Below are positions 1-64,000 of a stretch of DNA of 64,000 nucleotides, piece after piece (within the stretch, counting starts at the first letter, position 1; every line of letters begins with the position of its first letter). Location of the stretch: assembly GCA_024638915.1 (NCBI GenBank), contig JAHEJJ010000002.1:62001-126000 (forward strand), written 5' to 3'. Made by a program: the position numbers and the translations under genes. The notes under the pieces were generated by a model. That model saw only the letters and a program-made list of their open reading frames with translations. It searched no databases and had not been told where the DNA came from. Source of the DNA: Robiginitalea sp. (lineage in GTDB: Bacteria > Bacteroidota > Bacteroidia > Flavobacteriales > Flavobacteriaceae).

Positions 1-1
1 A

Positions 2-319
2 AAACTAGAGAACAGGGCGAAGATCTTGTTCTCTGTCTCAGGTGCCGGGCCGAGCGCTAAACTCAACCGATGGGTTGCCAAATCCCTTCCATCTGAGTTA
101 GCTTTACAAATGGAGCATGTGGCCCTTCGAGGCAGGTTAGACCATTCCAAAGTCAGTTGGTGGGTTCGACAGATCCTGTGGATGGGCTCCCTTTTTAATC
201 CTGATGCTGCAGCCCGTAAAGATGAGCGCTATGGCTTTGATTATATGGATAAGGACAGTATAGAGCCCATTTTAAGATTGGTCGCGCAATTCAAACAGTC
301 TGAAGTGCTTGTAGAGTAA
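2..319 (+). CDS. Flavodoxin-domain protein, C-terminal part (cut by window start)
   Basis: The reading frame is open from the first bases to a TAA at 317-319, so the start lies outside the window. About 105 residues are visible. The tail resembles the C-terminal part of flavodoxin-domain proteins of the HemG (menaquinone-dependent protoporphyrinogen oxidase-like) group: a hydrophobic strand, then a G-R-L-D-H segment, a Trp-rich helix and a closing GFDYMD-x-DSI motif. Such proteins bind FMN and carry out redox reactions in the cytoplasm. A flavoprotein gene follows 33 bases downstream on the same strand, so the two may be co-transcribed. The TTG at 26 is probably an internal codon. The substrate cannot be inferred. 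Confidence 0.6.
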   Translation, partial: KLENRAKILFSVSGAGPSAKLNRWVAKSLPSELALQMEHVALRGRLDHSKVSWWVRQILWMGSLFNPDAAARKDERYGFDYMDKDSIEPILRLVAQFKQSEVLVE

Positions 320-352
320 TCGCTAAAATGTCCTACAGATAATACTGTAAAG

Positions 353-1111
353 ATGGATGAAAGATTAAAAATACTAGCAATCTGCGGAAGCCCGCACAAA
401 GGAAATACCTATGAGCTACTTAGGGTGCTTAAGCAGAGTAATCCTGAAATAGATTTCAAGATTCTCATGCTTGCTGAACTTAATCTTGAGGACTGTATGG
501 GTTGTTATTCATGCATCAATAATGGCGAAGAGAGTTGTCCCCTCCGAGATGATCGTGATAAGATTATTGAAGAAATGAAAAATGCTGACGGGACCATCTT
601 TGCGTCTCCTACCTATGCCAGAACCATCAGCGCATTGATGAAGAAATTTGTGGAGCGTACAAGCTTTATTGCCCATCGGCCCGTATTCTTTGGAAAATAT
701 GCCATGGCTCTGGGCACCTGTGCGGGGTTTGGTGCGGATCTGACCTGTAAGTATCTCACCGAAAACTTTACTCAATATGGATTCAACTTCGTCCCCTCGG
801 TGGAATTGATGGTAACACGAAAAACGGAAAATGAAACCAATCATAATCGAACTCAGGCAACCAAAGCTTACGAAAAACTGATTAGTGCGATTCGTTCTAA
901 GGAGAAAGTCGAACCCTCACTAAACCAGCTGGTGTATTTCAACATCTTCAAATCAATTGCTGAATGGAATAAATTGAAAGGATGGGCGGATTACGAGTTT
1001 TACCAGGACAAGAAAGACTTCTATTACAGCGTTAAAATTCCCTTTTTGAAGAATAAAATAGCCAAGTGGGTTTCGGGAAGAGTAATTAAGAAGATGATGG
1101 CAAATAGATAA
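353..1111 (+). CDS. Flavodoxin-family NAD(P)H-dependent oxidoreductase, iron-sulfur flavoprotein type
   Basis: 252 residues. The N terminus has the FMN phosphate-binding loop GSPHKGNT (residues 12-19) after a hydrophobic strand, typical of NADPH-dependent FMN reductases. Cysteines 48, 51, 54 and 62 form a C-x2-C-x2-C-x7-C cluster like the compact [4Fe-4S] motif of archaeal and bacterial iron-sulfur flavoproteins (Isf). A TYARTISALMKKF segment fits the flavin-binding active site region of the family. The C-terminal 80 residues are basic and extend beyond the usual core of about 190 residues. It is probably a cytoplasmic electron-transfer or quinone/FMN reductase. The partner is unknown, but it follows another flavodoxin-like gene. 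Confidence 0.75.
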   Translation: MDERLKILAICGSPHKGNTYELLRVLKQSNPEIDFKILMLAELNLEDCMGCYSCINNGEESCPLRDDRDKIIEEMKNADGTIFASPTYARTISALMKKFVERTSFIAHRPVFFGKYAMALGTCAGFGADLTCKYLTENFTQYGFNFVPSVELMVTRKTENETNHNRTQATKAYEKLISAIRSKEKVEPSLNQLVYFNIFKSIAEWNKLKGWADYEFYQDKKDFYYSVKIPFLKNKIAKWVSGRVIKKMMANR

Positions 1112-1347
1112 AGTTGTTTTTCAGGTTTATGAAATGATGGCACAAAAGCAAATATCAACGAAAAACGTTACAAAAGAATACACTACCTGGGAGTAGGTTT
1201 TTGCATTGGCAAAGCCGATGAAATTCATCACATTCAAGAAGGGGCGAATTACTGCTAAAGTGAGAACATACTCTGACGTTTGATTCCGCTGCAAGGCCAT
1301 ACACAAGTATTCACTTCCATAGAAATCTTTATTCATTTAAATATTAA
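1112..1347. other. Non-coding or decayed stretch before the exonuclease remnant
   Basis: AT-rich sequence with several stops in every plus-strand frame. A 69-codon minus-strand frame (1127-1336) has no recognisable family, no convincing ribosome binding site and an unlikely composition, so I do not call it. The stretch may hold further decayed remains of the exonuclease gene or of material lost when the island formed, but nothing in it could be aligned by eye. Confidence 0.4.
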
Positions 1348-1596
1348 AAATTAGATGTCTGGAAATTCGGGGATTATAAGAATTTTACCTCTCTGAAGTT
1401 ACTGGCTAATGTACTGGGAATCCCCTCGCCTAAAGAAGATATGGACGGCAGCATGGTCAGAGAAGTTTATTATAAAGAAGGTGATTTGGATCGTATTATA
1501 GCTTATTGCGAATTAGATGTTATTACGTTAGCACAAGTTTTTCTAAGACTACGAAATGACCCATTGTTGCAGGGGGATGAAATCATTCATACATAA
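1348..1596 (+). pseudogene. 3'-5' exonuclease (PolB-like), C-terminal remnant 1
   Basis: An open frame without an in-frame start begins after a TAA at 1345-1347 and ends at TAA 1594-1596. Its 82 residues match the last third of the predicted PolB-like 3'-5' exonuclease found widely in Bacteroidota: WKFGDYKNFTSLKLL, then GIPSPKEDMDGS, YCELDVITLAQ and a closing LRND-LL segment. The YCxxDV piece is the ExoIII motif of DEDDy-type exonucleases. The ExoI and ExoII motifs are absent, so it cannot be active. A second, more decayed copy of the same tail lies at 5876-6078. Together they bracket the AT-rich island. Confidence 0.75.
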
Positions 1597-1767
1597 AATT
1601 ATTACTTCCGCCAGGTTGCGATTTATGTTTCCTTAAGTATACCATTGAATTGACTATTTAAAGCAGAAGTCTTCTATTTCTATGTATCCTGCCTGGAATC
1701 TATTTCGGGACATTTCATTAATTATACCGTGAGCTCGCAAAGAAATATTATTTAATCTTTGCATATA

Positions 1768-1793
1768 GTTGTCGTATATACTATATTCGCAAC
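1768..1793. promoter_or_regulatory. Inverted repeat, candidate MarR operator
   Basis: An imperfect palindrome with outer arms GTTG and CAAC and inner TATA/TATA halves lies 55 bases before the marR start. An AT-rich promoter-like TTTAATCTTTG sits just upstream (1751-1761), so a bound dimer would cover the transcription start. MarR family repressors commonly bind such repeats upstream of their own gene. This assignment rests on position and symmetry only. Confidence 0.35.
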
Positions 1794-1847
1794 ATCTATA
1801 TTTCTTATTAGGATTTTACGGACTAATTAACCTCAAAATTCAACCCT

Positions 1848-2300
1848 ATGAGCCAGCAAACAGACCCCGACAAGCCAGAGGAAAATTTAGGTTTCTTGTT
1901 ATGGCAAACCAATATGATTTGGCACAGAGAACTGAATAGAGCCTTGGAAAACATAGGACTGACGCATACTCAATTTGCTATCATATCAGCACTCAGATGG
2001 TTATTAAAAAAATCGAATGCGGTTACACAAAAAGCCATTGCAGAGCAGAGCCGTACGGATACCATGATGGTGTCCAAAGTACTCAGAAAACTCGAAAAGA
2101 AAGGATTGATTGAAAGAAAGCAAGATGAAACGGACACCAGAGCAAAATGTGTATTTCTGACGCCAAAAGGCGTAAAAACCTTTCAAGAAGCCTTCAAAAT
2201 CACTTCTGATTCGAATACAGCTTTCTTTAGCAAATTGTCAAATGAATCAAGCTTTCGCAATGCATTACAAAATTTAATTCAAATAGATGAGTCATCTTAA
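1848..2300 (+). CDS. MarR family transcriptional regulator
   Basis: 150 residues, the usual length for the family. It has an N-terminal dimerisation helix, a winged helix-turn-helix in the middle (the segment with TQKAIAEQSRTDTMMVSKVLRKLEKKGLIERK is the recognition helix region) and the conserved wing ending in D-x-R-A-K. MarR proteins are cytoplasmic dimers that repress nearby genes until a small ligand or oxidant releases them. The next gene starts two bases after the stop, so it probably controls the membrane protein at 2303 and perhaps the GH3 gene. A candidate operator lies upstream. Its AT-rich codon use differs from the core genes around the island. Confidence 0.85.
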   Translation: MSQQTDPDKPEENLGFLLWQTNMIWHRELNRALENIGLTHTQFAIISALRWLLKKSNAVTQKAIAEQSRTDTMMVSKVLRKLEKKGLIERKQDETDTRAKCVFLTPKGVKTFQEAFKITSDSNTAFFSKLSNESSFRNALQNLIQIDESS

Positions 2301-2302
2301 AA

Positions 2303-2818
2303 ATGAAAATGAATAACAGAACATTAAGTTTAAAATTTAGGGTGCTACATCGGTATTTAGGATTTTTTTTAGCAGGTGTAATGGCTATTTACGCCATTAG
2401 TGGCATTATTATGATTTTTAGAGAAACGAATTTCTTAAAAACAGAAACCATTGAGACAAGAGAATTAGAATCAAATCTGACGGGAGGCGAGTTAAGTCCA
2501 AAACTACGCATGGCCGTCTTAGTCGATAGAAAAGAAGGAGATGTTTTGTATTTCAAAGATGGTAATTACAATCAAGCCACAGGAGTGGCGACCATCAAAA
2601 AAATGAAATTGCCATTTGTTCTCGAAAAAATGGAACGCCTACATAAAGCGACAACTAATGGTTCGTTATATTTCTTCAACATCTTTTTTGGGTTGTCACT
2701 ATTCTTTTTCGTGCTTTCTGCATTTTGGATGTTTTTACCCAGCATGCCAATTTTTAAAAAGGGCTTGTACTATACAATTGGAGGTGTCATATTAACTCTA
2801 ATAATGTTGTTTTTTTAG
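2303..2818 (+). CDS. PepSY-associated membrane protein
   Basis: 171 residues. It has an N-terminal membrane helix (about residues 17-37), a periplasmic stretch of about 80 residues, and two C-terminal helices (about 120-143 and 150-170). The opening K-x-R-V-L-H-R-Y-L-G-F and the RLHKATT segment before the second helix are typical of PepSY-TM proteins, which often accompany iron uptake or reductase systems. It is shorter than full PepSY-TM proteins, which are about 350-500 residues with four helices. It lies two bases behind the MarR gene, so translational coupling and shared control are likely. The base composition is very AT-rich. The substrate is unknown. Confidence 0.6.
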   Translation: MKMNNRTLSLKFRVLHRYLGFFLAGVMAIYAISGIIMIFRETNFLKTETIETRELESNLTGGELSPKLRMAVLVDRKEGDVLYFKDGNYNQATGVATIKKMKLPFVLEKMERLHKATTNGSLYFFNIFFGLSLFFFVLSAFWMFLPSMPIFKKGLYYTIGGVILTLIMLFF

Positions 2819-2869
2819 TGGGCCACTTCTTTAAGGGATTAAACTTATTATCATAAATTCAAGATAAAC

Positions 2870-4807
2870 ATGAATATATCAAAAGCAGTTTTTTTAGGGC
2901 TAGTACTTCTGGCAGGTTGCAACCAGACTAAAAAGGAAGAAGAAGGAAATCAAATTTCAGAAGTCTTACGGACAAAATCTCAAATTCTTATTGAAAAAGA
3001 AGGGCAAACATTTAGAGATTTAAATAGCAACGGAAAATTAGATACTTACGAAGATGTTCGTCAATCTATTGAGGCAAGAGTTGACGACGTCATAAGTCAG
3101 ATGACATTGGAAGAAAAGGCAGGTATGATGTTTATCAATGGAGCCCCTGTTAGTACAGATGCGAAACCAGACGGCAACGAGGGTCTTGAAGGACCTGCTG
3201 CCAGAATGTCTTCAGTAGTGGAAAATATGAATGGGCTAAAAATGACCCATTTTAATATTTGGGATATTCCTGCTGACCCAAATATTTTTGCAAAATGGTA
3301 CAATAACACGCAACAAGTTGCAGAAAAAACAAGATTAGGTATTCCTATTACTATTGCTTCCGACCCTCGTCATCACCTCGGCCAAAACGTAATTGGAATG
3401 GCTTCTACAGGCTTTAGTCAGTTTTGTGAAATGCCCGGTTTTGCTGCAATTGGCGATGAAAACTTAGTGGCAGAATTCGCAGACATCGTTCGTCGGGAAT
3501 ACCTTGCCATAGGTATTAGGGAAGCACTGCATCCACAAATTGACCTGGCAACAGAACCTCGTTGGGCGAGAATTAGTGGCAATTTCAGCGAAGATGCTGA
3601 ATTAACGGCTCGACTGGTGAAACCATACATTAAAGGTTTACAAGGTGAGCAACTAAATAATGGAGTTGCATGTATGACGAAGCACTTTCCGGGAGGTGGG
3701 CCTCAAAAGGAAGGTTTAGATCCTCATTTTTCATTTCAGAAAGGACAGATTTATCCAGGTGATAATTTTGACTATCACCTTATTCCTTTCGAAGCAGCTT
3801 TTGAAGTAAATACAGCTGCGATCATGCCGTATTATGGAATACCTACCGACCAAACAGATGAAAATGTAGCAATGTCCTATAACAAAACCATCATTACTAC
3901 TTTGCTGAGAGAAAAATTTCAATACGACGGGGTAGTTTGTACCGATTGGGGCTTGATTACCGACCGACCGATGGGACCAGATGTCGTTTGGAAAGCAAGG
4001 GCATGGGGCGTCGAAGATTTGAGTGCGGCAGACCGAGCTTTGAAAATAATTGAAGCAGGTTGTGACCAGTTTGGCGGAGAGAATAGACCAGAACTGCTGA
4101 TACAATTAGTTAAAGAAGGCAAATTGACAGAAGAGCGAATCGATATTTCGGTTAAACGGTTATTAAGACAAAAATTTGAGTTGGGTTTATTTGACAATCC
4201 TTTCGTAGAGGAAGCTAGAGTCGATGAGATCGTTGGCACGGTGACGTCCAGGGCTTTAGGAGAAAAAACACAACAGATCTCAATGACTCTTTTAAAAAAT
4301 GAAAAATCAACATTGCCTTTGACACAAGAGAAACTTAAAGTGTACATCGAAAATATGGATAGTACTACTGTAGCGAACTATGCACAAGTTGTTTCCACAC
4401 CAGAAGCTGCAGACTTTGCCATTATCAGAGTGAATACACCTTGGTATCCCGCAGAAACGAATGTTCCTATGGCCTTGGGGTTTCATCACGGTGATTTGGA
4501 TTTTAAAGGTGAGGAGAAGAGCAGGATTTTAGATGTATTGAATACAGTACCGACAATAGTTGATATTTATTTAGATAGACCCGCCGTTATCCCTGAAATC
4601 ACTCGATCAGCCGCGGCTGTAATTGCAGATTATGGGGCAAGTGACAAATCGGTTTGTGAAGTTCTTTTTGGAAATACAGCACCTCAGGGCAAATTGCCTT
4701 TTGAATTGCCATCGTCCATGCGAGCAGTAGAAAATCAAAAAACCGATGTGCCATACGATAGCGAAAATCCGTTGTTTGAATTTGGATTTGGGCTAGATTA
4801 TGAATAG
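2870..4807 (+). CDS. Glycoside hydrolase family 3 lipoprotein
   Basis: 645 residues. A short signal peptide ends in the lipobox LLAGC with the lipid-modified Cys at position 17, so it is probably anchored in the outer membrane or periplasm. Residues 50-62 form an EF-hand-like D-x-N-x-N-G-x-L-D loop, as in many Bacteroidota GH3 enzymes. The TIM barrel has KHFPGGG near residue 271 (substrate-binding Lys-His) and the nucleophile Asp 359 in CTDWG. A shortened C-terminal alpha/beta sandwich follows and the usual fibronectin-like domain is missing. It should hydrolyse beta-linked glucosides or related sugars. No SusC/D pair or other glycosidase is nearby, so the substrate is open. A strong hairpin follows. 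Confidence 0.85.
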   Translation: MNISKAVFLGLVLLAGCNQTKKEEEGNQISEVLRTKSQILIEKEGQTFRDLNSNGKLDTYEDVRQSIEARVDDVISQMTLEEKAGMMFINGAPVSTDAKPDGNEGLEGPAARMSSVVENMNGLKMTHFNIWDIPADPNIFAKWYNNTQQVAEKTRLGIPITIASDPRHHLGQNVIGMASTGFSQFCEMPGFAAIGDENLVAEFADIVRREYLAIGIREALHPQIDLATEPRWARISGNFSEDAELTARLVKPYIKGLQGEQLNNGVACMTKHFPGGGPQKEGLDPHFSFQKGQIYPGDNFDYHLIPFEAAFEVNTAAIMPYYGIPTDQTDENVAMSYNKTIITTLLREKFQYDGVVCTDWGLITDRPMGPDVVWKARAWGVEDLSAADRALKIIEAGCDQFGGENRPELLIQLVKEGKLTEERIDISVKRLLRQKFELGLFDNPFVEEARVDEIVGTVTSRALGEKTQQISMTLLKNEKSTLPLTQEKLKVYIENMDSTTVANYAQVVSTPEAADFAIIRVNTPWYPAETNVPMALGFHHGDLDFKGEEKSRILDVLNTVPTIVDIYLDRPAVIPEITRSAAAVIADYGASDKSVCEVLFGNTAPQGKLPFELPSSMRAVENQKTDVPYDSENPLFEFGFGLDYE

Positions 4808-4835
4808 AAATAAAACTGAATGTATGAATGTTTAA

Positions 4836-4870
4836 AAAGGCAATAAGCCCAACGGTGGCTTATTGCCTTT
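4836..4870. terminator. Perfect 14-bp hairpin after the GH3 gene
   Basis: Arms 4836-4849 and 4857-4870 are exactly complementary around a 7-base loop. The stem begins with A runs and ends with TTT, so it could act as a bidirectional terminator, though the T run is short. It lies 28 bases after the GH3 stop and directly abuts the ATG of the next frame, which would bury any ribosome binding site. Confidence 0.6.
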
Positions 4871-5086
4871 ATGATATTTCTTTCTATTTTTCTAAAACCA
4901 CAAATCAATAAGTGGTTGAATATCGTTATTGCATTCATATATGCCAGTATTTCGATTCTGATTATAATTTCCAGTTTCGATAATGAATGGCAGACATTCT
5001 TTGTTATTTTCAACCTCGTGGAAATTATGGTCTCTGCTGTAATCATATCACAGGCATGTAAATGGCCGAGAGCGGATTATTCATAA
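4871..5086 (+). pseudogene. DUF6326-like membrane protein, N-terminally truncated remnant
   Basis: 71 codons encode two to three hydrophobic helices. The FLSIFLKPQINKWLN segment and the later IVISQACKWP-type end resemble the C-terminal two thirds of DUF6326 small membrane proteins, which normally have about 140 residues and four helices. The first helices are missing. The ATG touches the end of a perfect hairpin, with no room for a ribosome binding site, and the frame is closed upstream by a TAA at 4844-4846. It therefore looks like a gene fragment brought in or cut during rearrangement. A functional short protein is possible but less likely. Confidence 0.5.
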
Positions 5087-5149
5087 ACGCAGATAACAAC
5101 GGCTAGAATTGATGGCTATTGTCCTGCTTCTAATAAATAAACAAAAACT

Positions 5150-5830
5150 ATGATTATAAATGACAAACAAAGTCAGTTAGTTGCTACAGCAAGAACCGCA
5201 GGAATTTGGTACTTGATCTTGGCAATTTCCGGCATTTTGGGATTTATGATATTTCATCCTCAGGTTTATGATGCCGACCCCCAACGAACATTGACTAATT
5301 TGACAGAAGGAGAAACAATTGCCCGCGTACGTTTATTGTTGGAATTTGTGATAATTGTTTCACAGGCACTTACCGCTGTCTGGTTTTACAGGTTATTCCG
5401 AAATATTAATGAGTGGGCGGCCTTGGCTGCTGGAATTTGGGGTACTGTCAACGCGGTTGTCATAATGATCAGTGCAATAGCTATGGGTACTGCCATTAAA
5501 ATAGCCGGGGCTTCCCAGGTATTAGAAGATAAAGTTGTTGTAATAGATTTATTGAGTAATCTTATATCAAATGCCTGGGGTGTTGGAGGGCTTTTCTTTG
5601 GGCTTTGGCTTATCCCGTTGGGATACATTATAACCAATACAAAAAGGATGCCTGTTTGGCTGGGCAGAACTTTGATAATTGGTGGTATAGGCTACTTAAT
5701 TAGCACTTTTATAATATATCTCGGTATTTCAGGTTCCTGGATGGGCACCCTCACAATACCAGCTACCATAGGAGAATTCTGGATGATAGGTTATTTATTA
5801 ATTTTCGGAATTCGACCAGTGAAGGAATAA
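5150..5830 (+). CDS. DUF4386 domain membrane protein
   Basis: 226 residues with about six predicted membrane helices and short loops. The opening TARTAGIWYLI, the following GFMIFHP and the later FGLWLIPLGYI segment match the DUF4386 family of integral membrane proteins common in Bacteroidota and Actinobacteria. No function is established for the family, and no catalytic motif is visible. It stands alone between the DUF6326 remnant and the second exonuclease remnant, with a 60-base AT-rich leader upstream. It belongs to the AT-rich island, so it was probably acquired with its neighbours. Confidence 0.75.
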   Translation: MIINDKQSQLVATARTAGIWYLILAISGILGFMIFHPQVYDADPQRTLTNLTEGETIARVRLLLEFVIIVSQALTAVWFYRLFRNINEWAALAAGIWGTVNAVVIMISAIAMGTAIKIAGASQVLEDKVVVIDLLSNLISNAWGVGGLFFGLWLIPLGYIITNTKRMPVWLGRTLIIGGIGYLISTFIIYLGISGSWMGTLTIPATIGEFWMIGYLLIFGIRPVKE

Positions 5831-5875
5831 TGAGTAAGGATATAAAAGAAAAAATTAAAAGGATATATAGCCTAC

Positions 5876-6078
5876 ATACTTGAGGTTTTCTCGCCTAAAG
5901 AAGATATGGGCGGCAGTATGGTACGGCAGGTATATTATAGGGACAAAAACATCGATAGGATCGTAGCCTTTTGCGAGCTCCACGTTATCACACCGGCCCA
6001 GATATTTTTAATATTGTGAATCGATGACCTGCTGAATGATCAAGAAATAACAAGCGTGGTTTTGGCAGTAATGTAGGG
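5876..6078 (+). pseudogene. 3'-5' exonuclease (PolB-like), C-terminal remnant 2
   Basis: The frame reads SPKEDMGGSMVRQVYY, then IVAFCELHVIT and PAQIFLIL before a TGA at 6016-6018. After this stop the same frame continues DDLLNDQEITS to a TAG at 6076-6078, exactly where the intact protein would end. It is the same tail as remnant 1 (1348-1596) with more damage: the conserved Asp of the ExoIII motif has become His, and there is an in-frame stop. Homology begins only near 5876. The fragment ends just before the convergent EEP nuclease gene. Confidence 0.7.
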
Positions 6079-6093
6079 CCCTCTTTTTATAAG

Positions 6094-7071
6094 CTAGGGT
6101 GTATTGAGCTTTAACTGGATGTATACCGGAAAGTGATCGCTATATCCTCCTTTGTATTTACGCCCCACATAAGTTCGGAATGGATTCCCCCGGTATTTGC
6201 CCTTCCATTCGGTCAGGAAATATTCATCAAAAATATCGGCATGCGCGAAACTATGTGTCCCTTTTTTGTAATCAAAGAAATTATGCGAAACCAATATCTG
6301 ATCGAATAATGACCAGCTTCGTTTATAATTAGCACTGCCCCGATCGGGGGTTATCAGTTTCTCCATGGGGTTGTATAAATCCTTGGACTCTGCCAGATGC
6401 TTTACACTCCTGTCTGTCGGCCCATCATTGAAATCGCCCATAATCATATAATGGAGGTCATCGTGTGTTTTTTCGAGTTCCGACATATACGAAATCATGG
6501 TGGCTGCGGCCTTGATTCGCTTAGGGGAGCTTTGTTCTTCGCCTTCCCTTCTGGAGGGCCAGTGATTTACAAAAATATGTGTCGCTTCTCCGTTTAGCTT
6601 TCCATATACATAAAGGATGTCGCGGGTAGTGTCACGCTCTCCATCATCGTCCTCAATTAAGAGAGGTATGGGTTCGGCAAATATAGTTTCAAAGTATTCT
6701 TTATGGTAGATCAATGCGGTGTCAATACCTCGTTCGTCCGGGGAATCAAAGTGGATATAATCATAGGGTGTTTTCGTTAAAGGCCCTGATTGCAAAAGCT
6801 TCTGTATCACCTTATGATTCTCCACCTCAGCAACACCCACAAGGGCCGGGGGTATGGCAGAATGTTTCCGTCCCAATTGATCGATGGTCTTGGCCAGCTT
6901 TGATAGTTTCTTTTTATAGCGCTTGTATGACCATTTTTTAACTCCTTCAGGGGTGAAATCATCATCGAGGGTGAAGGCGTCATCCTCGGTATCGAATAAG
7001 TTCTCGAGATTATAAAAGGCGACGGTGAATAGTTCTTTTCTCTTTTTGCGCTTAAAAAACGGGAAGGGCAT
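6094..7071 (-). CDS. Endonuclease/exonuclease/phosphatase family protein
   Basis: 325 residues from the ATG at 7071. A start at 7101 would add ten residues but lies closer to the divergent hflX promoter. All EEP signatures are present: NLENLFD near the N terminus, the metal-binding Glu in GVAEVENH, NHWPSRR, GDFNDGP and the closing SDHFPV with the catalytic Asp-His. No signal peptide is visible, so it is probably cytoplasmic. The family is metal-dependent and cleaves phosphodiester bonds in nucleic acids or lipids; the substrate here is unknown. It converges on the exonuclease remnant and is divergent from hflX. Confidence 0.85.
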   Translation of the reverse strand: MPFPFFKRKKRKELFTVAFYNLENLFDTEDDAFTLDDDFTPEGVKKWSYKRYKKKLSKLAKTIDQLGRKHSAIPPALVGVAEVENHKVIQKLLQSGPLTKTPYDYIHFDSPDERGIDTALIYHKEYFETIFAEPIPLLIEDDDGERDTTRDILYVYGKLNGEATHIFVNHWPSRREGEEQSSPKRIKAAATMISYMSELEKTHDDLHYMIMGDFNDGPTDRSVKHLAESKDLYNPMEKLITPDRGSANYKRSWSLFDQILVSHNFFDYKKGTHSFAHADIFDEYFLTEWKGKYRGNPFRTYVGRKYKGGYSDHFPVYIQLKLNTP

Positions 7072-7125
7072 TATCGAAGATATTGAATTATAAATGTACA
7101 AAAAGCAGTTTACGGGCGGATTGAT

Positions 7126-7133
7126 TAGTTTTG
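7126..7133 (+). promoter_or_regulatory. -7 box of hflX promoter
   Basis: TAGTTTTG fits the Bacteroidota -7 consensus TAnnTTTG and lies 16 bases before the hflX ATG, giving a very short leader. A clear -33 TTG is not visible at the expected distance, so the call rests on the -7 box and its position. Confidence 0.5.
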
Positions 7134-7149
7134 TATCCTAAGTTGCACC

Positions 7150-8361
7150 ATGCTCGAAAAGAAAAACAACGAATACGAAAAAGCCGTGCTTATCGGCGTT
7201 ATCAACCGACAGCAGGAGGAGGAAAAAGTCAGGGAATATCTCGATGAACTCGAATTTCTAACTTATACAGCTGGTGGCGAAGTGTTGAAACGCTTTGTCC
7301 AGCGGGTGGAAGTCCCCAATCCAAAAACCTTTATTGGCAGTGGTAAAATGCTGGAGGTCGAGGAATTCGTTAAGGAGAATGATATAGGGAGTGTGATTTT
7401 TGATGATGAACTCAGTCCGGTACAACAGCGGAATATAGAGAAGCAATTGAAATGCAAGATCCTTGACCGTACCGGCTTGATCCTCGATATTTTTGCCCAG
7501 CGTGCCAAAACCAGCTATGCAAGAACACAGGTCGAACTGGCCCAATATGAATATTTGCTGCCCCGGCTAACAGGACTGTGGACTCACCTCGAGCGACAGC
7601 GAGGTGGAATTGGAATGAGAGGTCCCGGGGAGCGGGAGATCGAAACCGATCGGCGAATCGTGCGCGACAGGATTGCCCTGCTTAAAACCAAGTTGTCGAA
7701 GATCGATAAACAGATGGAGACACAAAGGGGTAACCGCGGCGCGCTGGTCCGAGTGGCCCTTGTGGGGTACACCAATGTGGGAAAATCTACTTTGATGAAT
7801 GTGATCAGCAAGAGCGATGTTTTTGCCGAAAACAAACTTTTTGCCACCCTGGATACAACGGTCCGAAAGGTAGTACTGGGAAATCTGCCTTTTCTGCTTA
7901 GCGATACGGTAGGGTTTATTCGCAAATTGCCTACACAATTGGTAGAGAGTTTTAAAAGCACCCTCGATGAGGTTCGGGAGGCCGATATGTTGATTCATGT
8001 AGTGGATATCTCCCACCCCAATTTCGAAGACCATATCAGTTCGGTAAATCTTATCCTGAAAGAAATCGGTTGTGATGGTAAGAAAACGATCATGGTTTTT
8101 AACAAGATCGATAAGTACGCGCCCGAAGTCATTGAAGAAGATGACCTGCTGACGGTAAAGTCCTCCAAGCACTTTACGATCGAGGAATGGAAAAAAACCT
8201 GGATGCAGCAACTGAACAAGGACGTGGTTTTTATATCAGCCCTGAACAAACAAAACCTGGAAGAATTCAAAAAGATCGTATACCATACCGTCCGGGAGGT
8301 CCATATCAGCCGTTTTCCGTATAATAATTTCCTGTACCCTGAGAACCTGGACGGCTATTAA
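7150..8361 (+). CDS. hflX: GTPase HflX
   Basis: 403 residues, normal for HflX. The N-terminal half carries the HflX-specific domain and glycine-rich linker (GGIGMRGPGEREIETDRR). The G domain has G1 GYTNVGKST near residue 205, the switch region LFATLD, G3 DTVGFI and G4 NKID. HflX binds stalled or stressed 70S/50S ribosomes and splits them at the cost of GTP. In E. coli it sits with hfq and hflKC, but here it stands alone. It has a promoter box close to the start and a strong terminator shared with the convergent DUF3078 gene about 255 bases downstream. Confidence 0.95.
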   Translation: MLEKKNNEYEKAVLIGVINRQQEEEKVREYLDELEFLTYTAGGEVLKRFVQRVEVPNPKTFIGSGKMLEVEEFVKENDIGSVIFDDELSPVQQRNIEKQLKCKILDRTGLILDIFAQRAKTSYARTQVELAQYEYLLPRLTGLWTHLERQRGGIGMRGPGEREIETDRRIVRDRIALLKTKLSKIDKQMETQRGNRGALVRVALVGYTNVGKSTLMNVISKSDVFAENKLFATLDTTVRKVVLGNLPFLLSDTVGFIRKLPTQLVESFKSTLDEVREADMLIHVVDISHPNFEDHISSVNLILKEIGCDGKKTIMVFNKIDKYAPEVIEEDDLLTVKSSKHFTIEEWKKTWMQQLNKDVVFISALNKQNLEEFKKIVYHTVREVHISRFPYNNFLYPENLDGY

Positions 8362-8616
8362 AATTTTATTAAGTTGACACCACCCTTTGTCGATGAAAAT
8401 GAACGCTTCATATTTTTCACAACAGCTATAGCCCGGTTGACAACAAAAATTTAGTGGAAAGCAGTACTCGACATATATTTACCCTGTAAACAAGTGAATA
8501 TCCCGTTAGTAGACGGGCCCCAAATCTACCAGAACTTAATTTAAAGTGCCTGCCCCAAATCTGGCACTTAACCTAAAAAGGTAAAATACCTAACCAAATT
8601 TTACAAACCTGCTTAG
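8362..8616. other. Intergenic region between hflX and the DUF3078 gene
   Basis: No coding frame of convincing quality is seen. The only structure is a 7-bp stem (8544-8550 with 8563-8569) around a 12-base loop, without a T run, lying before the strong terminator at 8617-8646. It may be a long 3' untranslated region of hflX or decayed sequence. Confidence 0.4.
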
Positions 8617-8646
8617 AAAAAGCCCTGAATTTCTTCAGGGCTTTTT
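8617..8646. terminator. Bidirectional terminator between hflX and DUF3078 gene
   Basis: A 13-bp perfect stem (8617-8629 and 8634-8646) with a 4-base loop has a GCCCTGAA core flanked by A runs on one side and T runs on the other. It sits between two converging genes and can stop transcription from both. Confidence 0.85.
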
Positions 8647-8673
8647 ATTTATATCGATTTTCTTTCGGTTCTG

Positions 8674-9600
8674 TTAGAAAGAGTAACTAAGCCCCAATGT
8701 CCAATAAGTCTGCAATTTGTTATCGATATTATCGAACGTTGCACCGGTATTGCCCAGCGTGTTGATCTCATAATTCAGCGCTTCCTGTTTGTTGTCGCGT
8801 AACCCGAAGTCGAACCCAAGTCCTATTCCCTTCCATATGGTATAGGCAAACGAATTGGTCCAGGTCCAGTTGCTCAGATTATTGCTTTTGTAGCTCATAA
8901 AGGCCGAAAGGTTCGTTTTAAATTTAATCGCTCCGATACTTTTTATATAATCGGCTACAATCTTGGCACCAAAAGATGAATCAAATATGACATCATCGCT
9001 GCTGAACACAAAATTGTAGTTGGCAGGGTGAATCACCACCACCAGGTCCGTGATCGGGGTCCATGTTCCACCTACACCGACATCGAGATAACCCGGATCG
9101 TTAAAATTATTGATGAGTGTGGTCCTGTACTCGGCCAACCCGGACACCGCGAATTTCTCACTCAATTTACGACCGTACAGCGTTGTAATATTAAAGACAT
9201 CGGTCGTCGCTCTAAAATCGGGATCATCAAGTGGATTGTCCTTGTCGTCGAGCTTTACCCATTTCAGATTCAGGTTGGCTGAATTCCTCCAAAAAAACTT
9301 TTCTTGAAGCAAATTAGCATAGGAATTTACCGTAAAACCGATATTTCCGGCAGAGTTGTTAGGAATTCCCTGTGCATACCAGTTGTTGAACTCCGAAAGA
9401 TCGACCCCTATAGTTCCCAGGGCCCCGATTTTCCATCCGGGCAAGGCATCTATTTGTGCCTGAATGGCATCGGCTCTGCCCTGAATAGCCGAAATAGAGT
9501 CATTTTTTGCCTTTTTAGCAGTAAGAAGTTCTTCCTTGGTCTGTGCCAGCAGAACAAGAGGGCAAATCAATAAGGTTAGAATTAAAACTACTTTTTTCAT
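8674..9600 (-). CDS. DUF3078 domain exported protein
   Basis: 308 residues from the ATG at 9600. An in-frame start upstream would add a non-signal-like extension, while the chosen start gives a clean signal peptide (KK, then a hydrophobic stretch ending LLAQ). A short coiled-coil-like segment follows, then repeated amphipathic strands ending in SYSF, as in an outer-membrane beta-barrel. The WRNSANLNLKWVKLDD region matches DUF3078, a Bacteroidota family of unknown function. It is the last gene in line after the suf cluster, but its own -7 box at 9628-9635 suggests separate or additional transcription. The shared terminator with hflX follows. Confidence 0.8.
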   Translation of the reverse strand: MKKVVLILTLLICPLVLLAQTKEELLTAKKAKNDSISAIQGRADAIQAQIDALPGWKIGALGTIGVDLSEFNNWYAQGIPNNSAGNIGFTVNSYANLLQEKFFWRNSANLNLKWVKLDDKDNPLDDPDFRATTDVFNITTLYGRKLSEKFAVSGLAEYRTTLINNFNDPGYLDVGVGGTWTPITDLVVVIHPANYNFVFSSDDVIFDSSFGAKIVADYIKSIGAIKFKTNLSAFMSYKSNNLSNWTWTNSFAYTIWKGIGLGFDFGLRDNKQEALNYEINTLGNTGATFDNIDNKLQTYWTLGLSYSF

Positions 9601-9627
9601 GTCGTAATATGTTAGTGTTATTAACCG

Positions 9628-9635
9628 CAAATGTA
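9628..9635 (-). promoter_or_regulatory. -7 box upstream of DUF3078 gene
   Basis: On the minus strand the sequence reads TACATTTG, an exact match to TAnnTTTG, 28 bases before the DUF3078 ATG. It suggests that this gene can be transcribed apart from the suf operon. Confidence 0.5.
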
Positions 9636-9668
9636 AACATTGTTGATAAATGACCGGTTTTATTAACA

Positions 9669-10172
9669 CTATTTTCTCTTGTATAAGGGTACAGAAGAAC
9701 AGGCTTCTCCATACATCACACTTCTGGCTACGGATTGCATTTTTTCCGTGGCCCAGACATAGGCATTCAACGGGACAGGTTTATTACTGCAACCTTTTAT
9801 GATAACGGGCTTATCCTTATAGGGAGACAAATCTAGCCCATGGATAATTTCCCTGTATAACTCAGTTTCTAAATCGTTGAGATCCCCGATTATGATCCTT
9901 GCAGCATAGGGTTGCAGCCGGGTAGTTATCAACATATATGCCCAGGCTGGTACAATTGCATCCGTTGAACAATTAATGGCCACATATTTATCCTGATAAT
10001 CGTCCCAGTCATGCTCAGAAACTTGTTTTCTAAAATCCTTTTCTCTGAGGATCATCCCTTCATATAACCATGGACTGATATCTAATAATACCCGATCTCC
10101 CTCGGGATAGTATTCCTCGAGGTCAAAGGTGACCAGGCTGCTTTGGGAAACTCGGTTGACTATATCTGACAT
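9669..10172 (-). CDS. DUF2480 family protein
   Basis: 167 residues, soluble, no signal peptide. The opening EIVNRV-like stretch, the WDDYQDKYVAINCSTDAI-type centre and a GCSNKPVP motif near residue 130 match DUF2480, a family almost confined to Bacteroidota and repeatedly found beside suf genes. Two conserved cysteines (in INCSTD and KGCSN) could bind a metal or cluster, but this is inference. It is separated from the DUF59 gene by 95 bases of C-rich repeat, more than elsewhere in the operon, yet it lies on the same strand and no terminator intervenes. Confidence 0.8.
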   Translation of the reverse strand: MSDIVNRVSQSSLVTFDLEEYYPEGDRVLLDISPWLYEGMILREKDFRKQVSEHDWDDYQDKYVAINCSTDAIVPAWAYMLITTRLQPYAARIIIGDLNDLETELYREIIHGLDLSPYKDKPVIIKGCSNKPVPLNAYVWATEKMQSVARSVMYGEACSSVPLYKRK

Positions 10173-10222
10173 GGGGTATGGGTTTGGGTTTTGGGTTTGG
10201 AGTTGGAGGTTTGAAGTTTAAC
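10173..10222. repeat. Low-complexity GGTTTGGG-type repeat
   Basis: About 50 bases made of variants of TTTGGG and TTGGAG fill the gap directly before the DUF2480 start. On the transcribed strand this is an A/C-rich, unstructured leader (AACCCAAA units). No family of repeats could be assigned and no other copy was noticed in the window. Confidence 0.5.
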
Positions 10223-10267
10223 CTGATTGGAGGCTAAATCGTAAAACATTGCCTTTCAAACGTTCAT

Positions 10268-10600
10268 CTAGAGAAGGCCGAGTTCCAGTTTGGCTTCCTC
10301 GCTCATGAGCTCCTGAGACCAGGGCGGATCGAAAGTGATCTCAACAAAAGCATTGGTTACGAGATCCAGCGATTTTACCTTCTCCTCCACTTCTACAGGA
10401 AGTGTTTCCGCCACCGGACAATTGGGAGAGGTAAGGGTCATAAGGATTTTTACTTCTCTACCTTCGTTAACAAACACATCATAGATCAATCCTAATTCAT
10501 AAATGTCAACAGGGATCTCCGGATCATAGATCGTTTTGAGAACCCTAACTATTTTTTCTCCTAATTCCTGGTTGTCGATCACCGGTGTTTCATCGCTCAT
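10268..10600 (-). CDS. SUF-associated DUF59/MIP18-family protein (SufT-like)
   Basis: 110 residues. It has the DPEIPVDIYELGLIYDV motif near residue 30, the TSPNCPVAETLP motif with the family cysteine near residue 65, and an FDPPWS end typical of DUF59 proteins related to SufT and to eukaryotic MIP18/Cia2. These act in maturation or delivery of Fe-S clusters to target proteins in the cytoplasm. It lies 30 bases after sufE in the suf operon, supporting that role. SufT proper usually has an extra N-terminal extension that is absent here, so I leave the symbol empty. Confidence 0.85.
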   Translation of the reverse strand: MSDETPVIDNQELGEKIVRVLKTIYDPEIPVDIYELGLIYDVFVNEGREVKILMTLTSPNCPVAETLPVEVEEKVKSLDLVTNAFVEITFDPPWSQELMSEEAKLELGLL

Positions 10601-10630
10601 GGTAGTTCACTAATAATTCTTCAGTATTTT

Positions 10631-11053
10631 TCAGTTCAATTGGGTCTGGTAGGCTACGGCATATAGTTTAAGTTGCTTGATCATGCTCACCAAGCCATTG
10701 GCCCTGGTTGGGGAAAGGTGTTCTTTTAAACCAATTTCATCGATGAAACCAGTGTCGGCATTGATAATATCCTGAGGTTTCTGACCGCTAAAAGCACGAA
10801 TTAAAATAGCGATGATCCCTTTGGTGATGATCGCATCGCTATCTGCGGTAAATGAAAGTTTATCCCCTTCCAATTCAGCATGTACCCAGACCTTGCTCTG
10901 ACATCCTTTTATGATATTATCGTCCTTTTTATATTGCTCCTCGATAAGTGGCAAGGATTTCCCCAGTTCTATCATATACTCATAACGCTGCATCCAATCA
11001 TCGAACATTGAAAATTCGTCTACAATTTCTTCCTGAATTTCCTGAATTGTCAT
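10631..11053 (-). CDS. sufE: Cysteine desulfuration protein SufE
   Basis: 140 residues, the normal length. The acceptor cysteine is in the loop IIKGCQSKVWV near residue 51, and the AIITKGIIAILIRAFSG helix is characteristic. SufE takes persulfide sulfur from the SufS active-site cysteine and passes it to the SufBCD scaffold. It follows sufS by 74 bases and precedes the DUF59 gene by 30, so it belongs to the same minus-strand operon. Confidence 0.93.
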   Translation of the reverse strand: MTIQEIQEEIVDEFSMFDDWMQRYEYMIELGKSLPLIEEQYKKDDNIIKGCQSKVWVHAELEGDKLSFTADSDAIITKGIIAILIRAFSGQKPQDIINADTGFIDEIGLKEHLSPTRANGLVSMIKQLKLYAVAYQTQLN

Positions 11054-11127
11054 AGGCTGATTTTTAGGTAAAAATACGATAAGTATGCTTGATTTTCATC
11101 GCTTTATGAAAATGATAACAGCTGCCA

Positions 11128-12354
11128 TTATGAGAGCATCGCCACTGCCTTTTTTATGCCAGCTGCCAACATATCTACCTCCTCCATCGTGTTGTAGAAG
11201 CTAAAACTGGCCCTGATCGTGCCGGGGATCTGGTAAAAGTCCATTATGGGCTGTGCGCAATGGTGTCCTGTACGGACCGCGATACCCATCTTGTCGAGGA
11301 TGGTGCCAATGTCATATGGGTGCATTTCACCCACATTGAAAGATATTACGGATGTCTTATGACGGGCAGTCCCGTAGATCCTCAGACCTTCTATTTGCAA
11401 TAGCTGCGCTGTGGCATAGTTGAGAAGCTCCTCTTCGTACTGCGCAATAGCTTCAAAACCAATGTTATTCATATAGTCGAGTGCCGCTCCAAAGGCAATC
11501 GCGCCGCAAATATTCGGAGTCCCGGCTTCAAATTTATGGGGCAGGTCGGCATAGGTTGTTTTTTCGAAACTCACCTCTGCGATCATTTCTCCCCCTCCCT
11601 GGTATGGAGGAAGTCGTCTCAACCACTCTTCTTTGCCATATAGCATCCCTATCCCTGTAGGTCCGCACATTTTATGTGCTGATGCCGTATAGAAGTCCAC
11701 ATCGAGAGCCTGGACATCAGCCACAATATGTGCTGCGGCCTGGGCCCCATCTATCAGTACAGCAGCGCCAACCGCATGGGCCTTATTTATAATCTCTTCA
11801 ATCGGGTTGATCGTTCCCAGCGCATTAGACACGTGGTTGCAGAATACCAGCTTGGTACGTTCATGAAGCAATTGTTCATACTTATCCATCAACAAATCCC
11901 CGGATTCATCCATAGGAATCACACGAAGCTTCGCCCCGGTTTTTTCGCAAAGCATCTGCCATGGCACAATATTGCTGTGGTGCTCCATAGCCGAGACCAG
12001 TATTTCATCGTCTTTATTCAGGATCGAAGCAAATCCGCTGGCTACCAGGTTGATACTATGGGTGGTTCCTGAAGTAAAAATTATCTCATGGTCTTTGCCC
12101 GCATTAAAATGCCGTTTGAGTTTCTTCCTGACCTGTTCGTAAGCATCGGTGGCCTCCTGCGACAAGGCGTGTACTCCCCTGTGAATATTGGCATTATAAC
12201 TAGAATAATAATCTACGATGGAATCGATGACAGCCTGAGGCGTCTGCGATGTTGCGGCATTATCCAGATAAACCAATGGATATCCATAGACTTTTCTCTC
12301 GAGAATAGGAAAGTCCTTACGAAGCGTCGCTATGTCTAAGGTCGTTTCAATCAT
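11128..12354 (-). CDS. sufS: Cysteine desulfurase SufS
   Basis: 408 residues. This PLP-dependent class V aminotransferase-fold enzyme converts cysteine to alanine and an enzyme-bound persulfide. The PLP lysine is in SAHKMCGPTG near residue 228. The catalytic cysteine is C366 in RTGHHCAQP, in the short loop typical of group II (SufS) rather than IscS enzymes. The N-terminal YLDNAATSQTPQ motif is present. It lies between sufD (29 bases upstream) and sufE and forms a functional pair with SufE. Confidence 0.96.
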   Translation of the reverse strand: MIETTLDIATLRKDFPILERKVYGYPLVYLDNAATSQTPQAVIDSIVDYYSSYNANIHRGVHALSQEATDAYEQVRKKLKRHFNAGKDHEIIFTSGTTHSINLVASGFASILNKDDEILVSAMEHHSNIVPWQMLCEKTGAKLRVIPMDESGDLLMDKYEQLLHERTKLVFCNHVSNALGTINPIEEIINKAHAVGAAVLIDGAQAAAHIVADVQALDVDFYTASAHKMCGPTGIGMLYGKEEWLRRLPPYQGGGEMIAEVSFEKTTYADLPHKFEAGTPNICGAIAFGAALDYMNNIGFEAIAQYEEELLNYATAQLLQIEGLRIYGTARHKTSVISFNVGEMHPYDIGTILDKMGIAVRTGHHCAQPIMDFYQIPGTIRASFSFYNTMEEVDMLAAGIKKAVAMLS

Positions 12355-12383
12355 ACAAAAAAAACTGCAATTTAAAAGCGAGA

Positions 12384-13724
12384 TCAGAGATCAAAGCCCA
12401 GGTGTACACCCAGTTTTTCGGCTATGAGCTTGTTGATCCTCAATTTTAGTTCGGGTATGCGTACGCTTTCCAGCACATTATTGGCAAAAGCATACATCAA
12501 TAAGGCCTGGGCCTCTTTTTTAGGTATCCCTCTTGCCCTGAGATAAAATAGTGCCTCCTCATCGAGTTGCCCAATGGTACAACCATGGGAACACTTCACG
12601 TCATCGGCGAAGATTTCCAGCTGAGGTTTGGTATTGATGGTCGCATCGTCGCTTATCAGGATATTATTATTCTGCTGGAAAGCGTTGGTTTTCTGAGCAA
12701 CCTCATCAACAATGATCTTCCCATTGAATACACCGGTGGCCTTATCGCCAAAGATCCCCTTGTAGTCCTGGTGGCTCTCACAGTTTGGTTCCTGGTGATG
12801 TACAAGGGTATGATGATCCACATGCTGCTTCTTATTTAGAATAGTAACCCCTTTCAAAGTGGAATCTATACGCTCTCCATGTTGATAAAAGTTCAGGTTA
12901 TTTCGGGTGATATTACCCCCGAATGAAAAGGTATGTACATGAACGGCGCTACCACGTTTTTGTGATATATAGGTGTTATCGATCAAAGAGGCACTGCCCT
13001 TATCGTTTTGTACCTTGTAATAATCAACCATTGCATTTTTCGCGGCGAAAATCTCTGTAACCGCATTGGTAAGCACATCATTGGAGGTCAGGCTCTGGTG
13101 GCGCTCGATAATCTGTAGCTCGGCGTTTTCCTCCGCAATGATCAGATTACGGGGTTGTAACATAAGAGATGACTCTTTCCCGGTAGCAAAATGGATGATC
13201 TCAATAGGCTTTATCGGTGCTTTATTCTTGGGGATATAGATATAGGCCCCTTCTTTGCTAAAAGCAGTATTAAGGCTGGTTAGAGAATCTTCTCTGTTGG
13301 CAGCTTTATTGAAATACAATTCGATAATCGGCTGGTAGATCGGTTTGTTCAATGCAGCACTCAACAAGCAGATATCGACACCATCGTGGGTGGTTTCCGA
13401 GAGATAGGAACTGTAAATACCATCGATGAATACAATCTTATAGGTATCCATCTCGTGGAGAAAATATTTTTTTACATCTCTGTATTCCAACGCATTGACC
13501 TCTTTGGGGAAAATGCTAAAATCTATTTTCTGAAGTTTACCCAACGAGGTATATTTCCAGGCTTCCTCTTTTCGATTGGGAAACCCTTTGATCTCAAAAT
13601 TCCGAATCGCTTCTGAGCGGATATCATGAACAGGGTGATCAATATCCACGTGGCTTTGAAATGCCAGGAAAGAGGAAACCAACTTTTCTGTCAGGTCGAT
13701 ATTTTCGGTGCGTTTGATTCCCAT
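12384..13724 (-). CDS. sufD: Fe-S cluster assembly protein SufD
   Basis: 446 residues. The C-terminal beta-helix scaffold domain carries HHQEPNCESHQDYKG, then the conserved CSHGCTIGQLDEEALFYLRARGI region, which marks the SufB/SufD family. The N terminus has the FPNRKEEAWKYTSL helix typical of SufD. SufD pairs with SufB and two SufC subunits to build the scaffold complex in the cytoplasm. It starts 15 bases after sufC ends. Confidence 0.94.
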   Translation of the reverse strand: MGIKRTENIDLTEKLVSSFLAFQSHVDIDHPVHDIRSEAIRNFEIKGFPNRKEEAWKYTSLGKLQKIDFSIFPKEVNALEYRDVKKYFLHEMDTYKIVFIDGIYSSYLSETTHDGVDICLLSAALNKPIYQPIIELYFNKAANREDSLTSLNTAFSKEGAYIYIPKNKAPIKPIEIIHFATGKESSLMLQPRNLIIAEENAELQIIERHQSLTSNDVLTNAVTEIFAAKNAMVDYYKVQNDKGSASLIDNTYISQKRGSAVHVHTFSFGGNITRNNLNFYQHGERIDSTLKGVTILNKKQHVDHHTLVHHQEPNCESHQDYKGIFGDKATGVFNGKIIVDEVAQKTNAFQQNNNILISDDATINTKPQLEIFADDVKCSHGCTIGQLDEEALFYLRARGIPKKEAQALLMYAFANNVLESVRIPELKLRINKLIAEKLGVHLGFDL

Positions 13725-13738
13725 ATTTTTTTCTTAAA

Positions 13739-14494
13739 TTATTGAGAAACTATTTCATCCTTTAACCAATCATAGCCTTTTTCTTCGAGCTCGAGGGCTA
13801 ATTCTTTGGATCCCGATTTTACAATTTTTCCATCCTGCAGCACATGGACAAAATCTGGTATGATATAGTCTAACAGTCGCTGATAGTGTGTGATCACGAT
13901 CACCGCGTTGTCTTTTGAGCGCAATTTATTCACCCCATGGGCAACAATACGAAGGGCGTCGATATCCAATCCTGAATCTGTTTCATCTAAAATCGCGAGT
14001 TTCGGTTCGAGCATGGCCATCTGAAAGATCTCGTTCCTTTTCTTCTCACCGCCTGAAAATCCCTCATTCAATGATCTTGATAGGAATTTCCTGTCTATTT
14101 CCAATAGTTCGGATTTTTCGCGTATCAGTTTTAGCATTTTATTAGCCGGCATATCTTCCTGTCCCCTGGCTTTTCTCGATTCGTTTATCGCGGTCTTAAT
14201 AAAATTGGTTACCGTCACCCCAGGTATCTCAATTGGGTATTGGAAGGACATAAATATGCCTTTATGAGCCCGGTCTTCAGGTGATGCCTCCTCCAGAGAT
14301 TCCCCCTCGAATTCTATGCTTCCATCGGTAATCTCAAATTCTTCCTTTCCGGCAATCACTGCGGCAAGCGTGCTTTTCCCTGAGCCGTTTGGACCCATGA
14401 TAGCATGAACTTCACCAGGATTAACCTCAAGGTCAATCCCATTTAGAATTTCATTCTCTTCTACGCCGGCGTGTAAATTTTTAATTCTTAACAT
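13739..14494 (-). CDS. sufC: Fe-S cluster assembly ATPase SufC
   Basis: 251 residues. This soluble ABC-type ATPase has Walker A GPNGSGKST near residue 35, the signature FSGGEKKR around residue 145, Walker B LAILDETDSGLD, and the H-loop ITHYQR. The SGGEKKRNEI form and the MSFQYPIEIPGV Q-loop region are specific for SufC rather than transporters. It drives conformational change in the SufBCD scaffold. In most suf operons it follows sufB directly; here the lipoprotein gene at 14510 separates them. Confidence 0.96.
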   Translation of the reverse strand: MLRIKNLHAGVEENEILNGIDLEVNPGEVHAIMGPNGSGKSTLAAVIAGKEEFEITDGSIEFEGESLEEASPEDRAHKGIFMSFQYPIEIPGVTVTNFIKTAINESRKARGQEDMPANKMLKLIREKSELLEIDRKFLSRSLNEGFSGGEKKRNEIFQMAMLEPKLAILDETDSGLDIDALRIVAHGVNKLRSKDNAVIVITHYQRLLDYIIPDFVHVLQDGKIVKSGSKELALELEEKGYDWLKDEIVSQ

Positions 14495-14509
14495 CTCGAT
14501 CTTTAATCT

Positions 14510-15382
14510 TTATTTTAAATACTCAGGTGCCTCAGGCATACTGATAAAATCTTCTTTTTGGTGTTGTAGGTAAACTTTAGCGTTTTTTTCCTCGGCAAAG
14601 GCTTCAAATAGACTCATACTCTTCCTGGTTTGTTCGAGGTCGTAATTGAAAATCGGGATCCTTTTGAACTCCCTGTTTTCTGAAAAATGATACAGGTCTC
14701 CCGATAGTAAAAGCGGTCCGTGTTCTTGGAGATCGAGAAAGAGTACCTGATGCCCTGGCGTATGTCCGGGCATGTATTTCAGGACCACGGAACCATCTCC
14801 GAAAACATCGTGGTCTCCATTGATCATCTCGATTTTATTGAGGTCTTTAATCGCCTCGAAACTATCAGGGTTTTGCTTTTGTACTTCATCTCCGGTAACC
14901 CATTTATATTCTTCTTCCTGTACCAGCCAGGTCGCACTTTTAAGCGCCGAGGCATGCCCTACATGGTCGAAGTGCGTATGGGAGAGGGCGATATATTTAA
15001 AGTCATCTGTGGTTAATCCGATCTTCGCCAACTGGTTTTTCAGTGAATCTTTCCTGGATACCGTAAAAGCACCATCGGGTGAGGTATATGGTTCTTCCAT
15101 ACCGACCAGAGATTGGGGAAGACCTGCATCCCACATAAGATTCCCCTCAGGATGTTGCACTACATAAAATGCATTGGCAAATTCCTTACTCTGTCCTTTG
15201 TAGATATCGTTTTCTGCAAACAAGCCCAGAGCATTTACCATAACCGTACCGCCGTCGAAGGTATAAAGCCGAACTGTGGCCTTATCCTCTGTATTAGTGC
15301 TACTGGCCTCCGCTAGTTCTTTGGGTGCTTCTTTACAAGCGCCAAGTGAGAAGAGGGCGATAAGTATAGCAAGTGTTCTCAT
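14510..15382 (-). CDS. Metallo-beta-lactamase-fold lipoprotein (lactonase-like) inside the suf operon
   Basis: 290 residues. A signal peptide ends in the lipobox SLGAC (Cys 16), so the protein is probably lipid-anchored outside the cytoplasm. The MBL fold shows LSHTHFDHVGHAS (HxHxDH), GHTPGH and SGDLYHF, giving the full set of zinc ligands. The order and spacing resemble the N-acyl-homoserine lactonase-like group, although the substrate cannot be told. It lies 4 bases after sufB and 15 before sufC, clearly within the operon, yet SUF assembly is cytoplasmic. It may have moved in, or it may link thiol/metal stress outside the cell with the operon. Confidence 0.85.
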   Translation of the reverse strand: MRTLAILIALFSLGACKEAPKELAEASSTNTEDKATVRLYTFDGGTVMVNALGLFAENDIYKGQSKEFANAFYVVQHPEGNLMWDAGLPQSLVGMEEPYTSPDGAFTVSRKDSLKNQLAKIGLTTDDFKYIALSHTHFDHVGHASALKSATWLVQEEEYKWVTGDEVQKQNPDSFEAIKDLNKIEMINGDHDVFGDGSVVLKYMPGHTPGHQVLFLDLQEHGPLLLSGDLYHFSENREFKRIPIFNYDLEQTRKSMSLFEAFAEEKNAKVYLQHQKEDFISMPEAPEYLK

Positions 15383-15386
15383 CTTT

Positions 15387-16832
15387 CTATCCTACTGAGC
15401 CTTCTAGGCTTATTTCTAATAACTTTTGGGCTTCAACCGCAAATTCCATCGGTAATTTGTTCAGAACTTCTTTGCTGAAACCATTAACAATGAGCGCTAT
15501 GGCTTTCTCGGTATCGATGCCACGCTGATTGCAATAAAAGATCTGATCTTCACCTATCTTACTGGTGGTTGCTTCGTGTTCGATCTGGGCACTTTTATTC
15601 TTTGCCTCGATATAAGGAAATGTATGCGCCCCGCATTTATTCCCCATTAAAAGTGAATCGCACTGTGAAAAATTTCTGGCATTATCTGCCCTTTTGTTTA
15701 CCTGGACCAATCCCCGATAACTATTTTGGGATTGCCCGGCAGATATTCCTTTCGAAATAATGGTACTGCGTGTGTTCTTGCCAAGGTGGATCATCTTGGT
15801 TCCTGTATCGGCCTGCTGATAATTATTGGTCACCGCGATAGAGTAGAATTCCCCTATGGAATTGTCTCCTTTAAGTACGCAGGAAGGATATTTCCAGGTG
15901 ATGGCCGAACCTGTTTCCACCTGAGTCCAGGATATTTTGGCGTTCTTTTCACATAAACCCCTTTTGGTTACGAAATTAAAAACCCCGCCTTTGCCTTCCT
16001 TATCGCCGGGAAACCAATTTTGAACGGTCGAATATTTGATCTCTGCGTTATCGAGCGCGATCAATTCCACAACCGCAGCATGCAACTGGTTTTCGTCTCG
16101 CGAGGGTGCGGTACACCCTTCCAAATAACTCACATAACTCCCTTCGTCTGCGATGACCAGCGTTCTTTCGAACTGGCCGGTTCCTGCCTGGTTGATCCGG
16201 AAATATGTGGAGAGTTCCATCGGACACCTGACGCCTTTGGGTATATAGCAAAATGATCCGTCTGAAAAAACCGCTGAATTCAGGGCGGCATAGAAGTTGT
16301 CCTTCCGAGGTACTACCTTTCCGATATACTTCCTGACCAGTTCAGGGTGTTCTTTGATAGCCTCTGAGATGGAACAAAATATGATCCCCTTTTCAGCAAG
16401 CGTTTTCTTAAACGTAGTGGCCACTGAAACAGAGTCCATTACGATATCCACGGCTACTCCCGCTAGTTTTTTCTGTTCATCTAAGGAGATCCCAAGCCTT
16501 TTAAAAGTATCGAGCAATTCTGGGTCTACCTCATCAAGGCTATTGTATTTTGGTTTCTTATTAGGAGCGGAATAATAGGAGATATCCTGGAAATCTGGTT
16601 TTTTATAATGGATATTGGCCCATTCAGGTTCCTCCATTTCCTTCCATGAGCGGAAGGCCTCCAGTCTCCATTCCGTCATCCACTGGGGCTCTTCTTTCTT
16701 TTTAGATATAGCGATGACGATCTCTTCATTGAGACCTTTCGGAAGTGTATCGGATTCAATATCGGTATAGAAACCGTATTCGTATTCCTTGGTTTCCAGT
16801 TCTTTTTTTAACTCTTCTTCAGTATATGCCAT
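15387..16832 (-). CDS. sufB: Fe-S cluster assembly protein SufB
   Basis: 481 residues, as expected. Recognisable segments are [30 protein letters not shown], the [33 protein letters not shown] region and, near the end, [22 protein letters not shown]. SufB is the main scaffold subunit on which [4Fe-4S] clusters form. It is the second gene of the operon, 22 bases after the sufA-like gene, and is followed after 4 bases by the MBL-fold lipoprotein gene. Confidence 0.96.
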
Positions 16833-16854
16833 ATACTACTTGTTTACCAAATGC

Positions 16855-17184
16855 TCAGAGTGAAAAGCTCTCCCCACAACCACATGTTCGCTGCGCATTG
16901 GGATTATTAAAGACGAATCCTTTCCCATTAAGGCCCCCCGAATATTCCAGCGTTGTGCCTACGAGATAAAGAAAACTCTTTTTGTCGACAATGATACGCA
17001 CCGAATTGTCCTCAAAGACCTTGTCTGCTTCATCTTTTTGATGATCGAACTTCAATTCATAGGATAATCCACTGCAACCGCCGCTCTTCACACCAACACG
17101 AACGAAGTCATGGGAAGCATCAAAGCCTGATTCCGCCATTAAGGCGACCACCTTCTCTTTAGCCGTGTTAGATACTTTGATCAT
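16855..17184 (-). CDS. sufA: A-type Fe-S carrier protein (SufA/IscA/HesB family)
   Basis: 109 residues with the three A-type cysteines: one in SGGCSGLSYE and two in the C-terminal CGCGESF. These carriers accept clusters from SufBCD and hand them to apoproteins. As the first gene of the suf operon it fits SufA, though ErpA or IscA naming is equally possible from sequence alone. A -7 box lies 31 bases upstream of the start, and the whole operon to 9669 runs on the minus strand without a visible terminator. Confidence 0.9.
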   Translation of the reverse strand: MIKVSNTAKEKVVALMAESGFDASHDFVRVGVKSGGCSGLSYELKFDHQKDEADKVFEDNSVRIIVDKKSFLYLVGTTLEYSGGLNGKGFVFNNPNAQRTCGCGESFSL

Positions 17185-17214
17185 TCTTAATTTGGATTTA
17201 TTCTAAATAGTTTA

Positions 17215-17222
17215 CAAATATA
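17215..17222 (-). promoter_or_regulatory. -7 box of the suf operon promoter
   Basis: The minus strand reads TATATTTG, an exact TAnnTTTG match, 31 bases before the sufA-like ATG. A TTG at -33 is not evident. No Fur or IscR-like palindrome was recognised nearby. Confidence 0.55.
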
Positions 17223-17321
17223 AGCTATACATGGAGTTTTACCACATTTCCTAACATTATTATAACGTATGGAGAAATAGGGTTTATCTATGCCAGACGG
17301 GCTTAGGGCTCCCTGCGTGTA

Positions 17322-18674
17322 TTAATTTATTTTGATGATCACCAGATCGGTACCTCCTTTGTGGGATTCAGGGTTAAAATCGGGACTGCCGCTCTGACCC
17401 ACTAAGAGGATCCCATTTTGGCCATATTCCATGACATCAAAGCCAAAATCTATCCCTGTGCCGCCCAGTGATTTTTGCCATTTGAGCGCACCCTGAGCAT
17501 CGGTCTTAATGACCCAGATATCGTTTTCCCCCAAATTTTCCTCCAGATCCTGGTCATTACTGCGGGAATTTCCGGCGATAAGATATCCCCCGTCTTCAGT
17601 CTGTTTAACACTGTTTGCATTTTCAAATGCAGCACCTCCGAAGCTGTTTTCCCAAATGAGTTCGCCAGACTCACTGATCTTAATCAACCATATATCCGAT
17701 TCCCCATGATTTGAACCGATATCCTGATCCGTACTAAAGGAATGTCCAACGACAACATAGGCGTTGTCAGAAGTTTTTTCGATATCATAGGAGACATCGA
17801 TGCCCGACCCGCCAAAAGAACGCTGCCAGACCAATGTACCCCCACTATCTACTTTCACCACCCAATAATCATAACTCCCCTTGGTATTGGAGATATCGCT
17901 ATCGTCGCTTTCGGAAAATCCGGTCATGATGTAGCCCCCATCAGAAGAGGTCACAAGGCCATATGCCCTGTCATTATTTGTTCCCCCAAAGAATTTTCTC
18001 CATTCTAGGTTCCCTTGTGCGTCGATCTTGGTTCCCCAGAATTCCCCCACACCATGATTGGCCAGAAAATTACCCTTTTCTGTATTTCCCGCCCCTCCCG
18101 AGGCGACCACATCCAGAAATCCCGAAAAAAAATATCCTCCGTCATCGGTTTGTACAAGATCATATGCATGATCATGACCTGCAAATCCGAAGCTTTTTTC
18201 CCACTCGATTTCGCCAGATGAGGTAAGCTTAAGTACCCATTGATCGTGAAACCCCTGATTCTGACTGCCATCCCCGTCATCACTCATCGCATATCCAACC
18301 ACCGCATAACCTCCGTCGCTGGTCTGCACCAGCGCCTGTCCCCGATCATCTTTGCTGCCACCGTAGGTTTGATGCCACTGCAGATTCCCCCCTGCATCGA
18401 ATTTGAGCAACCAGTAATCGTTTACCGCCGATGATTTACCTGCCAGTTCACCATCCATACTGTTGGTAGATCCGAACACGGCAAATCCCCCGTCGGATGT
18501 CGCTACCACGGACCGTGCCTCCTCAGATCCGCTGCCGCCATAATTTCTGATCCATTCCACCTCCCCTGAAAATCGGGTATCATCTGGCAGTTCGGCATCG
18601 ACAGAAATCACATCATCGCTGGAACACGATAACAGCAACAACCATAACAGCATATATGTTGTACTTTTTTCCAT
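17322..18674 (-). CDS. Secreted lipoprotein with seven propeller-like repeats
   Basis: 450 residues from the ATG at 18674, chosen because it gives a signal peptide ending in LLLSC followed by SSDD, a typical Bacteroidota lipoprotein start with an acidic export signal. The body is seven repeats of about 55 residues. Each has W-x3-x-GG-x3-D/E near the start and a T-x-DGGY-x3-G core, and the last repeat ends LVIIKIN. Seven repeats suggest a seven-bladed beta-propeller. No enzyme motif is seen. It starts 4 bases after the stop of the preceding choice-of-anchor B gene, so the two are probably one transcript. Confidence 0.75.
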   Translation of the reverse strand: MEKSTTYMLLWLLLLSCSSDDVISVDAELPDDTRFSGEVEWIRNYGGSGSEEARSVVATSDGGFAVFGSTNSMDGELAGKSSAVNDYWLLKFDAGGNLQWHQTYGGSKDDRGQALVQTSDGGYAVVGYAMSDDGDGSQNQGFHDQWVLKLTSSGEIEWEKSFGFAGHDHAYDLVQTDDGGYFFSGFLDVVASGGAGNTEKGNFLANHGVGEFWGTKIDAQGNLEWRKFFGGTNNDRAYGLVTSSDGGYIMTGFSESDDSDISNTKGSYDYWVVKVDSGGTLVWQRSFGGSGIDVSYDIEKTSDNAYVVVGHSFSTDQDIGSNHGESDIWLIKISESGELIWENSFGGAAFENANSVKQTEDGGYLIAGNSRSNDQDLEENLGENDIWVIKTDAQGALKWQKSLGGTGIDFGFDVMEYGQNGILLVGQSGSPDFNPESHKGGTDLVIIKIN

Positions 18675-18678
18675 AGTA

Positions 18679-19905
18679 TCAATTGGATGCTTCGATAATG
18701 AACAAACCGGAATTAATATCATTTATTATGATCTTGCCGCTCGTAAAATAAGGATACAGACTCCAAACGCCCTCAAATGCAGCCGTATTATTGTTCGTGT
18801 AGGTATCGAAAAAACCTACTTCCTCCAGGGTTCCCGAACCGATATTTGTAAGGTCAAGTACACGAATCCCGGCCGTGTAGTTGGCAAGATAGTACCGGTT
18901 CCCAAGAACATAACCATTGTGGTCAATAGCCGATGTAGGACCGGAGTAGGTGGTATGCAAGACAGGATTGTCTAAATCGGAAAAATCGAAGACCAGGGTC
19001 CGTGAATTGAATCCAAAATCTACCTCATCGAGCTCGTCCCCCAATATAAAGTAACGCTGATCTATGGTAAACCATCCCTGATGGGTGTATCTAAGGTTGG
19101 GGTACTGCAGCTGACTAATAGGTGTTGGGTTTGCTTTATCTGTAACATCTACAATGACGATAAACGCTTCATTCGCCCCTATAAGGATCTCCCGCCCGGC
19201 ATAATCTGCATCCGGTCCGCTGTAGCTGACCACCTGGGCATCGTGGGTATATCCGCTGGCCCCGTATCCGCCTGCGGCTGTTGGGTTTAATGGATCTGAT
19301 ATGTCCACAAAATGAACGCCTCCGTTAAAAGCATCATTCCTGTTGGTACCTACAGGATAGGCAAATCCACTACTTTCATTGATCACTATATTATGTGAGT
19401 TGCCAAAACCGGTATATACCATATCTGCTGCAAAGGTTTGGGGCGGGTTGGTAACGTTTCTCAGTTGAGTCAGATCGAAAACCTGCATCCCATGACCATT
19501 AGCCTCTGACCCTATAAAAGCATGATTCTGGTATACTTTAATATCCCTCCATGGACTTGAACTCGTCTGCGAAGCAAGTTTCCCTAAAAATATAAGGTTT
19601 TCGGTATCGGTAATATCCACAAAAGCAGTCCCGTTGTCGAGGCCTACCAGGGCATATTCAGTGCCGGAAGTGGGATCGGTCCAGCCCCAAATATCGTTGC
19701 CAGAACCGGCACTCATCTCTGTGAGACTGAGCCTGGCGAGCAGATCGAATCCGTCACAGGGATATTGGCCAGCCAGTCCATCGGTACAGGGGGTAAATCC
19801 CAAAATTGGATTGCCATCATCACTATTATCAGGTGCGGGGGAATCATCGTTAGAACAACCCAGGGCAATAACAGCTGTAAGCAGCATGAGTGCGATTTTC
19901 TTCAT
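18679..19905 (-). CDS. Choice-of-anchor B family lipoprotein (LVIVD propeller)
   Basis: 408 residues from the ATG at 19905; a start two codons earlier is also possible. The signal peptide ends in IALGC and is followed by SNDDS, indicating an exported lipoprotein. The body carries LVIVD-like repeats (for example VDITDTENLIFLG, VFDLTQLRNVT, VDISDPLNPTAAGG, IVDVTDKANPTPIS), matching the choice-of-anchor B family, which is often anchored or secreted through varied C-terminal sorting signals. Here no type IX sorting tail is apparent and the lipid anchor may replace it. It is the first of a two-gene unit with the seven-repeat lipoprotein. Confidence 0.8.
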   Translation of the reverse strand: MKKIALMLLTAVIALGCSNDDSPAPDNSDDGNPILGFTPCTDGLAGQYPCDGFDLLARLSLTEMSAGSGNDIWGWTDPTSGTEYALVGLDNGTAFVDITDTENLIFLGKLASQTSSSPWRDIKVYQNHAFIGSEANGHGMQVFDLTQLRNVTNPPQTFAADMVYTGFGNSHNIVINESSGFAYPVGTNRNDAFNGGVHFVDISDPLNPTAAGGYGASGYTHDAQVVSYSGPDADYAGREILIGANEAFIVIVDVTDKANPTPISQLQYPNLRYTHQGWFTIDQRYFILGDELDEVDFGFNSRTLVFDFSDLDNPVLHTTYSGPTSAIDHNGYVLGNRYYLANYTAGIRVLDLTNIGSGTLEEVGFFDTYTNNNTAAFEGVWSLYPYFTSGKIIINDINSGLFIIEASN

Positions 19906-19953
19906 AGCCAATTCTTTTTCGGTTTAAAGATAAGATTTATATAGGATCCTATC

Positions 19954-19961
19954 TATTTTTG
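19954..19961 (+). promoter_or_regulatory. -7 box of thiL promoter
   Basis: TATTTTTG matches TAnnTTTG and ends only four bases before the thiL ATG at 19966. If used, the transcript would start at or next to the start codon, so thiL may be leaderless. Confidence 0.4.
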
Positions 19962-19965
19962 CAGC

Positions 19966-21009
19966 ATGCTAGACGACAAAAACCCTACCCGTACCGATTT
20001 AAGCGAATTGGGAGAATTCGCGCTTATCGATCATCTCACCAGGGATTTCCCCATCCTCAATAAATCAACCGTTGTGGGTATCGGAGATGATGCGGCCGTA
20101 CTCGACTTTGGAGATGCACAGACGCTGATCACCACCGACCTGCTTATTGAAGGGGTACATTTCAATCTCAGCTATACACCATTAAAACATTTAGGGTATA
20201 AAGCTGTTATGGTGAATCTTTCCGATATCTATGCCATGAATGCCATCGCGACACAGATTACGGTTTCGTTAGCCGTTTCAAACCGCTTTCCGCTCGAAGC
20301 TCTTGAAGAACTCTATGAAGGGATCGCTTTGGCATGCAAGATCTATGGGGTGGATCTCGTTGGAGGCGATACAACCTCTTCCAATAAAGGGCTGCTTTTG
20401 AGCATTACCGCCATTGGTGCGGCTAAAAAAGATAAGATCGTAATGCGCAGTGGAGCTAAACCCAATGATCTTTTAGTCGTAACCGGCGATCTGGGAGGAG
20501 CCTATATGGGATTGCAGGTTTTAGAACGCGAAAACGAGGTGTTCAAGGTCAATCCTCAAAACCAGCCAGATCTCGCCTCCTATACCTACCTGGTAGAGCG
20601 GCAGTTGAAACCGGAGGCTCGTAAAGACATCATAGAGTTATTGGAAAAGCTTGAAGTACAGCCCACTTCCATGATCGATATAAGCGACGGGCTGTCCTCA
20701 GAGATCCTTCATCTATGCCAGAATAGCGATGTTGGCTGCAATCTTTATGAAGACAAGATTCCGTTGGATCCTACGGTGATATCGGCTTGTGAGGAGTTCC
20801 GATTAGATAGTACGCTTGTAGCTCTAAGCGGTGGGGAAGACTACGAATTATTGTTTACCATAGACCAAAAAGAATTCCTGAAAATAAAAGGTAATCCCAA
20901 TCTTACTGTCTTGGGGCACATAACAGATAAGAATGAAGGGACGCACTTAATTTCCAGGAATAACTCTAAAATTCCTTTGACAGCACAAGGCTGGAATGCT
21001 TTTACATAA
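19966..21009 (+). CDS. thiL: Thiamine-monophosphate kinase ThiL
   Basis: 347 residues. The N terminus has GIGDDAAVLDFG, and the centre has VNLSDIYAMNA and DLVGGDTTSSN, the metal- and ATP-binding aspartates of ThiL in the AIR-synthase/PurM-like fold. The IDISDGLSSEI and LSGGEDYELLF motifs complete the family pattern. ThiL phosphorylates thiamine monophosphate to the active diphosphate in the last step of vitamin B1 synthesis. No thi-box riboswitch or other thiamine gene is near, so it is a single-gene unit. Confidence 0.94.
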   Translation: MLDDKNPTRTDLSELGEFALIDHLTRDFPILNKSTVVGIGDDAAVLDFGDAQTLITTDLLIEGVHFNLSYTPLKHLGYKAVMVNLSDIYAMNAIATQITVSLAVSNRFPLEALEELYEGIALACKIYGVDLVGGDTTSSNKGLLLSITAIGAAKKDKIVMRSGAKPNDLLVVTGDLGGAYMGLQVLERENEVFKVNPQNQPDLASYTYLVERQLKPEARKDIIELLEKLEVQPTSMIDISDGLSSEILHLCQNSDVGCNLYEDKIPLDPTVISACEEFRLDSTLVALSGGEDYELLFTIDQKEFLKIKGNPNLTVLGHITDKNEGTHLISRNNSKIPLTAQGWNAFT

Positions 21010-21012
21010 GCT

Positions 21013-21231
21013 TTAGGCTACCTGCTGATCCGCTCGGTGTCTTTTTTGGTAGATAAGTTCCAAAGTATCATTGATTTCCCGGAGTTGTGGAGTCAACGCA
21101 GATAGGTTACCACTGACATCTGTTGTTACTTGTTTTCCACAGTGCACACACTTATACTCTTTGATATGGGAAGTAACTCTTTTTGAAACGGAGTAGTGGT
21201 GCCCAAAAATATTGCAGAATATTTTTTTCAT
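21013..21231 (-). CDS. Small zinc-ribbon-like protein
   Basis: 72 residues from the ATG at 21231; an upstream ATG would add six residues with a less plausible sequence. It has Cys 6, His 11-12 and a C-x2-C pair in YKCVHCGK, which could bind one zinc ion. The C-terminal half is a helical segment rich in charged residues. Similar short proteins occur as hypothetical proteins in Flavobacteriaceae, to my knowledge without a defined role. Its stop lies three bases from the convergent thiL stop. Confidence 0.55.
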   Translation of the reverse strand: MKKIFCNIFGHHYSVSKRVTSHIKEYKCVHCGKQVTTDVSGNLSALTPQLREINDTLELIYQKRHRADQQVA

Positions 21232-21482
21232 AATGTAGGTTTTAGGCAAGTTTTAAGCGGGATTGGAGTGCCGCTGTACGCATACTTATAGTTGATTATT
21301 CGTTTGATAATAAGATCTGAGAACTTCTTTATATCTCAACGTCCTCCGTACTCATTTTATTGGGTACGGGCAGAGAAAATCTCTACTAAATCGACGAAAT
21401 CCTTTTTTTTCGATCAACGGTAAGCATATATCGATGAACTACAGTGTTTGCGTCAGATTTATTTTGTCCTATCTTGGCATCC

Positions 21483-22757
21483 GTGAACCGTACGCGTGAA
21501 ATACTCCTGACGGCTCTTGCACTGTTCTCGCTTTTTTTTGGGGCAGGCAATCTGATCCTGCCGCCACTGCTGGGTTATACCGCTGCCGGATCATGGTGGC
21601 TGGTAGGTCTTGGATTTTGCCTCTCTGCCGTTTTGATTCCCATATTGGGAATTTTGGCACACGCAAGGCTGCAGGGTACTATGTTCGATTTTGCCAACAT
21701 GGTATCCCCAGGATTCAGCAGGGTTTATTGCTACCTGGTCTATGCGATTTCGATAAGCCTTCCTTCGCCCAGAACAGCAGCCGTAACCCACGAGATGGGA
21801 GTAGCACCCTTACTGGACGCCCCTGCTTTAGCCACCAGCATTGTTTACTTTTTGTTGGTCCTTTTATTCGTGCTTAACCGTGGTTGGATCCTCGATGTGA
21901 TCGGTAAATTTCTTTCCCCTGCCTTATTATTGGTGCTACTGGGTATAATCGGGGTTTCGTTCTTTCGTTTTCCTTTCGAGTTTGATGCTTCCGGGTTTTC
22001 AAATCCCATTTCAAGCGGGATCCTCGAAGGATATCAGACATTCGATGCTATCGGTGCTGTGGTGGTAGGAGGGGTGATTATAATTTCGATCAATATCAAA
22101 GAGAAGGCAATGTCTTTTTCGACCAAAAGAAGGATAATCGCCAGAGCGGGATGGCTTGCCGGGATGGGTCTCCTCTTTGTATATGGCTCTTTGATTCTGA
22201 CCGGAGCTCTCTTTCATGGAATGTTTTCAGAAGATATCAGCCGTACCGAATTGTTGAGCGGCATCAGTAAAGCTACCCTTGGTAATTCTGCCAATCTCTT
22301 CCTCAGCCTGCTGGTGAGCCTAGCCTGTTTTACCACTGCCGTCGGTATTGTAACCGGAGCTGCAGACTTCGTAAAGTCGCGCTACCCCAATAGGCGGTAC
22401 GCCTACCTGGTCACTGCACTACTGGGATGTTTTCTGGGTATTCTGATGGGTCAATTCGAGGTTGGATATATCATAGCTATTGCCTTGCCTGCCTTGATGT
22501 TTATTTACCCGATCACTATTATTCTGATCCTGCTTAATGTACTTCCACGTAGTTATACTTCTCCATTGGTTTTCAAGGCCGTGGTCTTCACCACCATTAT
22601 TTTCAGTATTCCAGATTTCCTTGGATCTCTCGGACTGGAGATGAGCTGGTGGGCATGGATCCCTTTGAGCGGATATAAGTTGGGTTGGGTATTGCCTTCT
22701 GTAGCGGTATTCTTATTCCTTTTGCTAATACGCGGAAATAAGAGCCATAACGAATAG
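21483..22757 (+). CDS. brnQ: Branched-chain amino acid carrier BrnQ
   Basis: 424 residues from GTG 21483, where the protein begins with the family-typical NRTREILLTALALFS. An earlier TTG would add 13 unrelated residues. About 12 membrane helices are present, and the FFGAGNLILPP motif in helix 1 is diagnostic of the LIVCS family. It imports leucine, isoleucine and valine with sodium or protons. It stands alone, convergent with the M24 aminopeptidase gene, which may supply amino acids from peptides, though no regulatory link is visible. Confidence 0.9.
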   Translation: MNRTREILLTALALFSLFFGAGNLILPPLLGYTAAGSWWLVGLGFCLSAVLIPILGILAHARLQGTMFDFANMVSPGFSRVYCYLVYAISISLPSPRTAAVTHEMGVAPLLDAPALATSIVYFLLVLLFVLNRGWILDVIGKFLSPALLLVLLGIIGVSFFRFPFEFDASGFSNPISSGILEGYQTFDAIGAVVVGGVIIISINIKEKAMSFSTKRRIIARAGWLAGMGLLFVYGSLILTGALFHGMFSEDISRTELLSGISKATLGNSANLFLSLLVSLACFTTAVGIVTGAADFVKSRYPNRRYAYLVTALLGCFLGILMGQFEVGYIIAIALPALMFIYPITIILILLNVLPRSYTSPLVFKAVVFTTIIFSIPDFLGSLGLEMSWWAWIPLSGYKLGWVLPSVAVFLFLLLIRGNKSHNE

Positions 22758-22788
22758 GCCGGAATTAGAGGTTTTCAAAAGATCTACA

Positions 22789-24084
22789 TCATTTGGTATT
22801 CATCACCGTTTCTATTTCATCGACCTCTATGGGGATATTCTTCATAAGATTCAGCGGAGCACCAGACGCCTGGATCACCACATCATCCTCGAGCCGAATT
22901 CCCATTTTTTCATCGGGAATATATATGCCCGGTTCCACGGTGAAGACCATGTTTGCCTTCATCGGGGTTTTAAGCGCCCCATAATCGTGGGTATCCAAAC
23001 CTATATGATGGCTCGTTCCATGCATAAAGTATTTTTTATAAGCCGGCCAGTCAGGGTCCTCCTTCTGTACATCAGCCTTGTCCAGCAGGCCAAGGCCTAA
23101 GAGTTCAGAGGTCATGATATTACCCACTTCCTTATGATAATCTTCCCACAGGGTCCCGGGCACCAGTAAATCGGTCGCCTCATTTTTTACCTTTAGAACA
23201 GCTTCATAGACCTTTTTCTGACGGTCGGTAAACCTTCCGTTGACCGGAATGGTACGGGTCATATCGCTGGAGTAATTGGCATATTCCGCTCCCACATCCA
23301 TCAGGACAAGATCTCCATCCTGGCAGGGTTGGTTGTTTTCAATATAGTGCAGTACATTGGCATTGTTTCCCGAGGCGATAATCGGCGTATAAGCAAAGCC
23401 TCTCGATCGATTCCTTATAAACTCGTGCAGGTATTCTGCCTCGAGTTCGTACTCCATCACACCGGGTTTTATAAACGACAACACCCGTCTGAATCCTTTT
23501 TCGGTGATATTACATGCTTTTTGCATCAGCTCGATCTCTTCTGCTTCTTTAACTCCCCTGATATCCTGCAATATAGGATTGCTCTTGGCATATTGATGGG
23601 CTGGGAAATCTTTTTTACACTTCTCGATAAAACGCGCTTCGCGGGTTTGGGTCTCAGAGGATTGCCTGTAGTGTTCATTGGTATTGAAATAGACGGTATC
23701 TGCCTCTGTCATCAGATCAAAAAAGACCTTGTTGAACTCGGACAACCAATAAACCGATGCTATGCCCGATACTTCCGTAGCTTTTTCTTTTGTCAGTTTT
23801 TCTCCTTCCCAGATCGCTATATGAGCATTTGTCTCTCGTACAAAAAGTACTTCACGATGTTTATCCTTTATGGAAGAAGGGAACAGCAATAGAATGGATT
23901 CTTCCTGATCAACACCGGAGAGGTAAAAAATATCCCTGTGTTGCTCGAACGGCATGGTACTGTCTGCACTTATGGGATATACATCGTTGGAATTGAAAAC
24001 CGCAATCGCGCCAGGTTTCATCTGCTTGATAAATTTTTTACGGTTCTTGACAAATAGTCGGGAAGCAATCGGTTCGTATTTCAT
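22789..24084 (-). CDS. pepP: Xaa-Pro aminopeptidase family protein (M24B)
   Basis: 431 residues. An N-terminal creatinase-like domain is followed by the pita-bread catalytic domain with all five metal ligands visible: the two aspartates in LMDVGAEYANYSSDMTRT, the His of HGTSHHIGLDTHD, and the glutamates in VEPGIYI and RLEDDVV. This enzyme class removes an N-terminal residue from peptides with proline in position two, using two Mn or Zn ions in the cytoplasm. No signal peptide is visible. It is divergent from the large Asp-box protein gene at 24210. Confidence 0.9.
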   Translation of the reverse strand: MKYEPIASRLFVKNRKKFIKQMKPGAIAVFNSNDVYPISADSTMPFEQHRDIFYLSGVDQEESILLLFPSSIKDKHREVLFVRETNAHIAIWEGEKLTKEKATEVSGIASVYWLSEFNKVFFDLMTEADTVYFNTNEHYRQSSETQTREARFIEKCKKDFPAHQYAKSNPILQDIRGVKEAEEIELMQKACNITEKGFRRVLSFIKPGVMEYELEAEYLHEFIRNRSRGFAYTPIIASGNNANVLHYIENNQPCQDGDLVLMDVGAEYANYSSDMTRTIPVNGRFTDRQKKVYEAVLKVKNEATDLLVPGTLWEDYHKEVGNIMTSELLGLGLLDKADVQKEDPDWPAYKKYFMHGTSHHIGLDTHDYGALKTPMKANMVFTVEPGIYIPDEKMGIRLEDDVVIQASGAPLNLMKNIPIEVDEIETVMNTK

Positions 24085-24209
24085 AAGTTATTTGGAAGGA
24101 TTGATCAAAATTAGGGATTCCCCCGTTCAGATCAAAAATAATAGACCGCGGTTTTCCTCTTGTCATAGGTATGGTAAATTCATACATTCGCTGAACTAAG
24201 TGCTTATTT

Positions 24210-27065
24210 ATGATTATTAGAATACTCGTCGTCTTCCTTTTCTTGGGTTCTTCACAAAGCTGGTCCCAGACAGATTCAACATCTGGTCATAACCTACAGG
24301 AATCTTTGGCTCAAAAAAGAGAAATGCAAGAGCGATCTCCTGTAAATAACATACGATTTAAAAATATCGGCCCGACTATAATGAGTGGCCGGGTGGTCGA
24401 CCTGGATGTTAATCCTGATCATCCCGAGGAATTCTACGTAGCCTATGCATCAGGTGGCTTATGGTATACCGAGAATAATGGAACCAGTTTTGTGCCGGTT
24501 ATGGATTCTACAGCCACACAGAATCTCGGAGACATCGCTGTACACTGGCCAAGCGGCACCATATGGGCCGGGACCGGGGAGAGCAACGCCTCACGTTCTT
24601 CTTACGCCGGTATCGGTATATTAAAATCGACCGACAAAGGAAAGCACTGGCAACAAATGGGGCTTACGGATTCTCATCATATCGGACGTATCCTCATCAA
24701 TCCAGAAAACCCCGATGAAGTTCTGGTGGGGGTTGCCGGGCACCTATATACACCTAATGAAGAAAGAGGGGTATACAAGACTACGGATGGTGGCCAAAGC
24801 TGGGATCGGGTGCTGTTCATAGACGATCAGACCGGGATTATAGATCTTGCCTCGGTGCCGGGCGATTTTAGCATTCAATACGCTACTTCATGGGAAAAAG
24901 ACCGAAAGGCATGGCATTTTAAAGGGAATGGAAAAAATTCGGGTATATACAAGAGCACCGACGGCGGCAGGAGTTGGAAGAAATTGAATGTAGAGGAAAG
25001 TGGTTTTCCCACCGGTGAAGGCGTTGGCCGAATAGGGCTGTCCGTTTTTAATGACCAAATCATCTATGCTGTTCATGATAATCAATACCGCCGTGAAAAG
25101 GCTCGTCCAAAAACCGAAACCACTGGCAAACTCAGCAAAGAGCAGCTTGATAAAATGACAGCTGCTACCCTGGATCAGCTAAATGATGATGAGTTGGAGA
25201 AATTTTTAAGGGACAAAAATTTTCCTGAGAAATACACGGCTTCGGTAGTGAAGGAAATGGTTCGTGTGGGAACCATCCAGCCCAAAGATATCGGCGACTA
25301 CCTCGACAACGCAAATTCCCTGCTCTTTGAGTTTCCTGTCATCGGTGCCGAAGTGTATCGCAGCGAAGACGGGGGTGAATCCTGGACAAAAATGAACGAG
25401 GGTTATATCGATGATCTTTATTATAGCTATGGATATTATTTCGGGCAGATCAGGGTAGACCCTTCCAATAAAGACAGGATCTACATCGCAGGAGTTCCTA
25501 TCCTGAAATCTGAGGATGGAGGTAAAAACTTTCAGGATATCAGCGGGGAAAATGTCCACGCAGACCACCATGCCTTGTGGATCAATCCTAAAAATACCCG
25601 TCACCTCATCAACGGCAATGACGGGGGTGTGAACATTACCTACGACCAGGGTGAACACTGGATAAAAAACAATGCCCCGGCAGTTGGTCAGTTCTATGCC
25701 ATCAATGTGGACTACCAGGAACCTTACCATGTTTATGGCGGGCTTCAGGACAATGGAGTATGGATGGGCCCTCACAATGCGAAGGAGAATGCCCGCTGGC
25801 ATCAGACTGGTCATTATCCGTGGAAAATGATCCTCGGAGGAGATGGAATGCAGGTGCACATAGATCGAACCAACCATCAGCTCGTCTACACAGGTTTCCA
25901 ATTCGGCAACTATTACCGGATCGACCTCAGTGAAGATTCGCAAACAAAAATCCAACCCAGACATGATCTAGGAACAGAAGCATTCCGATTTAATTGGCAA
26001 ACGCCTGTGTTACTTTCCCCGCACAACCAGGATATCCTCTACCTGGGAAGTAATGTATTGCACCGATCTATGAACCAGGGCGATAGTTGGGCATCGATTT
26101 CAGGGGACCTCACCCAGGGGCCCAAAAAAGGTAACGTGGCCTATGGAACTATTACGTCCATATCAGAGTCACCGCTGAAATTTGGGTTGATCTATGTTGG
26201 AACAGACGATGGACTTGTGCAACGTACCGACAACTCCGGTGCTTCGTGGACTATTGTTTCGAACAATCTTCCGGATTCTTTATGGATCTCTGAAGTATTG
26301 GCTTCCAGACACGATGCTCATCGTGTTTTCGTAAGTCTGAACGGATATCGCAATGACGATTTTACGGCCTATGTCTTCAGAAGTGATGACGGCGGAAAGA
26401 CCTGGACAGATATTTCTTCAAATATCCCTGATGCTCCGGTTAATGCACTTGCCGAAGATGGACAGTCGGAGGACCTGTTGTTTGTCGGAACCGATAACGG
26501 TCTCTATGTGAGTTTCAACGGCGGCCAACAATGGGAGAGTTTTCAGAACGGCATCCCGAATGTTGCTATTCACGACCTGGTGATCCAGGATAAGGCTAAA
26601 CATTTGGTCGCCGGGACCCATGGGCGAAGTATCTACCAGGCCGACATTTCGATCCTGCAAAAGATAAATGAAAACATCAGAAATTCCTCACTAACCGTTT
26701 TCGAAATGGATACTATCGAACATTCTGATGACTGGGGCAATCCTTCAACGGCCTGGACTGAACCGAATACACCTGGTTTGGATATTTCCTTTTTTTCCAG
26801 CAAGCCGGGAAGTTACAGGGCAGAAGTTCGTACTCTCCAGGGGATTGTAGTCAGTGACGCTGAAGTGGATGCCGTACGTGGCATTAATGTCCTATCGTAC
26901 GATATGGCCTTTTCCAAAAAGGGTAAATCAGATTATTTAAAGAAATATAAACGAAGGCTGACCACTGCAAAAAATGGTAAAACCTACCTGCCCCCCGGAA
27001 AGTATGAGGTTGAGATCAGCGGGAATGGGTCATCAGAAGTTAAACGAATTATTATTAAGGACTAG
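24210..27065 (+). CDS. Exported Asp-box (BNR/sortilin-like) beta-propeller protein
   Basis: 951 residues with a signal peptide ending near SQSWSQ. About ten Asp-box motifs of the form S/T-x-D-G-G-x-x-W run through residues 70-780 (for example STDKGKHW, TTDGGQSW, STDGGRSW, SDDGGKTW), indicating one or two beta-propellers as in sortilin/VPS10 and BNR-repeat proteins. A conserved NGNDGGVNITYDQG segment is typical of the Bacteroidota group annotated as glycosyl hydrolase. Catalytic residues of sialidases are not evident. The C-terminal 150 residues form a separate beta-sandwich-like domain. The role is unknown; peptide or glycan binding outside the inner membrane is plausible. Confidence 0.8.
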   Translation: MIIRILVVFLFLGSSQSWSQTDSTSGHNLQESLAQKREMQERSPVNNIRFKNIGPTIMSGRVVDLDVNPDHPEEFYVAYASGGLWYTENNGTSFVPVMDSTATQNLGDIAVHWPSGTIWAGTGESNASRSSYAGIGILKSTDKGKHWQQMGLTDSHHIGRILINPENPDEVLVGVAGHLYTPNEERGVYKTTDGGQSWDRVLFIDDQTGIIDLASVPGDFSIQYATSWEKDRKAWHFKGNGKNSGIYKSTDGGRSWKKLNVEESGFPTGEGVGRIGLSVFNDQIIYAVHDNQYRREKARPKTETTGKLSKEQLDKMTAATLDQLNDDELEKFLRDKNFPEKYTASVVKEMVRVGTIQPKDIGDYLDNANSLLFEFPVIGAEVYRSEDGGESWTKMNEGYIDDLYYSYGYYFGQIRVDPSNKDRIYIAGVPILKSEDGGKNFQDISGENVHADHHALWINPKNTRHLINGNDGGVNITYDQGEHWIKNNAPAVGQFYAINVDYQEPYHVYGGLQDNGVWMGPHNAKENARWHQTGHYPWKMILGGDGMQVHIDRTNHQLVYTGFQFGNYYRIDLSEDSQTKIQPRHDLGTEAFRFNWQTPVLLSPHNQDILYLGSNVLHRSMNQGDSWASISGDLTQGPKKGNVAYGTITSISESPLKFGLIYVGTDDGLVQRTDNSGASWTIVSNNLPDSLWISEVLASRHDAHRVFVSLNGYRNDDFTAYVFRSDDGGKTWTDISSNIPDAPVNALAEDGQSEDLLFVGTDNGLYVSFNGGQQWESFQNGIPNVAIHDLVIQDKAKHLVAGTHGRSIYQADISILQKINENIRNSSLTVFEMDTIEHSDDWGNPSTAWTEPNTPGLDISFFSSKPGSYRAEVRTLQGIVVSDAEVDAVRGINVLSYDMAFSKKGKSDYLKKYKRRLTTAKNGKTYLPPGKYEVEISGNGSSEVKRIIIKD

Positions 27066-27108
27066 TGTGCTTTTTTAGCCAAACCCCGTCCTCAAAAAAT
27101 TAAATTCT

Positions 27109-27498
27109 ATGGAACTCTCTTTAACCATTCCTGCCCTTTTATTCCCGGCAATTTCACTGAGCATGCTGGCATACAATGCTCGTTATCTGGCCATTGCTGC
27201 CCTTATAAGACAACTGCACAAACAGTATGTGGAAACACATTCCAAAAAACTTGACCTTCAGGTAAAACAACTGCAGAAAAGACTGTCCATTATAAAGAAT
27301 ATGCAGGCAGTGGCGATCCTGAGCTTTCTATTCAGCGCCATTACCATGTTCCTGATCTATGTGGGATTTACCTTTTGGGCCAATATGGCCTTCGGGATCA
27401 GTTTGATGGCACTGATGCTGTCGTTGATCCTGTCGCTTATCGAAGTTCAGCTTTCTACCAAAGCACTGGGGATCCAATTAGACGATATGGGCCAATAG
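27109..27498 (+). CDS. DUF2721 membrane protein
   Basis: 129 residues. It has a hydrophobic N-terminal helix, a helical linker with basic heptads (KKLDLQVKQLQKRL), then two membrane helices. The order IPALLFPAISLSMLAYNARYLAIAALIR matches DUF2721, small membrane proteins of unknown function in many Gram-negative bacteria. It lies 43 bases after the Asp-box protein gene and 28 before the acyltransferase-like gene, all on the plus strand, so the three may be one transcript. Confidence 0.8.
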   Translation: MELSLTIPALLFPAISLSMLAYNARYLAIAALIRQLHKQYVETHSKKLDLQVKQLQKRLSIIKNMQAVAILSFLFSAITMFLIYVGFTFWANMAFGISLMALMLSLILSLIEVQLSTKALGIQLDDMGQ

Positions 27499-27526
27499 AT
27501 TTTGATAATCCGCCAAACCAACCAGA

Positions 27527-28729
27527 ATGACATTAAAAACACCAAGGGGAAAACGGATCAGTTCTATCGATATGTTGAGGGGATTGGTCATGGTGATTAT
27601 GGCCCTGGACCATATTCGCGATTATTTTCACAAAGATGCCTTTTATTTCGACCCCACGGACCTGGAGCAGACTAATGTCGCTTTATTTTTTACTCGTTTT
27701 GTCACGCATTTTTGTGCGCCGGTATTTGTTTTTCTGGCAGGTACTTCTGCTTTCTTCGTCGGTCGCCGACGGGACAAAAAGTTCCTGTGCAAATGGTTAC
27801 TGAAACGGGGAATTTGGTTAATATTTGCCGAATTCACCCTCATTAAACTGGCCTGGGCATTCAAGCTGGATTTTAGCATCATTATGCTACAGGTGATTTG
27901 GGTACTGGGGCTCGGGATGATATTCCTGGCGGCCTACATTTATTTGCCCAGAAAAGTTGGACTCGCGCTGGCAGTGATCGTGGTGCTCACCCATAATCTT
28001 TTCGATATTCACACTACAGGCGATCCTTTCACCCCGGCAACAGGAATAGGTGAAAGTATCTGGCGGGTGCTGCACGTCTTTGGAATTTTTCCCATGGGAA
28101 GCAGTACTGTGCTGGTAGCGTATCCGGCGATACCCTGGATATTTGTAATGCCTCTAGGATACTATTTTGGCGCCCTCTACAAACCCGACGTTTTACCCAC
28201 CTTCAGGATCAAACGGCTCTGGCAGATCGGCATGGGGATGACCTTGCTATTCCTGGTCTTACGCTCTCTGAATATCTATGGAGACCTCTCTCCATGGAGT
28301 CTTCAGGAGAATCTTTCATTTACGATAATGTCCTTCTTGAATGTCACCAAATACCCGCCATCACTGCTCTTCCTGTTGGTCACTCTCGGACCTTCAATAA
28401 TCTTTCTCGCCCTTGCTGAAAAGTGGAAGGGTTGGTTCTCTGAGCCATTGGTGATTATCGGGAGGGTCCCGATGTTCTTCTATGTGGTGCATCTTTACGT
28501 CATCCATTTGCTGGCATTGATCGCGGCGGTAGCCACAGGCTTTAACGCATCGGATATGGTTATCGACATTTGGATCAACTTGCAAACAGAACTTCAGGGC
28601 TACGGTTTTGATCTATGGGTGGTTTATCTGGTATGGATCGGAATAATTCTGGGATTATACCCCGTATGTGCATGGTATAACCGGTATAAATCTGAGAACA
28701 GAGATAAATGGTGGTTGAGTTATCTATAA
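27527..28729 (+). CDS. Heparan-alpha-glucosaminide N-acetyltransferase-like membrane protein (DUF1624)
   Basis: 400 residues with about ten membrane helices. The N terminus has RISSIDMLRGLVMVIMALDHIRDYF, where the DxLRG and the DH pair match the HGSNAT/DUF1624 family, whose human member moves acetyl groups across the lysosomal membrane to glucosamine. The active-site His is in the ALDH segment. The bacterial proteins are thought to modify envelope or exported sugars with acetyl groups; the acceptor here is unknown. It is the last gene of the 24210-28729 run. Confidence 0.8.
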   Translation: MTLKTPRGKRISSIDMLRGLVMVIMALDHIRDYFHKDAFYFDPTDLEQTNVALFFTRFVTHFCAPVFVFLAGTSAFFVGRRRDKKFLCKWLLKRGIWLIFAEFTLIKLAWAFKLDFSIIMLQVIWVLGLGMIFLAAYIYLPRKVGLALAVIVVLTHNLFDIHTTGDPFTPATGIGESIWRVLHVFGIFPMGSSTVLVAYPAIPWIFVMPLGYYFGALYKPDVLPTFRIKRLWQIGMGMTLLFLVLRSLNIYGDLSPWSLQENLSFTIMSFLNVTKYPPSLLFLLVTLGPSIIFLALAEKWKGWFSEPLVIIGRVPMFFYVVHLYVIHLLALIAAVATGFNASDMVIDIWINLQTELQGYGFDLWVVYLVWIGIILGLYPVCAWYNRYKSENRDKWWLSYL

Positions 28730-28761
28730 AATATTTCTGTAATTAGGATGGAATGGCCTGC

Positions 28762-29667
28762 CTACTGATAGTATCTTTGTTTTTTATGGCGATGTCCCTT
28801 GAGCTCAACGTATTTTACGATCTCCCTGGCGACATTGATCCCTGTAGCCTCCTCTATACCTCTTAGACCGGGAGATGCATTTACCTCAATGAGCAAAGGG
28901 CCCCGGTTAGACCGTATAAGATCCACACCGGCAACTCCTAATCCCAGGTATTTTACCGCGTCGGTTGCGATGGCCTGCTCTTCAGGGGTAGGGATTATGG
29001 CCATGGTCTCGGCACCCCGGTGAACATTCGAACGAAATTCTTCCAGTGCACTCGACCGCTTCATGCTTGCGACCACCTTATTTCCAACAACGATAATCCT
29101 GATATCTTCTCCATTGGCCTCTTCGATGTATTCCTGCATCAGCACACTGGTGTCCATTTTGTAGAAAGTATCCAAAATGGATTTGGCCGATTTTTGGGTT
29201 TCAGCCAGAATTACACCTATACCCTGAGTCCCTTCCTGCAACTTAATAATAACCGGGGTACCTCCGAGCATCTTGATCTGTTCTTCAATATTGTCAGGGT
29301 TGATCGAGAAAAGCGTTTCCGGAATTGGAATACCCTTTTTTGCCATGATCTGCAATGTACGGACCTTGTTCCTGGCCCGGGTGATCCCCAACGATCTGGC
29401 CGTGCTGAAAATACCGTTCATTTCAAATTGCTTCACTATCGCAGCCCCATGACGGGTAACATTCGTCCCGATCCTTGGGATGATGGCATCAAAATCATCG
29501 GTGATACTTTCATCCCCCAAATAGATCTGAGGACTGCCCGATCGGAGTTTCACCGTACACTTGGTATGATCGATCAATTCGATATAATGACCGCAATTTT
29601 GTGCTTCCTCCGCAATTCTTTTGGTGGAGTATACATTCAGGCTAACCGATAGAAGTCCGATATTCAT
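28762..29667 (-). CDS. rimK: RimK family alpha-L-glutamate ligase
   Basis: 301 residues. It has the ATP-grasp fold with an N-terminal PreATP-grasp domain (DAIIPRIG), the lysine-rich IIKLQEGTQGIGV loop and the metal-binding LLIEVNASPGLRGIE end. RimK adds glutamates to the C terminus of ribosomal protein S6, tuning translation. In many flavobacteria a retropepsin-like protease (RimB) lies beside it, but none is seen here within the window. The gene converges on the 27527 gene and diverges from sdhC with 265 bases between. Confidence 0.9.
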   Translation of the reverse strand: MNIGLLSVSLNVYSTKRIAEEAQNCGHYIELIDHTKCTVKLRSGSPQIYLGDESITDDFDAIIPRIGTNVTRHGAAIVKQFEMNGIFSTARSLGITRARNKVRTLQIMAKKGIPIPETLFSINPDNIEEQIKMLGGTPVIIKLQEGTQGIGVILAETQKSAKSILDTFYKMDTSVLMQEYIEEANGEDIRIIVVGNKVVASMKRSSALEEFRSNVHRGAETMAIIPTPEEQAIATDAVKYLGLGVAGVDLIRSNRGPLLIEVNASPGLRGIEEATGINVAREIVKYVELKGHRHKKQRYYQ

Positions 29668-29877
29668 AATCGATAGTCAGGTAGGATAATGGTCTCTAAT
29701 ATCGCTAAAATAACAATACGTCAGAAGTTCTGCTCATATTTAGACTGGTGAAACCTAGATTATTAGCGTATTTTTTGTTTAAGAAGATACCAGGAATTAG
29801 GCCTGTACAATTCAAAAAATTAAACAGCCCGATTTTATTCCTTATAATCAGTCTAAATACTGAATATTAAAGCGCCC

Positions 29878-29885
29878 TAAGTTTG
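29878..29885 (+). promoter_or_regulatory. -7 box of the sdhCAB promoter
   Basis: TAAGTTTG is an exact TAnnTTTG match 48 bases before the sdhC ATG. No clear -33 TTG is present. The 265-base gap between rimK and sdhC otherwise shows no gene or strong hairpin. Confidence 0.45.
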
Positions 29886-29932
29886 TTAATAATTGGCCTG
29901 TAGCGTAAATTAGCGCAGTTAAATTCAATGGT

Positions 29933-30601
29933 ATGAGTGCACTGATAAAATCGTCCATTGCCCGCAAAGTGGTAATGGCACTTTCTGGCCTTTTTTTAGT
30001 TCTTTTCCTACTCCTTCACCTTTCGATCAACCTTTCCTCGGTTATCAGTCCGGAAACATTTAATCAGTGGTCCCACTTTATGGGCTATAATCCACTCGTA
30101 CAGTACCTAATGCAGCCGATCCTTATTGCAGGGGTTGTAGTTCATTTCGTAATGGGAATCGTTTTGGAGCTTCAGAATAACAGGGCGAGAGCGGTAAAGT
30201 ATGCTCAGTTTAAAGGTAGCGCCAATGCCTCCTGGGTCTCCAGAAATATGATCATCACAGGATTGGTGGTCCTCGCTTTCTTAGGCTTGCATTTCTATGA
30301 TTTCTGGATCCATGAAATGGCCTACAAATATGTAGAGGTTAATCCTCAGGACCCGACCAGATATTATGCTGAAACCGTGGAAAAATTCGAGCCTATCTGG
30401 AGGACCGTGATTTATGTCGTGTCTTTTGCTTTGCTTTCCATGCATTTATGGCACGGCTTTGCCTCATCTTTCCAAAGTATGGGCCTCAACAACAAGTATA
30501 CGCCCAACATCAAAAAGTTTACAAAAATCTATGCCCTGATTGTTCCTTTGGGTTTCGTTTTTATAGCATTATATCATCATCTTAATCCGTTAACACACTA
30601 G
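29933..30601 (+). CDS. sdhC: Succinate dehydrogenase/fumarate reductase cytochrome b subunit
   Basis: 222 residues with five membrane helices, the single-anchor type-B arrangement found in Bacteroidota, where no SdhD is needed. Histidines in [24 protein letters not shown] and MHLWHGFAS are at the positions expected for two haem b groups. It anchors the SdhAB unit to the inner membrane and exchanges electrons with menaquinone. The flavoprotein gene begins two bases after its stop, so the subunits are made together. Confidence 0.93.
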
Positions 30602-30603
30602 TT

Positions 30604-32607
30604 ATGAATGTTCTGGATTCAAAAATACCCACAGGGCCCCTGGCCGAAAAGTGGACCAAGCACAAAAATGAGATTGATCTCGTCAACCCCGCCAATAAAC
30701 GCAATATTAATGTGATCATCGTGGGTACAGGCCTTGCCGGTGCTTCGTCCGCAGCCACGCTTGCGGAATTGGGATATAACGTTAAAACCTTCTGTTATCA
30801 GGATTCTCCCAGGCGGGCACATTCTATCGCGGCTCAGGGAGGCATTAATGCTTCTAAGAATTACCAGGGCGATGGAGATAGTGACTACCGCCTTTTCTAC
30901 GATACGATCAAAGGAGGGGATTATCGTTCGAGGGAAGCCAATGTTTACAGGCTGGCAGAAGTATCAGGAAATATTATAGATCAATGCGTTGCCCAGGGGG
31001 TTCCTTTTGCTCGAGAATATGGAGGCCTACTAGACAATCGATCGTTTGGAGGTGTCCTGGTTTCCCGAACCTTTTATGCCAAAGGACAAACGGGGCAGCA
31101 ATTATTGCTCGGTGCTTACGGGGCGATGAATCGGCAGATACAAAGGGGAAAAATAAAATCGTATACCCGTCATGAAATGCTGGATCTTGTTCTTATTGAC
31201 GGAAAGGCGCGCGGTATTATAGCCCGCGACCTCGTCAGTGGGGAGATCGAAAGGCATGCTGCCCATGCAGTGGTCTTAGCTACAGGTGGATATGGAAATG
31301 TATTCTATCTTTCAACGATGGCTATGGGTTGTAATGTAACCGCAGCCTGGCGTGCACATAGACGCGGCGCTTTTTTCGCCAATCCATGTTTTACTCAAAT
31401 TCACCCAACCTGTATACCGGTCTCTGGAGATCATCAATCCAAGCTAACCCTCATGTCCGAATCCCTTAGGAATGATGGGCGTATCTGGGTACCCAAACGG
31501 CTGGAAGATGCCCAGAATATAAGGGAAGGCAAGTTAAAACCCACAGAATTAAAAGAAGAAGACCGCGACTATTTCCTAGAAAGGCGCTACCCTGCTTTTG
31601 GTAATCTGGTGCCCAGGGACGTGGCGTCTCGTGCCGCCAAAGAACGATGTGATGCAGGCTTTGGGGTCAACAAGACCGGGGAAGCCGTTTATCTTGATTT
31701 CGCCTCTGCTATTGAAAGATATGGAAAAGAGAAGGCGCTGACCTCGGGTATAAAGAACTCGGACAAAAACACTATCACGAGGCTAGGAGAAGAAATTGTC
31801 GCCGCTAAGTATGGTAACCTCTTCCAGATGTACGAAAAGATCGTGGATGAGAACCCTTACAAAACACCGATGATGATTTATCCGGCGGTGCATTATACCA
31901 TGGGAGGTCTCTGGGTAGACTATAATCTTCAGACCACCATTCCGGGATGTTATTCTGCCGGTGAGGCTAATTTCAGCGACCATGGCGCAAACCGTTTAGG
32001 GGCTTCGGCCTTGATGCAAGGATTAGCCGATGGTTATTTTGTACTCCCCTATACTATTGGCGATTATTTATCCGACGATATTCAGACCGGCCCTATTTCT
32101 ACCGATTCTCCGGAATTTGAAGCGGTAGAGAATGGAATAAATGAGCGCATTGATAGGCTTATGAGCGGCAGTGGCAAGCATCCTGTAGATTATTATCATA
32201 AAAAATTAGGTAAGATTATGTGGAATAAATGCGGTATGTCGCGCAATGCAGAAGATCTTAAAAGTGCTATTGCCGAAATCACGGCTTTGAGAAAAGATTT
32301 CTGGGAAAATGTGAAAATTCCCGGAAGTAAGGAAGGCATGAATACAGAACTGGAGAAGGCCGGGCGCGTTGCGGATTTCCTGGAACTGGGAGAACTATTT
32401 GCCAAAGACGCCTTACAGAGGAATGAATCCTGCGGCGGACATTTTAGAGAAGAATACCAAACTCCGGAAGGTGAAGCGCTCAGGGATGATGAGAATTATA
32501 AATACGTTGCAGCATGGGAGTATAAAGGGGAGCCCAAGAATGCTGTTTTGCACAAGGAAGAGCTCATCTATGAGAACATTGAAGTTAAAACAAGAAGCTA
32601 TAAATAA
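30604..32607 (+). CDS. sdhA: Succinate dehydrogenase/fumarate reductase flavoprotein subunit
   Basis: 667 residues. FAD-binding [10 protein letters not shown] appears near residue 40. The covalent FAD histidine is in [10 protein letters not shown] near residue 77. Substrate-binding and catalytic segments include [24 protein letters not shown] and [13 protein letters not shown]. It oxidises succinate to fumarate (or the reverse) and passes electrons to SdhB. The length is that of the long Bacteroidota/epsilonproteobacterial form. It lies between sdhC (two-base gap) and sdhB (45-base gap). Confidence 0.95.
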
Positions 32608-32652
32608 GCAGGCCCGTCAGGACTATAAAAATATATTAGAAAAAGAAAGGAT

Positions 32653-33399
32653 ATGAACCTACAATTGAAAATATGGCGCCAGCAGAATGCGGGTTCTAAA
32701 GGTAAAATGGTAGACTATTCCATCAGCGGGGTGGAATCGGATATGTCTTTCCTCGAAATGCTCGACGTACTGAACGAATCGCTCATCAATAAAGGGGAAG
32801 AACCCATAGCGTTTGATCATGACTGCAGGGAAGGAATCTGTGGCTCATGTTCATTGATGATCAATGGAGAACCACACGGGCCAGATCGCCTTATTACCGC
32901 CTGCCAGCTTCATATGAGGAAATTCAAAGACGGCGACACTATCGTTATAGAACCTTTCAGGGCAAAGGCCTTCCCCGTGATCAAAGATCTGATCATAGAC
33001 CGAACTGCCTTTGACAGGATACACCAGGCGGGCGGATATATTTCCGTCAATACCTCTGGAAATACGGTTGATGCCAATGCCATTCCGATCGATAAGCACA
33101 AAGCCGACGAAGCCATGGATGCTGCCACCTGCATCGGATGCGGGGCTTGTGTGGCAGCTTGTAAAAATGCAAGTGCCATGTTGTTTACTTCGGCCAAAGT
33201 TGCTCAATTTGCTCTATTACCTCAGGGTAGAGTAGAAGCGACAGAACGGGTTCAAAATATGGTGCGTCAGATGGATTTGGAAGGATTTGGAAATTGCACC
33301 AATACCGGTGCCTGCGAGGTTGAATGCCCAAAAGGTATTTCGTTGGAAAATATCGCACGGATGAACCGTGAATACCTGATGGCTACCTCTAAAGGATAA
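32653..33399 (+). CDS. sdhB: Succinate dehydrogenase/fumarate reductase iron-sulfur subunit
   Basis: 248 residues. The [2Fe-2S] ligands are in CREGICGSC and the following C of ITACQL. The [4Fe-4S] site is [11 protein letters not shown], and the third cluster uses C-x5-C-x3-CP in [12 protein letters not shown] together with the CK of the former segment. It wires electrons from SdhA to the haems and menaquinone in SdhC. It is the last gene of the operon and is followed by a terminator at 33426. Confidence 0.95.
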
Positions 33400-33425
33400 G
33401 CACAAACTACATATCGTTCTAACCG

Positions 33426-33457
33426 GGTCCTGCCTTGACTGACAGGACCTTTTTTTT
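33426..33457 (+). terminator. Terminator of sdhCAB
   Basis: A 7-bp stem GGTCCTG/CAGGACC (33426-33432 and 33443-33449) with a 10-base loop is followed at once by a run of eight T, the classic intrinsic terminator form, 26 bases after the sdhB stop. Confidence 0.85.
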
Positions 33458-33522
33458 AGGTCGCAATTTTCAAAGGGCGGTTGCCAGACCAAATTTCCTA
33501 CATTTACGATATATTATTTATT

Positions 33523-34680
33523 ATGTCGTCATTCGCTTCTTCCATACGTCCCAAGCTTCCCGAATTGCCGGAATCCATTTTTACCACGATGAGTGTCATG
33601 GCTAAGGAATATGGAGCCATCAACTTATCCCAGGGCTTTCCCAATTTTGATCCTGATCAAAAATTACTGGAATTGGCCGCTAAAGCGATGAGGGATGGTT
33701 ATAATCAATACGCGCCTTTGAGTGGAATTTACTCGCTAAGGGAGGTCATTTCAGAAAAAATTCTTAGCCTTTACTCCAGGCGATATCATCCCGATACGGA
33801 GATAACGATCACGGCGGGTGCCACCCAGGCTATTTATACGGCTGTAGCTGCATTTGTTTGGCCTGGCGATGAGGTCATTGTATTGAAACCAGCCTATGAC
33901 TGCTATGAACCGGCGATAATAGCACAGGGAGGAATTCCTGTCCTAGTTCAAATGGATCCGCATGATCATAGAGTGAACTGGGCGTTGTTCAAGAAAGCCA
34001 TCAGTGAGAGGACAAGGATGGTAATTATCAATACACCTCATAATCCGAGTGGCGTAACCTTCAGCACAGAAGATATGAGGACTTTGGAGCAATCCTTGAA
34101 AAACACGAACATACTTGTGCTCAGCGATGAAGTTTATGAACATATCGTTTTCGGCAATGGCAGACACGAAAGCGCTTCCAGATTTGAAGATCTGGCTTCC
34201 AGAAGTCTTATATGCGCGTCTTTTGGTAAGACTTTTCACGTAACCGGATGGAAAATGGGCTATTGCGCCGCCCCTGATTACCTCATGAAAGAATTCCGCA
34301 GAATTCACGAATTCAACGTGTTCTGTGCCAATCATCCGTTACAAAGAGCATTGGCTTCGTACCTGAAAAATCCGGATCATTATTTGGACCTGGGGCCGTT
34401 TTTTGAAGAAAAACGCGATCTTTTCCTCTCAGGACTTCAGGGGTCAAGATTCAAATTCAAGGCTTCACAAGGCACCTATTTCCAATTGTTGGATTTCTCC
34501 GAACTAACAGACGAAGGGGATGTGGCCTTTGCCAAACGACTTACGGTCGAAAAGGGTATTGCCAGTATACCTATTTCTGTGTTTAACAAAGATCAGCAAG
34601 ACCACCAGTATTTGAGATTCTGTTTTGCCAAGACCGAAGATACTTTACTAAGAGCAACAGAGATACTTGGGAAGATCTAA
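33523..34680 (+). CDS. Methionine aminotransferase-like class I/II aminotransferase
   Basis: 385 residues from ATG 33523. An upstream ATG at 33481 would add 14 residues that do not look like the family. The fold type I PLP enzyme has INLSQGFPNFDPD near the N terminus, AGATQAIYTAV, NTPHNPSG, and the PLP lysine in SFGKTFHVTGWKMGY. The sequence pattern is that of YbdL-type transaminases that prefer methionine, histidine and phenylalanine. It may also act on kynurenine or related acids. The gene ends four bases into the stop region of the convergent serine hydrolase. Confidence 0.88.
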   Translation: MSSFASSIRPKLPELPESIFTTMSVMAKEYGAINLSQGFPNFDPDQKLLELAAKAMRDGYNQYAPLSGIYSLREVISEKILSLYSRRYHPDTEITITAGATQAIYTAVAAFVWPGDEVIVLKPAYDCYEPAIIAQGGIPVLVQMDPHDHRVNWALFKKAISERTRMVIINTPHNPSGVTFSTEDMRTLEQSLKNTNILVLSDEVYEHIVFGNGRHESASRFEDLASRSLICASFGKTFHVTGWKMGYCAAPDYLMKEFRRIHEFNVFCANHPLQRALASYLKNPDHYLDLGPFFEEKRDLFLSGLQGSRFKFKASQGTYFQLLDFSELTDEGDVAFAKRLTVEKGIASIPISVFNKDQQDHQYLRFCFAKTEDTLLRATEILGKI

Positions 34681-35834
34681 TCCATAGCCCGATACAGCAG
34701 TCTTAGAAAGTCGGCCATCTTTCCAGGCTCCATCCAGCGGGTTATTACCACAAGTTGCTTCTGCCTGTCGACAACGATATAGTTCCCTCCAAATCCCTGT
34801 GCTGAAAAAAGATTGTCGGGCACTCCTTCCCAACGATCGTCCCCGGGCGTGTTCAACCACCACATAAATCCGTAATTCACGTTAGGTTCCGAAGAAGTTA
34901 GCGCCTCTGCGATCCATTTTTTGCTGATGATTTCCCGGGCATTCCAACGCCCGTCATTCATAAACAAAAGACCAAATCTAGCCATATCCTCCGCACTGAT
35001 GAATATCCCGGCGCCGGAATGTCCTCCGCCGGTAACGGACTTCATCTGAATCCCGTCTACTTCCGTCCAGGCATGATCATATCCAAACCATCGCCAGGTG
35101 GAAGATGCCCCAATGGGGTCCATTAGATGTTCTTTAAGCACTTTTGGCAGCGGATTGCGCCATACATGGGTAAGCGAATATGCCAGAACATTCACCCTCA
35201 CATCGTTGTATTCCATGACCGTCCCCGGGCTTCGTAATTCCCTGAATTTCCAATCGTCCAGGCTTCCCTCGCGCGGTGGTCTGTCGGCCCAGTCTTTTAT
35301 CCCCCAAAGTTCACCAGACCAATCTGAGTTTTGTTGCAATAAGTGTTTCCAACGGATCTGGCTGTTGTGCGGCCCCTGAAAGGTACCGTCCCAGATATAA
35401 TCGGCCAGCAAGTCATTTGTACTGTTGATCAGCCTCCGGTCGGCCGCCAGACCTGCTACAGTAGAGAGAAAGCTCTTGGTGACGCTAAAGGTCATATCGA
35501 CCCGGTGAATATCTCCCCAGCTGCCGATCAGATAACCGTTTTTGAGTATCATCCCAGCCGGACCTCCACGTTTTTTAGTAGGACCGAGTATCTCATGAAA
35601 TGGTTCTCGGGCAAAACCTTTCAGGATAGCTATCCGCAGGTCTCTGGATCCTGAATATTCATTTTCCAGGGCGAATTGTACTGCAAGATCAAGTTGTTCT
35701 CTATCAATATTGAATTCTTGGGGAGTGCGTACTTCCCATTTGGCATTTCGATTCGGAAAATAAATAGATTGAGAATATCCGGACAGCGAAATAAGTAAGA
35801 TATTCAAGTATACAAACAGGTTCTTGATGGTCAT
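34677..35834 (-). CDS. Exported serine hydrolase, beta-lactamase class C-like
   Basis: 385 residues with a signal peptide (hydrophobic run ending near GYSQS). The SxxK nucleophile motif is in FSVTKSFLS near residue 117. A tyrosine in MEYNDVRVN is in the place of the second catalytic motif, and GGGHSGAG stands where KTG-like loops occur, as in 6-aminohexanoate-dimer hydrolases and esterases of the family. It probably acts in the periplasm on an ester, amide or peptide; true beta-lactamase activity is not indicated. Its stop codon overlaps that of the convergent aminotransferase gene. Confidence 0.82.
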   Translation of the reverse strand: MTIKNLFVYLNILLISLSGYSQSIYFPNRNAKWEVRTPQEFNIDREQLDLAVQFALENEYSGSRDLRIAILKGFAREPFHEILGPTKKRGGPAGMILKNGYLIGSWGDIHRVDMTFSVTKSFLSTVAGLAADRRLINSTNDLLADYIWDGTFQGPHNSQIRWKHLLQQNSDWSGELWGIKDWADRPPREGSLDDWKFRELRSPGTVMEYNDVRVNVLAYSLTHVWRNPLPKVLKEHLMDPIGASSTWRWFGYDHAWTEVDGIQMKSVTGGGHSGAGIFISAEDMARFGLLFMNDGRWNAREIISKKWIAEALTSSEPNVNYGFMWWLNTPGDDRWEGVPDNLFSAQGFGGNYIVVDRQKQLVVITRWMEPGKMADFLRLLYRAMD

Positions 35835-35851
35835 AACGATCTTTTTAAACG

Positions 35852-36445
35852 CTACAATTTAGGGATATCCAAGCGCATTAACCAATCGGTCTGTTTATCT
35901 TTTCCAATATAGTAGGGATGTTCTTTGAACTTATGAAAATCAAGGCTTTGGTAAAATCGGATCGCATCCCTGTTTTCTTCCCAAACCCCTAACCAGAGGT
36001 AGTTAATGCCTGCTTTACTCGCCGTGTCGATGATTTGGCTAATCATCCAGTTTCCCATTTTCTTACCCTGGTACTCTTTCCGCACATATATGCGTTCTAT
36101 CTCGAGGGATTCGGGGTCCGATATATCCGTTTGAGCGGTCGCGGCATTAAGCTTGAAATATCCAACGGGGGTAGCATGGCTATAAACCAAATAATAATAG
36201 ATACTCTGATTTTTCAGTTCATTCTCGATCTTCTCACGATCGAAAGCTTCCTCAAGATAGGCCTGAAAGTCATTGGGGTCGTTGAGGTGTTGAAAAGCAT
36301 CTATAAAAGTTGATCTTGAAATCTCCAACAATACATCGAGCAATTCGGTTGTGCATTTCAAAAGGTTCAGATCCACGTTGATTCCTTTGCCGAAAAATAC
36401 TAAAAGATTTCGTTCTTTTATTGGGCAGTCTAACACCACTGGCAT
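35852..36445 (-). CDS. GNAT family N-acetyltransferase
   Basis: Up to 197 residues from the ATG at 36445. The first 25 residues do not look like the family, so a non-ATG internal start nearer residue 24 is possible. The acetyl-CoA motif A is ERIYVRKEYQGKKMGNWMI, followed by LWLGVWEENRDAIRFYQSLDF, the typical motif B region. The substrate cannot be predicted, but the type resembles protein or small-amine acetyltransferases. It lies 17 bases upstream of the serine hydrolase start on the same strand, so the two may be co-transcribed. Confidence 0.82.
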   Translation of the reverse strand: MPVVLDCPIKERNLLVFFGKGINVDLNLLKCTTELLDVLLEISRSTFIDAFQHLNDPNDFQAYLEEAFDREKIENELKNQSIYYYLVYSHATPVGYFKLNAATAQTDISDPESLEIERIYVRKEYQGKKMGNWMISQIIDTASKAGINYLWLGVWEENRDAIRFYQSLDFHKFKEHPYYIGKDKQTDWLMRLDIPKL

Positions 36446-36491
36446 TCTATCTCCATTGGACTTTTAAAAAGAAATCCAGATTCTAGGGCAT

Positions 36492-36517
36492 AAAAAAAGC
36501 AAACCCAAAAGTTTGCT
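36492..36517 (-). terminator. Terminator downstream of the 35-residue small gene
   Basis: A 7-bp stem (36498-36504 with 36511-36517) with a 6-base loop is followed on the minus strand by a run of seven T. It lies 26 bases after the small gene's stop and nothing else on the minus strand ends here. Confidence 0.7.
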
Positions 36518-36542
36518 CGTGTTGTTCTAAAATTTTATTTGC

Positions 36543-36650
36543 TTACAGCATGAAGAGTTTCTTAGCCAGCATAATGATCCCGCTTAGGAATTCATTTCTG
36601 TAGATCTGTACTTCTTCTTCAACTGGCGTATGGTCTATCTGGGCTTCCAT
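36543..36650 (-). CDS. 35-residue small protein, unknown
   Basis: An ATG at 36650 opens a 35-codon frame ending in TAA at 36543-36545. The product begins acidic (EAQIDHTPVEEEV), then has YRNEFLSGIIMLAKKLFML, an amphipathic or weakly hydrophobic helix with two lysines. I recognise no family. Support for a real gene is the context: a promoter-like TTG-N20-TATATTTA about 46 bases upstream, a terminator 26 bases downstream, and no overlap with any other gene. It lies between the CoA transferase operon and the GNAT gene. A small membrane-associated peptide is possible. Confidence 0.5.
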   Translation of the reverse strand: MEAQIDHTPVEEEVQIYRNEFLSGIIMLAKKLFML

Positions 36651-36696
36651 AGCGATTTAGAGTTTATAGGTTAAACGGGGTTAAAAATCAAGAAAA

Positions 36697-36727
36697 TAAA
36701 TATAGGATATATTAACGTATCGATCAA
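36697..36727 (-). promoter_or_regulatory. Candidate promoter of the small gene
   Basis: On the minus strand, TTG (36727-36725) and TATATTTA (36704-36697) are 20 bases apart, close to the Bacteroidota TTG-N17-23-TAnnTTTG arrangement with one mismatch. The predicted start lies about 40 bases before the small gene's ATG. Confidence 0.45.
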
Positions 36728-36799
36728 CGGATTGTTGTGAAGATTTAAAAATATGTGGTGAAAAATCAAAAGCGGTGTCGTTCATCGAGAAAATCATAT

Positions 36800-37453
36800 T
36801 CAGATTTCCATTTCCGGAACCTCGTCCTGAACGATCAATATACCTTCGGTGGCCTCCTTAATGGCTTCTAAACTAATACCCGGGGCCCTTTCTAATAGTT
36901 TAAAACCTTGATCGGTAACTTCGAGAACGGCCAGATTAGTCACGATCTTCTTTACACAACCGACTCCGGTGAGGGGTAGTGTACATCGCTTCAGCAATTT
37001 TGATTTTCCCGCTTTGTTAGTGTGCATCATGGCTACGATGATATTCTCGGCCGAGGCCACGAGATCCATCGCGCCGCCCATCCCTTTAACCATTTTACCC
37101 GGGATCTTCCAGTTGGCTATATCCCCGTTTTCAGCTACTTCCATGGCGCCAAGGATAGTAAGATCGACATGTTGCCCTCGGATCATCCCAAAGCTAGTGG
37201 CTGAATCGAAAAAAGAGGCACCCGGTAAGGTGGTGATCGTTTGTTTTCCTGCATTGATGATATCCGGGTCTTCTTCGCCTTCATAAGGAAAAGGGCCCAT
37301 GCCCAGCACTCCATTCTCGCTTTGAAATTCGACACTTATATCCGATCGTACAAAGTTGGCCACCAGGGTAGGAATGCCTATTCCAAGGTTTACATAGTAG
37401 CCATCTTTAACTTCCCGGGCTATTCTTTTTGCAATTCCGTTCTTGTCTAGCAT
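36800..37453 (-). CDS. scoB: 3-oxoacid CoA-transferase subunit B
   Basis: 217 residues. GIGIPTLV and the catalytic Glu 46 in QSENGVLGMGP define the beta subunit of class I CoA transferases. The GAMEVAENGDIANWKIPGKMVKGMGGAMDL stretch is typical of ScoB. With subunit A it moves CoA between succinyl-CoA and acetoacetate or another oxoacid. Its ATG overlaps the TGA of scoA by one base (TGATG), so translation is coupled. Confidence 0.92.
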   Translation of the reverse strand: MLDKNGIAKRIAREVKDGYYVNLGIGIPTLVANFVRSDISVEFQSENGVLGMGPFPYEGEEDPDIINAGKQTITTLPGASFFDSATSFGMIRGQHVDLTILGAMEVAENGDIANWKIPGKMVKGMGGAMDLVASAENIIVAMMHTNKAGKSKLLKRCTLPLTGVGCVKKIVTNLAVLEVTDQGFKLLERAPGISLEAIKEATEGILIVQDEVPEMEI

Positions 37454-38154
37454 CAGTCTCGTTTTCTTACCGTCCGTTGTTCAATTCGCTTTTCATAGAG
37501 GGTTCCCTGAAATATCCTTTGTATGAAAATCCCGGGAATGTGAATCTCATTCGGATCGAGACTACCGGCAGGAAGCAGTTCCTCGACCTCAGCAACGGTT
37601 ATATCAGAAGCTCCGCACATGCATGGATTGAAATTCCTTGCCGTACCCTTGAACACCAGATTTCCTGCTTCATCGCCCTTCCAGGCCTTAACAAATGAAA
37701 AATCCGATTTGTATGCATATTCCAATACATACATTTTACCATTAAACTCCCTGGTTTCCTTACCCTCGGCCACCTCCGTGCCGTAGCCGGCCGGGGTGTA
37801 AAATGCCGGAAAGCCAGCCTGTGCGGCCCTGCATTTCTCTGCAAGTGTTCCCTGGGGGGTCAATTCTACATCGAGCTCGCCACTGAGCATCTGTCTTTCG
37901 AACTCGTCGTTCTCTCCTACATAAGAAGAGATCATTTTACGGATTTGTTTTTTCTGTAAAAGCAGACCAAGTCCAAAATCATCAACGCCAGCATTATTGC
38001 TGATACAGGTGATATCTTTTATTCCGAGTTGCACCAGCTCGGCTATCGCATTTTCCGGTATCCCACAAAGTCCGAAGCCCCCTAGCATAAAGGTCATGCC
38101 ATCCTGCACTCCACGAAGTGCTTCTTGTGCATCGGCCACTGTTTTTCTAATCAT
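37453..38154 (-). CDS. scoA: 3-oxoacid CoA-transferase subunit A
   Basis: 233 residues. The N-terminal [13 protein letters not shown] segment, [22 protein letters not shown] and [16 protein letters not shown] are hallmarks of the alpha subunit of SCOT-type transferases. It forms a heterotetramer with ScoB in the cytoplasm for ketone-body or branched-chain oxoacid use. The gene pair is preceded by about 115 bases with a weak hairpin but no clear terminator, so read-through from the PBP1A operon cannot be excluded. Confidence 0.92.
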
Positions 38155-38169
38155 ATAATTTAGATTCTA

Positions 38170-38192
38170 CTTCAAAAGAGAACCCTTTGAAG
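38170..38192 (-). terminator. Weak hairpin between the PBP1A and scoA genes
   Basis: A 7-bp stem CTTCAAA/TTTGAAG (38170-38176 with 38186-38192) lies in the gap between the PBP1A stop and the scoA start. It lacks a T run, so terminator activity is doubtful. Confidence 0.25.
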
Positions 38193-38268
38193 TCTTAGCA
38201 CTAATTTACACTATTAGCGTGAATTTGCGATGGTAAAAAACAGTTGAGTTCTTTTGGATCAGAAGTAC

Positions 38269-40611
38269 TTAGAAGTCCAGATCATCGAGGTCGTCTTCAA
38301 GATCGGGTAGATTTTCAATATCCTCCTGAATCTTTTTGCAATCCACATTGATAGATAGATTTTCCGGTTTATCGAACTCACCCTGAGAAATGCCGAGATC
38401 ATCATCGGTATAATTCATTTTCATATACAGACCCCATATCGGAAGGGCCATTGAGGCACCCTGTCCATAAACCAGGCTTTTAAAATGCGTGGCCCGCTCT
38501 TCTCCGCCTACCCATACCCCGGTCACGAGGTTGGGAACCATTCCCATGAACCACCCGTCGCTTTGGTTTTGAGTGGTCCCGGTCTTACCTGCAATGGGAT
38601 TGGTGAATCCATAAGGATACCCGGTAATAATTTCTTTGTAGACGGTTTGTTCTTTTAGGCTGCTATGACGTAGCCTCATCCCGGATCCGCTTTGAGTTAC
38701 CCCTTCCATTAGATTAACCATAGCATAGGCAACATCTTTATTGAGCACGTCCCTGGTTTCCGGGACATATTCGTATAACACCGTGCCATTTTTATCTTCT
38801 ATACGCGTCACCATCACCGGTTTTACATATACGCCTTGATTTGCAAACGTGCCGTATGCGCCAACCATCTCATAGACGTTGAAGTCTGGCGTACCCAAGG
38901 CAATTGAAGGAACTTCCAGGATCTCCCTGGTTAAACCCAGTTTTTTAACGATCGATACTACCGGTTTGGGTCCGATTCGGTCAATCAGTTGTGCCGTCAC
39001 GGTATTAACCGAATTGGCCAGTGCATATTTCAGGGTGTACATATTGCCCGAATATTTCCCATTTGAATTCTTTGGACACCAGGGTTCGGGGTTCCCATGC
39101 TTGTTTGCTTCAATGCAGTATTGACTGTCGGGCAATGCATCACAGGGCGAAAGGCGCAGTTGATCTATCGCAGCCGCATAGACGAAGGGTTTGAATGTGG
39201 AACCTGCCTGTCTCGCTCCCTGTATCACATTGTCATACTGAAAATGCTTATAGTTGACTCCTCCCACCCATGCTTTCACATGACCGGTTTGGGGCTCCAT
39301 GGACATCATGGCGGCCCTAAGGAAGGTTTTGTAGTATCGAATAGAATCGAGGGGAGTCATTATGGTATCCTTTTCCCTTGTCTCACTCTCCCAATCGAAT
39401 ACGGTCATTTCAGTTTTCTGATCAAAAGAAGCCCTGATCTCGTCTTCCGAATTACCGGCTCTTTTCATGGCCCTCCAACGCTCAGAGTTCTTCATGGCCC
39501 TTTCCATGATCGTTTCGATCTCAGATCTTTCGAGTTCCAGGAATGGAGTTGTGGGGTTCCTTTGAGGGGTGTTCTGCACAAAGAATTCGGACTGAAGTCG
39601 TTTCATATGCTCTTCAACAGCCTTTTCGGCATTGGCTTGCATCCTCGAATCTATCGTGGTATAGATTTTAAGCCCGTCTAAATAGATATTCCATTTCCCT
39701 TTATCTCCATTCTCTTCGATCTTGGGATTCTCCTCAATCCAACTTTTTAAATAACGCTGGAGGTACATCCTAAAATAAGTGGCCAGGCCTTCTCTATGTG
39801 ATTCAGGGCTGAAATTGATATCCATCTTCAATGCCTGCAGAGAATCGCGCTCAGTCTCTGTGATATAATTATACTTGGCCATTTGACCCAGAACAGTATT
39901 TCTCCTGTCGGAGACCAACTCTGCTCTTCTGATAGGGTTGTAAAGCGATGAGTTTTTCAGCATGCCCACCAAAACCGCAGATTCCTCGGTCTTGAGCGTA
40001 CTTGGCTCCTTTCCAAAATAAATTCGGGCTGCTGAGCGAATCCCATCAGCATTGTAACCAAAGTCGTACTCGTTGAGGTACATCGACATAATCTCTTCCT
40101 TGGTATACTGTCGTTCCAGGCGAATAGCAATGACCCATTCTTTAGCCTTTTGTATGATTCTGCCAAATACACCCCCTGATGGTCTTTTGGTAAACAAGAG
40201 TTTGGAAAGTTGTTGGGGAATGGTGCTAGCGCCACCTCTTGTACCTAAAAAGACCATGGCCCTTAAGGTTCCCCGGGCATCGATTCCCGAATGTTCGTAA
40301 TAACGGACATCTTCGGTAGCGACCAGCGCATTCACCAGATTTTGAGGTAATTCCTCGTAGGGGACCCAGGTCCTGTTGTCTTCCAGATAGAGTTTCCCCA
40401 GGGTCTTGCCATCAGATGAAATGATTTCCGTGGCCAAATTGGTTTGAGGGTTTTCCAGGCGTTCGAATGTGGGCATTTCTCCAAAGACACCCCATGAAGC
40501 CAAAATAAAAAGGAGCAAAACAGCAAGTATACCTGCACCAAACAGAATCCAGAAACCTTTTATAAAAGGATAAAAATTGCCCTTTTTTGCCGTCGTTTTC
40601 TTTTTAGCCAT
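38269..40611 (-). CDS. mrcA: Penicillin-binding protein 1A (bifunctional)
   Basis: 780 residues. A basic cytoplasmic tail and one membrane helix (about residues 13-35) come first. The GT51 glycosyltransferase follows with the catalytic Glu in ATEDVRYYEHSGID, then GGASTIPQQLSKLL. The transpeptidase has SxxK GSTFK, SxN in ANSVNTV and KTG in GKTGTTQ. It builds and cross-links peptidoglycan on the outer face of the inner membrane. The ATG overlaps the TAA of gldH by one base, so it is coupled to the gldH operon. The end is rich in Asp and Leu, a short acidic tail of unclear meaning. Confidence 0.93.
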   Translation of the reverse strand: MAKKKTTAKKGNFYPFIKGFWILFGAGILAVLLLFILASWGVFGEMPTFERLENPQTNLATEIISSDGKTLGKLYLEDNRTWVPYEELPQNLVNALVATEDVRYYEHSGIDARGTLRAMVFLGTRGGASTIPQQLSKLLFTKRPSGGVFGRIIQKAKEWVIAIRLERQYTKEEIMSMYLNEYDFGYNADGIRSAARIYFGKEPSTLKTEESAVLVGMLKNSSLYNPIRRAELVSDRRNTVLGQMAKYNYITETERDSLQALKMDINFSPESHREGLATYFRMYLQRYLKSWIEENPKIEENGDKGKWNIYLDGLKIYTTIDSRMQANAEKAVEEHMKRLQSEFFVQNTPQRNPTTPFLELERSEIETIMERAMKNSERWRAMKRAGNSEDEIRASFDQKTEMTVFDWESETREKDTIMTPLDSIRYYKTFLRAAMMSMEPQTGHVKAWVGGVNYKHFQYDNVIQGARQAGSTFKPFVYAAAIDQLRLSPCDALPDSQYCIEANKHGNPEPWCPKNSNGKYSGNMYTLKYALANSVNTVTAQLIDRIGPKPVVSIVKKLGLTREILEVPSIALGTPDFNVYEMVGAYGTFANQGVYVKPVMVTRIEDKNGTVLYEYVPETRDVLNKDVAYAMVNLMEGVTQSGSGMRLRHSSLKEQTVYKEIITGYPYGFTNPIAGKTGTTQNQSDGWFMGMVPNLVTGVWVGGEERATHFKSLVYGQGASMALPIWGLYMKMNYTDDDLGISQGEFDKPENLSINVDCKKIQEDIENLPDLEDDLDDLDF

Positions 40612-41099
40612 TACTCTTCCCGCCGTTCAATCTCAATACCAACGTCGGTTATGCCTTTTAAATTGTTTATACCTTCTGCCTGTCCATTTTGTCGCATGGC
40701 ATGAACAAGTTCTATTGTATATACGCCCGGACTTGAAAAAACGATGTTTTCCTTATACCAAAGTTTATTTTCTATGATACTGCCGTATCCTTTCCCCAAC
40801 CATCGGCCATCTGGAAGAGCCATTTCATATTCCAAAGTATCACGTATGATCTGATCGTCGGGTGTTTGGATATCCGCTATAAGGAACAGGTTCCTGAAAG
40901 GAAAGTTATTGTCGTTCCTAACCATGATATAAATATCGTGCGAATGGATAGTATCGAGGGAGCTCAACTCAAATTTCTTTACGTCGTCCCTGTCCCAAAC
41001 GCCGTTCGATGTCGCTTTGTATTCGGAATATACCAGGGCGTCGGTGCATCCTGCCAAAAGCAGCAACAAGATGATAATAATAAAGAATCTGCTATCCAT
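40611..41099 (-). CDS. gldH: Gliding motility lipoprotein GldH
   Basis: 162 residues. The signal peptide ends in LLLAGC with Cys 18 as lipid anchor. The body matches GldH (YSEYKATSNGVWDRDDVKKFEL, IYIMVRNDNNFPFRNLFL, LPDGRWLGKGYGSI). GldH is required for gliding in Flavobacterium johnsoniae, although many non-gliding relatives keep it, so motility cannot be assumed. It overlaps ricT by eight bases upstream and PBP1A by one base downstream. This ricT-gldH-pbp1A order recurs in the family. Confidence 0.9.
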   Translation of the reverse strand: MDSRFFIIIILLLLLAGCTDALVYSEYKATSNGVWDRDDVKKFELSSLDTIHSHDIYIMVRNDNNFPFRNLFLIADIQTPDDQIIRDTLEYEMALPDGRWLGKGYGSIIENKLWYKENIVFSSPGVYTIELVHAMRQNGQAEGINNLKGITDVGIEIERREE

Positions 41100-42252
41100 T
41101 CCTTGGCCGGCTTTTTTTGGCTGAGCGCTGATTTCTGCCTTTTCTTCTTTTTTTCTTTCGTCTGGGGCGGTCGAATCGGGTAAGACTGTCTTTTCCTACC
41201 GCATTTTCGAATATCAGACTGTCTGTCTTGATGTTTTCGGAGGCAAACTCCTCCAGACTCATCACCTTTTCTTTTAACTTGTTCGACTTCATGATCTGAT
41301 GAACCTGTTCTTTGGTAAGTTCATGCCATGTAGAAGGGTCGTCCTTGTAAGAATACCACAGAGCTCCTTTAAAAATATCGGCTTTCTGGCAAAATGCGAT
41401 CCCTTTCTCTGTATGAAGTTTAACTTCCTGCGGAGGGAAATCATCAAGGGCTTCCATATAAAGGTCCAATTCGTAATTCAGGCAACATTTCAGTTTGCCG
41501 CACTGGCCGGCGAGCTTTTGAGGATTTAGAGACAACTGCTGATATCGAGCCGATGAAGTACTGACCGATCTGAAGTCTGTAAGCCAGGTAGAACAGCATA
41601 GTTCACGACCACAGGATCCGATGCCCCCAAGTCGTTGAGCCTCCTGCCGGTAACCGATCTGCCTCATCTCTATCCGGATGCCGAATGCTTTGGCCATATC
41701 TTTGATCAGCTGTCTGAAATCGATCCGTTCTTCAGCGGTATAGTAAAATGTAGCCTTAGACCCATCACCCTGAAATTCAATATCGGAAATCTTCATCTGA
41801 AGACGCAGTAAAATAGCCATCTCCCTAGAACGTTTTTTTACTTCTTCTTCCTTATCCCGACATTTTTGCCATTTGTCAATATCCTTCTGGGTAGCTTTTC
41901 TGTAAATCTTTGGCAGGTCGTCCCCGGGCTTTACCTTTTTCTTTTTCATCTGGACCCTAACCAATTCGCCGGTCAGGGTAACAATGCCCACATCGTGACC
42001 GGATTTTGCCTGGGTCGCCACAATATCGCCAATGGAAAGTGAAATGTTATCGGTGTTCCTGAAAAATTCTTTACGGCTGTTTTTAAAGCGAACTTCAACG
42101 CAATCAAATGCGATGGTCCCCTCGGGTAAGGACATATTGGAAAGCCAATCGAAAACGGTGAGTTTATTACAGCCGTCTGACCCGCAGGTACCATTATTCC
42201 TGCATCCTTTAGGCTGTCCCCCCGTAGTGGTTGAACAACTGTTACAACCCAT
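41092..42252 (-). CDS. ricT: PSP1 domain protein, RicT/YaaT-like
   Basis: 386 residues from the ATG at 42252, which gives a Cys-rich opening; frames further upstream add 54 unlikely residues. The PSP1 core has FKNSRKEFF, the IEMRQIGYRQEAQRLGGIG region, then GRELCCSTWL and GQCGKLKCCLNYE. In Bacillus the RicT protein works with RicA and RicF to stimulate RNase Y cleavage and holds a [4Fe-4S] cluster. Here the N-terminal segment of about 30 residues has seven cysteines (GCNSCS, KGCRNNGTCGSDGCN), a feature of the Bacteroidota form. The C terminus is basic with many Lys/Arg, suggesting RNA or DNA contact. Confidence 0.88.
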   Translation of the reverse strand: MGCNSCSTTTGGQPKGCRNNGTCGSDGCNKLTVFDWLSNMSLPEGTIAFDCVEVRFKNSRKEFFRNTDNISLSIGDIVATQAKSGHDVGIVTLTGELVRVQMKKKKVKPGDDLPKIYRKATQKDIDKWQKCRDKEEEVKKRSREMAILLRLQMKISDIEFQGDGSKATFYYTAEERIDFRQLIKDMAKAFGIRIEMRQIGYRQEAQRLGGIGSCGRELCCSTWLTDFRSVSTSSARYQQLSLNPQKLAGQCGKLKCCLNYELDLYMEALDDFPPQEVKLHTEKGIAFCQKADIFKGALWYSYKDDPSTWHELTKEQVHQIMKSNKLKEKVMSLEEFASENIKTDSLIFENAVGKDSLTRFDRPRRKKKRRKGRNQRSAKKSRPRNG

Positions 42253-42426
42253 ATTTATTATCTTGATTTGGCAAGGAACCTGAATCCCTAACCAAAAAAG
42301 GTTCGTACTTCGTTTACACCTGTAAAGATAGGATAAATTTAAAAGGGAAGTAAACCCCTTGCTGCACTTATATCTCAGTTGGAAGAAATTGAGCTCGTTT
42401 AGTATATTTATCAAAAACTATTTAAT

Positions 42427-43191
42427 ATGAAATTTCTCACTTTGACGATGTTGTTGTTGTGCTGCGTTCTATCGCGGGCTCAGAAAGTCAAAACCAAAAC
42501 CGAGAAAAACAGGTATTTTAAAGAAATTTATCAGATCGATAAAGCAAGTAAATTAAAGAACGGGGCTTATGTTCAATTGAATCCGGAAAACAGAGATACG
42601 CTCTGCACGGGCAATTATGCAAAGGGACAACCGACAGGACTATGGAAATTCTACGCTCAGGAAGGTACGCTATCCCATAGCTACAATTACCAAACAAAAT
42701 CATTTGAAAAATTTATCAATACCGAAGTGGGTACTATTGAATTACCGGTTATGAGAAATGGAGCGTTTCCTGTCGAAGAGGTAGATCGAGAACCCGTTTA
42801 TTTAGGTTACAAGGGAGAATTTAAAGACCGGATATTACTTCAATTAGATATCGAGTCTCTGATAAATAAAGCCAAGAAGAAGCAAGGGATTTCCGTTCTC
42901 TCCATGGTTGTAGATGCCAGAGGGCAACCCAGGGCAATAAGGGCTGAAGAAACACATGATCTTGAAATTGCCAGGATGCTGATCGCAGCGATGAAGGAGG
43001 CAACGGGCGACTGGTTACCAGCCGTCCAAAATGATGATCCAGTCAGTACTAAAATTTATCTGCTGCACGACTTGCGTTTGAGCGAGGGTAGCGCATTATC
43101 TTCCACAGGACCAGAATTTACCGAAAAGCCAGGTGTTTATGTTCTAAATACCCACTTTATAGGCGTGAGACGTGCGGTGCCTTCCAATTAG
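42427..43191 (+). CDS. Exported protein with MORN-like and TonB-C-like regions, unknown
   Basis: 254 residues with a short signal peptide (MKFLTLTMLLLC, cleavage near SRAQ). Residues about 45-90 contain MORN-like turns (LKNGAYVQLNPENRD, GNYAKGQPTGLWKFY). Residues about 140-215 resemble the mu/TonB C-terminal type fold in outline (SVLSMVVDARGQPRAIR, then a helix and VSTKIYLLHD), but I cannot confirm this by eye. It is divergent from ricT and convergent with trhO. The product is probably periplasmic or outer-membrane attached; no function is proposed. Confidence 0.6.
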   Translation: MKFLTLTMLLLCCVLSRAQKVKTKTEKNRYFKEIYQIDKASKLKNGAYVQLNPENRDTLCTGNYAKGQPTGLWKFYAQEGTLSHSYNYQTKSFEKFINTEVGTIELPVMRNGAFPVEEVDREPVYLGYKGEFKDRILLQLDIESLINKAKKKQGISVLSMVVDARGQPRAIRAEETHDLEIARMLIAAMKEATGDWLPAVQNDDPVSTKIYLLHDLRLSEGSALSSTGPEFTEKPGVYVLNTHFIGVRRAVPSN

Positions 43192-43213
43192 TAAGCTGTT
43201 TAAATGTTTGTTA

Positions 43214-44272
43214 TTATCTGACGTCGGATTTTGTCGGCCCTGATTTTTTAAATTTCAGCACCTCAGACCTCCCCTTTTTAAATATTTTATTGCTTACCAC
43301 CTTGCCGCGTCTCCGTATTTTTTGCTCTTCAAATGGCAATGCATTTATCTCCTTACACGATTCGCTACAACAGTTTTCCATTTTTGCTGCGCAGGATTTG
43401 CACTGGATAAACAACAAGTGACAGGCCTCGTTGGCACAATTTACGTGAGTGTCACAGGCCTCGCCACACTGATGGCACTGAGCAATTATGTCTTCGGATA
43501 TCCGTTCGCCCCGCCTTTGATCGAAAACGAAATTCTTGCCCAAAAATTTGTTCTCTAATTCTTTCTGCCTGACTTGCCTGGTATATTCGATGATTCCTCC
43601 TTCAAGCTGAAATACCCGCTTAAATCCTTTGTGTTTATAATAGGCACTGGCTTTTTCACATCGAATTCCGCCGGTGCAATACATCACCAGGTTCTTGTCT
43701 TCTTTATGTTCTGCCAACTGCTCTTCAATGATTTCCAGAGAGTCCCTAAAAGTGTCTACATCTGGGGTGATGGCATTCTGAAAATGCCCGATCTCGCTTT
43801 CATAATGATTGCGCATGTCGACAACAACAGTGTCGGGATCTTCGATAATTGTGTTGAATTGTTCGGCATTGAGGTGAACCCCCCTATTGGTAACATCAAA
43901 ACTTGCATCGTTCAAACCGTCAGCAACTATCTTTTTTCTAACTTTTACTTTGAGCTTCAGAAAGGATTTGTTGTCTTGTTCAATGGCGATATTAAGACGT
44001 ACCCCTTCTAGGAAACTAATACTGTCTAGATGGTCCTTAAACGCATTGAAATTTTCTGAAGGAACGGATAATTGGGCATTGATGCCTTCGGAGGCGATAT
44101 AAATCCTTCCTAAGACATCCAAATGGTTCCAGTGAATAAAAAGGTAATCCCTTAAAAGCCGTGGGTTACCAATGTGTGCGTACTTATAGAAAGATATCGT
44201 AAGCCTGTCCTTACCGGCCTTATCGATAAGGGCTTCCCTTTCCTTAGCACTTAAAGTATTGTACAGTTGCAT
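43214..44272 (-). CDS. trhO: tRNA uridine(34) hydroxylase TrhO (rhodanese family)
   Basis: 352 residues. The N-terminal domain of about 100 residues is the acylphosphatase-like domain of TrhO/YceA. The rhodanese domain carries VVDMRNHYESEIGHF and the active Cys in MYCTGGIRCEKASAY near residue 190. A C-terminal Cys-rich zinc-binding part follows (CHQCGEACD, CANEACHL, CKSCAAKMENCC). TrhO hydroxylates U34 in tRNA with oxygen, a first step toward 5-methoxy or carboxymethoxy uridine. It lies alone on the minus strand, divergent from recA across a 300-base gap. Confidence 0.92.
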   Translation of the reverse strand: MQLYNTLSAKEREALIDKAGKDRLTISFYKYAHIGNPRLLRDYLFIHWNHLDVLGRIYIASEGINAQLSVPSENFNAFKDHLDSISFLEGVRLNIAIEQDNKSFLKLKVKVRKKIVADGLNDASFDVTNRGVHLNAEQFNTIIEDPDTVVVDMRNHYESEIGHFQNAITPDVDTFRDSLEIIEEQLAEHKEDKNLVMYCTGGIRCEKASAYYKHKGFKRVFQLEGGIIEYTRQVRQKELENKFLGKNFVFDQRRGERISEDIIAQCHQCGEACDTHVNCANEACHLLFIQCKSCAAKMENCCSESCKEINALPFEEQKIRRRGKVVSNKIFKKGRSEVLKFKKSGPTKSDVR

Positions 44273-44343
44273 GCTATACCAATGATTAAGTTTAAAGAAT
44301 AGTCCTCGGCAAAATTAGAGATAATTATCAGGTACACAATGAA

Positions 44344-44373
44344 AAAGAGCTTTGAAAGACTTCAAAGCTCTTT
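44344..44373 (-). terminator. Terminator in the trhO-recA gap
   Basis: A perfect 13-bp stem (44344-44356 with 44361-44373) with a 4-base loop is followed on the minus strand by a T run. It lies 26 bases after the stop of the short frame at 44399-44503 and ahead of trhO, so it probably ends a short minus-strand transcript. Confidence 0.75.
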
Positions 44374-44398
44374 ATAGGCCATACCGTTATCTTCTTTT

Positions 44399-44503
44399 TC
44401 ATAGATACACTAATGAGGTATTGGCCACAGCTGCATTAGCTGTTTTATCCTTGAATTTATCGGTGTAGAATGAACGCTTTTTATTATGATACTCAGGAGC
44501 CAA
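44399..44503 (-). CDS. Short basic frame (34 residues), small gene or remnant
   Basis: A TTG at 44503-44501 opens a frame ending at TGA 44401-44399. The product is basic and polar (APEYHNKKRSFYTDKFKDK, then ANAAVANTSLVYL). The amino acid pattern looks protein-like, but there is no ATG, an in-frame TAA lies four codons upstream, and only a poor -7-like box is present. The strong terminator right behind it supports a transcript. It could be a small gene with a TTG start or the last piece of a decayed gene. Confidence 0.3.
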   Translation of the reverse strand: MAPEYHNKKRSFYTDKFKDKTANAAVANTSLVYL

Positions 44504-44520
44504 AAAGGTTGCTTACTGCA

Positions 44521-44550
44521 TTGTTATATCCAAAATGAATGGTAATTTAG
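44521..44550 (+). promoter_or_regulatory. Candidate recA promoter
   Basis: TTG (44521-44523) and TAATTTAG (44543-44550) are 19 bases apart, fitting the Bacteroidota pattern with one mismatch in the -7 box. The recA ATG lies 23 bases downstream. No LexA-type palindrome was recognised. Confidence 0.4.
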
Positions 44551-44573
44551 CTCTCCTATCAAAAAAACTGTAA

Positions 44574-45578
44574 ATGAGCGAGAAAGAAGCAAAATTAAAG
44601 GCGTTAAAACTCACCCTTGATAAACTTGACAAGACTTACGGTAAAGGAGCCGTTATGAAGATGGGTGATCATGTGATTGAAGACGTGGAAGTGATCCCTT
44701 CCGGTTCCATTGGCCTTGATCTGGCAATGGGTGTCGGGGGTTATCCAAGGGGTCGCGTCATCGAGATTTACGGCCCGGAGTCCTCCGGTAAGACGACCCT
44801 TACTCTGCATGCCATAGCAGAAGCTCAGAAAAATGGAGGTATTGCGGCATTTATCGATGCAGAACACGCTTTTGATCGGTTCTACGCCAAAAATTTAGGT
44901 ATCGACATCGATAATCTTATCATTTCGCAGCCCGATCATGGTGAGCAGGCCCTCGAAATTGCCGATAATCTCATTCGCTCTGGTGCCATAGATATCGTCA
45001 TTATCGATTCCGTGGCGGCGCTGACCCCAAAAAGCGAAATCGAGGGTGAAATGGGAGATTCTAAAATGGGGCTGCATGCGCGCCTGATGTCACAGGCTCT
45101 TAGGAAGCTTACCGCTTCGATCAGCAAGACCCGCTGTACGGTCGTTTTTATCAACCAGCTTCGTGAAAAGATCGGCGTAATGTTCGGAAATCCCGAAACC
45201 ACTACCGGAGGGAATGCCCTGAAATTTTATGCCTCTGTTCGCCTCGATATCAGAAGATCTACCCAAATAAAGGATACAGACGGCAGGGTCCTGGGCAACA
45301 AGACCCGCGTAAAAGTGGTTAAGAACAAGGTGGCTCCGCCATTCAAAACCGCAGAATTCGACATTATGTATGGAGAAGGAATCTCTAAAGTAGGTGAGAT
45401 TCTCGACCTTGGAGTGGATTATGAGATCATCAAGAAAAGTGGCTCCTGGTTCAGCTACGGAGACACAAAACTTGGCCAGGGCCGTGATGCTGTTAAGGCT
45501 CTAATCAGCGATAACCCGGAACTCCTTGAGGAACTCGAGGAAAAGATCAAGGAAGCTATACAGACTGTGAAGGCATAG
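44574..45578 (+). CDS. recA: Recombinase RecA
   Basis: 334 residues. It has Walker [10 protein letters not shown] near residue 66, Walker [10 protein letters not shown], the L2 loop region [32 protein letters not shown], and the short acidic C-terminal helix. It forms filaments on single-stranded DNA for strand exchange and for self-cleavage of SOS repressors. It stands alone on the plus strand after the gap shared with trhO. The dprA gene 5 kb downstream encodes its natural-transformation loader, but the two are not linked as an operon. Confidence 0.97.
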
Positions 45579-45670
45579 TCTAAAAAAGCTTCTATATTTT
45601 TAAAGTGCGTTTTCTAAGCAACCTTTAGCCCTGGTTTTCATCTTTTTGTTAATGATATTGCGTGATGATC

Positions 45671-46087
45671 ATGAAGAAAACGTTCTTACTCATACTCTGC
45701 TGTGTCGCCATTTCTATTACTTCATGCAGCCTTAATGACGACAATGTAAAATTTCATTTTGTTCCATTGCAGATCGTAGATGCAGAGTTTCCGGATTCAT
45801 TCACCCTGAACGAAACTTACAATATCAAGATTACCTATATCGTACCCAACAATTGTATAGCATTTGAAGGATTCGATATCAGTAATATTGATGTTACCAG
45901 CAGGAACATTGTGGCTATAGGCTCTGAACGTGAAAATGAGAATTGCAATCTCATCGCGGTTGAAGCCGAAAATTCATTCGATTTTACTTGTTTGTATGAA
46001 GGCACGTACTACTTCAGAATGTGGTCTGGAGAAGACGAAAACGGAGAGCAGCAATATATTGAATTGGAGGTTCCTGTAGTTCCTTAG
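45671..46087 (+). CDS. Small exported lipoprotein, unknown
   Basis: 138 residues from ATG 45671. GTG 45662 and ATG 45665 are in frame and would only add three or two residues. The signal peptide ends ISITSC with the following SLNDD typical of Bacteroidota lipoproteins. The body of about 115 residues looks like one immunoglobulin-like beta-sandwich (strand-turn pattern, PDSFTLNETYNIKITYI, closing YIELEVPVVP) with paired cysteines in NNCIAFEG and NENCNLI and a third in DFTCLY. It lies 37 bases before the ECF sigma gene on the same strand and may be part of that unit. The function is unknown. Confidence 0.6.
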   Translation: MKKTFLLILCCVAISITSCSLNDDNVKFHFVPLQIVDAEFPDSFTLNETYNIKITYIVPNNCIAFEGFDISNIDVTSRNIVAIGSERENENCNLIAVEAENSFDFTCLYEGTYYFRMWSGEDENGEQQYIELEVPVVP

Positions 46088-46123
46088 TCAGCCATCAGGA
46101 CCGATTATATTCTAACCAACATT

Positions 46124-46657
46124 TTGAGTAGCATAGAGGAACTCATATCAGGTTGTAAGAAGGGAGACAGGAGATCCCAGGAACAATTGTACAAGCAATA
46201 TGCAGGTAAATTGTTCGGCGTCTGTCTGAAATACTCGCGCAATAAGGTGGAAGCAGAAGATAGTCTTCACGATAGTTTCATGACTATCTATGATAAAATT
46301 GGGCAGTATAAATCTAAAGGGTCATTCGAAGGCTGGATGAAAAGGATTGCGATCAATACGGTACTGCAGAAATACCGCAAAGAACAACACCTAAAAGTGG
46401 TGAGTGAAAATCTCATGGAGGAGATCGAACGGGAAGAATTGTACCACGATATCAGCCTTCAGACACTCTTGAGATATATACAGGAATTACCCAATAAGTA
46501 CAGGCTGACCTTTAATATGTATGTGCTGGATGGATATTCCCATAAAGAGATCAGCGAAACTTTGGGGACATCGTTGGGCACATCAAAATCTAATCTGGCA
46601 AGAGCGAGGATGATATTGAGAGAGAAGATTAAAAAGCAAAATATCAACATAGCCTAA
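46124..46657 (+). CDS. RNA polymerase sigma factor, ECF type
   Basis: 177 residues. The only reasonable start is TTG 46124, since no ATG or GTG precedes the sigma-2 region. Sigma region 2 covers residues about 15-85 (EQLYKQYAGKLFGVCLKY, then DSLHDSFMTIYDKIGQYK, GSFEGWMKRIAINTVLQKYRK). Region 4 lies at about 115-170 (LPNKYRLTFNMYVLDGYSHKEISETLGTSLGTSKSNLARAR). It directs polymerase to a stress or envelope regulon. The next gene starts 9 bases after its stop and encodes a membrane protein with a matching cytoplasmic head, probably its regulator. Confidence 0.9.
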   Translation: MSSIEELISGCKKGDRRSQEQLYKQYAGKLFGVCLKYSRNKVEAEDSLHDSFMTIYDKIGQYKSKGSFEGWMKRIAINTVLQKYRKEQHLKVVSENLMEEIEREELYHDISLQTLLRYIQELPNKYRLTFNMYVLDGYSHKEISETLGTSLGTSKSNLARARMILREKIKKQNINIA

Positions 46658-46666
46658 TACCACAGA

Positions 46667-48169
46667 ATGAACAAAAAGGATATAGACAAATTGTTTCAGG
46701 ACAAACTGGGGGATTTCCATGAGATACCGGATGAAAAGGTATGGAAGTCCATAGAGCAGTCTCTGGATCAACGAAAAAAATCGAGAAGAATTATCCCGAT
46801 TTGGTGGAAACTGGGTGGCGTGGCTGCATTGCTTATGCTCGCCCTTCTGGTATGGAATCCTTTTTCCAGCCCGGAGCCTGTTAGTCCTACTATTACTGAT
46901 ATTGAAAAAACAATGCCAGAAAATCCATCACCAAAGAAGGGCAAATCTAAGCCGGAATTGGAAATTCCTGCCTCTGAGATCAGCTTCACCGATGAGAATG
47001 CAGTTCCCAGTACGGAGACAAAGAGGACACAGAATGAATCGGTTACCAATAATGTTAAGGTCGCTTCCGGGGATGCGTCAAAATCAACCACCCGGCCATC
47101 GGTATCTGCTTCTGAGGAGCTAGGCGGCTTAAATGATCCTGTGGTTGATAATACCACGACCACTGAATTTGTCGATACAGGCAAAGCCGATGATCGATCG
47201 GAGAAAGAAGTCACACAAGCCGAGCCAACCCAGGAATTATTCGAGGAAATTACTGACCGAAACAATGCTGTAGCTGATAGAGAAACGGAACCAACTGAGG
47301 CGGAGAAAAATCCCGCTGCCATGGCAACCCAGACGGAAATAGCCGAGCAAGTCATGGACAAGGAGATCCCTGAAGAATCGGGGAAAAAATCCATTTTCGA
47401 TGAAATTAACCAGGAAGAAGATCCACTGGTAGAATCATCGGGTCCTAAATGGTCCGTCGGGCCCAGCATCGCACCGGTTTATTTCAACTCTTTTGGGGAT
47501 GGATCGCCCATTCACTCCAATTTTGCTTCTAATTCCAAGTCGGGTAACGTTAATCTGAGCTATGGGGTAGCGGTGAGCTATGATGTATCTAAGAAACTAA
47601 GCCTCCGTTCCGGTGTGCATAAGGTCGATTACGGCTATAATACAAATGATATTACATTTTCCTCTTCTCTTGTTGCATCGACCAGTGCAGAGATAACCAA
47701 TATAAACTACAACAGCAATTCAAGAAATCTCGTGGTTGAAAGTAATTCGGCACGAACACCTGCTCAGGATTTTGCGCTCAATGATATCGTGGCGCAAAGT
47801 CCCTCCAGAAATGGCAGAATGGTTCAGGAAATTGGATATCTGGAAGTACCTCTGGAGCTTAACTATGCCTTACTGGACCGTAAGCTTGGCATCAATCTCA
47901 TCGGGGGATTCAGTTCGCTTTTCCTGGTCAATAATGCTGTCACCCTCGAATCTTCGGGTTCATCCACAGAAATGGGAGAAGCCAATAATTTAAACGATCT
48001 TAATTTTAGTACCAATGTTGGACTGGGAATCAACTACAGGCTTAATGACAAAATGAAAGTTCACCTCGAACCGATGTTTAAATATCAAATGAATATGTTC
48101 TCGGAGGTTGAAGGTGATTTTCAACCCTATTCCCTTGGTGTATATACCGGAATGAGTTTTAAATTTTAG
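46667..48169 (+). CDS. Trans-envelope sigma regulator-like protein with C-terminal outer-membrane beta-barrel
   Basis: 500 residues. Residues 1-42 are a charged cytoplasmic head (KKDIDKLFQDKLGDF, VWKSIEQSLDQRKK), a pattern seen downstream of ECF sigma genes. One membrane helix (about 43-65) follows. Residues 66-265 are acidic, low-complexity and probably disordered (E, T, P, S rich), long enough to cross the periplasm. Residues about 266-500 are a beta-barrel of alternating amphipathic strands ending in SFKF, the outer-membrane C-terminal signature. The order fits a protein fixed in both membranes and touching the sigma factor. It lies 9 bases after the sigma gene. A long antisense frame over the low-complexity part is not real. 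Confidence 0.65.
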   Translation: MNKKDIDKLFQDKLGDFHEIPDEKVWKSIEQSLDQRKKSRRIIPIWWKLGGVAALLMLALLVWNPFSSPEPVSPTITDIEKTMPENPSPKKGKSKPELEIPASEISFTDENAVPSTETKRTQNESVTNNVKVASGDASKSTTRPSVSASEELGGLNDPVVDNTTTTEFVDTGKADDRSEKEVTQAEPTQELFEEITDRNNAVADRETEPTEAEKNPAAMATQTEIAEQVMDKEIPEESGKKSIFDEINQEEDPLVESSGPKWSVGPSIAPVYFNSFGDGSPIHSNFASNSKSGNVNLSYGVAVSYDVSKKLSLRSGVHKVDYGYNTNDITFSSSLVASTSAEITNINYNSNSRNLVVESNSARTPAQDFALNDIVAQSPSRNGRMVQEIGYLEVPLELNYALLDRKLGINLIGGFSSLFLVNNAVTLESSGSSTEMGEANNLNDLNFSTNVGLGINYRLNDKMKVHLEPMFKYQMNMFSEVEGDFQPYSLGVYTGMSFKF

Positions 48170-48241
48170 TGTGAAAGAGAAGATAATGTTCAATAACGAT
48201 GTTGGTTAGATCAGTTATAGCTTTAGCGCGATAACTATCAG

Positions 48242-48274
48242 AACACCCCGCAGCCACAAAGCGGGGTGTTTTTG
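48242..48274. terminator. Bidirectional terminator between barrel gene and plsC
   Basis: A 10-bp stem AACACCCCGC/GCGGGGTGTT (48242-48251 with 48261-48270) with a 9-base loop is followed by a T run on the plus strand. It separates the two convergent genes. Confidence 0.88.
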
Positions 48275-48295
48275 TTTATTTACATTTATTACCCA

Positions 48296-49045
48296 TCAGG
48301 TAGAACCAGTGGTGGCAAGCAACTCGTTCAATATGACATTCCTGACGGCTTCTCTGAGTTCAGATTTTTGGCCTTCCTGTAATTGATCGGTTTGAAAAAA
48401 TCGATGAATCTTAGCTTTCAATGGCCCCGGACTACCTGCAAAAAAAGTAAATGGAAATCTACGCTTATTGTCGTGGAAAGTGATTGGGACCACTGGTATG
48501 TTGTGTGCAATCGCCATTTTAAAGGCTCCATCTTTAAACTGATCCAGAATTACGCTTTCGTCGGGTACTCCAGCTTCTGGAAAAATGCAGATACTCAGGC
48601 CGTTGTTAAGCCGCTTTTGCGCCCTGATATAAACGGCGGTACGGCTTCTACTATCCTCGCGGTCGACCATAATGCATGCCCGTTTATAAAAAAATCCAAA
48701 GACAGGGATCTTAACCAGTTCTTTTTTTCCCACAAATACAAATGGATTCTTGCTAGCTCTCAGCATCAGCATGATATCGAGCATGCTGGTATGATTGGCC
48801 ACCAGCATATAGCTCTTGCCCCGCATCATTTTTTCTTCCCGGATAATTCGTGGAGGGCATCCCATGCCATATAAGATCACATTGGCCCAGATATTCCTGG
48901 CCAGCCAGAAGAATTCACTGTATGTCTTCTCTGAAAGGGTAAAAGCGACCAACAGCGGTAAAAATAAAAATATAGGGATCGCGACCAGAACATAAAACCA
49001 AATACGATATAGGGATTGTCCTATTTTGAGCAGAGAGGCAGGCAT
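48296..49045 (-). CDS. plsC: 1-acyl-sn-glycerol-3-phosphate acyltransferase
   Basis: 249 residues with an N-terminal membrane helix (about 16-37). The acyltransferase block I is NHTSMLD (H-x4-D), block III is FPEAGVPDES, and the PITFHDN region is block IV. It adds the second acyl chain to lysophosphatidic acid in phospholipid synthesis at the inner membrane. The 5' end of the gene overlaps the leader region of the divergent trpS gene, and its start at 49045 is only 73 bases from the trpS ATG. Confidence 0.92.
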   Translation of the reverse strand: MPASLLKIGQSLYRIWFYVLVAIPIFLFLPLLVAFTLSEKTYSEFFWLARNIWANVILYGMGCPPRIIREEKMMRGKSYMLVANHTSMLDIMLMLRASKNPFVFVGKKELVKIPVFGFFYKRACIMVDREDSRSRTAVYIRAQKRLNNGLSICIFPEAGVPDESVILDQFKDGAFKMAIAHNIPVVPITFHDNKRRFPFTFFAGSPGPLKAKIHRFFQTDQLQEGQKSELREAVRNVILNELLATTGST

Positions 49046-49088
49046 AAATTCAAAAGTAACAATTTTAGTAGGGTTCTGGGATTTCTTT

Positions 49089-49096
49089 TACTTTTG
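49089..49096 (+). promoter_or_regulatory. -7 box of trpS promoter
   Basis: TACTTTTG is an exact TAnnTTTG match 22 bases before the trpS ATG at 49118. It supports this ATG rather than an earlier in-frame start at 49016. Confidence 0.5.
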
Positions 49097-49117
49097 TCAT
49101 TCCGAGAAAATTTGGGT

Positions 49118-50086
49118 ATGAAAAGAATCCTTACCGGCATACAAAGTACAGGGACTCCTCATTTGGGTAATATTCTGGGCGCTATAATTCCCGCAATCGA
49201 AATGGCACAAAAGAAACAGACAGAGTCTTTTCTTTTTATTGCCGATATGCATTCACTGACTCAGATCAAGGATGGAATCAGCTTGCGAGACAATACGTAT
49301 GCCACTGCGGCCGCCTGGCTTGCTTTTGGGCTTGACGCGGAAAAAACAGTTTTCTACAGGCAAAGCGACGTTCCACAGGTAACCGAACTGGCCTGGTACC
49401 TGAGTTGTTTCTTCCCTTACCAGCGCCTTACCCTGGCGCATTCATTTAAGGATAAAGCAAATCGCCTTGAAGATGTCAATGCTGGCCTCTTTACCTATCC
49501 GATGTTAATGGCTGCCGATATTCTTTTGTATGATGCTGAGATAGTACCGGTGGGCAAGGATCAGCTACAACACCTGGAAATGACCAGGGATGTTGTCTCA
49601 AGGTTTCATGCGCAGATGGGTGAGACCTTTGTGCTCCCGGAAGCTCAGGTACAGGAGGATACGCAGATCGTACCCGGAGTAGATGGGGAAAAAATGAGCA
49701 AAAGCAAGAACAATACCATCGATATATTTTTACCCGAAAAAAAGCTTCGTAAGCAGATCATGGGTATTGTTACCGACAGCACGCCGCTGGAAGAACCCAA
49801 GGACCCTGATTCGGATAATGTCTTTGCTTTGTACCGACTTCTCGCTTCTAATGAACAAATCAGCGCGATGCGCAAAAATTATACAGGGGGCAATTATGGG
49901 TACGGGCATGCCAAACAAGAGCTGTACGAATTAATCCTCGAAAGATTCGGACCTATGCGGGAAAAGTTCAGCCACTATATCGAGCATCCTGAAGAACTGG
50001 ATGAAATCCTTAAACAAGGAGCCACCAAAGCCCATCTGGTTGCAGAAGATGTGCTCGCCAGGGTTCGCTCAAGGTTGGGATATTGA
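49118..50086 (+). CDS. trpS: Tryptophanyl-tRNA synthetase
   Basis: 322 residues from ATG 49118. Frames opening upstream (49016) add 34 residues without similarity. The class I HIGH motif is in GTPHLGNILGA near residue 12, and KMSKS is in GEKMSKSKNN near residue 195. The compact length is typical of bacterial TrpRS. It charges tRNA-Trp in the cytoplasm. It is divergent from plsC and convergent with dprA, with 21 bases between the stops. Confidence 0.96.
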   Translation: MKRILTGIQSTGTPHLGNILGAIIPAIEMAQKKQTESFLFIADMHSLTQIKDGISLRDNTYATAAAWLAFGLDAEKTVFYRQSDVPQVTELAWYLSCFFPYQRLTLAHSFKDKANRLEDVNAGLFTYPMLMAADILLYDAEIVPVGKDQLQHLEMTRDVVSRFHAQMGETFVLPEAQVQEDTQIVPGVDGEKMSKSKNNTIDIFLPEKKLRKQIMGIVTDSTPLEEPKDPDSDNVFALYRLLASNEQISAMRKNYTGGNYGYGHAKQELYELILERFGPMREKFSHYIEHPEELDEILKQGATKAHLVAEDVLARVRSRLGY

Positions 50087-50107
50087 ACCCGCTGCAGTTT
50101 ATGTTGG

Positions 50108-51211
50108 TTATACCGCCTCGAATACCTTGCCCGGGAGACAACGGACGACCCCTTTCATTTCCATCTCCAATAGGGTAGAGGAAACCTTAAAAATGGGTAT
50201 ATCACAATTCACAGCAATCGTATCGAGTTGTTGTTTGCCATCCTGAAGGAGGAATTGATAAATAGTTTTTTCAGATTCTCGCAATTCTACAAACAGGCGT
50301 TTTTGTACCGCTCTCTTCTTCTCAGGTTCTGGAGTCCAATTCAGCAAATAGACCAGGTCGGCAGCCGAGGTTATCAAATGTGCATTTTGCTGTTTTATAA
50401 GGTTGTTACAGCCTGCACTGTAAAAGTCATCGGGCCTGCCAGGAACAGCAAATACGTCACGGTTATAACCGGCAGCAAGGTCGGCTGTAACCAAACTTCC
50501 CCCTTTTTCAGCTGATTCTACCACAACGGTGGCCTGACTTATCCCGGCAATAATCCTGTTTCTCCTGAGAAAGTTTTCACGTTCCGGCCGGCTGGTACTC
50601 CAGAATTCGGAAAAAAAGCCCCCATTTTCCATTACCGGTGACATATAACGCGCATGAGTCCTGGGATATATTTGATTGAGACCATGAGCAAGACAGCCGA
50701 TGGTCTGTAAGCCGTGTTCTATTGCTGATTTTTGTACACAGATATCGACCCCCAGGGCAAAACCGCTGACAATTATCGGATTTAGTACTGCAATATCTTC
50801 GATAAATTGTTCACAGAAGGATCTTCCACGCTCGGTCATATTCCGGGTTCCAACTACCGAAAGGATCTTTTGCTGTTGAAGTCTTATCCTTCCTTTGGCA
50901 AAGAGCAAAATAGGTCCGTCGGGGCAATGATTGAGATATTCGGGAAAGTCGGGTTCCGTAGAGAGCAACATTCGGATATCATTGCCTTTTACATAATTGT
51001 ACTCTTCAAGGGCAGCATCGAGATATCTGGAATCGAATAGGCCTCTTAGTGTGTACTCCCCTACTCCTTCTATCCTGAGCAATGCTTTCTTTTTATCGCT
51101 AAAAACTGCAGATGGACTACCACAATGGGCGAGTAGCTTTCTAGCGGTAATATTCCCTATATGTGGGACATTCTGGAGCCTTAAGGCCGCAATATGTTCA
51201 TTATTAGACAT
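50108..51211 (-). CDS. dprA: DNA-processing protein DprA
   Basis: 367 residues. An N-terminal SAM-like helix-hairpin part (ARKLLAHCGSPSAVF) is followed by the DprA Rossmann-like core with VGTRNMTERG, VSGFALGVD, GCLAHGLNQIYP, RRNRIIAGIS and the KGGSLVTADLA region. The C terminus has a winged-helix-like end (IFKVSSTLLEMEMKGVV). DprA protects incoming single-stranded DNA and loads RecA during natural transformation. It stands alone, so competence genes must be elsewhere. Confidence 0.93.
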   Translation of the reverse strand: MSNNEHIAALRLQNVPHIGNITARKLLAHCGSPSAVFSDKKKALLRIEGVGEYTLRGLFDSRYLDAALEEYNYVKGNDIRMLLSTEPDFPEYLNHCPDGPILLFAKGRIRLQQQKILSVVGTRNMTERGRSFCEQFIEDIAVLNPIIVSGFALGVDICVQKSAIEHGLQTIGCLAHGLNQIYPRTHARYMSPVMENGGFFSEFWSTSRPERENFLRRNRIIAGISQATVVVESAEKGGSLVTADLAAGYNRDVFAVPGRPDDFYSAGCNNLIKQQNAHLITSAADLVYLLNWTPEPEKKRAVQKRLFVELRESEKTIYQFLLQDGKQQLDTIAVNCDIPIFKVSSTLLEMEMKGVVRCLPGKVFEAV

Positions 51212-51317
51212 TTATGTTAAAACATTGCTTACTCTACAAATTACACAATATTTTATGTTAATAAAAAGTTATATAGCATGGTTTGAGGGGCCATTAATTT
51301 TTTTGATCTTTGTAAAA

Positions 51318-52262
51318 ATGGGAACAATCGGGTACATAGAAGAACTTCTGTATCGCTATAACTGCGTGGTCGTGCCCGAATTTGGAGCTTTTCTCACTCA
51401 GAATAAACCCGCTCATATCCACAGACCGACAAATACTATTTTCCCGCCTGCCAAACTTATTTCGTTTAACGAACAATTATCTTCTAACGATGGGCTGTTG
51501 GTTTCCTATATGGCCAATGCAGAAGGAGTCTCATACGAAGACATGTTGAAAAATGTATTGGAAGAATCCAAACATTGGAAACAACAATTGAAAAAAGGCG
51601 AAAGATTGGGGCTGGATAATATTGGTGAATTATGGCTTAACCGGGAGGGGAAAATTCAATTTCAGCCGACCAAAAAAATCAATTTTCTCACTTCATCATT
51701 CGGTTTAAGTTCTATCATTTCCTCATCTGTAATCCGCGAGATACTGAAGGAGGAGGTAGTGGAGTTAGAAGAGAAAATACCATTTATCATTACCCCGGAG
51801 GAACGCAGTAAAGGTTCTTACCGAGAAGTTTTGAAATATGCAGCTGTAGTACTACTGGCCATTTCCTCGGGCTTTACCGGCTTTAAGGTATATAATGAGA
51901 CTTTGTCTAACCAGCAAATGGTCTATCAGCAGGCCCAGGAAATCGTATCTAAAAATATTCAGGAAGCAACATTCTTTAATTCCAAACCATTTGAGTTACC
52001 TGTGCTTTCTATCGATGTCAATAAAAGGGAAGTCGGGCGGCACCATATCATCGCAGGTGCATTTAGGGTGCGAGAAAACGCCGATAAAAAAGTGCGTCAA
52101 CTCAGAAAAAAAGGCTTCCAGGCCGAATACCTTGGAAAAAACAAATACGGTTTGCATCATGTTGCTTATGGTAGCTATCAGGATCCCAAAGAAGCGCTCA
52201 AATTCCTGAAAAAAATCAGGCAGACCGATTCAGCCGATGCATGGTTGCTCTCCAGAAAGTAA
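51318..52262 (+). CDS. HU-like (CCDC81-type) and SPOR domain membrane protein
   Basis: 314 residues from ATG 51318. Residues 1-120 form the HU-CCDC81-type pair described in Bacteroidota (IEELLYRYNCVVVPEFGAFL, later LGLDNIGELWL). A membrane helix spans about 171-190 (VLKYAAVVLLAISSG). The C-terminal SPOR domain (about 235-314) has GAFRVRENADKKVRQLRKKGFQ and a final SDAWLL. The order places the HU-like part in the cytoplasm and SPOR, which binds denuded septal peptidoglycan, outside. It may link division-site wall to a cytoplasmic partner. The next gene overlaps its 3' region through a promoter inside the short gap. Confidence 0.82.
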   Translation: MGTIGYIEELLYRYNCVVVPEFGAFLTQNKPAHIHRPTNTIFPPAKLISFNEQLSSNDGLLVSYMANAEGVSYEDMLKNVLEESKHWKQQLKKGERLGLDNIGELWLNREGKIQFQPTKKINFLTSSFGLSSIISSSVIREILKEEVVELEEKIPFIITPEERSKGSYREVLKYAAVVLLAISSGFTGFKVYNETLSNQQMVYQQAQEIVSKNIQEATFFNSKPFELPVLSIDVNKREVGRHHIIAGAFRVRENADKKVRQLRKKGFQAEYLGKNKYGLHHVAYGSYQDPKEALKFLKKIRQTDSADAWLLSRK

Positions 52263-52292
52263 AAAACACCTTTCTCTTAATCCGCTAAGCCA

Positions 52293-52300
52293 TATCTTTG
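52293..52300 (+). promoter_or_regulatory. -7 box of the thioesterase promoter
   Basis: TATCTTTG is an exact TAnnTTTG match 15 bases before the ATG at 52315, suggesting that the thioesterase gene has its own promoter despite the short gap to the SPOR gene. Confidence 0.5.
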
Positions 52301-52314
52301 CGGAAATTTTCGGA

Positions 52315-52830
52315 ATGAAAGCCAAACGCCCGCGTGATTCAAGAACTATTATGACCGATATGGTTCTCCCAAGTGAAAGCAACCCTCTCAATAATCTTTT
52401 TGGCGGTGAATTACTGGCCCGAATGGATCGGGCAGGAAGCATTGCCGCTCGAAGGCATAGCCGTCGGATCACTGTTACCGCCTCTGTAAACCATGTAGCT
52501 TTTAACCGCTCTGTTCCCCTCGGTAGCGTTGTGACAGTTGAAGCCGCGATATCCCGCGCTTTTAATACCTCAATGGAAGTATATATCGATGTGTGGATGG
52601 AAGACCGATTTAGCGGTGAGCGGATCAAGGCCAACGAAGCCATTTATACTTTTGTGGCGGTCGATGATGCCGGGATTCCAACCACAATCCCGGAATTAGT
52701 GCCTGAAACGGAATTGGAAAAAGAGCGTTTTGCAGGAGCCTTGCGAAGGAAACAACTGAGCCTTGTATTGGCGGGGAAAATGAAGCCGGCAGAAGCTACG
52801 GAACTTCGTGCCCTATTTTTAGACAACTAG
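52315..52830 (+). CDS. Acyl-CoA thioesterase (hotdog fold)
   Basis: 171 residues from ATG 52315. A start at 52237 would overlap the SPOR gene and add 26 residues without similarity. The NPLNNLFGGELLARMDRAG motif is the active-site helix of the YciA/BFIT-type hexameric thioesterases, followed by NHVAFNRSVPLGSVVTVEA. It hydrolyses fatty acyl-CoA in the cytoplasm. Two strand-helix hotdog units are not seen, so it is the single-domain form. It converges on the aldo/keto reductase gene. Confidence 0.9.
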   Translation: MKAKRPRDSRTIMTDMVLPSESNPLNNLFGGELLARMDRAGSIAARRHSRRITVTASVNHVAFNRSVPLGSVVTVEAAISRAFNTSMEVYIDVWMEDRFSGERIKANEAIYTFVAVDDAGIPTTIPELVPETELEKERFAGALRRKQLSLVLAGKMKPAEATELRALFLDN

Positions 52831-52839
52831 CAAATAGGG

Positions 52840-53676
52840 TCAAAAATCAAAGTTGTCCGGATCCGGGCCGAAACGCTGGCCGCGGTCGAGTTTGTCAAGA
52901 AAGGCGACGTCTTCCGCAGATAATTCAAAGTCGAATATATCTGCATTGCTCGCAATCCGTTCTTTTTTAGACGACTTGGGAATGGTCACCACCCCCTTTT
53001 GCAGGTCCCAACGCAGTACAATCTGTGCGATGCTCTTCTGATACTTCAGGGCCATTTCCTTAAAAATATCCATATTGAATATTTTTCCCTGCATCATGGG
53101 AGACCAGGCTTCATATTGTATACGGTTATCATGACAATAGTCGAGAAGGTCTTGTTGTACCAGGTAAGGATGGAACTCCATCTGATTAACCATTGGTACG
53201 ATAGCTGCTGAAGATAATAGATCCTCTAAATGGTGTTGTAAAAAATTGCTCACCCCTATTGACCTGATCCTTTTTTCAGCATATAGCCGCTCCAATGCAC
53301 GCCATGTGTCCTTGTACTTGCCCGCCACCGGCCAATGTATCAGGTAAAGATCCAGATAATCGGTGCCCAGTCGTGCCAGACTATCATCAAATGCCTTTAA
53401 AGTACTATCGTAGCCCTGGTCTGAATTCCAGACTTTACTTACCAGGAAAACCTCCTCCCGCGGCACCGACGATTCCGTTATACCCCGGCCCACCCCGGAT
53501 TCATTTTTATAGACCGAGGCGGTATCCACATGCCTGTAACCCTCATCAAGTGCCCATTTGACCGCGTTTATCACCTCCTGTCCATCCTCTGAAAGATAAA
53601 CCCCAAGTCCGAAATACGGCATCTTTACTCCGTTGTGAAGTGTAAATGTTCCTTTGATATCTGTGATAGCGCTCAT
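52840..53676 (-). CDS. Aldo/keto reductase
   Basis: 278 residues. The catalytic tetrad is visible: Asp and Tyr in VDTASVYKNE, Lys in LVSKVWN and His in LIHWPVAGKY. The VVTIPKSSKKERIASN part binds the NADPH phosphate. The type matches 2,5-diketo-gluconate reductase-like AKR5 enzymes, which reduce small aldehydes and ketones. No neighbouring gene points to a specific substrate. Its start is 12 bases from the end of the EnvC-like gene. Confidence 0.92.
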   Translation of the reverse strand: MSAITDIKGTFTLHNGVKMPYFGLGVYLSEDGQEVINAVKWALDEGYRHVDTASVYKNESGVGRGITESSVPREEVFLVSKVWNSDQGYDSTLKAFDDSLARLGTDYLDLYLIHWPVAGKYKDTWRALERLYAEKRIRSIGVSNFLQHHLEDLLSSAAIVPMVNQMEFHPYLVQQDLLDYCHDNRIQYEAWSPMMQGKIFNMDIFKEMALKYQKSIAQIVLRWDLQKGVVTIPKSSKKERIASNADIFDFELSAEDVAFLDKLDRGQRFGPDPDNFDF

Positions 53677-53688
53677 AATTTCATAGTA

Positions 53689-54915
53689 TTAAAGCCTGTA
53701 AATCCACTCCTCCGGATTCAAACGGGTTGCATCGCGATAAAGATAAAATTTTAACTGGGTAAGGCCATTAAACCGATTGGTATATATTTCGCCTAATTCC
53801 TCCTTGGCGGCCACTTTGTCCCCTTTTTTTACATAGAGGTTCGAAAGATTGTAATACGTGCTTATATAATTACCATGTTTGATCTGGACACCTTTATTGC
53901 CGCCGGGAACGGCCAAAATCGCAATTACTTCTCCCTCGAAAACCGCGCGTGCTTTCGCGCCTTCGTCGGTCGCAATAATAACACCATTGCTCTGGTGTTT
54001 GATCCCAGGATACAGTGCGTCTTTATATACCCCATAACCCTGTCTTTTAACGCCACGTTCCACCGGCCAAATCAGTTTCCCTTTATTTTCGGAGAAATTT
54101 CTTGCCACCAGACTCGCTTCCGGGGTCATAACAAAACTGCTGCTATTTGAAGACCCTCCCGCCTCTCTGTTGGCGGTTGCGATCGCTGTTCTAATAAGTC
54201 TTTCGATCTGCCTGTCGAGTTTCTTGGTCTCCTCCGTTTTCTTACGAATCTCCGCGGCGTATTTACTTTCATTTTGCCGGATCGATTTGAGGAGTTCTTT
54301 CTGAGATTTGATCTCACGAAGCATCTGATTCTTAACCTTTAAATTGTCTGCGATCAACACCTCTTTGTCTCTTTTCTGATCAGACAGCTCCTGGTTTAGT
54401 TGTGTGAGTTCTGCTGTTTTATCGGCGATCTCCTCACCCTGCATCTTCCTATATTGGGTGTATTGTTTCATATACTCCAGCCTTTTCAATGCCTGAAAAA
54501 ATGTTTCTGATGATAGAAGGAACATCAAACGATTCTGTTGAGACTTGTTTTGATAAGACTTTCTGATCATCTCGGCATATTCCTGTTTGAGTACTTCCAG
54601 ATCTTCACGAAGTTTACTGATATTCCGGATGTTGGTGTTGATCTGCCGACTCAGCAAGTTTGCCTGTTGATTCGTCACCCGTATTAATTGTTGCCGCACA
54701 TTGATCCTTTGATCGAGTACTTCAAGCTGATCCAGGATGGTGCCTTTTTGCTTTTTTTCGGCAAAAAGCAAGCGATTGATCTCATTTATTTCCTCCTGGA
54801 GACGCTCTCTTTTAGCCTCCAGTTGTTTTTGTTCATTCGTTTGTGCAAGCAAAGAATAGCTCCCGCAATACAGCAGTGCGATCAGCAACAAAAGATATAG
54901 GGCCTTGATCCGCAT
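53689..54915 (-). CDS. envC: EnvC-like murein hydrolase activator
   Basis: 408 residues with a signal peptide ending near SLLAQT. Residues about 25-255 form a long coiled coil (Q, E, K, R rich), followed by a LytM/M23-like domain (residues about 290-408) with KHQSNGVII, GNKGVQIKHGNYISTYYNLSNLYVKKGD. At the metal positions the Asp after the HxxxD pattern is replaced by Ile, and the second H of the YxH motif is Asn (YYNL), so it should not cleave peptidoglycan itself. Like E. coli EnvC it would activate an amidase at division. The DUF4292 gene ends two bases before its start, so they are co-transcribed. Confidence 0.82.
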   Translation of the reverse strand: MRIKALYLLLLIALLYCGSYSLLAQTNEQKQLEAKRERLQEEINEINRLLFAEKKQKGTILDQLEVLDQRINVRQQLIRVTNQQANLLSRQINTNIRNISKLREDLEVLKQEYAEMIRKSYQNKSQQNRLMFLLSSETFFQALKRLEYMKQYTQYRKMQGEEIADKTAELTQLNQELSDQKRDKEVLIADNLKVKNQMLREIKSQKELLKSIRQNESKYAAEIRKKTEETKKLDRQIERLIRTAIATANREAGGSSNSSSFVMTPEASLVARNFSENKGKLIWPVERGVKRQGYGVYKDALYPGIKHQSNGVIIATDEGAKARAVFEGEVIAILAVPGGNKGVQIKHGNYISTYYNLSNLYVKKGDKVAAKEELGEIYTNRFNGLTQLKFYLYRDATRLNPEEWIYRL

Positions 54916-54916
54916 T

Positions 54917-55717
54917 TTATTTTACCAATATCTCATCGTATCCCCTGGGAATCCTATAGGGAAAATTCAGCTCTCTGTCGAATTCAATATTTTTATAGGT
55001 AATCTCTATAAAGGTCCTTTGCATAGACTCAATCGCCATGATGCCCACCTGGTGCGGTAGAACCCTGTTTCCATGTTTTAGATAGTTCTTATAATGAATA
55101 TCCAGCAAACGTTTTTCCACTGGTTGCGACAATTGTTGTCTTGCGAGTTTATAGTTTTCGGGTTCGACAAAGAACAGGGATTTGAGTATTTCCGAACTTT
55201 TTTTGGGAGTCAGCTCGTAATATTTTCCATTGGCCTGGGCGTTAAACTTCAAATCTCTTAAATCGAATAAAGCTTCTCCTGTCAGGAGATTTTGAATCTT
55301 ATAGAAATCAATATCAAATCCCAGGATCTCATTGAAATAAGAGTAATCCCCATCAAAATATTCATTCTGCAGCTTGTTGTAAAATGAAACACGCTCTGGC
55401 GTAATATAGGCTTTTATAACCCCGAGCGGAGCACTTATCCAGATGGCCTGGTCTTTTTTCATGCGAAAACTAACCCCAACACTTTGTGTGCTGCTACCTT
55501 CCGAATAATCGATCTTGATTTTTCCACTGATGGTGTTGAAGTCCAGTTTGTTCTTATAATGCCTCGCAATAATGGTTTTAACCGGCATGTCAATTAAAAG
55601 ATCTTCAGCCGCAATATTTTTGGAAGATTTACAGCCGATTATCAGAAATAACAGCAAGCCTAACAACGATGCCTTTACCTTTATCAGCCCGATATGTGTA
55701 TTGTATTCAGGAACCAT
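54917..55717 (-). CDS. DUF4292 lipoprotein
   Basis: 266 residues from ATG 55717. An earlier frame adds 35 residues that overlap the TPR gene out of frame. The signal peptide ends in LFLIIGC with Cys about 21 from the start, so the product is an outer-membrane or periplasmic lipoprotein. The body has the strand-rich pattern of DUF4292 (SGKIKIDYSEG, VSFRMKKDQAIWIS, VEKRLLDIHYKNY), a LolB/LolA-like fold in outline that could carry lipids. It overlaps the TPR gene by 11 bases and leads into envC. Confidence 0.75.
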   Translation of the reverse strand: MVPEYNTHIGLIKVKASLLGLLLFLIIGCKSSKNIAAEDLLIDMPVKTIIARHYKNKLDFNTISGKIKIDYSEGSSTQSVGVSFRMKKDQAIWISAPLGVIKAYITPERVSFYNKLQNEYFDGDYSYFNEILGFDIDFYKIQNLLTGEALFDLRDLKFNAQANGKYYELTPKKSSEILKSLFFVEPENYKLARQQLSQPVEKRLLDIHYKNYLKHGNRVLPHQVGIMAIESMQRTFIEITYKNIEFDRELNFPYRIPRGYDEILVK

Positions 55718-56624
55718 TTTTAATTTTGCTAAGATACATATTTGCCTTGTTGGCATTTCCCAAAGCCTTGTAAACATCGGCCAATTCTCTGTAAATCTTG
55801 TTAGCAAGAGCAATGTCATCAAGCAAAAAATCGAGAGAGGTTTCCAGTACCCTGGCCGCCTCTTTATTTTTATTATTCAAGGCGAGGGCTTTGCCCATCA
55901 TCCAATAAAAGTAAGGTTGCGAAGGGAATAGTTCAAGCGCTTCGGCGGCGGCAGTTTCGAAGCCTGAGTAGTCTTTTGCCTCCAACAAATTGTCGAGCCT
56001 GCTCTTATACTCCTCTAAGGGATCTTCTTGCTCGGCGCTTTCTTTTTCGGGAAGGTTCCCGACCATCGCCTTCGAGGCCATATCGATCGAGTCCTTGATC
56101 TTGGTAGTGAGTTCGTTGGTGAAACCGGAAGCTTTCATTTCTTTCAGGATTTTTAGCGCTTCCTTATAATTCCTTCTTTTGTAATAGATCAGCGCCAGAT
56201 TCTGCTTCAAGGTTTCGTTCTGGTAAGGGATCCTGCCGCTAAGATCGGAGGCCGTACGCCCCTGTTGTTGCAGTGCCTCGGTAAAAGAGCTGGCGTACCA
56301 ATAATTTTCAGGCTGACTTGTCAGCGCATCTATACTGTATTCCAGCGCAGAGTTCGAGTTTTTTTGCTTTAGGTAAACCTTGGCCAGTTCATGATCGATG
56401 GTGCTGATGCCAGGTTCCATCTGCTTGCATTCGAGCAGCAGGTTGACTGCCCTATCGTAGTTTTCGATTCCTTTTTGTTTAAGTGCCTCAAAGAATCGTT
56501 CCTGAAATTCATCTGTATATTCCTCCAGGTAGAGTTCTGCGCTTTCCTCTTCCTGGGCATATGTAGCAGTCAATCCCAGAAAGGCTATCGCCAGGAATAT
56601 TATCTTGCTAACTTTCATCTTCAT
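55707..56624 (-). CDS. Exported TPR-repeat protein
   Basis: 305 residues with a signal peptide (KIIFLAIAFLGLTATYAQ). The remainder is helical, with repeated TPR-like units (for example IDHELAKVYLKQKNSNSALEYS, ALIYYKRRNYKEALKILKE, YWMMGKALALNNKNKEAARVLE). It lies between dut (45 bases upstream) and the DUF4292 gene (11-base overlap), so it is probably co-transcribed with both. TPR proteins build scaffolds for other proteins, and an envelope role with EnvC is plausible but unproven. Confidence 0.8.
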   Translation of the reverse strand: MKMKVSKIIFLAIAFLGLTATYAQEEESAELYLEEYTDEFQERFFEALKQKGIENYDRAVNLLLECKQMEPGISTIDHELAKVYLKQKNSNSALEYSIDALTSQPENYWYASSFTEALQQQGRTASDLSGRIPYQNETLKQNLALIYYKRRNYKEALKILKEMKASGFTNELTTKIKDSIDMASKAMVGNLPEKESAEQEDPLEEYKSRLDNLLEAKDYSGFETAAAEALELFPSQPYFYWMMGKALALNNKNKEAARVLETSLDFLLDDIALANKIYRELADVYKALGNANKANMYLSKIKNGS

Positions 56625-56668
56625 TGTCCCTTCCTCTGTTTGATCACCATCTGTATTTGGTCCCAGTG

Positions 56669-57112
56669 CTATCGTGTTCCGGTGCTTCCGAACCCGCCTG
56701 ACCCTCTTAGGGTTTCACCAAGCTCCTCTGCTTCTATCCAGCGAATCCTTTCGTGTTTTGCCACCACTAATTGGGCAATACGCTCACCATCTTCCAGGGT
56801 AAAGGATTCATTAGACAAATTCACAAGAATTACGCCAATCTCACCTCTATAGTCTGCATCGATAGTCCCGGGTGTGTTTAAGACCGTTATACCCTTCTTT
56901 GCTGCCAGCCCACTACGGGGCCTTACCTGAGCCTCATAACCTATGGGCAGCTCTATATACAATCCTGTCTTAATCAATACCCTCTCTAAAGGTTGTAACG
57001 TAACAGGAGTACTTATATTGGCCCTGAGGTCCATTCCGGCAGAAGCCATGGTTTTATATTCAGGTAAACTGTGATTTGATCTGTTGATGATCTTAACATC
57101 TATACTCGACAT
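56669..57112 (-). CDS. dut: dUTP diphosphatase
   Basis: 147 residues with the five dUTPase motifs: [37 protein letters not shown] and the C-terminal [10 protein letters not shown]. The trimeric enzyme hydrolyses dUTP to dUMP and keeps uracil out of DNA. Its ATG is two bases after the flippase gene stop, so the two genes are translated in sequence. Confidence 0.96.
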
Positions 57113-57113
57113 A

Positions 57114-58595
57114 TCAGTTTGATTTGCTTGTAAAACTAAGGATAATCCTTCTCAATATTTCTTTCTCCATGCGATAAACAAGAGTTAAAAATATCAAAAG
57201 TAGCAACGAACCCGCGATAAGATTCCTATCGAAAACATAAAAAGAAAGGAAGGAAAACAAAATGGACACCGAGGAATAGAAAATTATTTTTCGGAGATTA
57301 TACGGGATTCGATAATGTTTTCTGCCGTAAATAAAGGAAAGGAACATCATCGTAGCATAAGCTGCCAACGTGGCCAGTGCGGAGGCATAATAGCCGATTT
57401 TCGGAATCAATAAATAATTGATCACAATGGTGATCAGAGCACCGACCAATGAGAAATAAGCCCCATATCTGGTCCTGTCGGTTACCTTATACCAGACCGA
57501 TAGATTATGATAGATTCCTAAACAAAAACTGGCGAGTAATATTATGGGGACAATGGGAAGAGCTTCCCAATAGGCTTTTTCAATAATAAGTTTTAAAACA
57601 TCGGTAAAAACAACGACAACCAAAAGAATCACACTCCCTAGCACCACAAAGTAGTCTGTGATCAGGCCATAGGCTTTTTTTGGATTTTCTGAAGAAGCAT
57701 GACTGAAGAAGAAGGGTTCGATCCCCAGGCGAAATGCGGTGGCAAAGAAGGTCATGAAAAGAGCAAGCTTGTAGCAGGCCGAATATTTACCGAGTTCGCT
57801 TTTGGCTATATTCTCGGGGAGCATTTCGGCCAGCAATACCCTGTCGAAGACTTCATTGATAGTATAGGCTATGCCAGCCACCATAACAGGTAAACCATAA
57901 CCCAGCATTTGGCGCCATAACTTACGGTCGAAAATAAATCGCGTACGCAAATACGAACCACTCATTATGATGAGGGTAACCGCGCTTGCGATCAAATTGG
58001 AGATAAAAATGTATGTTATCTCGAAATCCGGAATATAGATGGCATTGAGTAACCCTTTGGTGTTGGTATCGGCCAGCTTGGGCAGAAGAAGCAGGAAAAA
58101 AAGATTCAATCCCAGATTGAGTGTTACATTTAATATCTTGATTATCGCATATTGAAATGGTTTTTCGGCGGCCCTCAACCATGCAAAGGGGATAATTACC
58201 AGGGCGTCGAGCGATAAGATAATGATGACATACTTGATATAGCGATATTCAATATTAAGGGCCTGAGCCAGAGATTCCTGAAAAAGGGACGCCAGGAAGA
58301 TAAAAAGGACGGTGCTTACCAGTATGGAGATCAAAGAGGTAGAGATCACTCGTTCTTTATCGGACTCCCGGTTAAAAAATCGAAAAAAGGCTGTTTCCAT
58401 TCCATAGGCCAGAAATACATTGAAGATGGCAAACCATGTAAAAATCAGTGTGACTTCGCCATACGAGCCCGGTGGCATTACTCGGGTATAGAGCGGTACC
58501 AGGATAAAGGAAAGCATACGCGGCAGGACGGTAGCCAGACCGTAGATAAACGTATGTTTAAAAAGTTTTTTGAACAAACTCAAACGGTTGCGCAT
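57114..58595 (-). CDS. Oligosaccharide flippase family protein (Wzx-like)
   Basis: 493 residues with about 12-14 membrane helices. The [29 protein letters not shown] opening and the conserved [13 protein letters not shown] segment match the polysaccharide biosynthesis/MATE-like flippase family. Such proteins flip lipid-linked sugar units across the inner membrane. No glycosyltransferase genes adjoin it, so it may serve an isolated envelope polysaccharide or O-antigen pathway elsewhere. It is the first gene of the minus-strand run that continues through dut, TPR, DUF4292 and envC. Confidence 0.88.
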
Positions 58596-58725
58596 TAGGT
58601 AGGGCTTAAAAGTAGCTATTTATGGGCTCTGAACAAAGTTAGTTAAACCTCAGCTCGCACATTCTGCCATATTCATTTTACTATAAGGTTATGCCAGTTA
58701 CGAATTGAACCGGGGGATAACATAA

Positions 58726-58748
58726 AAAAGCCTCCGGTGGAGGCTTTT
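58726..58748 (-). terminator. Terminator of the atp operon
   Basis: A 10-bp stem (58726-58735 with 58739-58748) with a GGT loop is followed on the minus strand by a T run. It lies 24 bases after the atpG stop and before the flippase gene. Confidence 0.85.
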
Positions 58749-58771
58749 GGTATCTTGGTTTGAGAATTAAT

Positions 58772-59632
58772 CTAATTGTTTAGTGCTTCTGCACCGCCGA
58801 CAATTTCAAGTATCTCATTAGTAATGGCCGCCTGGCGTGCCTTGTTGTAGTTCAGCGTAAGTTCGTCTTTAAGTTCGGATGCATTATCGGTGGCTTTATG
58901 CATCGCCGTCATCCGTGCTCCGTGTTCACTGGCATAGGAATCCCGGACTGCTTTATAAAGTTGTGTTTTTAAGGATTTTGGTATCAGATGAACCACGATC
59001 TCTTCAGATGAAGGTTCAAAAATGTAATCGGCAGTAGATGCCTTCTCCTCTGTCATCGGTATTATAGGAAGGAATTGTTCCTTCATAATGATTTGAGTAG
59101 CGGCGTTCTTAAAACTATTGTAGACCAGCAATATCTTATCATAGGTGCCTTCGGAATAATAGCCCATTAGATTTTCTGCGATCTCTGCTATGTTTTGAAA
59201 GCTTAGATCATCGTAAATCTGACTATGATCTTCCACAATGGAAAATTTCTTTACGAGAAGATCGTGGGCCTTTTTTCCGATCGTGATCAGATCGGCCTGT
59301 TGGTTGGAAAAATCACCTTCAATCATCGCGCTGCACTCCTTGATAATATTAGAGTTAAAAGCACCGCATAATCCCCGGTTCGAAGTGATTGCCACAATAA
59401 GAACCTTATTCACCACCCGCTGATCTGCATAGGCACTGATGCCGTCCGATTCTAGATTGGAACTGAGGCCCTGCAATAACTCCGTAAGCTTGTTTGCATA
59501 GGGCCGCATTGCCGTTATAGCATCCTGGGCCTTTTTCAGTTTTGCAGCAGATACCATCTTCATGGCACTGGTGATCTGCATGGTGGATGAAACCGATGCA
59601 ATCCTGTTTCTAATTTCCTTTAAATTAGCCAT
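58772..59632 (-). CDS. atpG: ATP synthase gamma subunit
   Basis: 286 residues. The N-terminal helix starts NLKEIRNRIASVSSTMQITSAMKMVSAAKL, the family pattern. The central GLCGAFNSN motif and the C-terminal long helix (NASELKDELTLNYNKARQAAITNEILEIVGGAEAL) complete it. Gamma forms the rotating central stalk of F1. It is the last gene of the minus-strand operon before the terminator. atpD and atpC, which often follow it in other bacteria, are not present here. Confidence 0.96.
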   Translation of the reverse strand: MANLKEIRNRIASVSSTMQITSAMKMVSAAKLKKAQDAITAMRPYANKLTELLQGLSSNLESDGISAYADQRVVNKVLIVAITSNRGLCGAFNSNIIKECSAMIEGDFSNQQADLITIGKKAHDLLVKKFSIVEDHSQIYDDLSFQNIAEIAENLMGYYSEGTYDKILLVYNSFKNAATQIIMKEQFLPIIPMTEEKASTADYIFEPSSEEIVVHLIPKSLKTQLYKAVRDSYASEHGARMTAMHKATDNASELKDELTLNYNKARQAAITNEILEIVGGAEALNN

Positions 59633-59658
59633 TTACTGCTATGCTGATTAGCGTTCTG

Positions 59659-61239
59659 TTAATCTTTGTACTTGTCGGCCAGGTCCTTGCAAACCGCCGT
59701 CAAAGTGTCGGCAACCTCATCGGTAAGTTTTCCTTTTTTCAGGGTATCCAATATATCTCGGTGTTTCGCCTTGAGGAATTCAAGAAAATCTCTTTCGAAT
59801 TCCTTTACCTTATTCACCGGTACATATTTAAGTAAATTCCTGGAGCCAGCAAAAATGATAGCAACCTGTTCTTCTACTGTAAAAGGATCGGCTTGTGCTT
59901 GCTTGAGTATTTCCACGTTTCGCCGGCCTTTCTCAATAACATTCAAGGTAGCTGCATCCAAATCTGATCCAAATTTGGCAAAAGCTTCCAGTTCGCGGAA
60001 TTGTGCTTGATCCAGTTTCAATGTCCCGGCAACCTTCTTCATCGATTTTATCTGGGCAGCTCCACCAACACGACTTACGGAGATACCTACGTTGATCGCG
60101 GGTCTGACACCCTGGTTGAACAGATCCTGCTCCAGGAATATCTGTCCATCGGTAATGGAGATCACATTCGTCGGGATGTAAGCAGATACGTCACCTGCCT
60201 GAGTTTCGATGATAGGCAGTGCCGTTAGCGATCCACCTCCTTTTACTTTTGGTTTTAGGAAGTCTGGTAAATCGTTCATATTCTTAGCCACACTATCGTC
60301 GTCAATGACCTTGGCAGCGCGCTCTAAAAGACGGCTGTGAAGGTAGAATACATCTCCAGGATAAGCCTCTCTTCCCGGTGGCCTTCTAAGCAAAAGGGAA
60401 ACCTCCCTGTATGCTACGGCCTGTTTTGAAAGATCATCGTAGATGATTAATGCCGGCCTGCCGGTGTCTCTGAAATACTCGCCAATTGCTGCCCCTGCAA
60501 AAGGTGCATAAACCTGCATTGGAGCAGGGTCTGAAGCATTTGCCGCTATGATTGTGGTATAAGCCAAAGCCCCTTTATCTTCAAGAATTTTGGCAATTCC
60601 GGCCACGGTAGAGGCTTTTTGCCCGATAGCCACATAGATACAATAAACCGGTTCGCCGGCGTCGTAGAACTCTTTTTGATTGATGATGGTATCGATACAA
60701 ACGGTTGTTTTCCCTGTTTGCCGGTCTCCGATCACCAATTCTCGTTGTCCCCTGCCTATAGGTATCATGGCATCTACCGCCTTGATTCCTGTTTGCAATG
60801 GTTCACTTACCGGTTGACGATAGATCACGCCAGGTGCTTTGCGCTCCAGGGGCATGTCGTGTAATTCGCCACTAACAGGTCCTTTGCCATCAATTGGAGT
60901 GCCTAGGGTATTCAAGACCCTGCCCACAACACCTTCACCTACCGGTATCGAAGCAATCCTCTGGGTACGTTTCACCGTATCCCCTTCCTTGATCTCCTTT
61001 GAGGGAGCCAATAAAACGACACCTACATTGTCTTCTTCGAGGTTAAGTACAATACCTTCGAGGCCTCCTTCAAACTCCAGAAGTTCCCCATATTGTGCAT
61101 TGGAAAGCCCATAAACACGAGCAATACCATCCCCCACCTGGAGTACGGTTCCAATTTCATCCAAAGATGCGGTTGCATCATATCCTGATAGTTGTTCTTT
61201 TAAGATTGCTGAAACTTCAGCGGCTTTAACTCCTGCCAT
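59659..61239 (-). CDS. atpA: ATP synthase alpha subunit
   Basis: 526 residues. Walker A is GDRQTGKTT near residue 175. The [23 protein letters not shown] region and [13 protein letters not shown] end are typical. Alpha carries non-catalytic nucleotide sites in F1. It is followed by atpG after 26 bases and preceded by atpH with a 33-base gap. The catalytic beta subunit gene is elsewhere, as in other Bacteroidota. Confidence 0.97.
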
Positions 61240-61272
61240 AATCTAATGTATCTCGCTTCCCTTTCGGGTCTG

Positions 61273-61809
61273 TTAGCTATTTGTAAATTCTCTTTTCAAT
61301 TTGTTCAACTGATGGGCGATACTAGAATTGAACTGCATGTCTCCAATACGTAGTATGAATCCGCCAATAATGTTTTTGTCAACTGTGTTTTCCAGTGCCA
61401 CCTTGTTTCCGGTTAGCCCTTGTACGCGTTTTAAAAGTTGTTTTTCCAGATCGGCGGTCAATGGAACCGCGGTGGTAACCTGCGCTATTTTTTCACCTTT
61501 TAACAGGTCGTTTAAATAGATATATTTGCCAGCTACGTCCCAGAGGTATGCAATCCTTTTGTTTTCAACCAGCAGCACCAAGAGATTTTTTGTAATCTTA
61601 TCGGATTTTTCGAAGATGTTTAGAAGTACATTTTTCTTCTGGTCACCGGTGAGAACCGGACTGGCTAACACCTCGCCCAATTCTGGGCTTCCCTCCAGAG
61701 TTTCCAGGATAGAGCGCATATCCTCTTCTACGGCTTTAGAGGCCTTAGACTCTATAGCATGTTCCAGGGCCGCTTTGGCATAACGTATCGCTGCTCTTGA
61801 TTCGTTCAT
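61273..61809 (-). CDS. atpH: ATP synthase delta subunit
   Basis: 178 residues. The N-terminal helical domain begins with RAAIRYAKAALEHAIE, and the C-terminal part has KNKIIGGFILRIGD-like sequence (here VDKNIIGGFILRIGDMQFN), the family hallmark. Delta links F1 to the b-subunit stator. It sits between atpF (7-base gap) and atpA. Confidence 0.93.
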   Translation of the reverse strand: MNESRAAIRYAKAALEHAIESKASKAVEEDMRSILETLEGSPELGEVLASPVLTGDQKKNVLLNIFEKSDKITKNLLVLLVENKRIAYLWDVAGKYIYLNDLLKGEKIAQVTTAVPLTADLEKQLLKRVQGLTGNKVALENTVDKNIIGGFILRIGDMQFNSSIAHQLNKLKREFTNS

Positions 61810-61816
61810 GGATCCG

Positions 61817-62317
61817 TTAATCTAATTTGATATCATTCAACATATTATCTACCAACTTGAGTTGTTTCTCTTTATTGGCCAATTGTTCTTTGATAATCTT
61901 TTCTGCGATTTCCACTGAAAGTTCTGCCACCTGATTTTTTATATCGGTGACGGCTGCTTTCTTTTCGCTTTCAATAGTTGATTGCGCCTGCTTGATCAAT
62001 TTATCACCCTCTGCCTGGGCTTGTTCTTTGGCCTCAGAAACTATTTTTTCTTTGATCTCCCGGGCCTCTTTCATCATCAACTCGCGTTCTGCCCGTGCTT
62101 CTTTTAATAACTTCTCACTATCGGCCGTGACATTCTGCATTTCTTTTTTGGCATCTTCTGCAGCGGCCAGGGCATTTTTAATCCCTTCTTCCCGATCGTT
62201 TACAGCATTGAGGATCGGCTTCCAGGCATAACGCCAAAGCAATAATACAAGTCCGATAAACAATAAGGTTTGCCAGAAAAATAACCCTATCGAAAAATCT
62301 TCTATAAGTTGTTCCAT
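61817..62317 (-). CDS. atpF: ATP synthase b subunit
   Basis: 166 residues. It has one N-terminal membrane helix (residues about 8-28, FFWQTLLFIGLVLLLWRYAW), the WKPILNAVNDREEGI junction, and then a long charged coiled coil typical of the peripheral stalk. It joins the a subunit to F1 through delta. A gap of about 80 bases separates it from atpE, with AT-rich sequence but no terminator. Confidence 0.94.
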   Translation of the reverse strand: MEQLIEDFSIGLFFWQTLLFIGLVLLLWRYAWKPILNAVNDREEGIKNALAAAEDAKKEMQNVTADSEKLLKEARAERELMMKEAREIKEKIVSEAKEQAQAEGDKLIKQAQSTIESEKKAAVTDIKNQVAELSVEIAEKIIKEQLANKEKQLKLVDNMLNDIKLD

Positions 62318-62397
62318 AATATGGTTTACTTAATTATTATCCCATTAACATTAACAATCAGTCGCAACCAACCGTTGCGACTGATTGTTTCAGGATT

Positions 62398-62598
62398 TTA
62401 GTTTTCTGCAGTTGCGAACAACGCAGCGAAACCAATACCTTCGATCAGGGCCGCAACAATCAACATCGCAGTCTGAATCTTTCCGTAAGCCTCAGGCTGT
62501 CTTGCAATGGCTTCCATAGCCTGGCCACCGATCCTGCCGATACCCACGCCAACACCGATTACAATCAGTCCTGCACCTACAATTCTTGGAATTGTCAT
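62398..62598 (-). CDS. atpE: ATP synthase c subunit
   Basis: 66 residues forming two membrane helices with a RQPE polar loop. The glycine-rich first helix has GVGVGIGRIGG, and the ion-binding Glu of the second helix is in AALIEGIGFAA, followed by Gly. The Ser/Thr after Glu that supports sodium binding in some species is absent, so a proton-driven ring is more likely. It is slightly shorter than the usual 70-80 residues. It lies 30 bases after atpB. Confidence 0.95.
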   Translation of the reverse strand: MTIPRIVGAGLIVIGVGVGIGRIGGQAMEAIARQPEAYGKIQTAMLIVAALIEGIGFAALFATAEN

Positions 62599-62628
62599 AA
62601 TAGTATAATTAAGAATTAAACATTCAAT

Positions 62629-63750
62629 TTAATGGGCCTCTGCGTGTTCGTGTTCTTCAGAGGCAAAACCGAAGTACAGGGCCGACAGCATAGTAAAAAT
62701 ATATGCCTGTAATACGGCCACCAGAATTTCGATTAATGAAATGGCAAATGCCAATCCGAATGACAATGTACTTCCGATCCAATTTTTAAAAATAAACATG
62801 AGTCCGATCAGGCTCATGATCACGATATGCCCCGCCTGCATATTCGCATATAGACGGATCAACAGTGAAAAGGGTTTTATAAATAGCCCGAGTATTTCGA
62901 TTGGGATCAGGATAACATACAAAGGTATCTTAGCGATCCAGGGCATTGAATCCCCAAGCGGATCGAATAAGTGTTTCCAATAATCGGATGTCCCTGTAAA
63001 GTTGGTCAGCAAGAAGGTTAAAATGGCCAATGCTGTGGTAATAGCAATATTGCCGGTTACATTCACCCCCAGAGGTGTCATTCCGAACATATTCAAAAAC
63101 CAGATGAAAAAGAAAATGGTCAGAAGAAAGGGCATATATTTTTTATATCGCTTTTCACCGATTGTAGCAATAGCTATATCGTCACGAATATAGAGGATGA
63201 TCGGCTCGAAAAACCGACCAGCGCCTTTGGCGATTCCCTGGTTTTTGGTATACGATTTGGCCAGGCCCCGGAAAAGCAAGAACATAAGAAAGCCTGTAAT
63301 CAAAATCATGACCACGCTTTTGGTAATTGAGAAATCCAAAGGTTTTATATTGGTGGGGTGATCCGACTCATCGTATTGGATGGTTCCTTCGCTATCCGTT
63401 TTGTATATTTTCCCATGATAGACCCTGTAATGATTTCCTTCCACTGATGCTACCGATTCCCCATGATGAAGTTTGGAAGAAGAGAAAATCACCAGACCGT
63501 TATCCCACAGGATCACTGGTAATGGAAAGCCAACATGATGTGTGATATTCTGGTCGTCTGTATATGAGAACAAAGAAAAATCATGCGAATCCTTAAGGTG
63601 ATGCTGAATATAATCGTCAATCTTGGTTTTTAGATCTTTTTCTTCGGGTTCACTGGAACTTTCGGTCATGTTTGCAAAGGCGACTGGGCCAAAGCAGAAC
63701 ATAAAAACAGAAAGAAATATGCTTAAAAAAGGGATACGCACATCGTCCAT
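62629..63750 (-). CDS. atpB: ATP synthase a subunit, long Bacteroidota form
   Basis: 373 residues, over 100 longer than the E. coli protein. An N-terminal signal-like helix (residues about 8-27) is followed by an extra domain of about 100 residues before the canonical five to six helices, a form common in Bacteroidota. The essential Arg is in LIRLYANMQAGH in the channel helix. A C-terminal His/Glu-rich tail (EEHEHAEAH) is notable. It forms the ion half-channels against the c ring. Confidence 0.93.
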   Translation of the reverse strand: MDDVRIPFLSIFLSVFMFCFGPVAFANMTESSSEPEEKDLKTKIDDYIQHHLKDSHDFSLFSYTDDQNITHHVGFPLPVILWDNGLVIFSSSKLHHGESVASVEGNHYRVYHGKIYKTDSEGTIQYDESDHPTNIKPLDFSITKSVVMILITGFLMFLLFRGLAKSYTKNQGIAKGAGRFFEPIILYIRDDIAIATIGEKRYKKYMPFLLTIFFFIWFLNMFGMTPLGVNVTGNIAITTALAILTFLLTNFTGTSDYWKHLFDPLGDSMPWIAKIPLYVILIPIEILGLFIKPFSLLIRLYANMQAGHIVIMSLIGLMFIFKNWIGSTLSFGLAFAISLIEILVAVLQAYIFTMLSALYFGFASEEHEHAEAH

Positions 63751-63855
63751 GTTACGGGCTTCAAAAATCGGTGCAAATGTAAACTATTCTCCCAAAAAGA
63801 AAAAAGCATTTAGCCTTTTATTTTCGAGCTTTCTTCAGCATTCGTAGATCCTTGC

Positions 63856-64000
63856 TCAACTAAGTTTTCTAAGCAGCTTAACCAATGCAAATGTCTCGAC
63901 ACCCAGCGATGCCAAATAGGGAATAAAAAAGAGAAAGAATTCCACCTTGGTGAGATCTCCGTCTTGCTTAAAAAGCGGATCAAAAATGAGAAAATAAATC
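63856..64000 (-). CDS. Small membrane protein at the head of the atp operon (cut by window end)
   Basis: The minus-strand frame enters at the window edge and ends at TGA 63856-63858, showing about 47 C-terminal residues: two membrane helices (FYLIFDPLF-like opening IYFLIFDPLF, then EFFLFFIPYLASLGVETFALV) and a basic end KLLRKLS. The position directly before atpB is that of AtpI or of the small hypothetical gene often seen there in flavobacteria, so an accessory role in ATP synthase assembly is plausible. The missing N terminus prevents a firm family assignment. Confidence 0.5.
   Translation of the reverse strand, partial: IYFLIFDPLFKQDGDLTKVEFFLFFIPYLASLGVETFALVKLLRKLS

Follow-up and report, generated by a model that had tools for sequence, protein, structure and literature searches.

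We find, from comparison with its relatives, that a 35-codon open reading frame in the window (the whole 64,000-nucleotide stretch of Robiginitalea sp. DNA that we analyzed) is a genuine small-protein gene, one that carries no name in the libraries searched. We consider it likely that this microprotein gene is transcribed alone, is activated by a LytTR regulator within an RNA-rich regulon, and encodes a membrane-located peptide that tunes the envelope. An earlier note on this DNA had proposed a complete small transcription unit at this place; all the features that it named were found, on the minus strand, and homologues, pN/pS, and the conservation of terminator and operator agree with it. The frame encodes the peptide MEAQIDHTPVEEEVQIYRNEFLSGIIMLAKKLFML, and the locus reads, from upstream to downstream:

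36800..37453, minus strand: scoB, 3-oxoacid CoA-transferase subunit B, upstream neighbor outside the unit (TIGR02428, 323.4 bits against a cut-off of 243.55)
36754..36762, minus strand: distal operator repeat TTCACCACA, differing from TTCACAACA at one position and 21 bp away from the proximal repeat
36733..36741, minus strand: proximal operator repeat TTCACAACA, of a two-repeat operator present in 57 of 63 short-form members
36697..36704, minus strand: -7 box TATATTTA, beginning 37 nt after the proximal repeat begins
36651..36692, minus strand: predicted 42-nt leader, its start site placed from the -7 box
36543..36650, minus strand: microprotein gene, 35 codons plus stop (open frame, homologues, pN/pS)
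36492..36518, minus strand: intrinsic terminator with T-tract (7-bp stem with seven T, 36492-36517)
35852..36445, minus strand: GNAT acetyltransferase, downstream neighbor outside the unit (PF00583)

When used alone, pattern scans came close to chance level, with five promoter-like sites against 4.4 expected and three terminator-like sites against 1.7 expected, so that comparison with relatives had to decide. Such comparison establishes the coding status of the frame, its conservation, the promoter architecture, the terminator, and the linkage between operator and regulator gene. The peptide has one match in its own genome and, at E<1e-4, homologues in 10 of 99 relatives, and a profile of this short form, built from ten members, found it in 69 of the 397 Flavobacteriaceae genomes that were sampled (E<=2.3e-7). 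The homologue search that the earlier note had proposed thus found the frame kept in many Flavobacteriaceae genera together with its flanking genes, and the frame withstood the refutation test set in that note. The synonymous-site check that it had also proposed gave changes that are mostly synonymous: the pooled pN/pS was 0.29 over 990 pairs among 45 ungapped members and lay below 1 in all 990 pairs, compared with 0.72 and 1.63 in shifted-frame controls, and nine synonymous changes and one nonsynonymous change separate the frame from that of the congener. The 35-codon frame at 36650-36543 is therefore real, conserved, and under purifying selection. A chance open frame, which the near-chance level of the promoter and terminator patterns would favor, is ruled out with virtual certainty by this conservation, by synteny, and by pN/pS (a homologue in 69 of 397 genomes, and a ratio of 0.29). 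The KLFML end is invariant across ten aligned members. For the comparison of loci we used a 67-member set chosen by K-LFM tail and ATG patterns, from which tail conservation cannot be judged, and outside which three loci fell by this pattern requirement (L061, L070, and L077); removing four long-form or second-copy rows (L011, L051, L055, and L057) left 63 short-form members. No Pfam or NCBIfam family matched the peptide at E<=1, a Pfam search with the ten members returned two single matches (E 0.13 and 0.15), and a PDB search found no relative (best E 0.44).

The surroundings of the gene are conserved as well. scoB lies within the same locus for 56 of the 63 short-form members, and a PBP1A gene is in the locus for five of the seven without scoB. 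The terminator described in the earlier note, a 7-bp stem with seven T, is present, and a terminator-like hairpin follows the frame in 62 of 63 short-form members. The arrangement seen here, a short frame and a terminator followed by a co-directional GNAT gene, would also suit a leader peptide that attenuates the downstream acetyltransferase gene; we regard attenuation as very improbable, given that the C-terminal sequence of the peptide is conserved and is no run of one codon, and that in 16 of the 63 short-form members the GNAT gene had no match in the locus sequence retrieved, which spans 1.5 kb or more to either side. As had been stated, 354 bases separate scoB (36800) from the GNAT gene (36445). 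Two direct repeats, at 36762-36754 and 36741-36733, lie upstream of the interval that the earlier note considered and were overlooked there.

These repeats change the picture of the promoter. The earlier note had proposed a TTG, 20 nt, and a box, and both elements are present at that distance (TTG at 36727-36725, TATATTTA at 36704-36697), but the TTG is not conserved, as only 7 of 48 members have one that starts 21-25 nt before the -7 box. We therefore dropped a simple -33/-7 promoter; what is conserved instead is a two-repeat operator together with the -7 box. The operator consists of two 9-bp repeats, TTCACAACA-N12-TTCACAACA, with a period of 21 bp, upstream of the -7 box. At four or fewer mismatches of 18 and a spacing of 21, it occurs in 57 of 63 short-form promoters compared with 0.4% of shuffles, and other repeat spacings between 16 and 27 were found in only 3-25 members. 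In 48 of these 57, the first base of the -7 box follows that of the proximal repeat at a distance of 37 or 38 nt. Six of the 63 short-form members have no operator pair (L066, L068, L069, L073, L079, and L086), including two, L079 and L086, that come from regulator-bearing genomes (G354 and G165). Across whole genomes, the operator with exact spacing and at most one mismatch was present in 40 of 40 microgene genomes, in 1-12 copies each, and a reversed-pattern control gave three matches altogether over the same 40. A -7 consensus of TAnnTTTG has been reported in a flavobacterium (PMC9723704, available part). According to the available part of a study of Streptococcus mutans HdrR/BrsR (PMC6193735), LytTR regulators use two 9-bp direct repeats with a 12-bp spacer (11-13), just upstream of the promoter, and the conservation of these repeats between species is low. 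The microgene operator matches this geometry (9-12-9), and its repeat TTCACAACA is unlike the letters given in that paper, ACCxCTTAy.

Which regulator might act on this operator is suggested by the position of one gene. A regulator with a REC domain (PF00072) and a LytTR domain (PF04397) is encoded next to a TPR-HisKA_2 kinase gene, as assigned by Pfam at one locus, L149; in the genome studied here the regulator gene lies on contig C80 (81614-82363, locus L150) and not beside the microgene. We kept the best 80 of 279 loci from the regulator scan and analyzed 78, two being too short (L172 and L211). At four or fewer mismatches, 68 of these 78 loci have the operator no more than about 600 nt 3' of the regulator gene, and at two or fewer mismatches 66 do, as opposed to 2 and 0, respectively, on the opposite strand. 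The ten loci without a nearby operator are all from Arenibacter. The regulator is present in all 69 short-form genomes (only residues 60-250 in G378), and the microgene was found in all 28 regulator-bearing named genomes tested; the regulator-bearing genera include Zobellia, Maribacter, Arenibacter, Muriicola, Eudoraea, Cellulophaga, Robiginitalea, and Allomuricauda. Among the 99 relatives, 12 carry a regulator orthologue (E<=1e-50), namely the 10 microgene genomes, G058, and G031. Operators at two or fewer mismatches number 6-14 in the 10 microgene genomes, 17 in G058, and 4 in G034, and 0-3 in the remaining relatives (2 in G031), in which the reversed control gives 0-4. G058 is a fragmented genome with the regulator and 17 operator-like sites in which no microgene match was found. 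Because the regulator and the short form both occur in related genera, their co-occurrence partly reflects shared ancestry, and we consider the physical linkage between operator and regulator gene to be the stronger argument. A loose search of the own genome with the regulator as query returned 22 candidates, which means that related regulators exist and that the assignment rests on this linkage.

We infer operator binding and activation: the REC-LytTR protein, a conserved two-component response regulator, probably binds the two 9-bp repeats 21 bp apart and activates the promoter, from which the microgene would be transcribed alone. Operators near the regulator's own gene are shared with the HdrR/BrsR systems as the available part of that paper describes them (PMC6193735). 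In contrast to those systems, the repeat letters here are different, 28 nt lie between the repeats and a -7 box of the Bacteroidota type, the operators precede small RNAs and a microprotein, and the REC-LytTR regulator stands beside a TPR kinase, whereas there the regulator is paired with a membrane protein (PMC6193735).

This regulator probably also activates several small noncoding RNAs, which would make the microprotein one output of an RNA-rich regulon. One such RNA gene lies in the window itself:

8416..8650, plus strand: sibling noncoding RNA gene, with operator at 8416-8445, -7 box at 8474-8481, and a predicted RNA from 8486 to about 8648

This gene, a member of a multicopy family, has a terminator, is flanked by the gene for a GTP-binding GTPase (presumably HflX) and a DUF3078 gene, and contains no frame of at least 30 aa on the RNA strand. 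Rfam 15 gave no match at gathering score in the whole window, and with a relaxed threshold 22 matches at 8380-8700, every one under its gathering score. When we sorted 198 sites with operator and box, 59 were microgenes, 33 belonged to RNA A, 11 to RNA B1, and 25 to RNA B2, and 70 were left unclassified by the patterns, some of which are located within ordinary genes or ahead of them. Of 34 extracted RNA A sequences, 33 are 133-194 nt long and the last overran its terminator; RNA A occurs in up to three copies close together. Its conserved blocks are linear: GTAATTAAGTGATAGTGTT-ACCCCAAATC, AACTTAA, a second CCCCAAATC, and then CCAAATTTTACA-AACCTACTTA before the terminator; CCCAAATC blocks are carried by the small RNAs of the clade. 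A consensus structure from 22 sequences (RNAalifold) contained a three-pair terminator stem only. RNAs B1 and B2 are shorter than A and lie between the REC-LytTR regulator gene and the TPR-HisKA_2 kinase gene. At L131, L150, and L160-L239, the REC-LytTR regulator gene is followed by operator-driven small RNAs and the TPR-HisKA_2 kinase gene, apart from the ten Arenibacter loci, where the operators are missing. The 13 operator loci compared with Rfam gave one match, Flavo-1 (RF01705, 57.5 bits), elsewhere in L138 and on the other strand (1385-1462, minus), at a distance of some 600 nt from tandem RNA A genes. We compared the small RNAs with Rfam only and set them by description beside FopS of Bacteroides thetaiotaomicron, which, in the available part of its report, likewise comprises several paralogous small RNAs with a common conserved sequence (PMC11697453). 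The present set differs from FopS in its occurrence in marine Flavobacteriaceae, its LytTR-type operator, the tandem arrangement of some copies, and one sibling transcript that codes for a protein (PMC11697453). No published account of this regulator, operator, or peptide was found among the matches listed (titles and abstract starts). The evidence suggests a small-RNA regulon of the LytTR kind, which we did not meet in the literature searched, among the matches listed, and whose likely regulator, operators, and outputs are now identified by sequence.

The leader of the microgene resembles these RNAs in short blocks. Of the 59 microgene leaders, 28 contain CCCAAAT, a small-RNA motif (shuffles: 1.6 on average, at most 5); of 1125 control stretches of sixty bases upstream of long frames, 16 do. 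AACCTA stands within the final 30 nt in 25 of the 59 leaders, compared with 16 of 1125 control stretches. RNA A contains both motifs as blocks, and some leaders can be aligned with its two ends, which suggests that leaders and RNA A share either an RNA origin or an RNA-binding partner. Dual-function small RNAs such as SgrS/SgrT combine a short transcript with a conserved small frame, as the microgene does, with base pairing being hypothetical here. It is possible, and we put it forward tentatively, that the microgene transcript belongs to the small-RNA family as well as encoding a peptide, and that its RNA part regulates targets. The frequencies of both blocks, the alignment of some leaders with both RNA A ends, and the presence of CCCAAAT in the 120 nt before 10 of 15 long forms (in tandem units in some, by eye) speak for such a dual function, but the own-genome leader carries CCCC and AACCTA without CCCAAAT, the common blocks are short and might serve as a signal for translation or for the binding of a protein, and RNA A has no consensus structure beyond its terminator. 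A broader model, which we advance just as cautiously, would have the LytTR system of marine Flavobacteriaceae act chiefly via multicopy small RNAs; the microgene would be one such RNA that gained or kept a peptide and so has a dual RNA-peptide output, and the older RNA-peptide form would persist elsewhere in the family, in genera where another direct-repeat promoter drives it.

A long form of the microprotein, first recognized among weak matches of the short-form profile, extends the family. It has 34-44 aa, an N-terminus that differs from that of the short form, and the tail LTKK(L/I/V)FM(L/F), with LTKK-FM in 15 of 15 long forms read; of the 20 loci inspected, L042-L044 gave none clearly. 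The long-form loci contain scoB in 12 of 15 cases and PBP1A without scoB in the other three. A long-form profile matched 116 further genomes of the 397 (E<=1.1e-6), two of these matches containing a stop and one (G317) stopping short of the tail. Either form was thus matched in 185 of 397 sampled Flavobacteriaceae genomes, which adds a protein family without a match in the Pfam and NCBIfam searches. In an order-wide sample of 196 genomes there were 13 matches at E<=0.01, ten from the same family (one with an internal stop) and three from other families (all with internal stops). We tested 70 of the 116 long-form genomes for the regulator and found a close orthologue in none of the 70, and in three a distant relative only (39-43% identity). 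The long form exists without the LytTR regulator, and the peptide would therefore predate this control. The long-form microgenes L039-L056 are preceded by a repeat of another kind, of about 21 bp (TGTATTTCATCGATT ... TGTTTTTAATCTGATT, by eye), which is perhaps another LytTR-type site.

We infer the location and role of the peptide from its sequence and its neighbors. Single-sequence AlphaFold2 predicts a helix over residues 9-34 (mean pLDDT 86.5), and the charge is -5 over the N-terminal 20 residues and +2 over the last 15. Of the acidic start and amphipathic helical end described in the earlier note, the acidic start and the predicted helix stood; the hydrophobic moment of this peptide does not reach significance, being marginal over the last 15 residues (p 0.06) and clearly short of it over the last 18 (p 0.49). 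Elsewhere in the family, p fell below 0.05 for 19 of the 67 members and for 8 of the 15 long forms. A membrane-bound helix is plausible on this modeling, as is the membrane-active or regulatory peptide that the earlier note suggested. A small hydrophobic helix with +2 over its last 15 residues could also be a secreted antimicrobial or toxic peptide, but to this we give little probability: the peptide has a single match in its own genome, it keeps the same neighbor genes across many genera, and its N-terminal 20 residues carry -5. The microprotein is most likely LytTR-controlled, helical, and membrane-associated, and the peptide, with its acidic start, long helix, and KLFML end, would most likely be located at the inner membrane or at a membrane protein and tune an envelope function. 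Small membrane peptides such as SpoVM and MgtS, likened to it here by description, likewise have tens of residues and one helix. Envelope-acting neighbors are the PBP1A gene and a gene for what we take to be a GldH-like lipoprotein, and operator-like repeats stand before SPOR-like, ECF sigma, and DUF6747 genes (names partly by eye). The PBP1A and lipoprotein neighbors and the operator-like repeats are compatible with an envelope role and are no proof of one.

Some operator-like matches were rejected. Those before a 124-aa protein, LRR proteins, and others were not counted as the same promoter, as their -7 box lies at another distance or is missing. The operator pair (0-1 mismatch) precedes the protein of about 124 aa in L101, L109, L110, L113, L120, and L132, without a -7 box at the usual distance, and the protein of L109 has no Pfam match. 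Second microgene copies occur between metK and a gene for a CocE/NonD-type hydrolase (names by eye) in L057, L061, L268, and L269, the copy in L057 having no operator upstream. In L279 and L280, from two genomes, an ECF sigma factor gene (by eye) has a degenerate operator and a -7 box at the usual distance. Operator-like repeats also stand before small membrane proteins in L112, L276, and L270 (DUF6747 by Pfam in L112, the others by eye), and the gene in L112 adjoins an OmpA-type gene (by eye).
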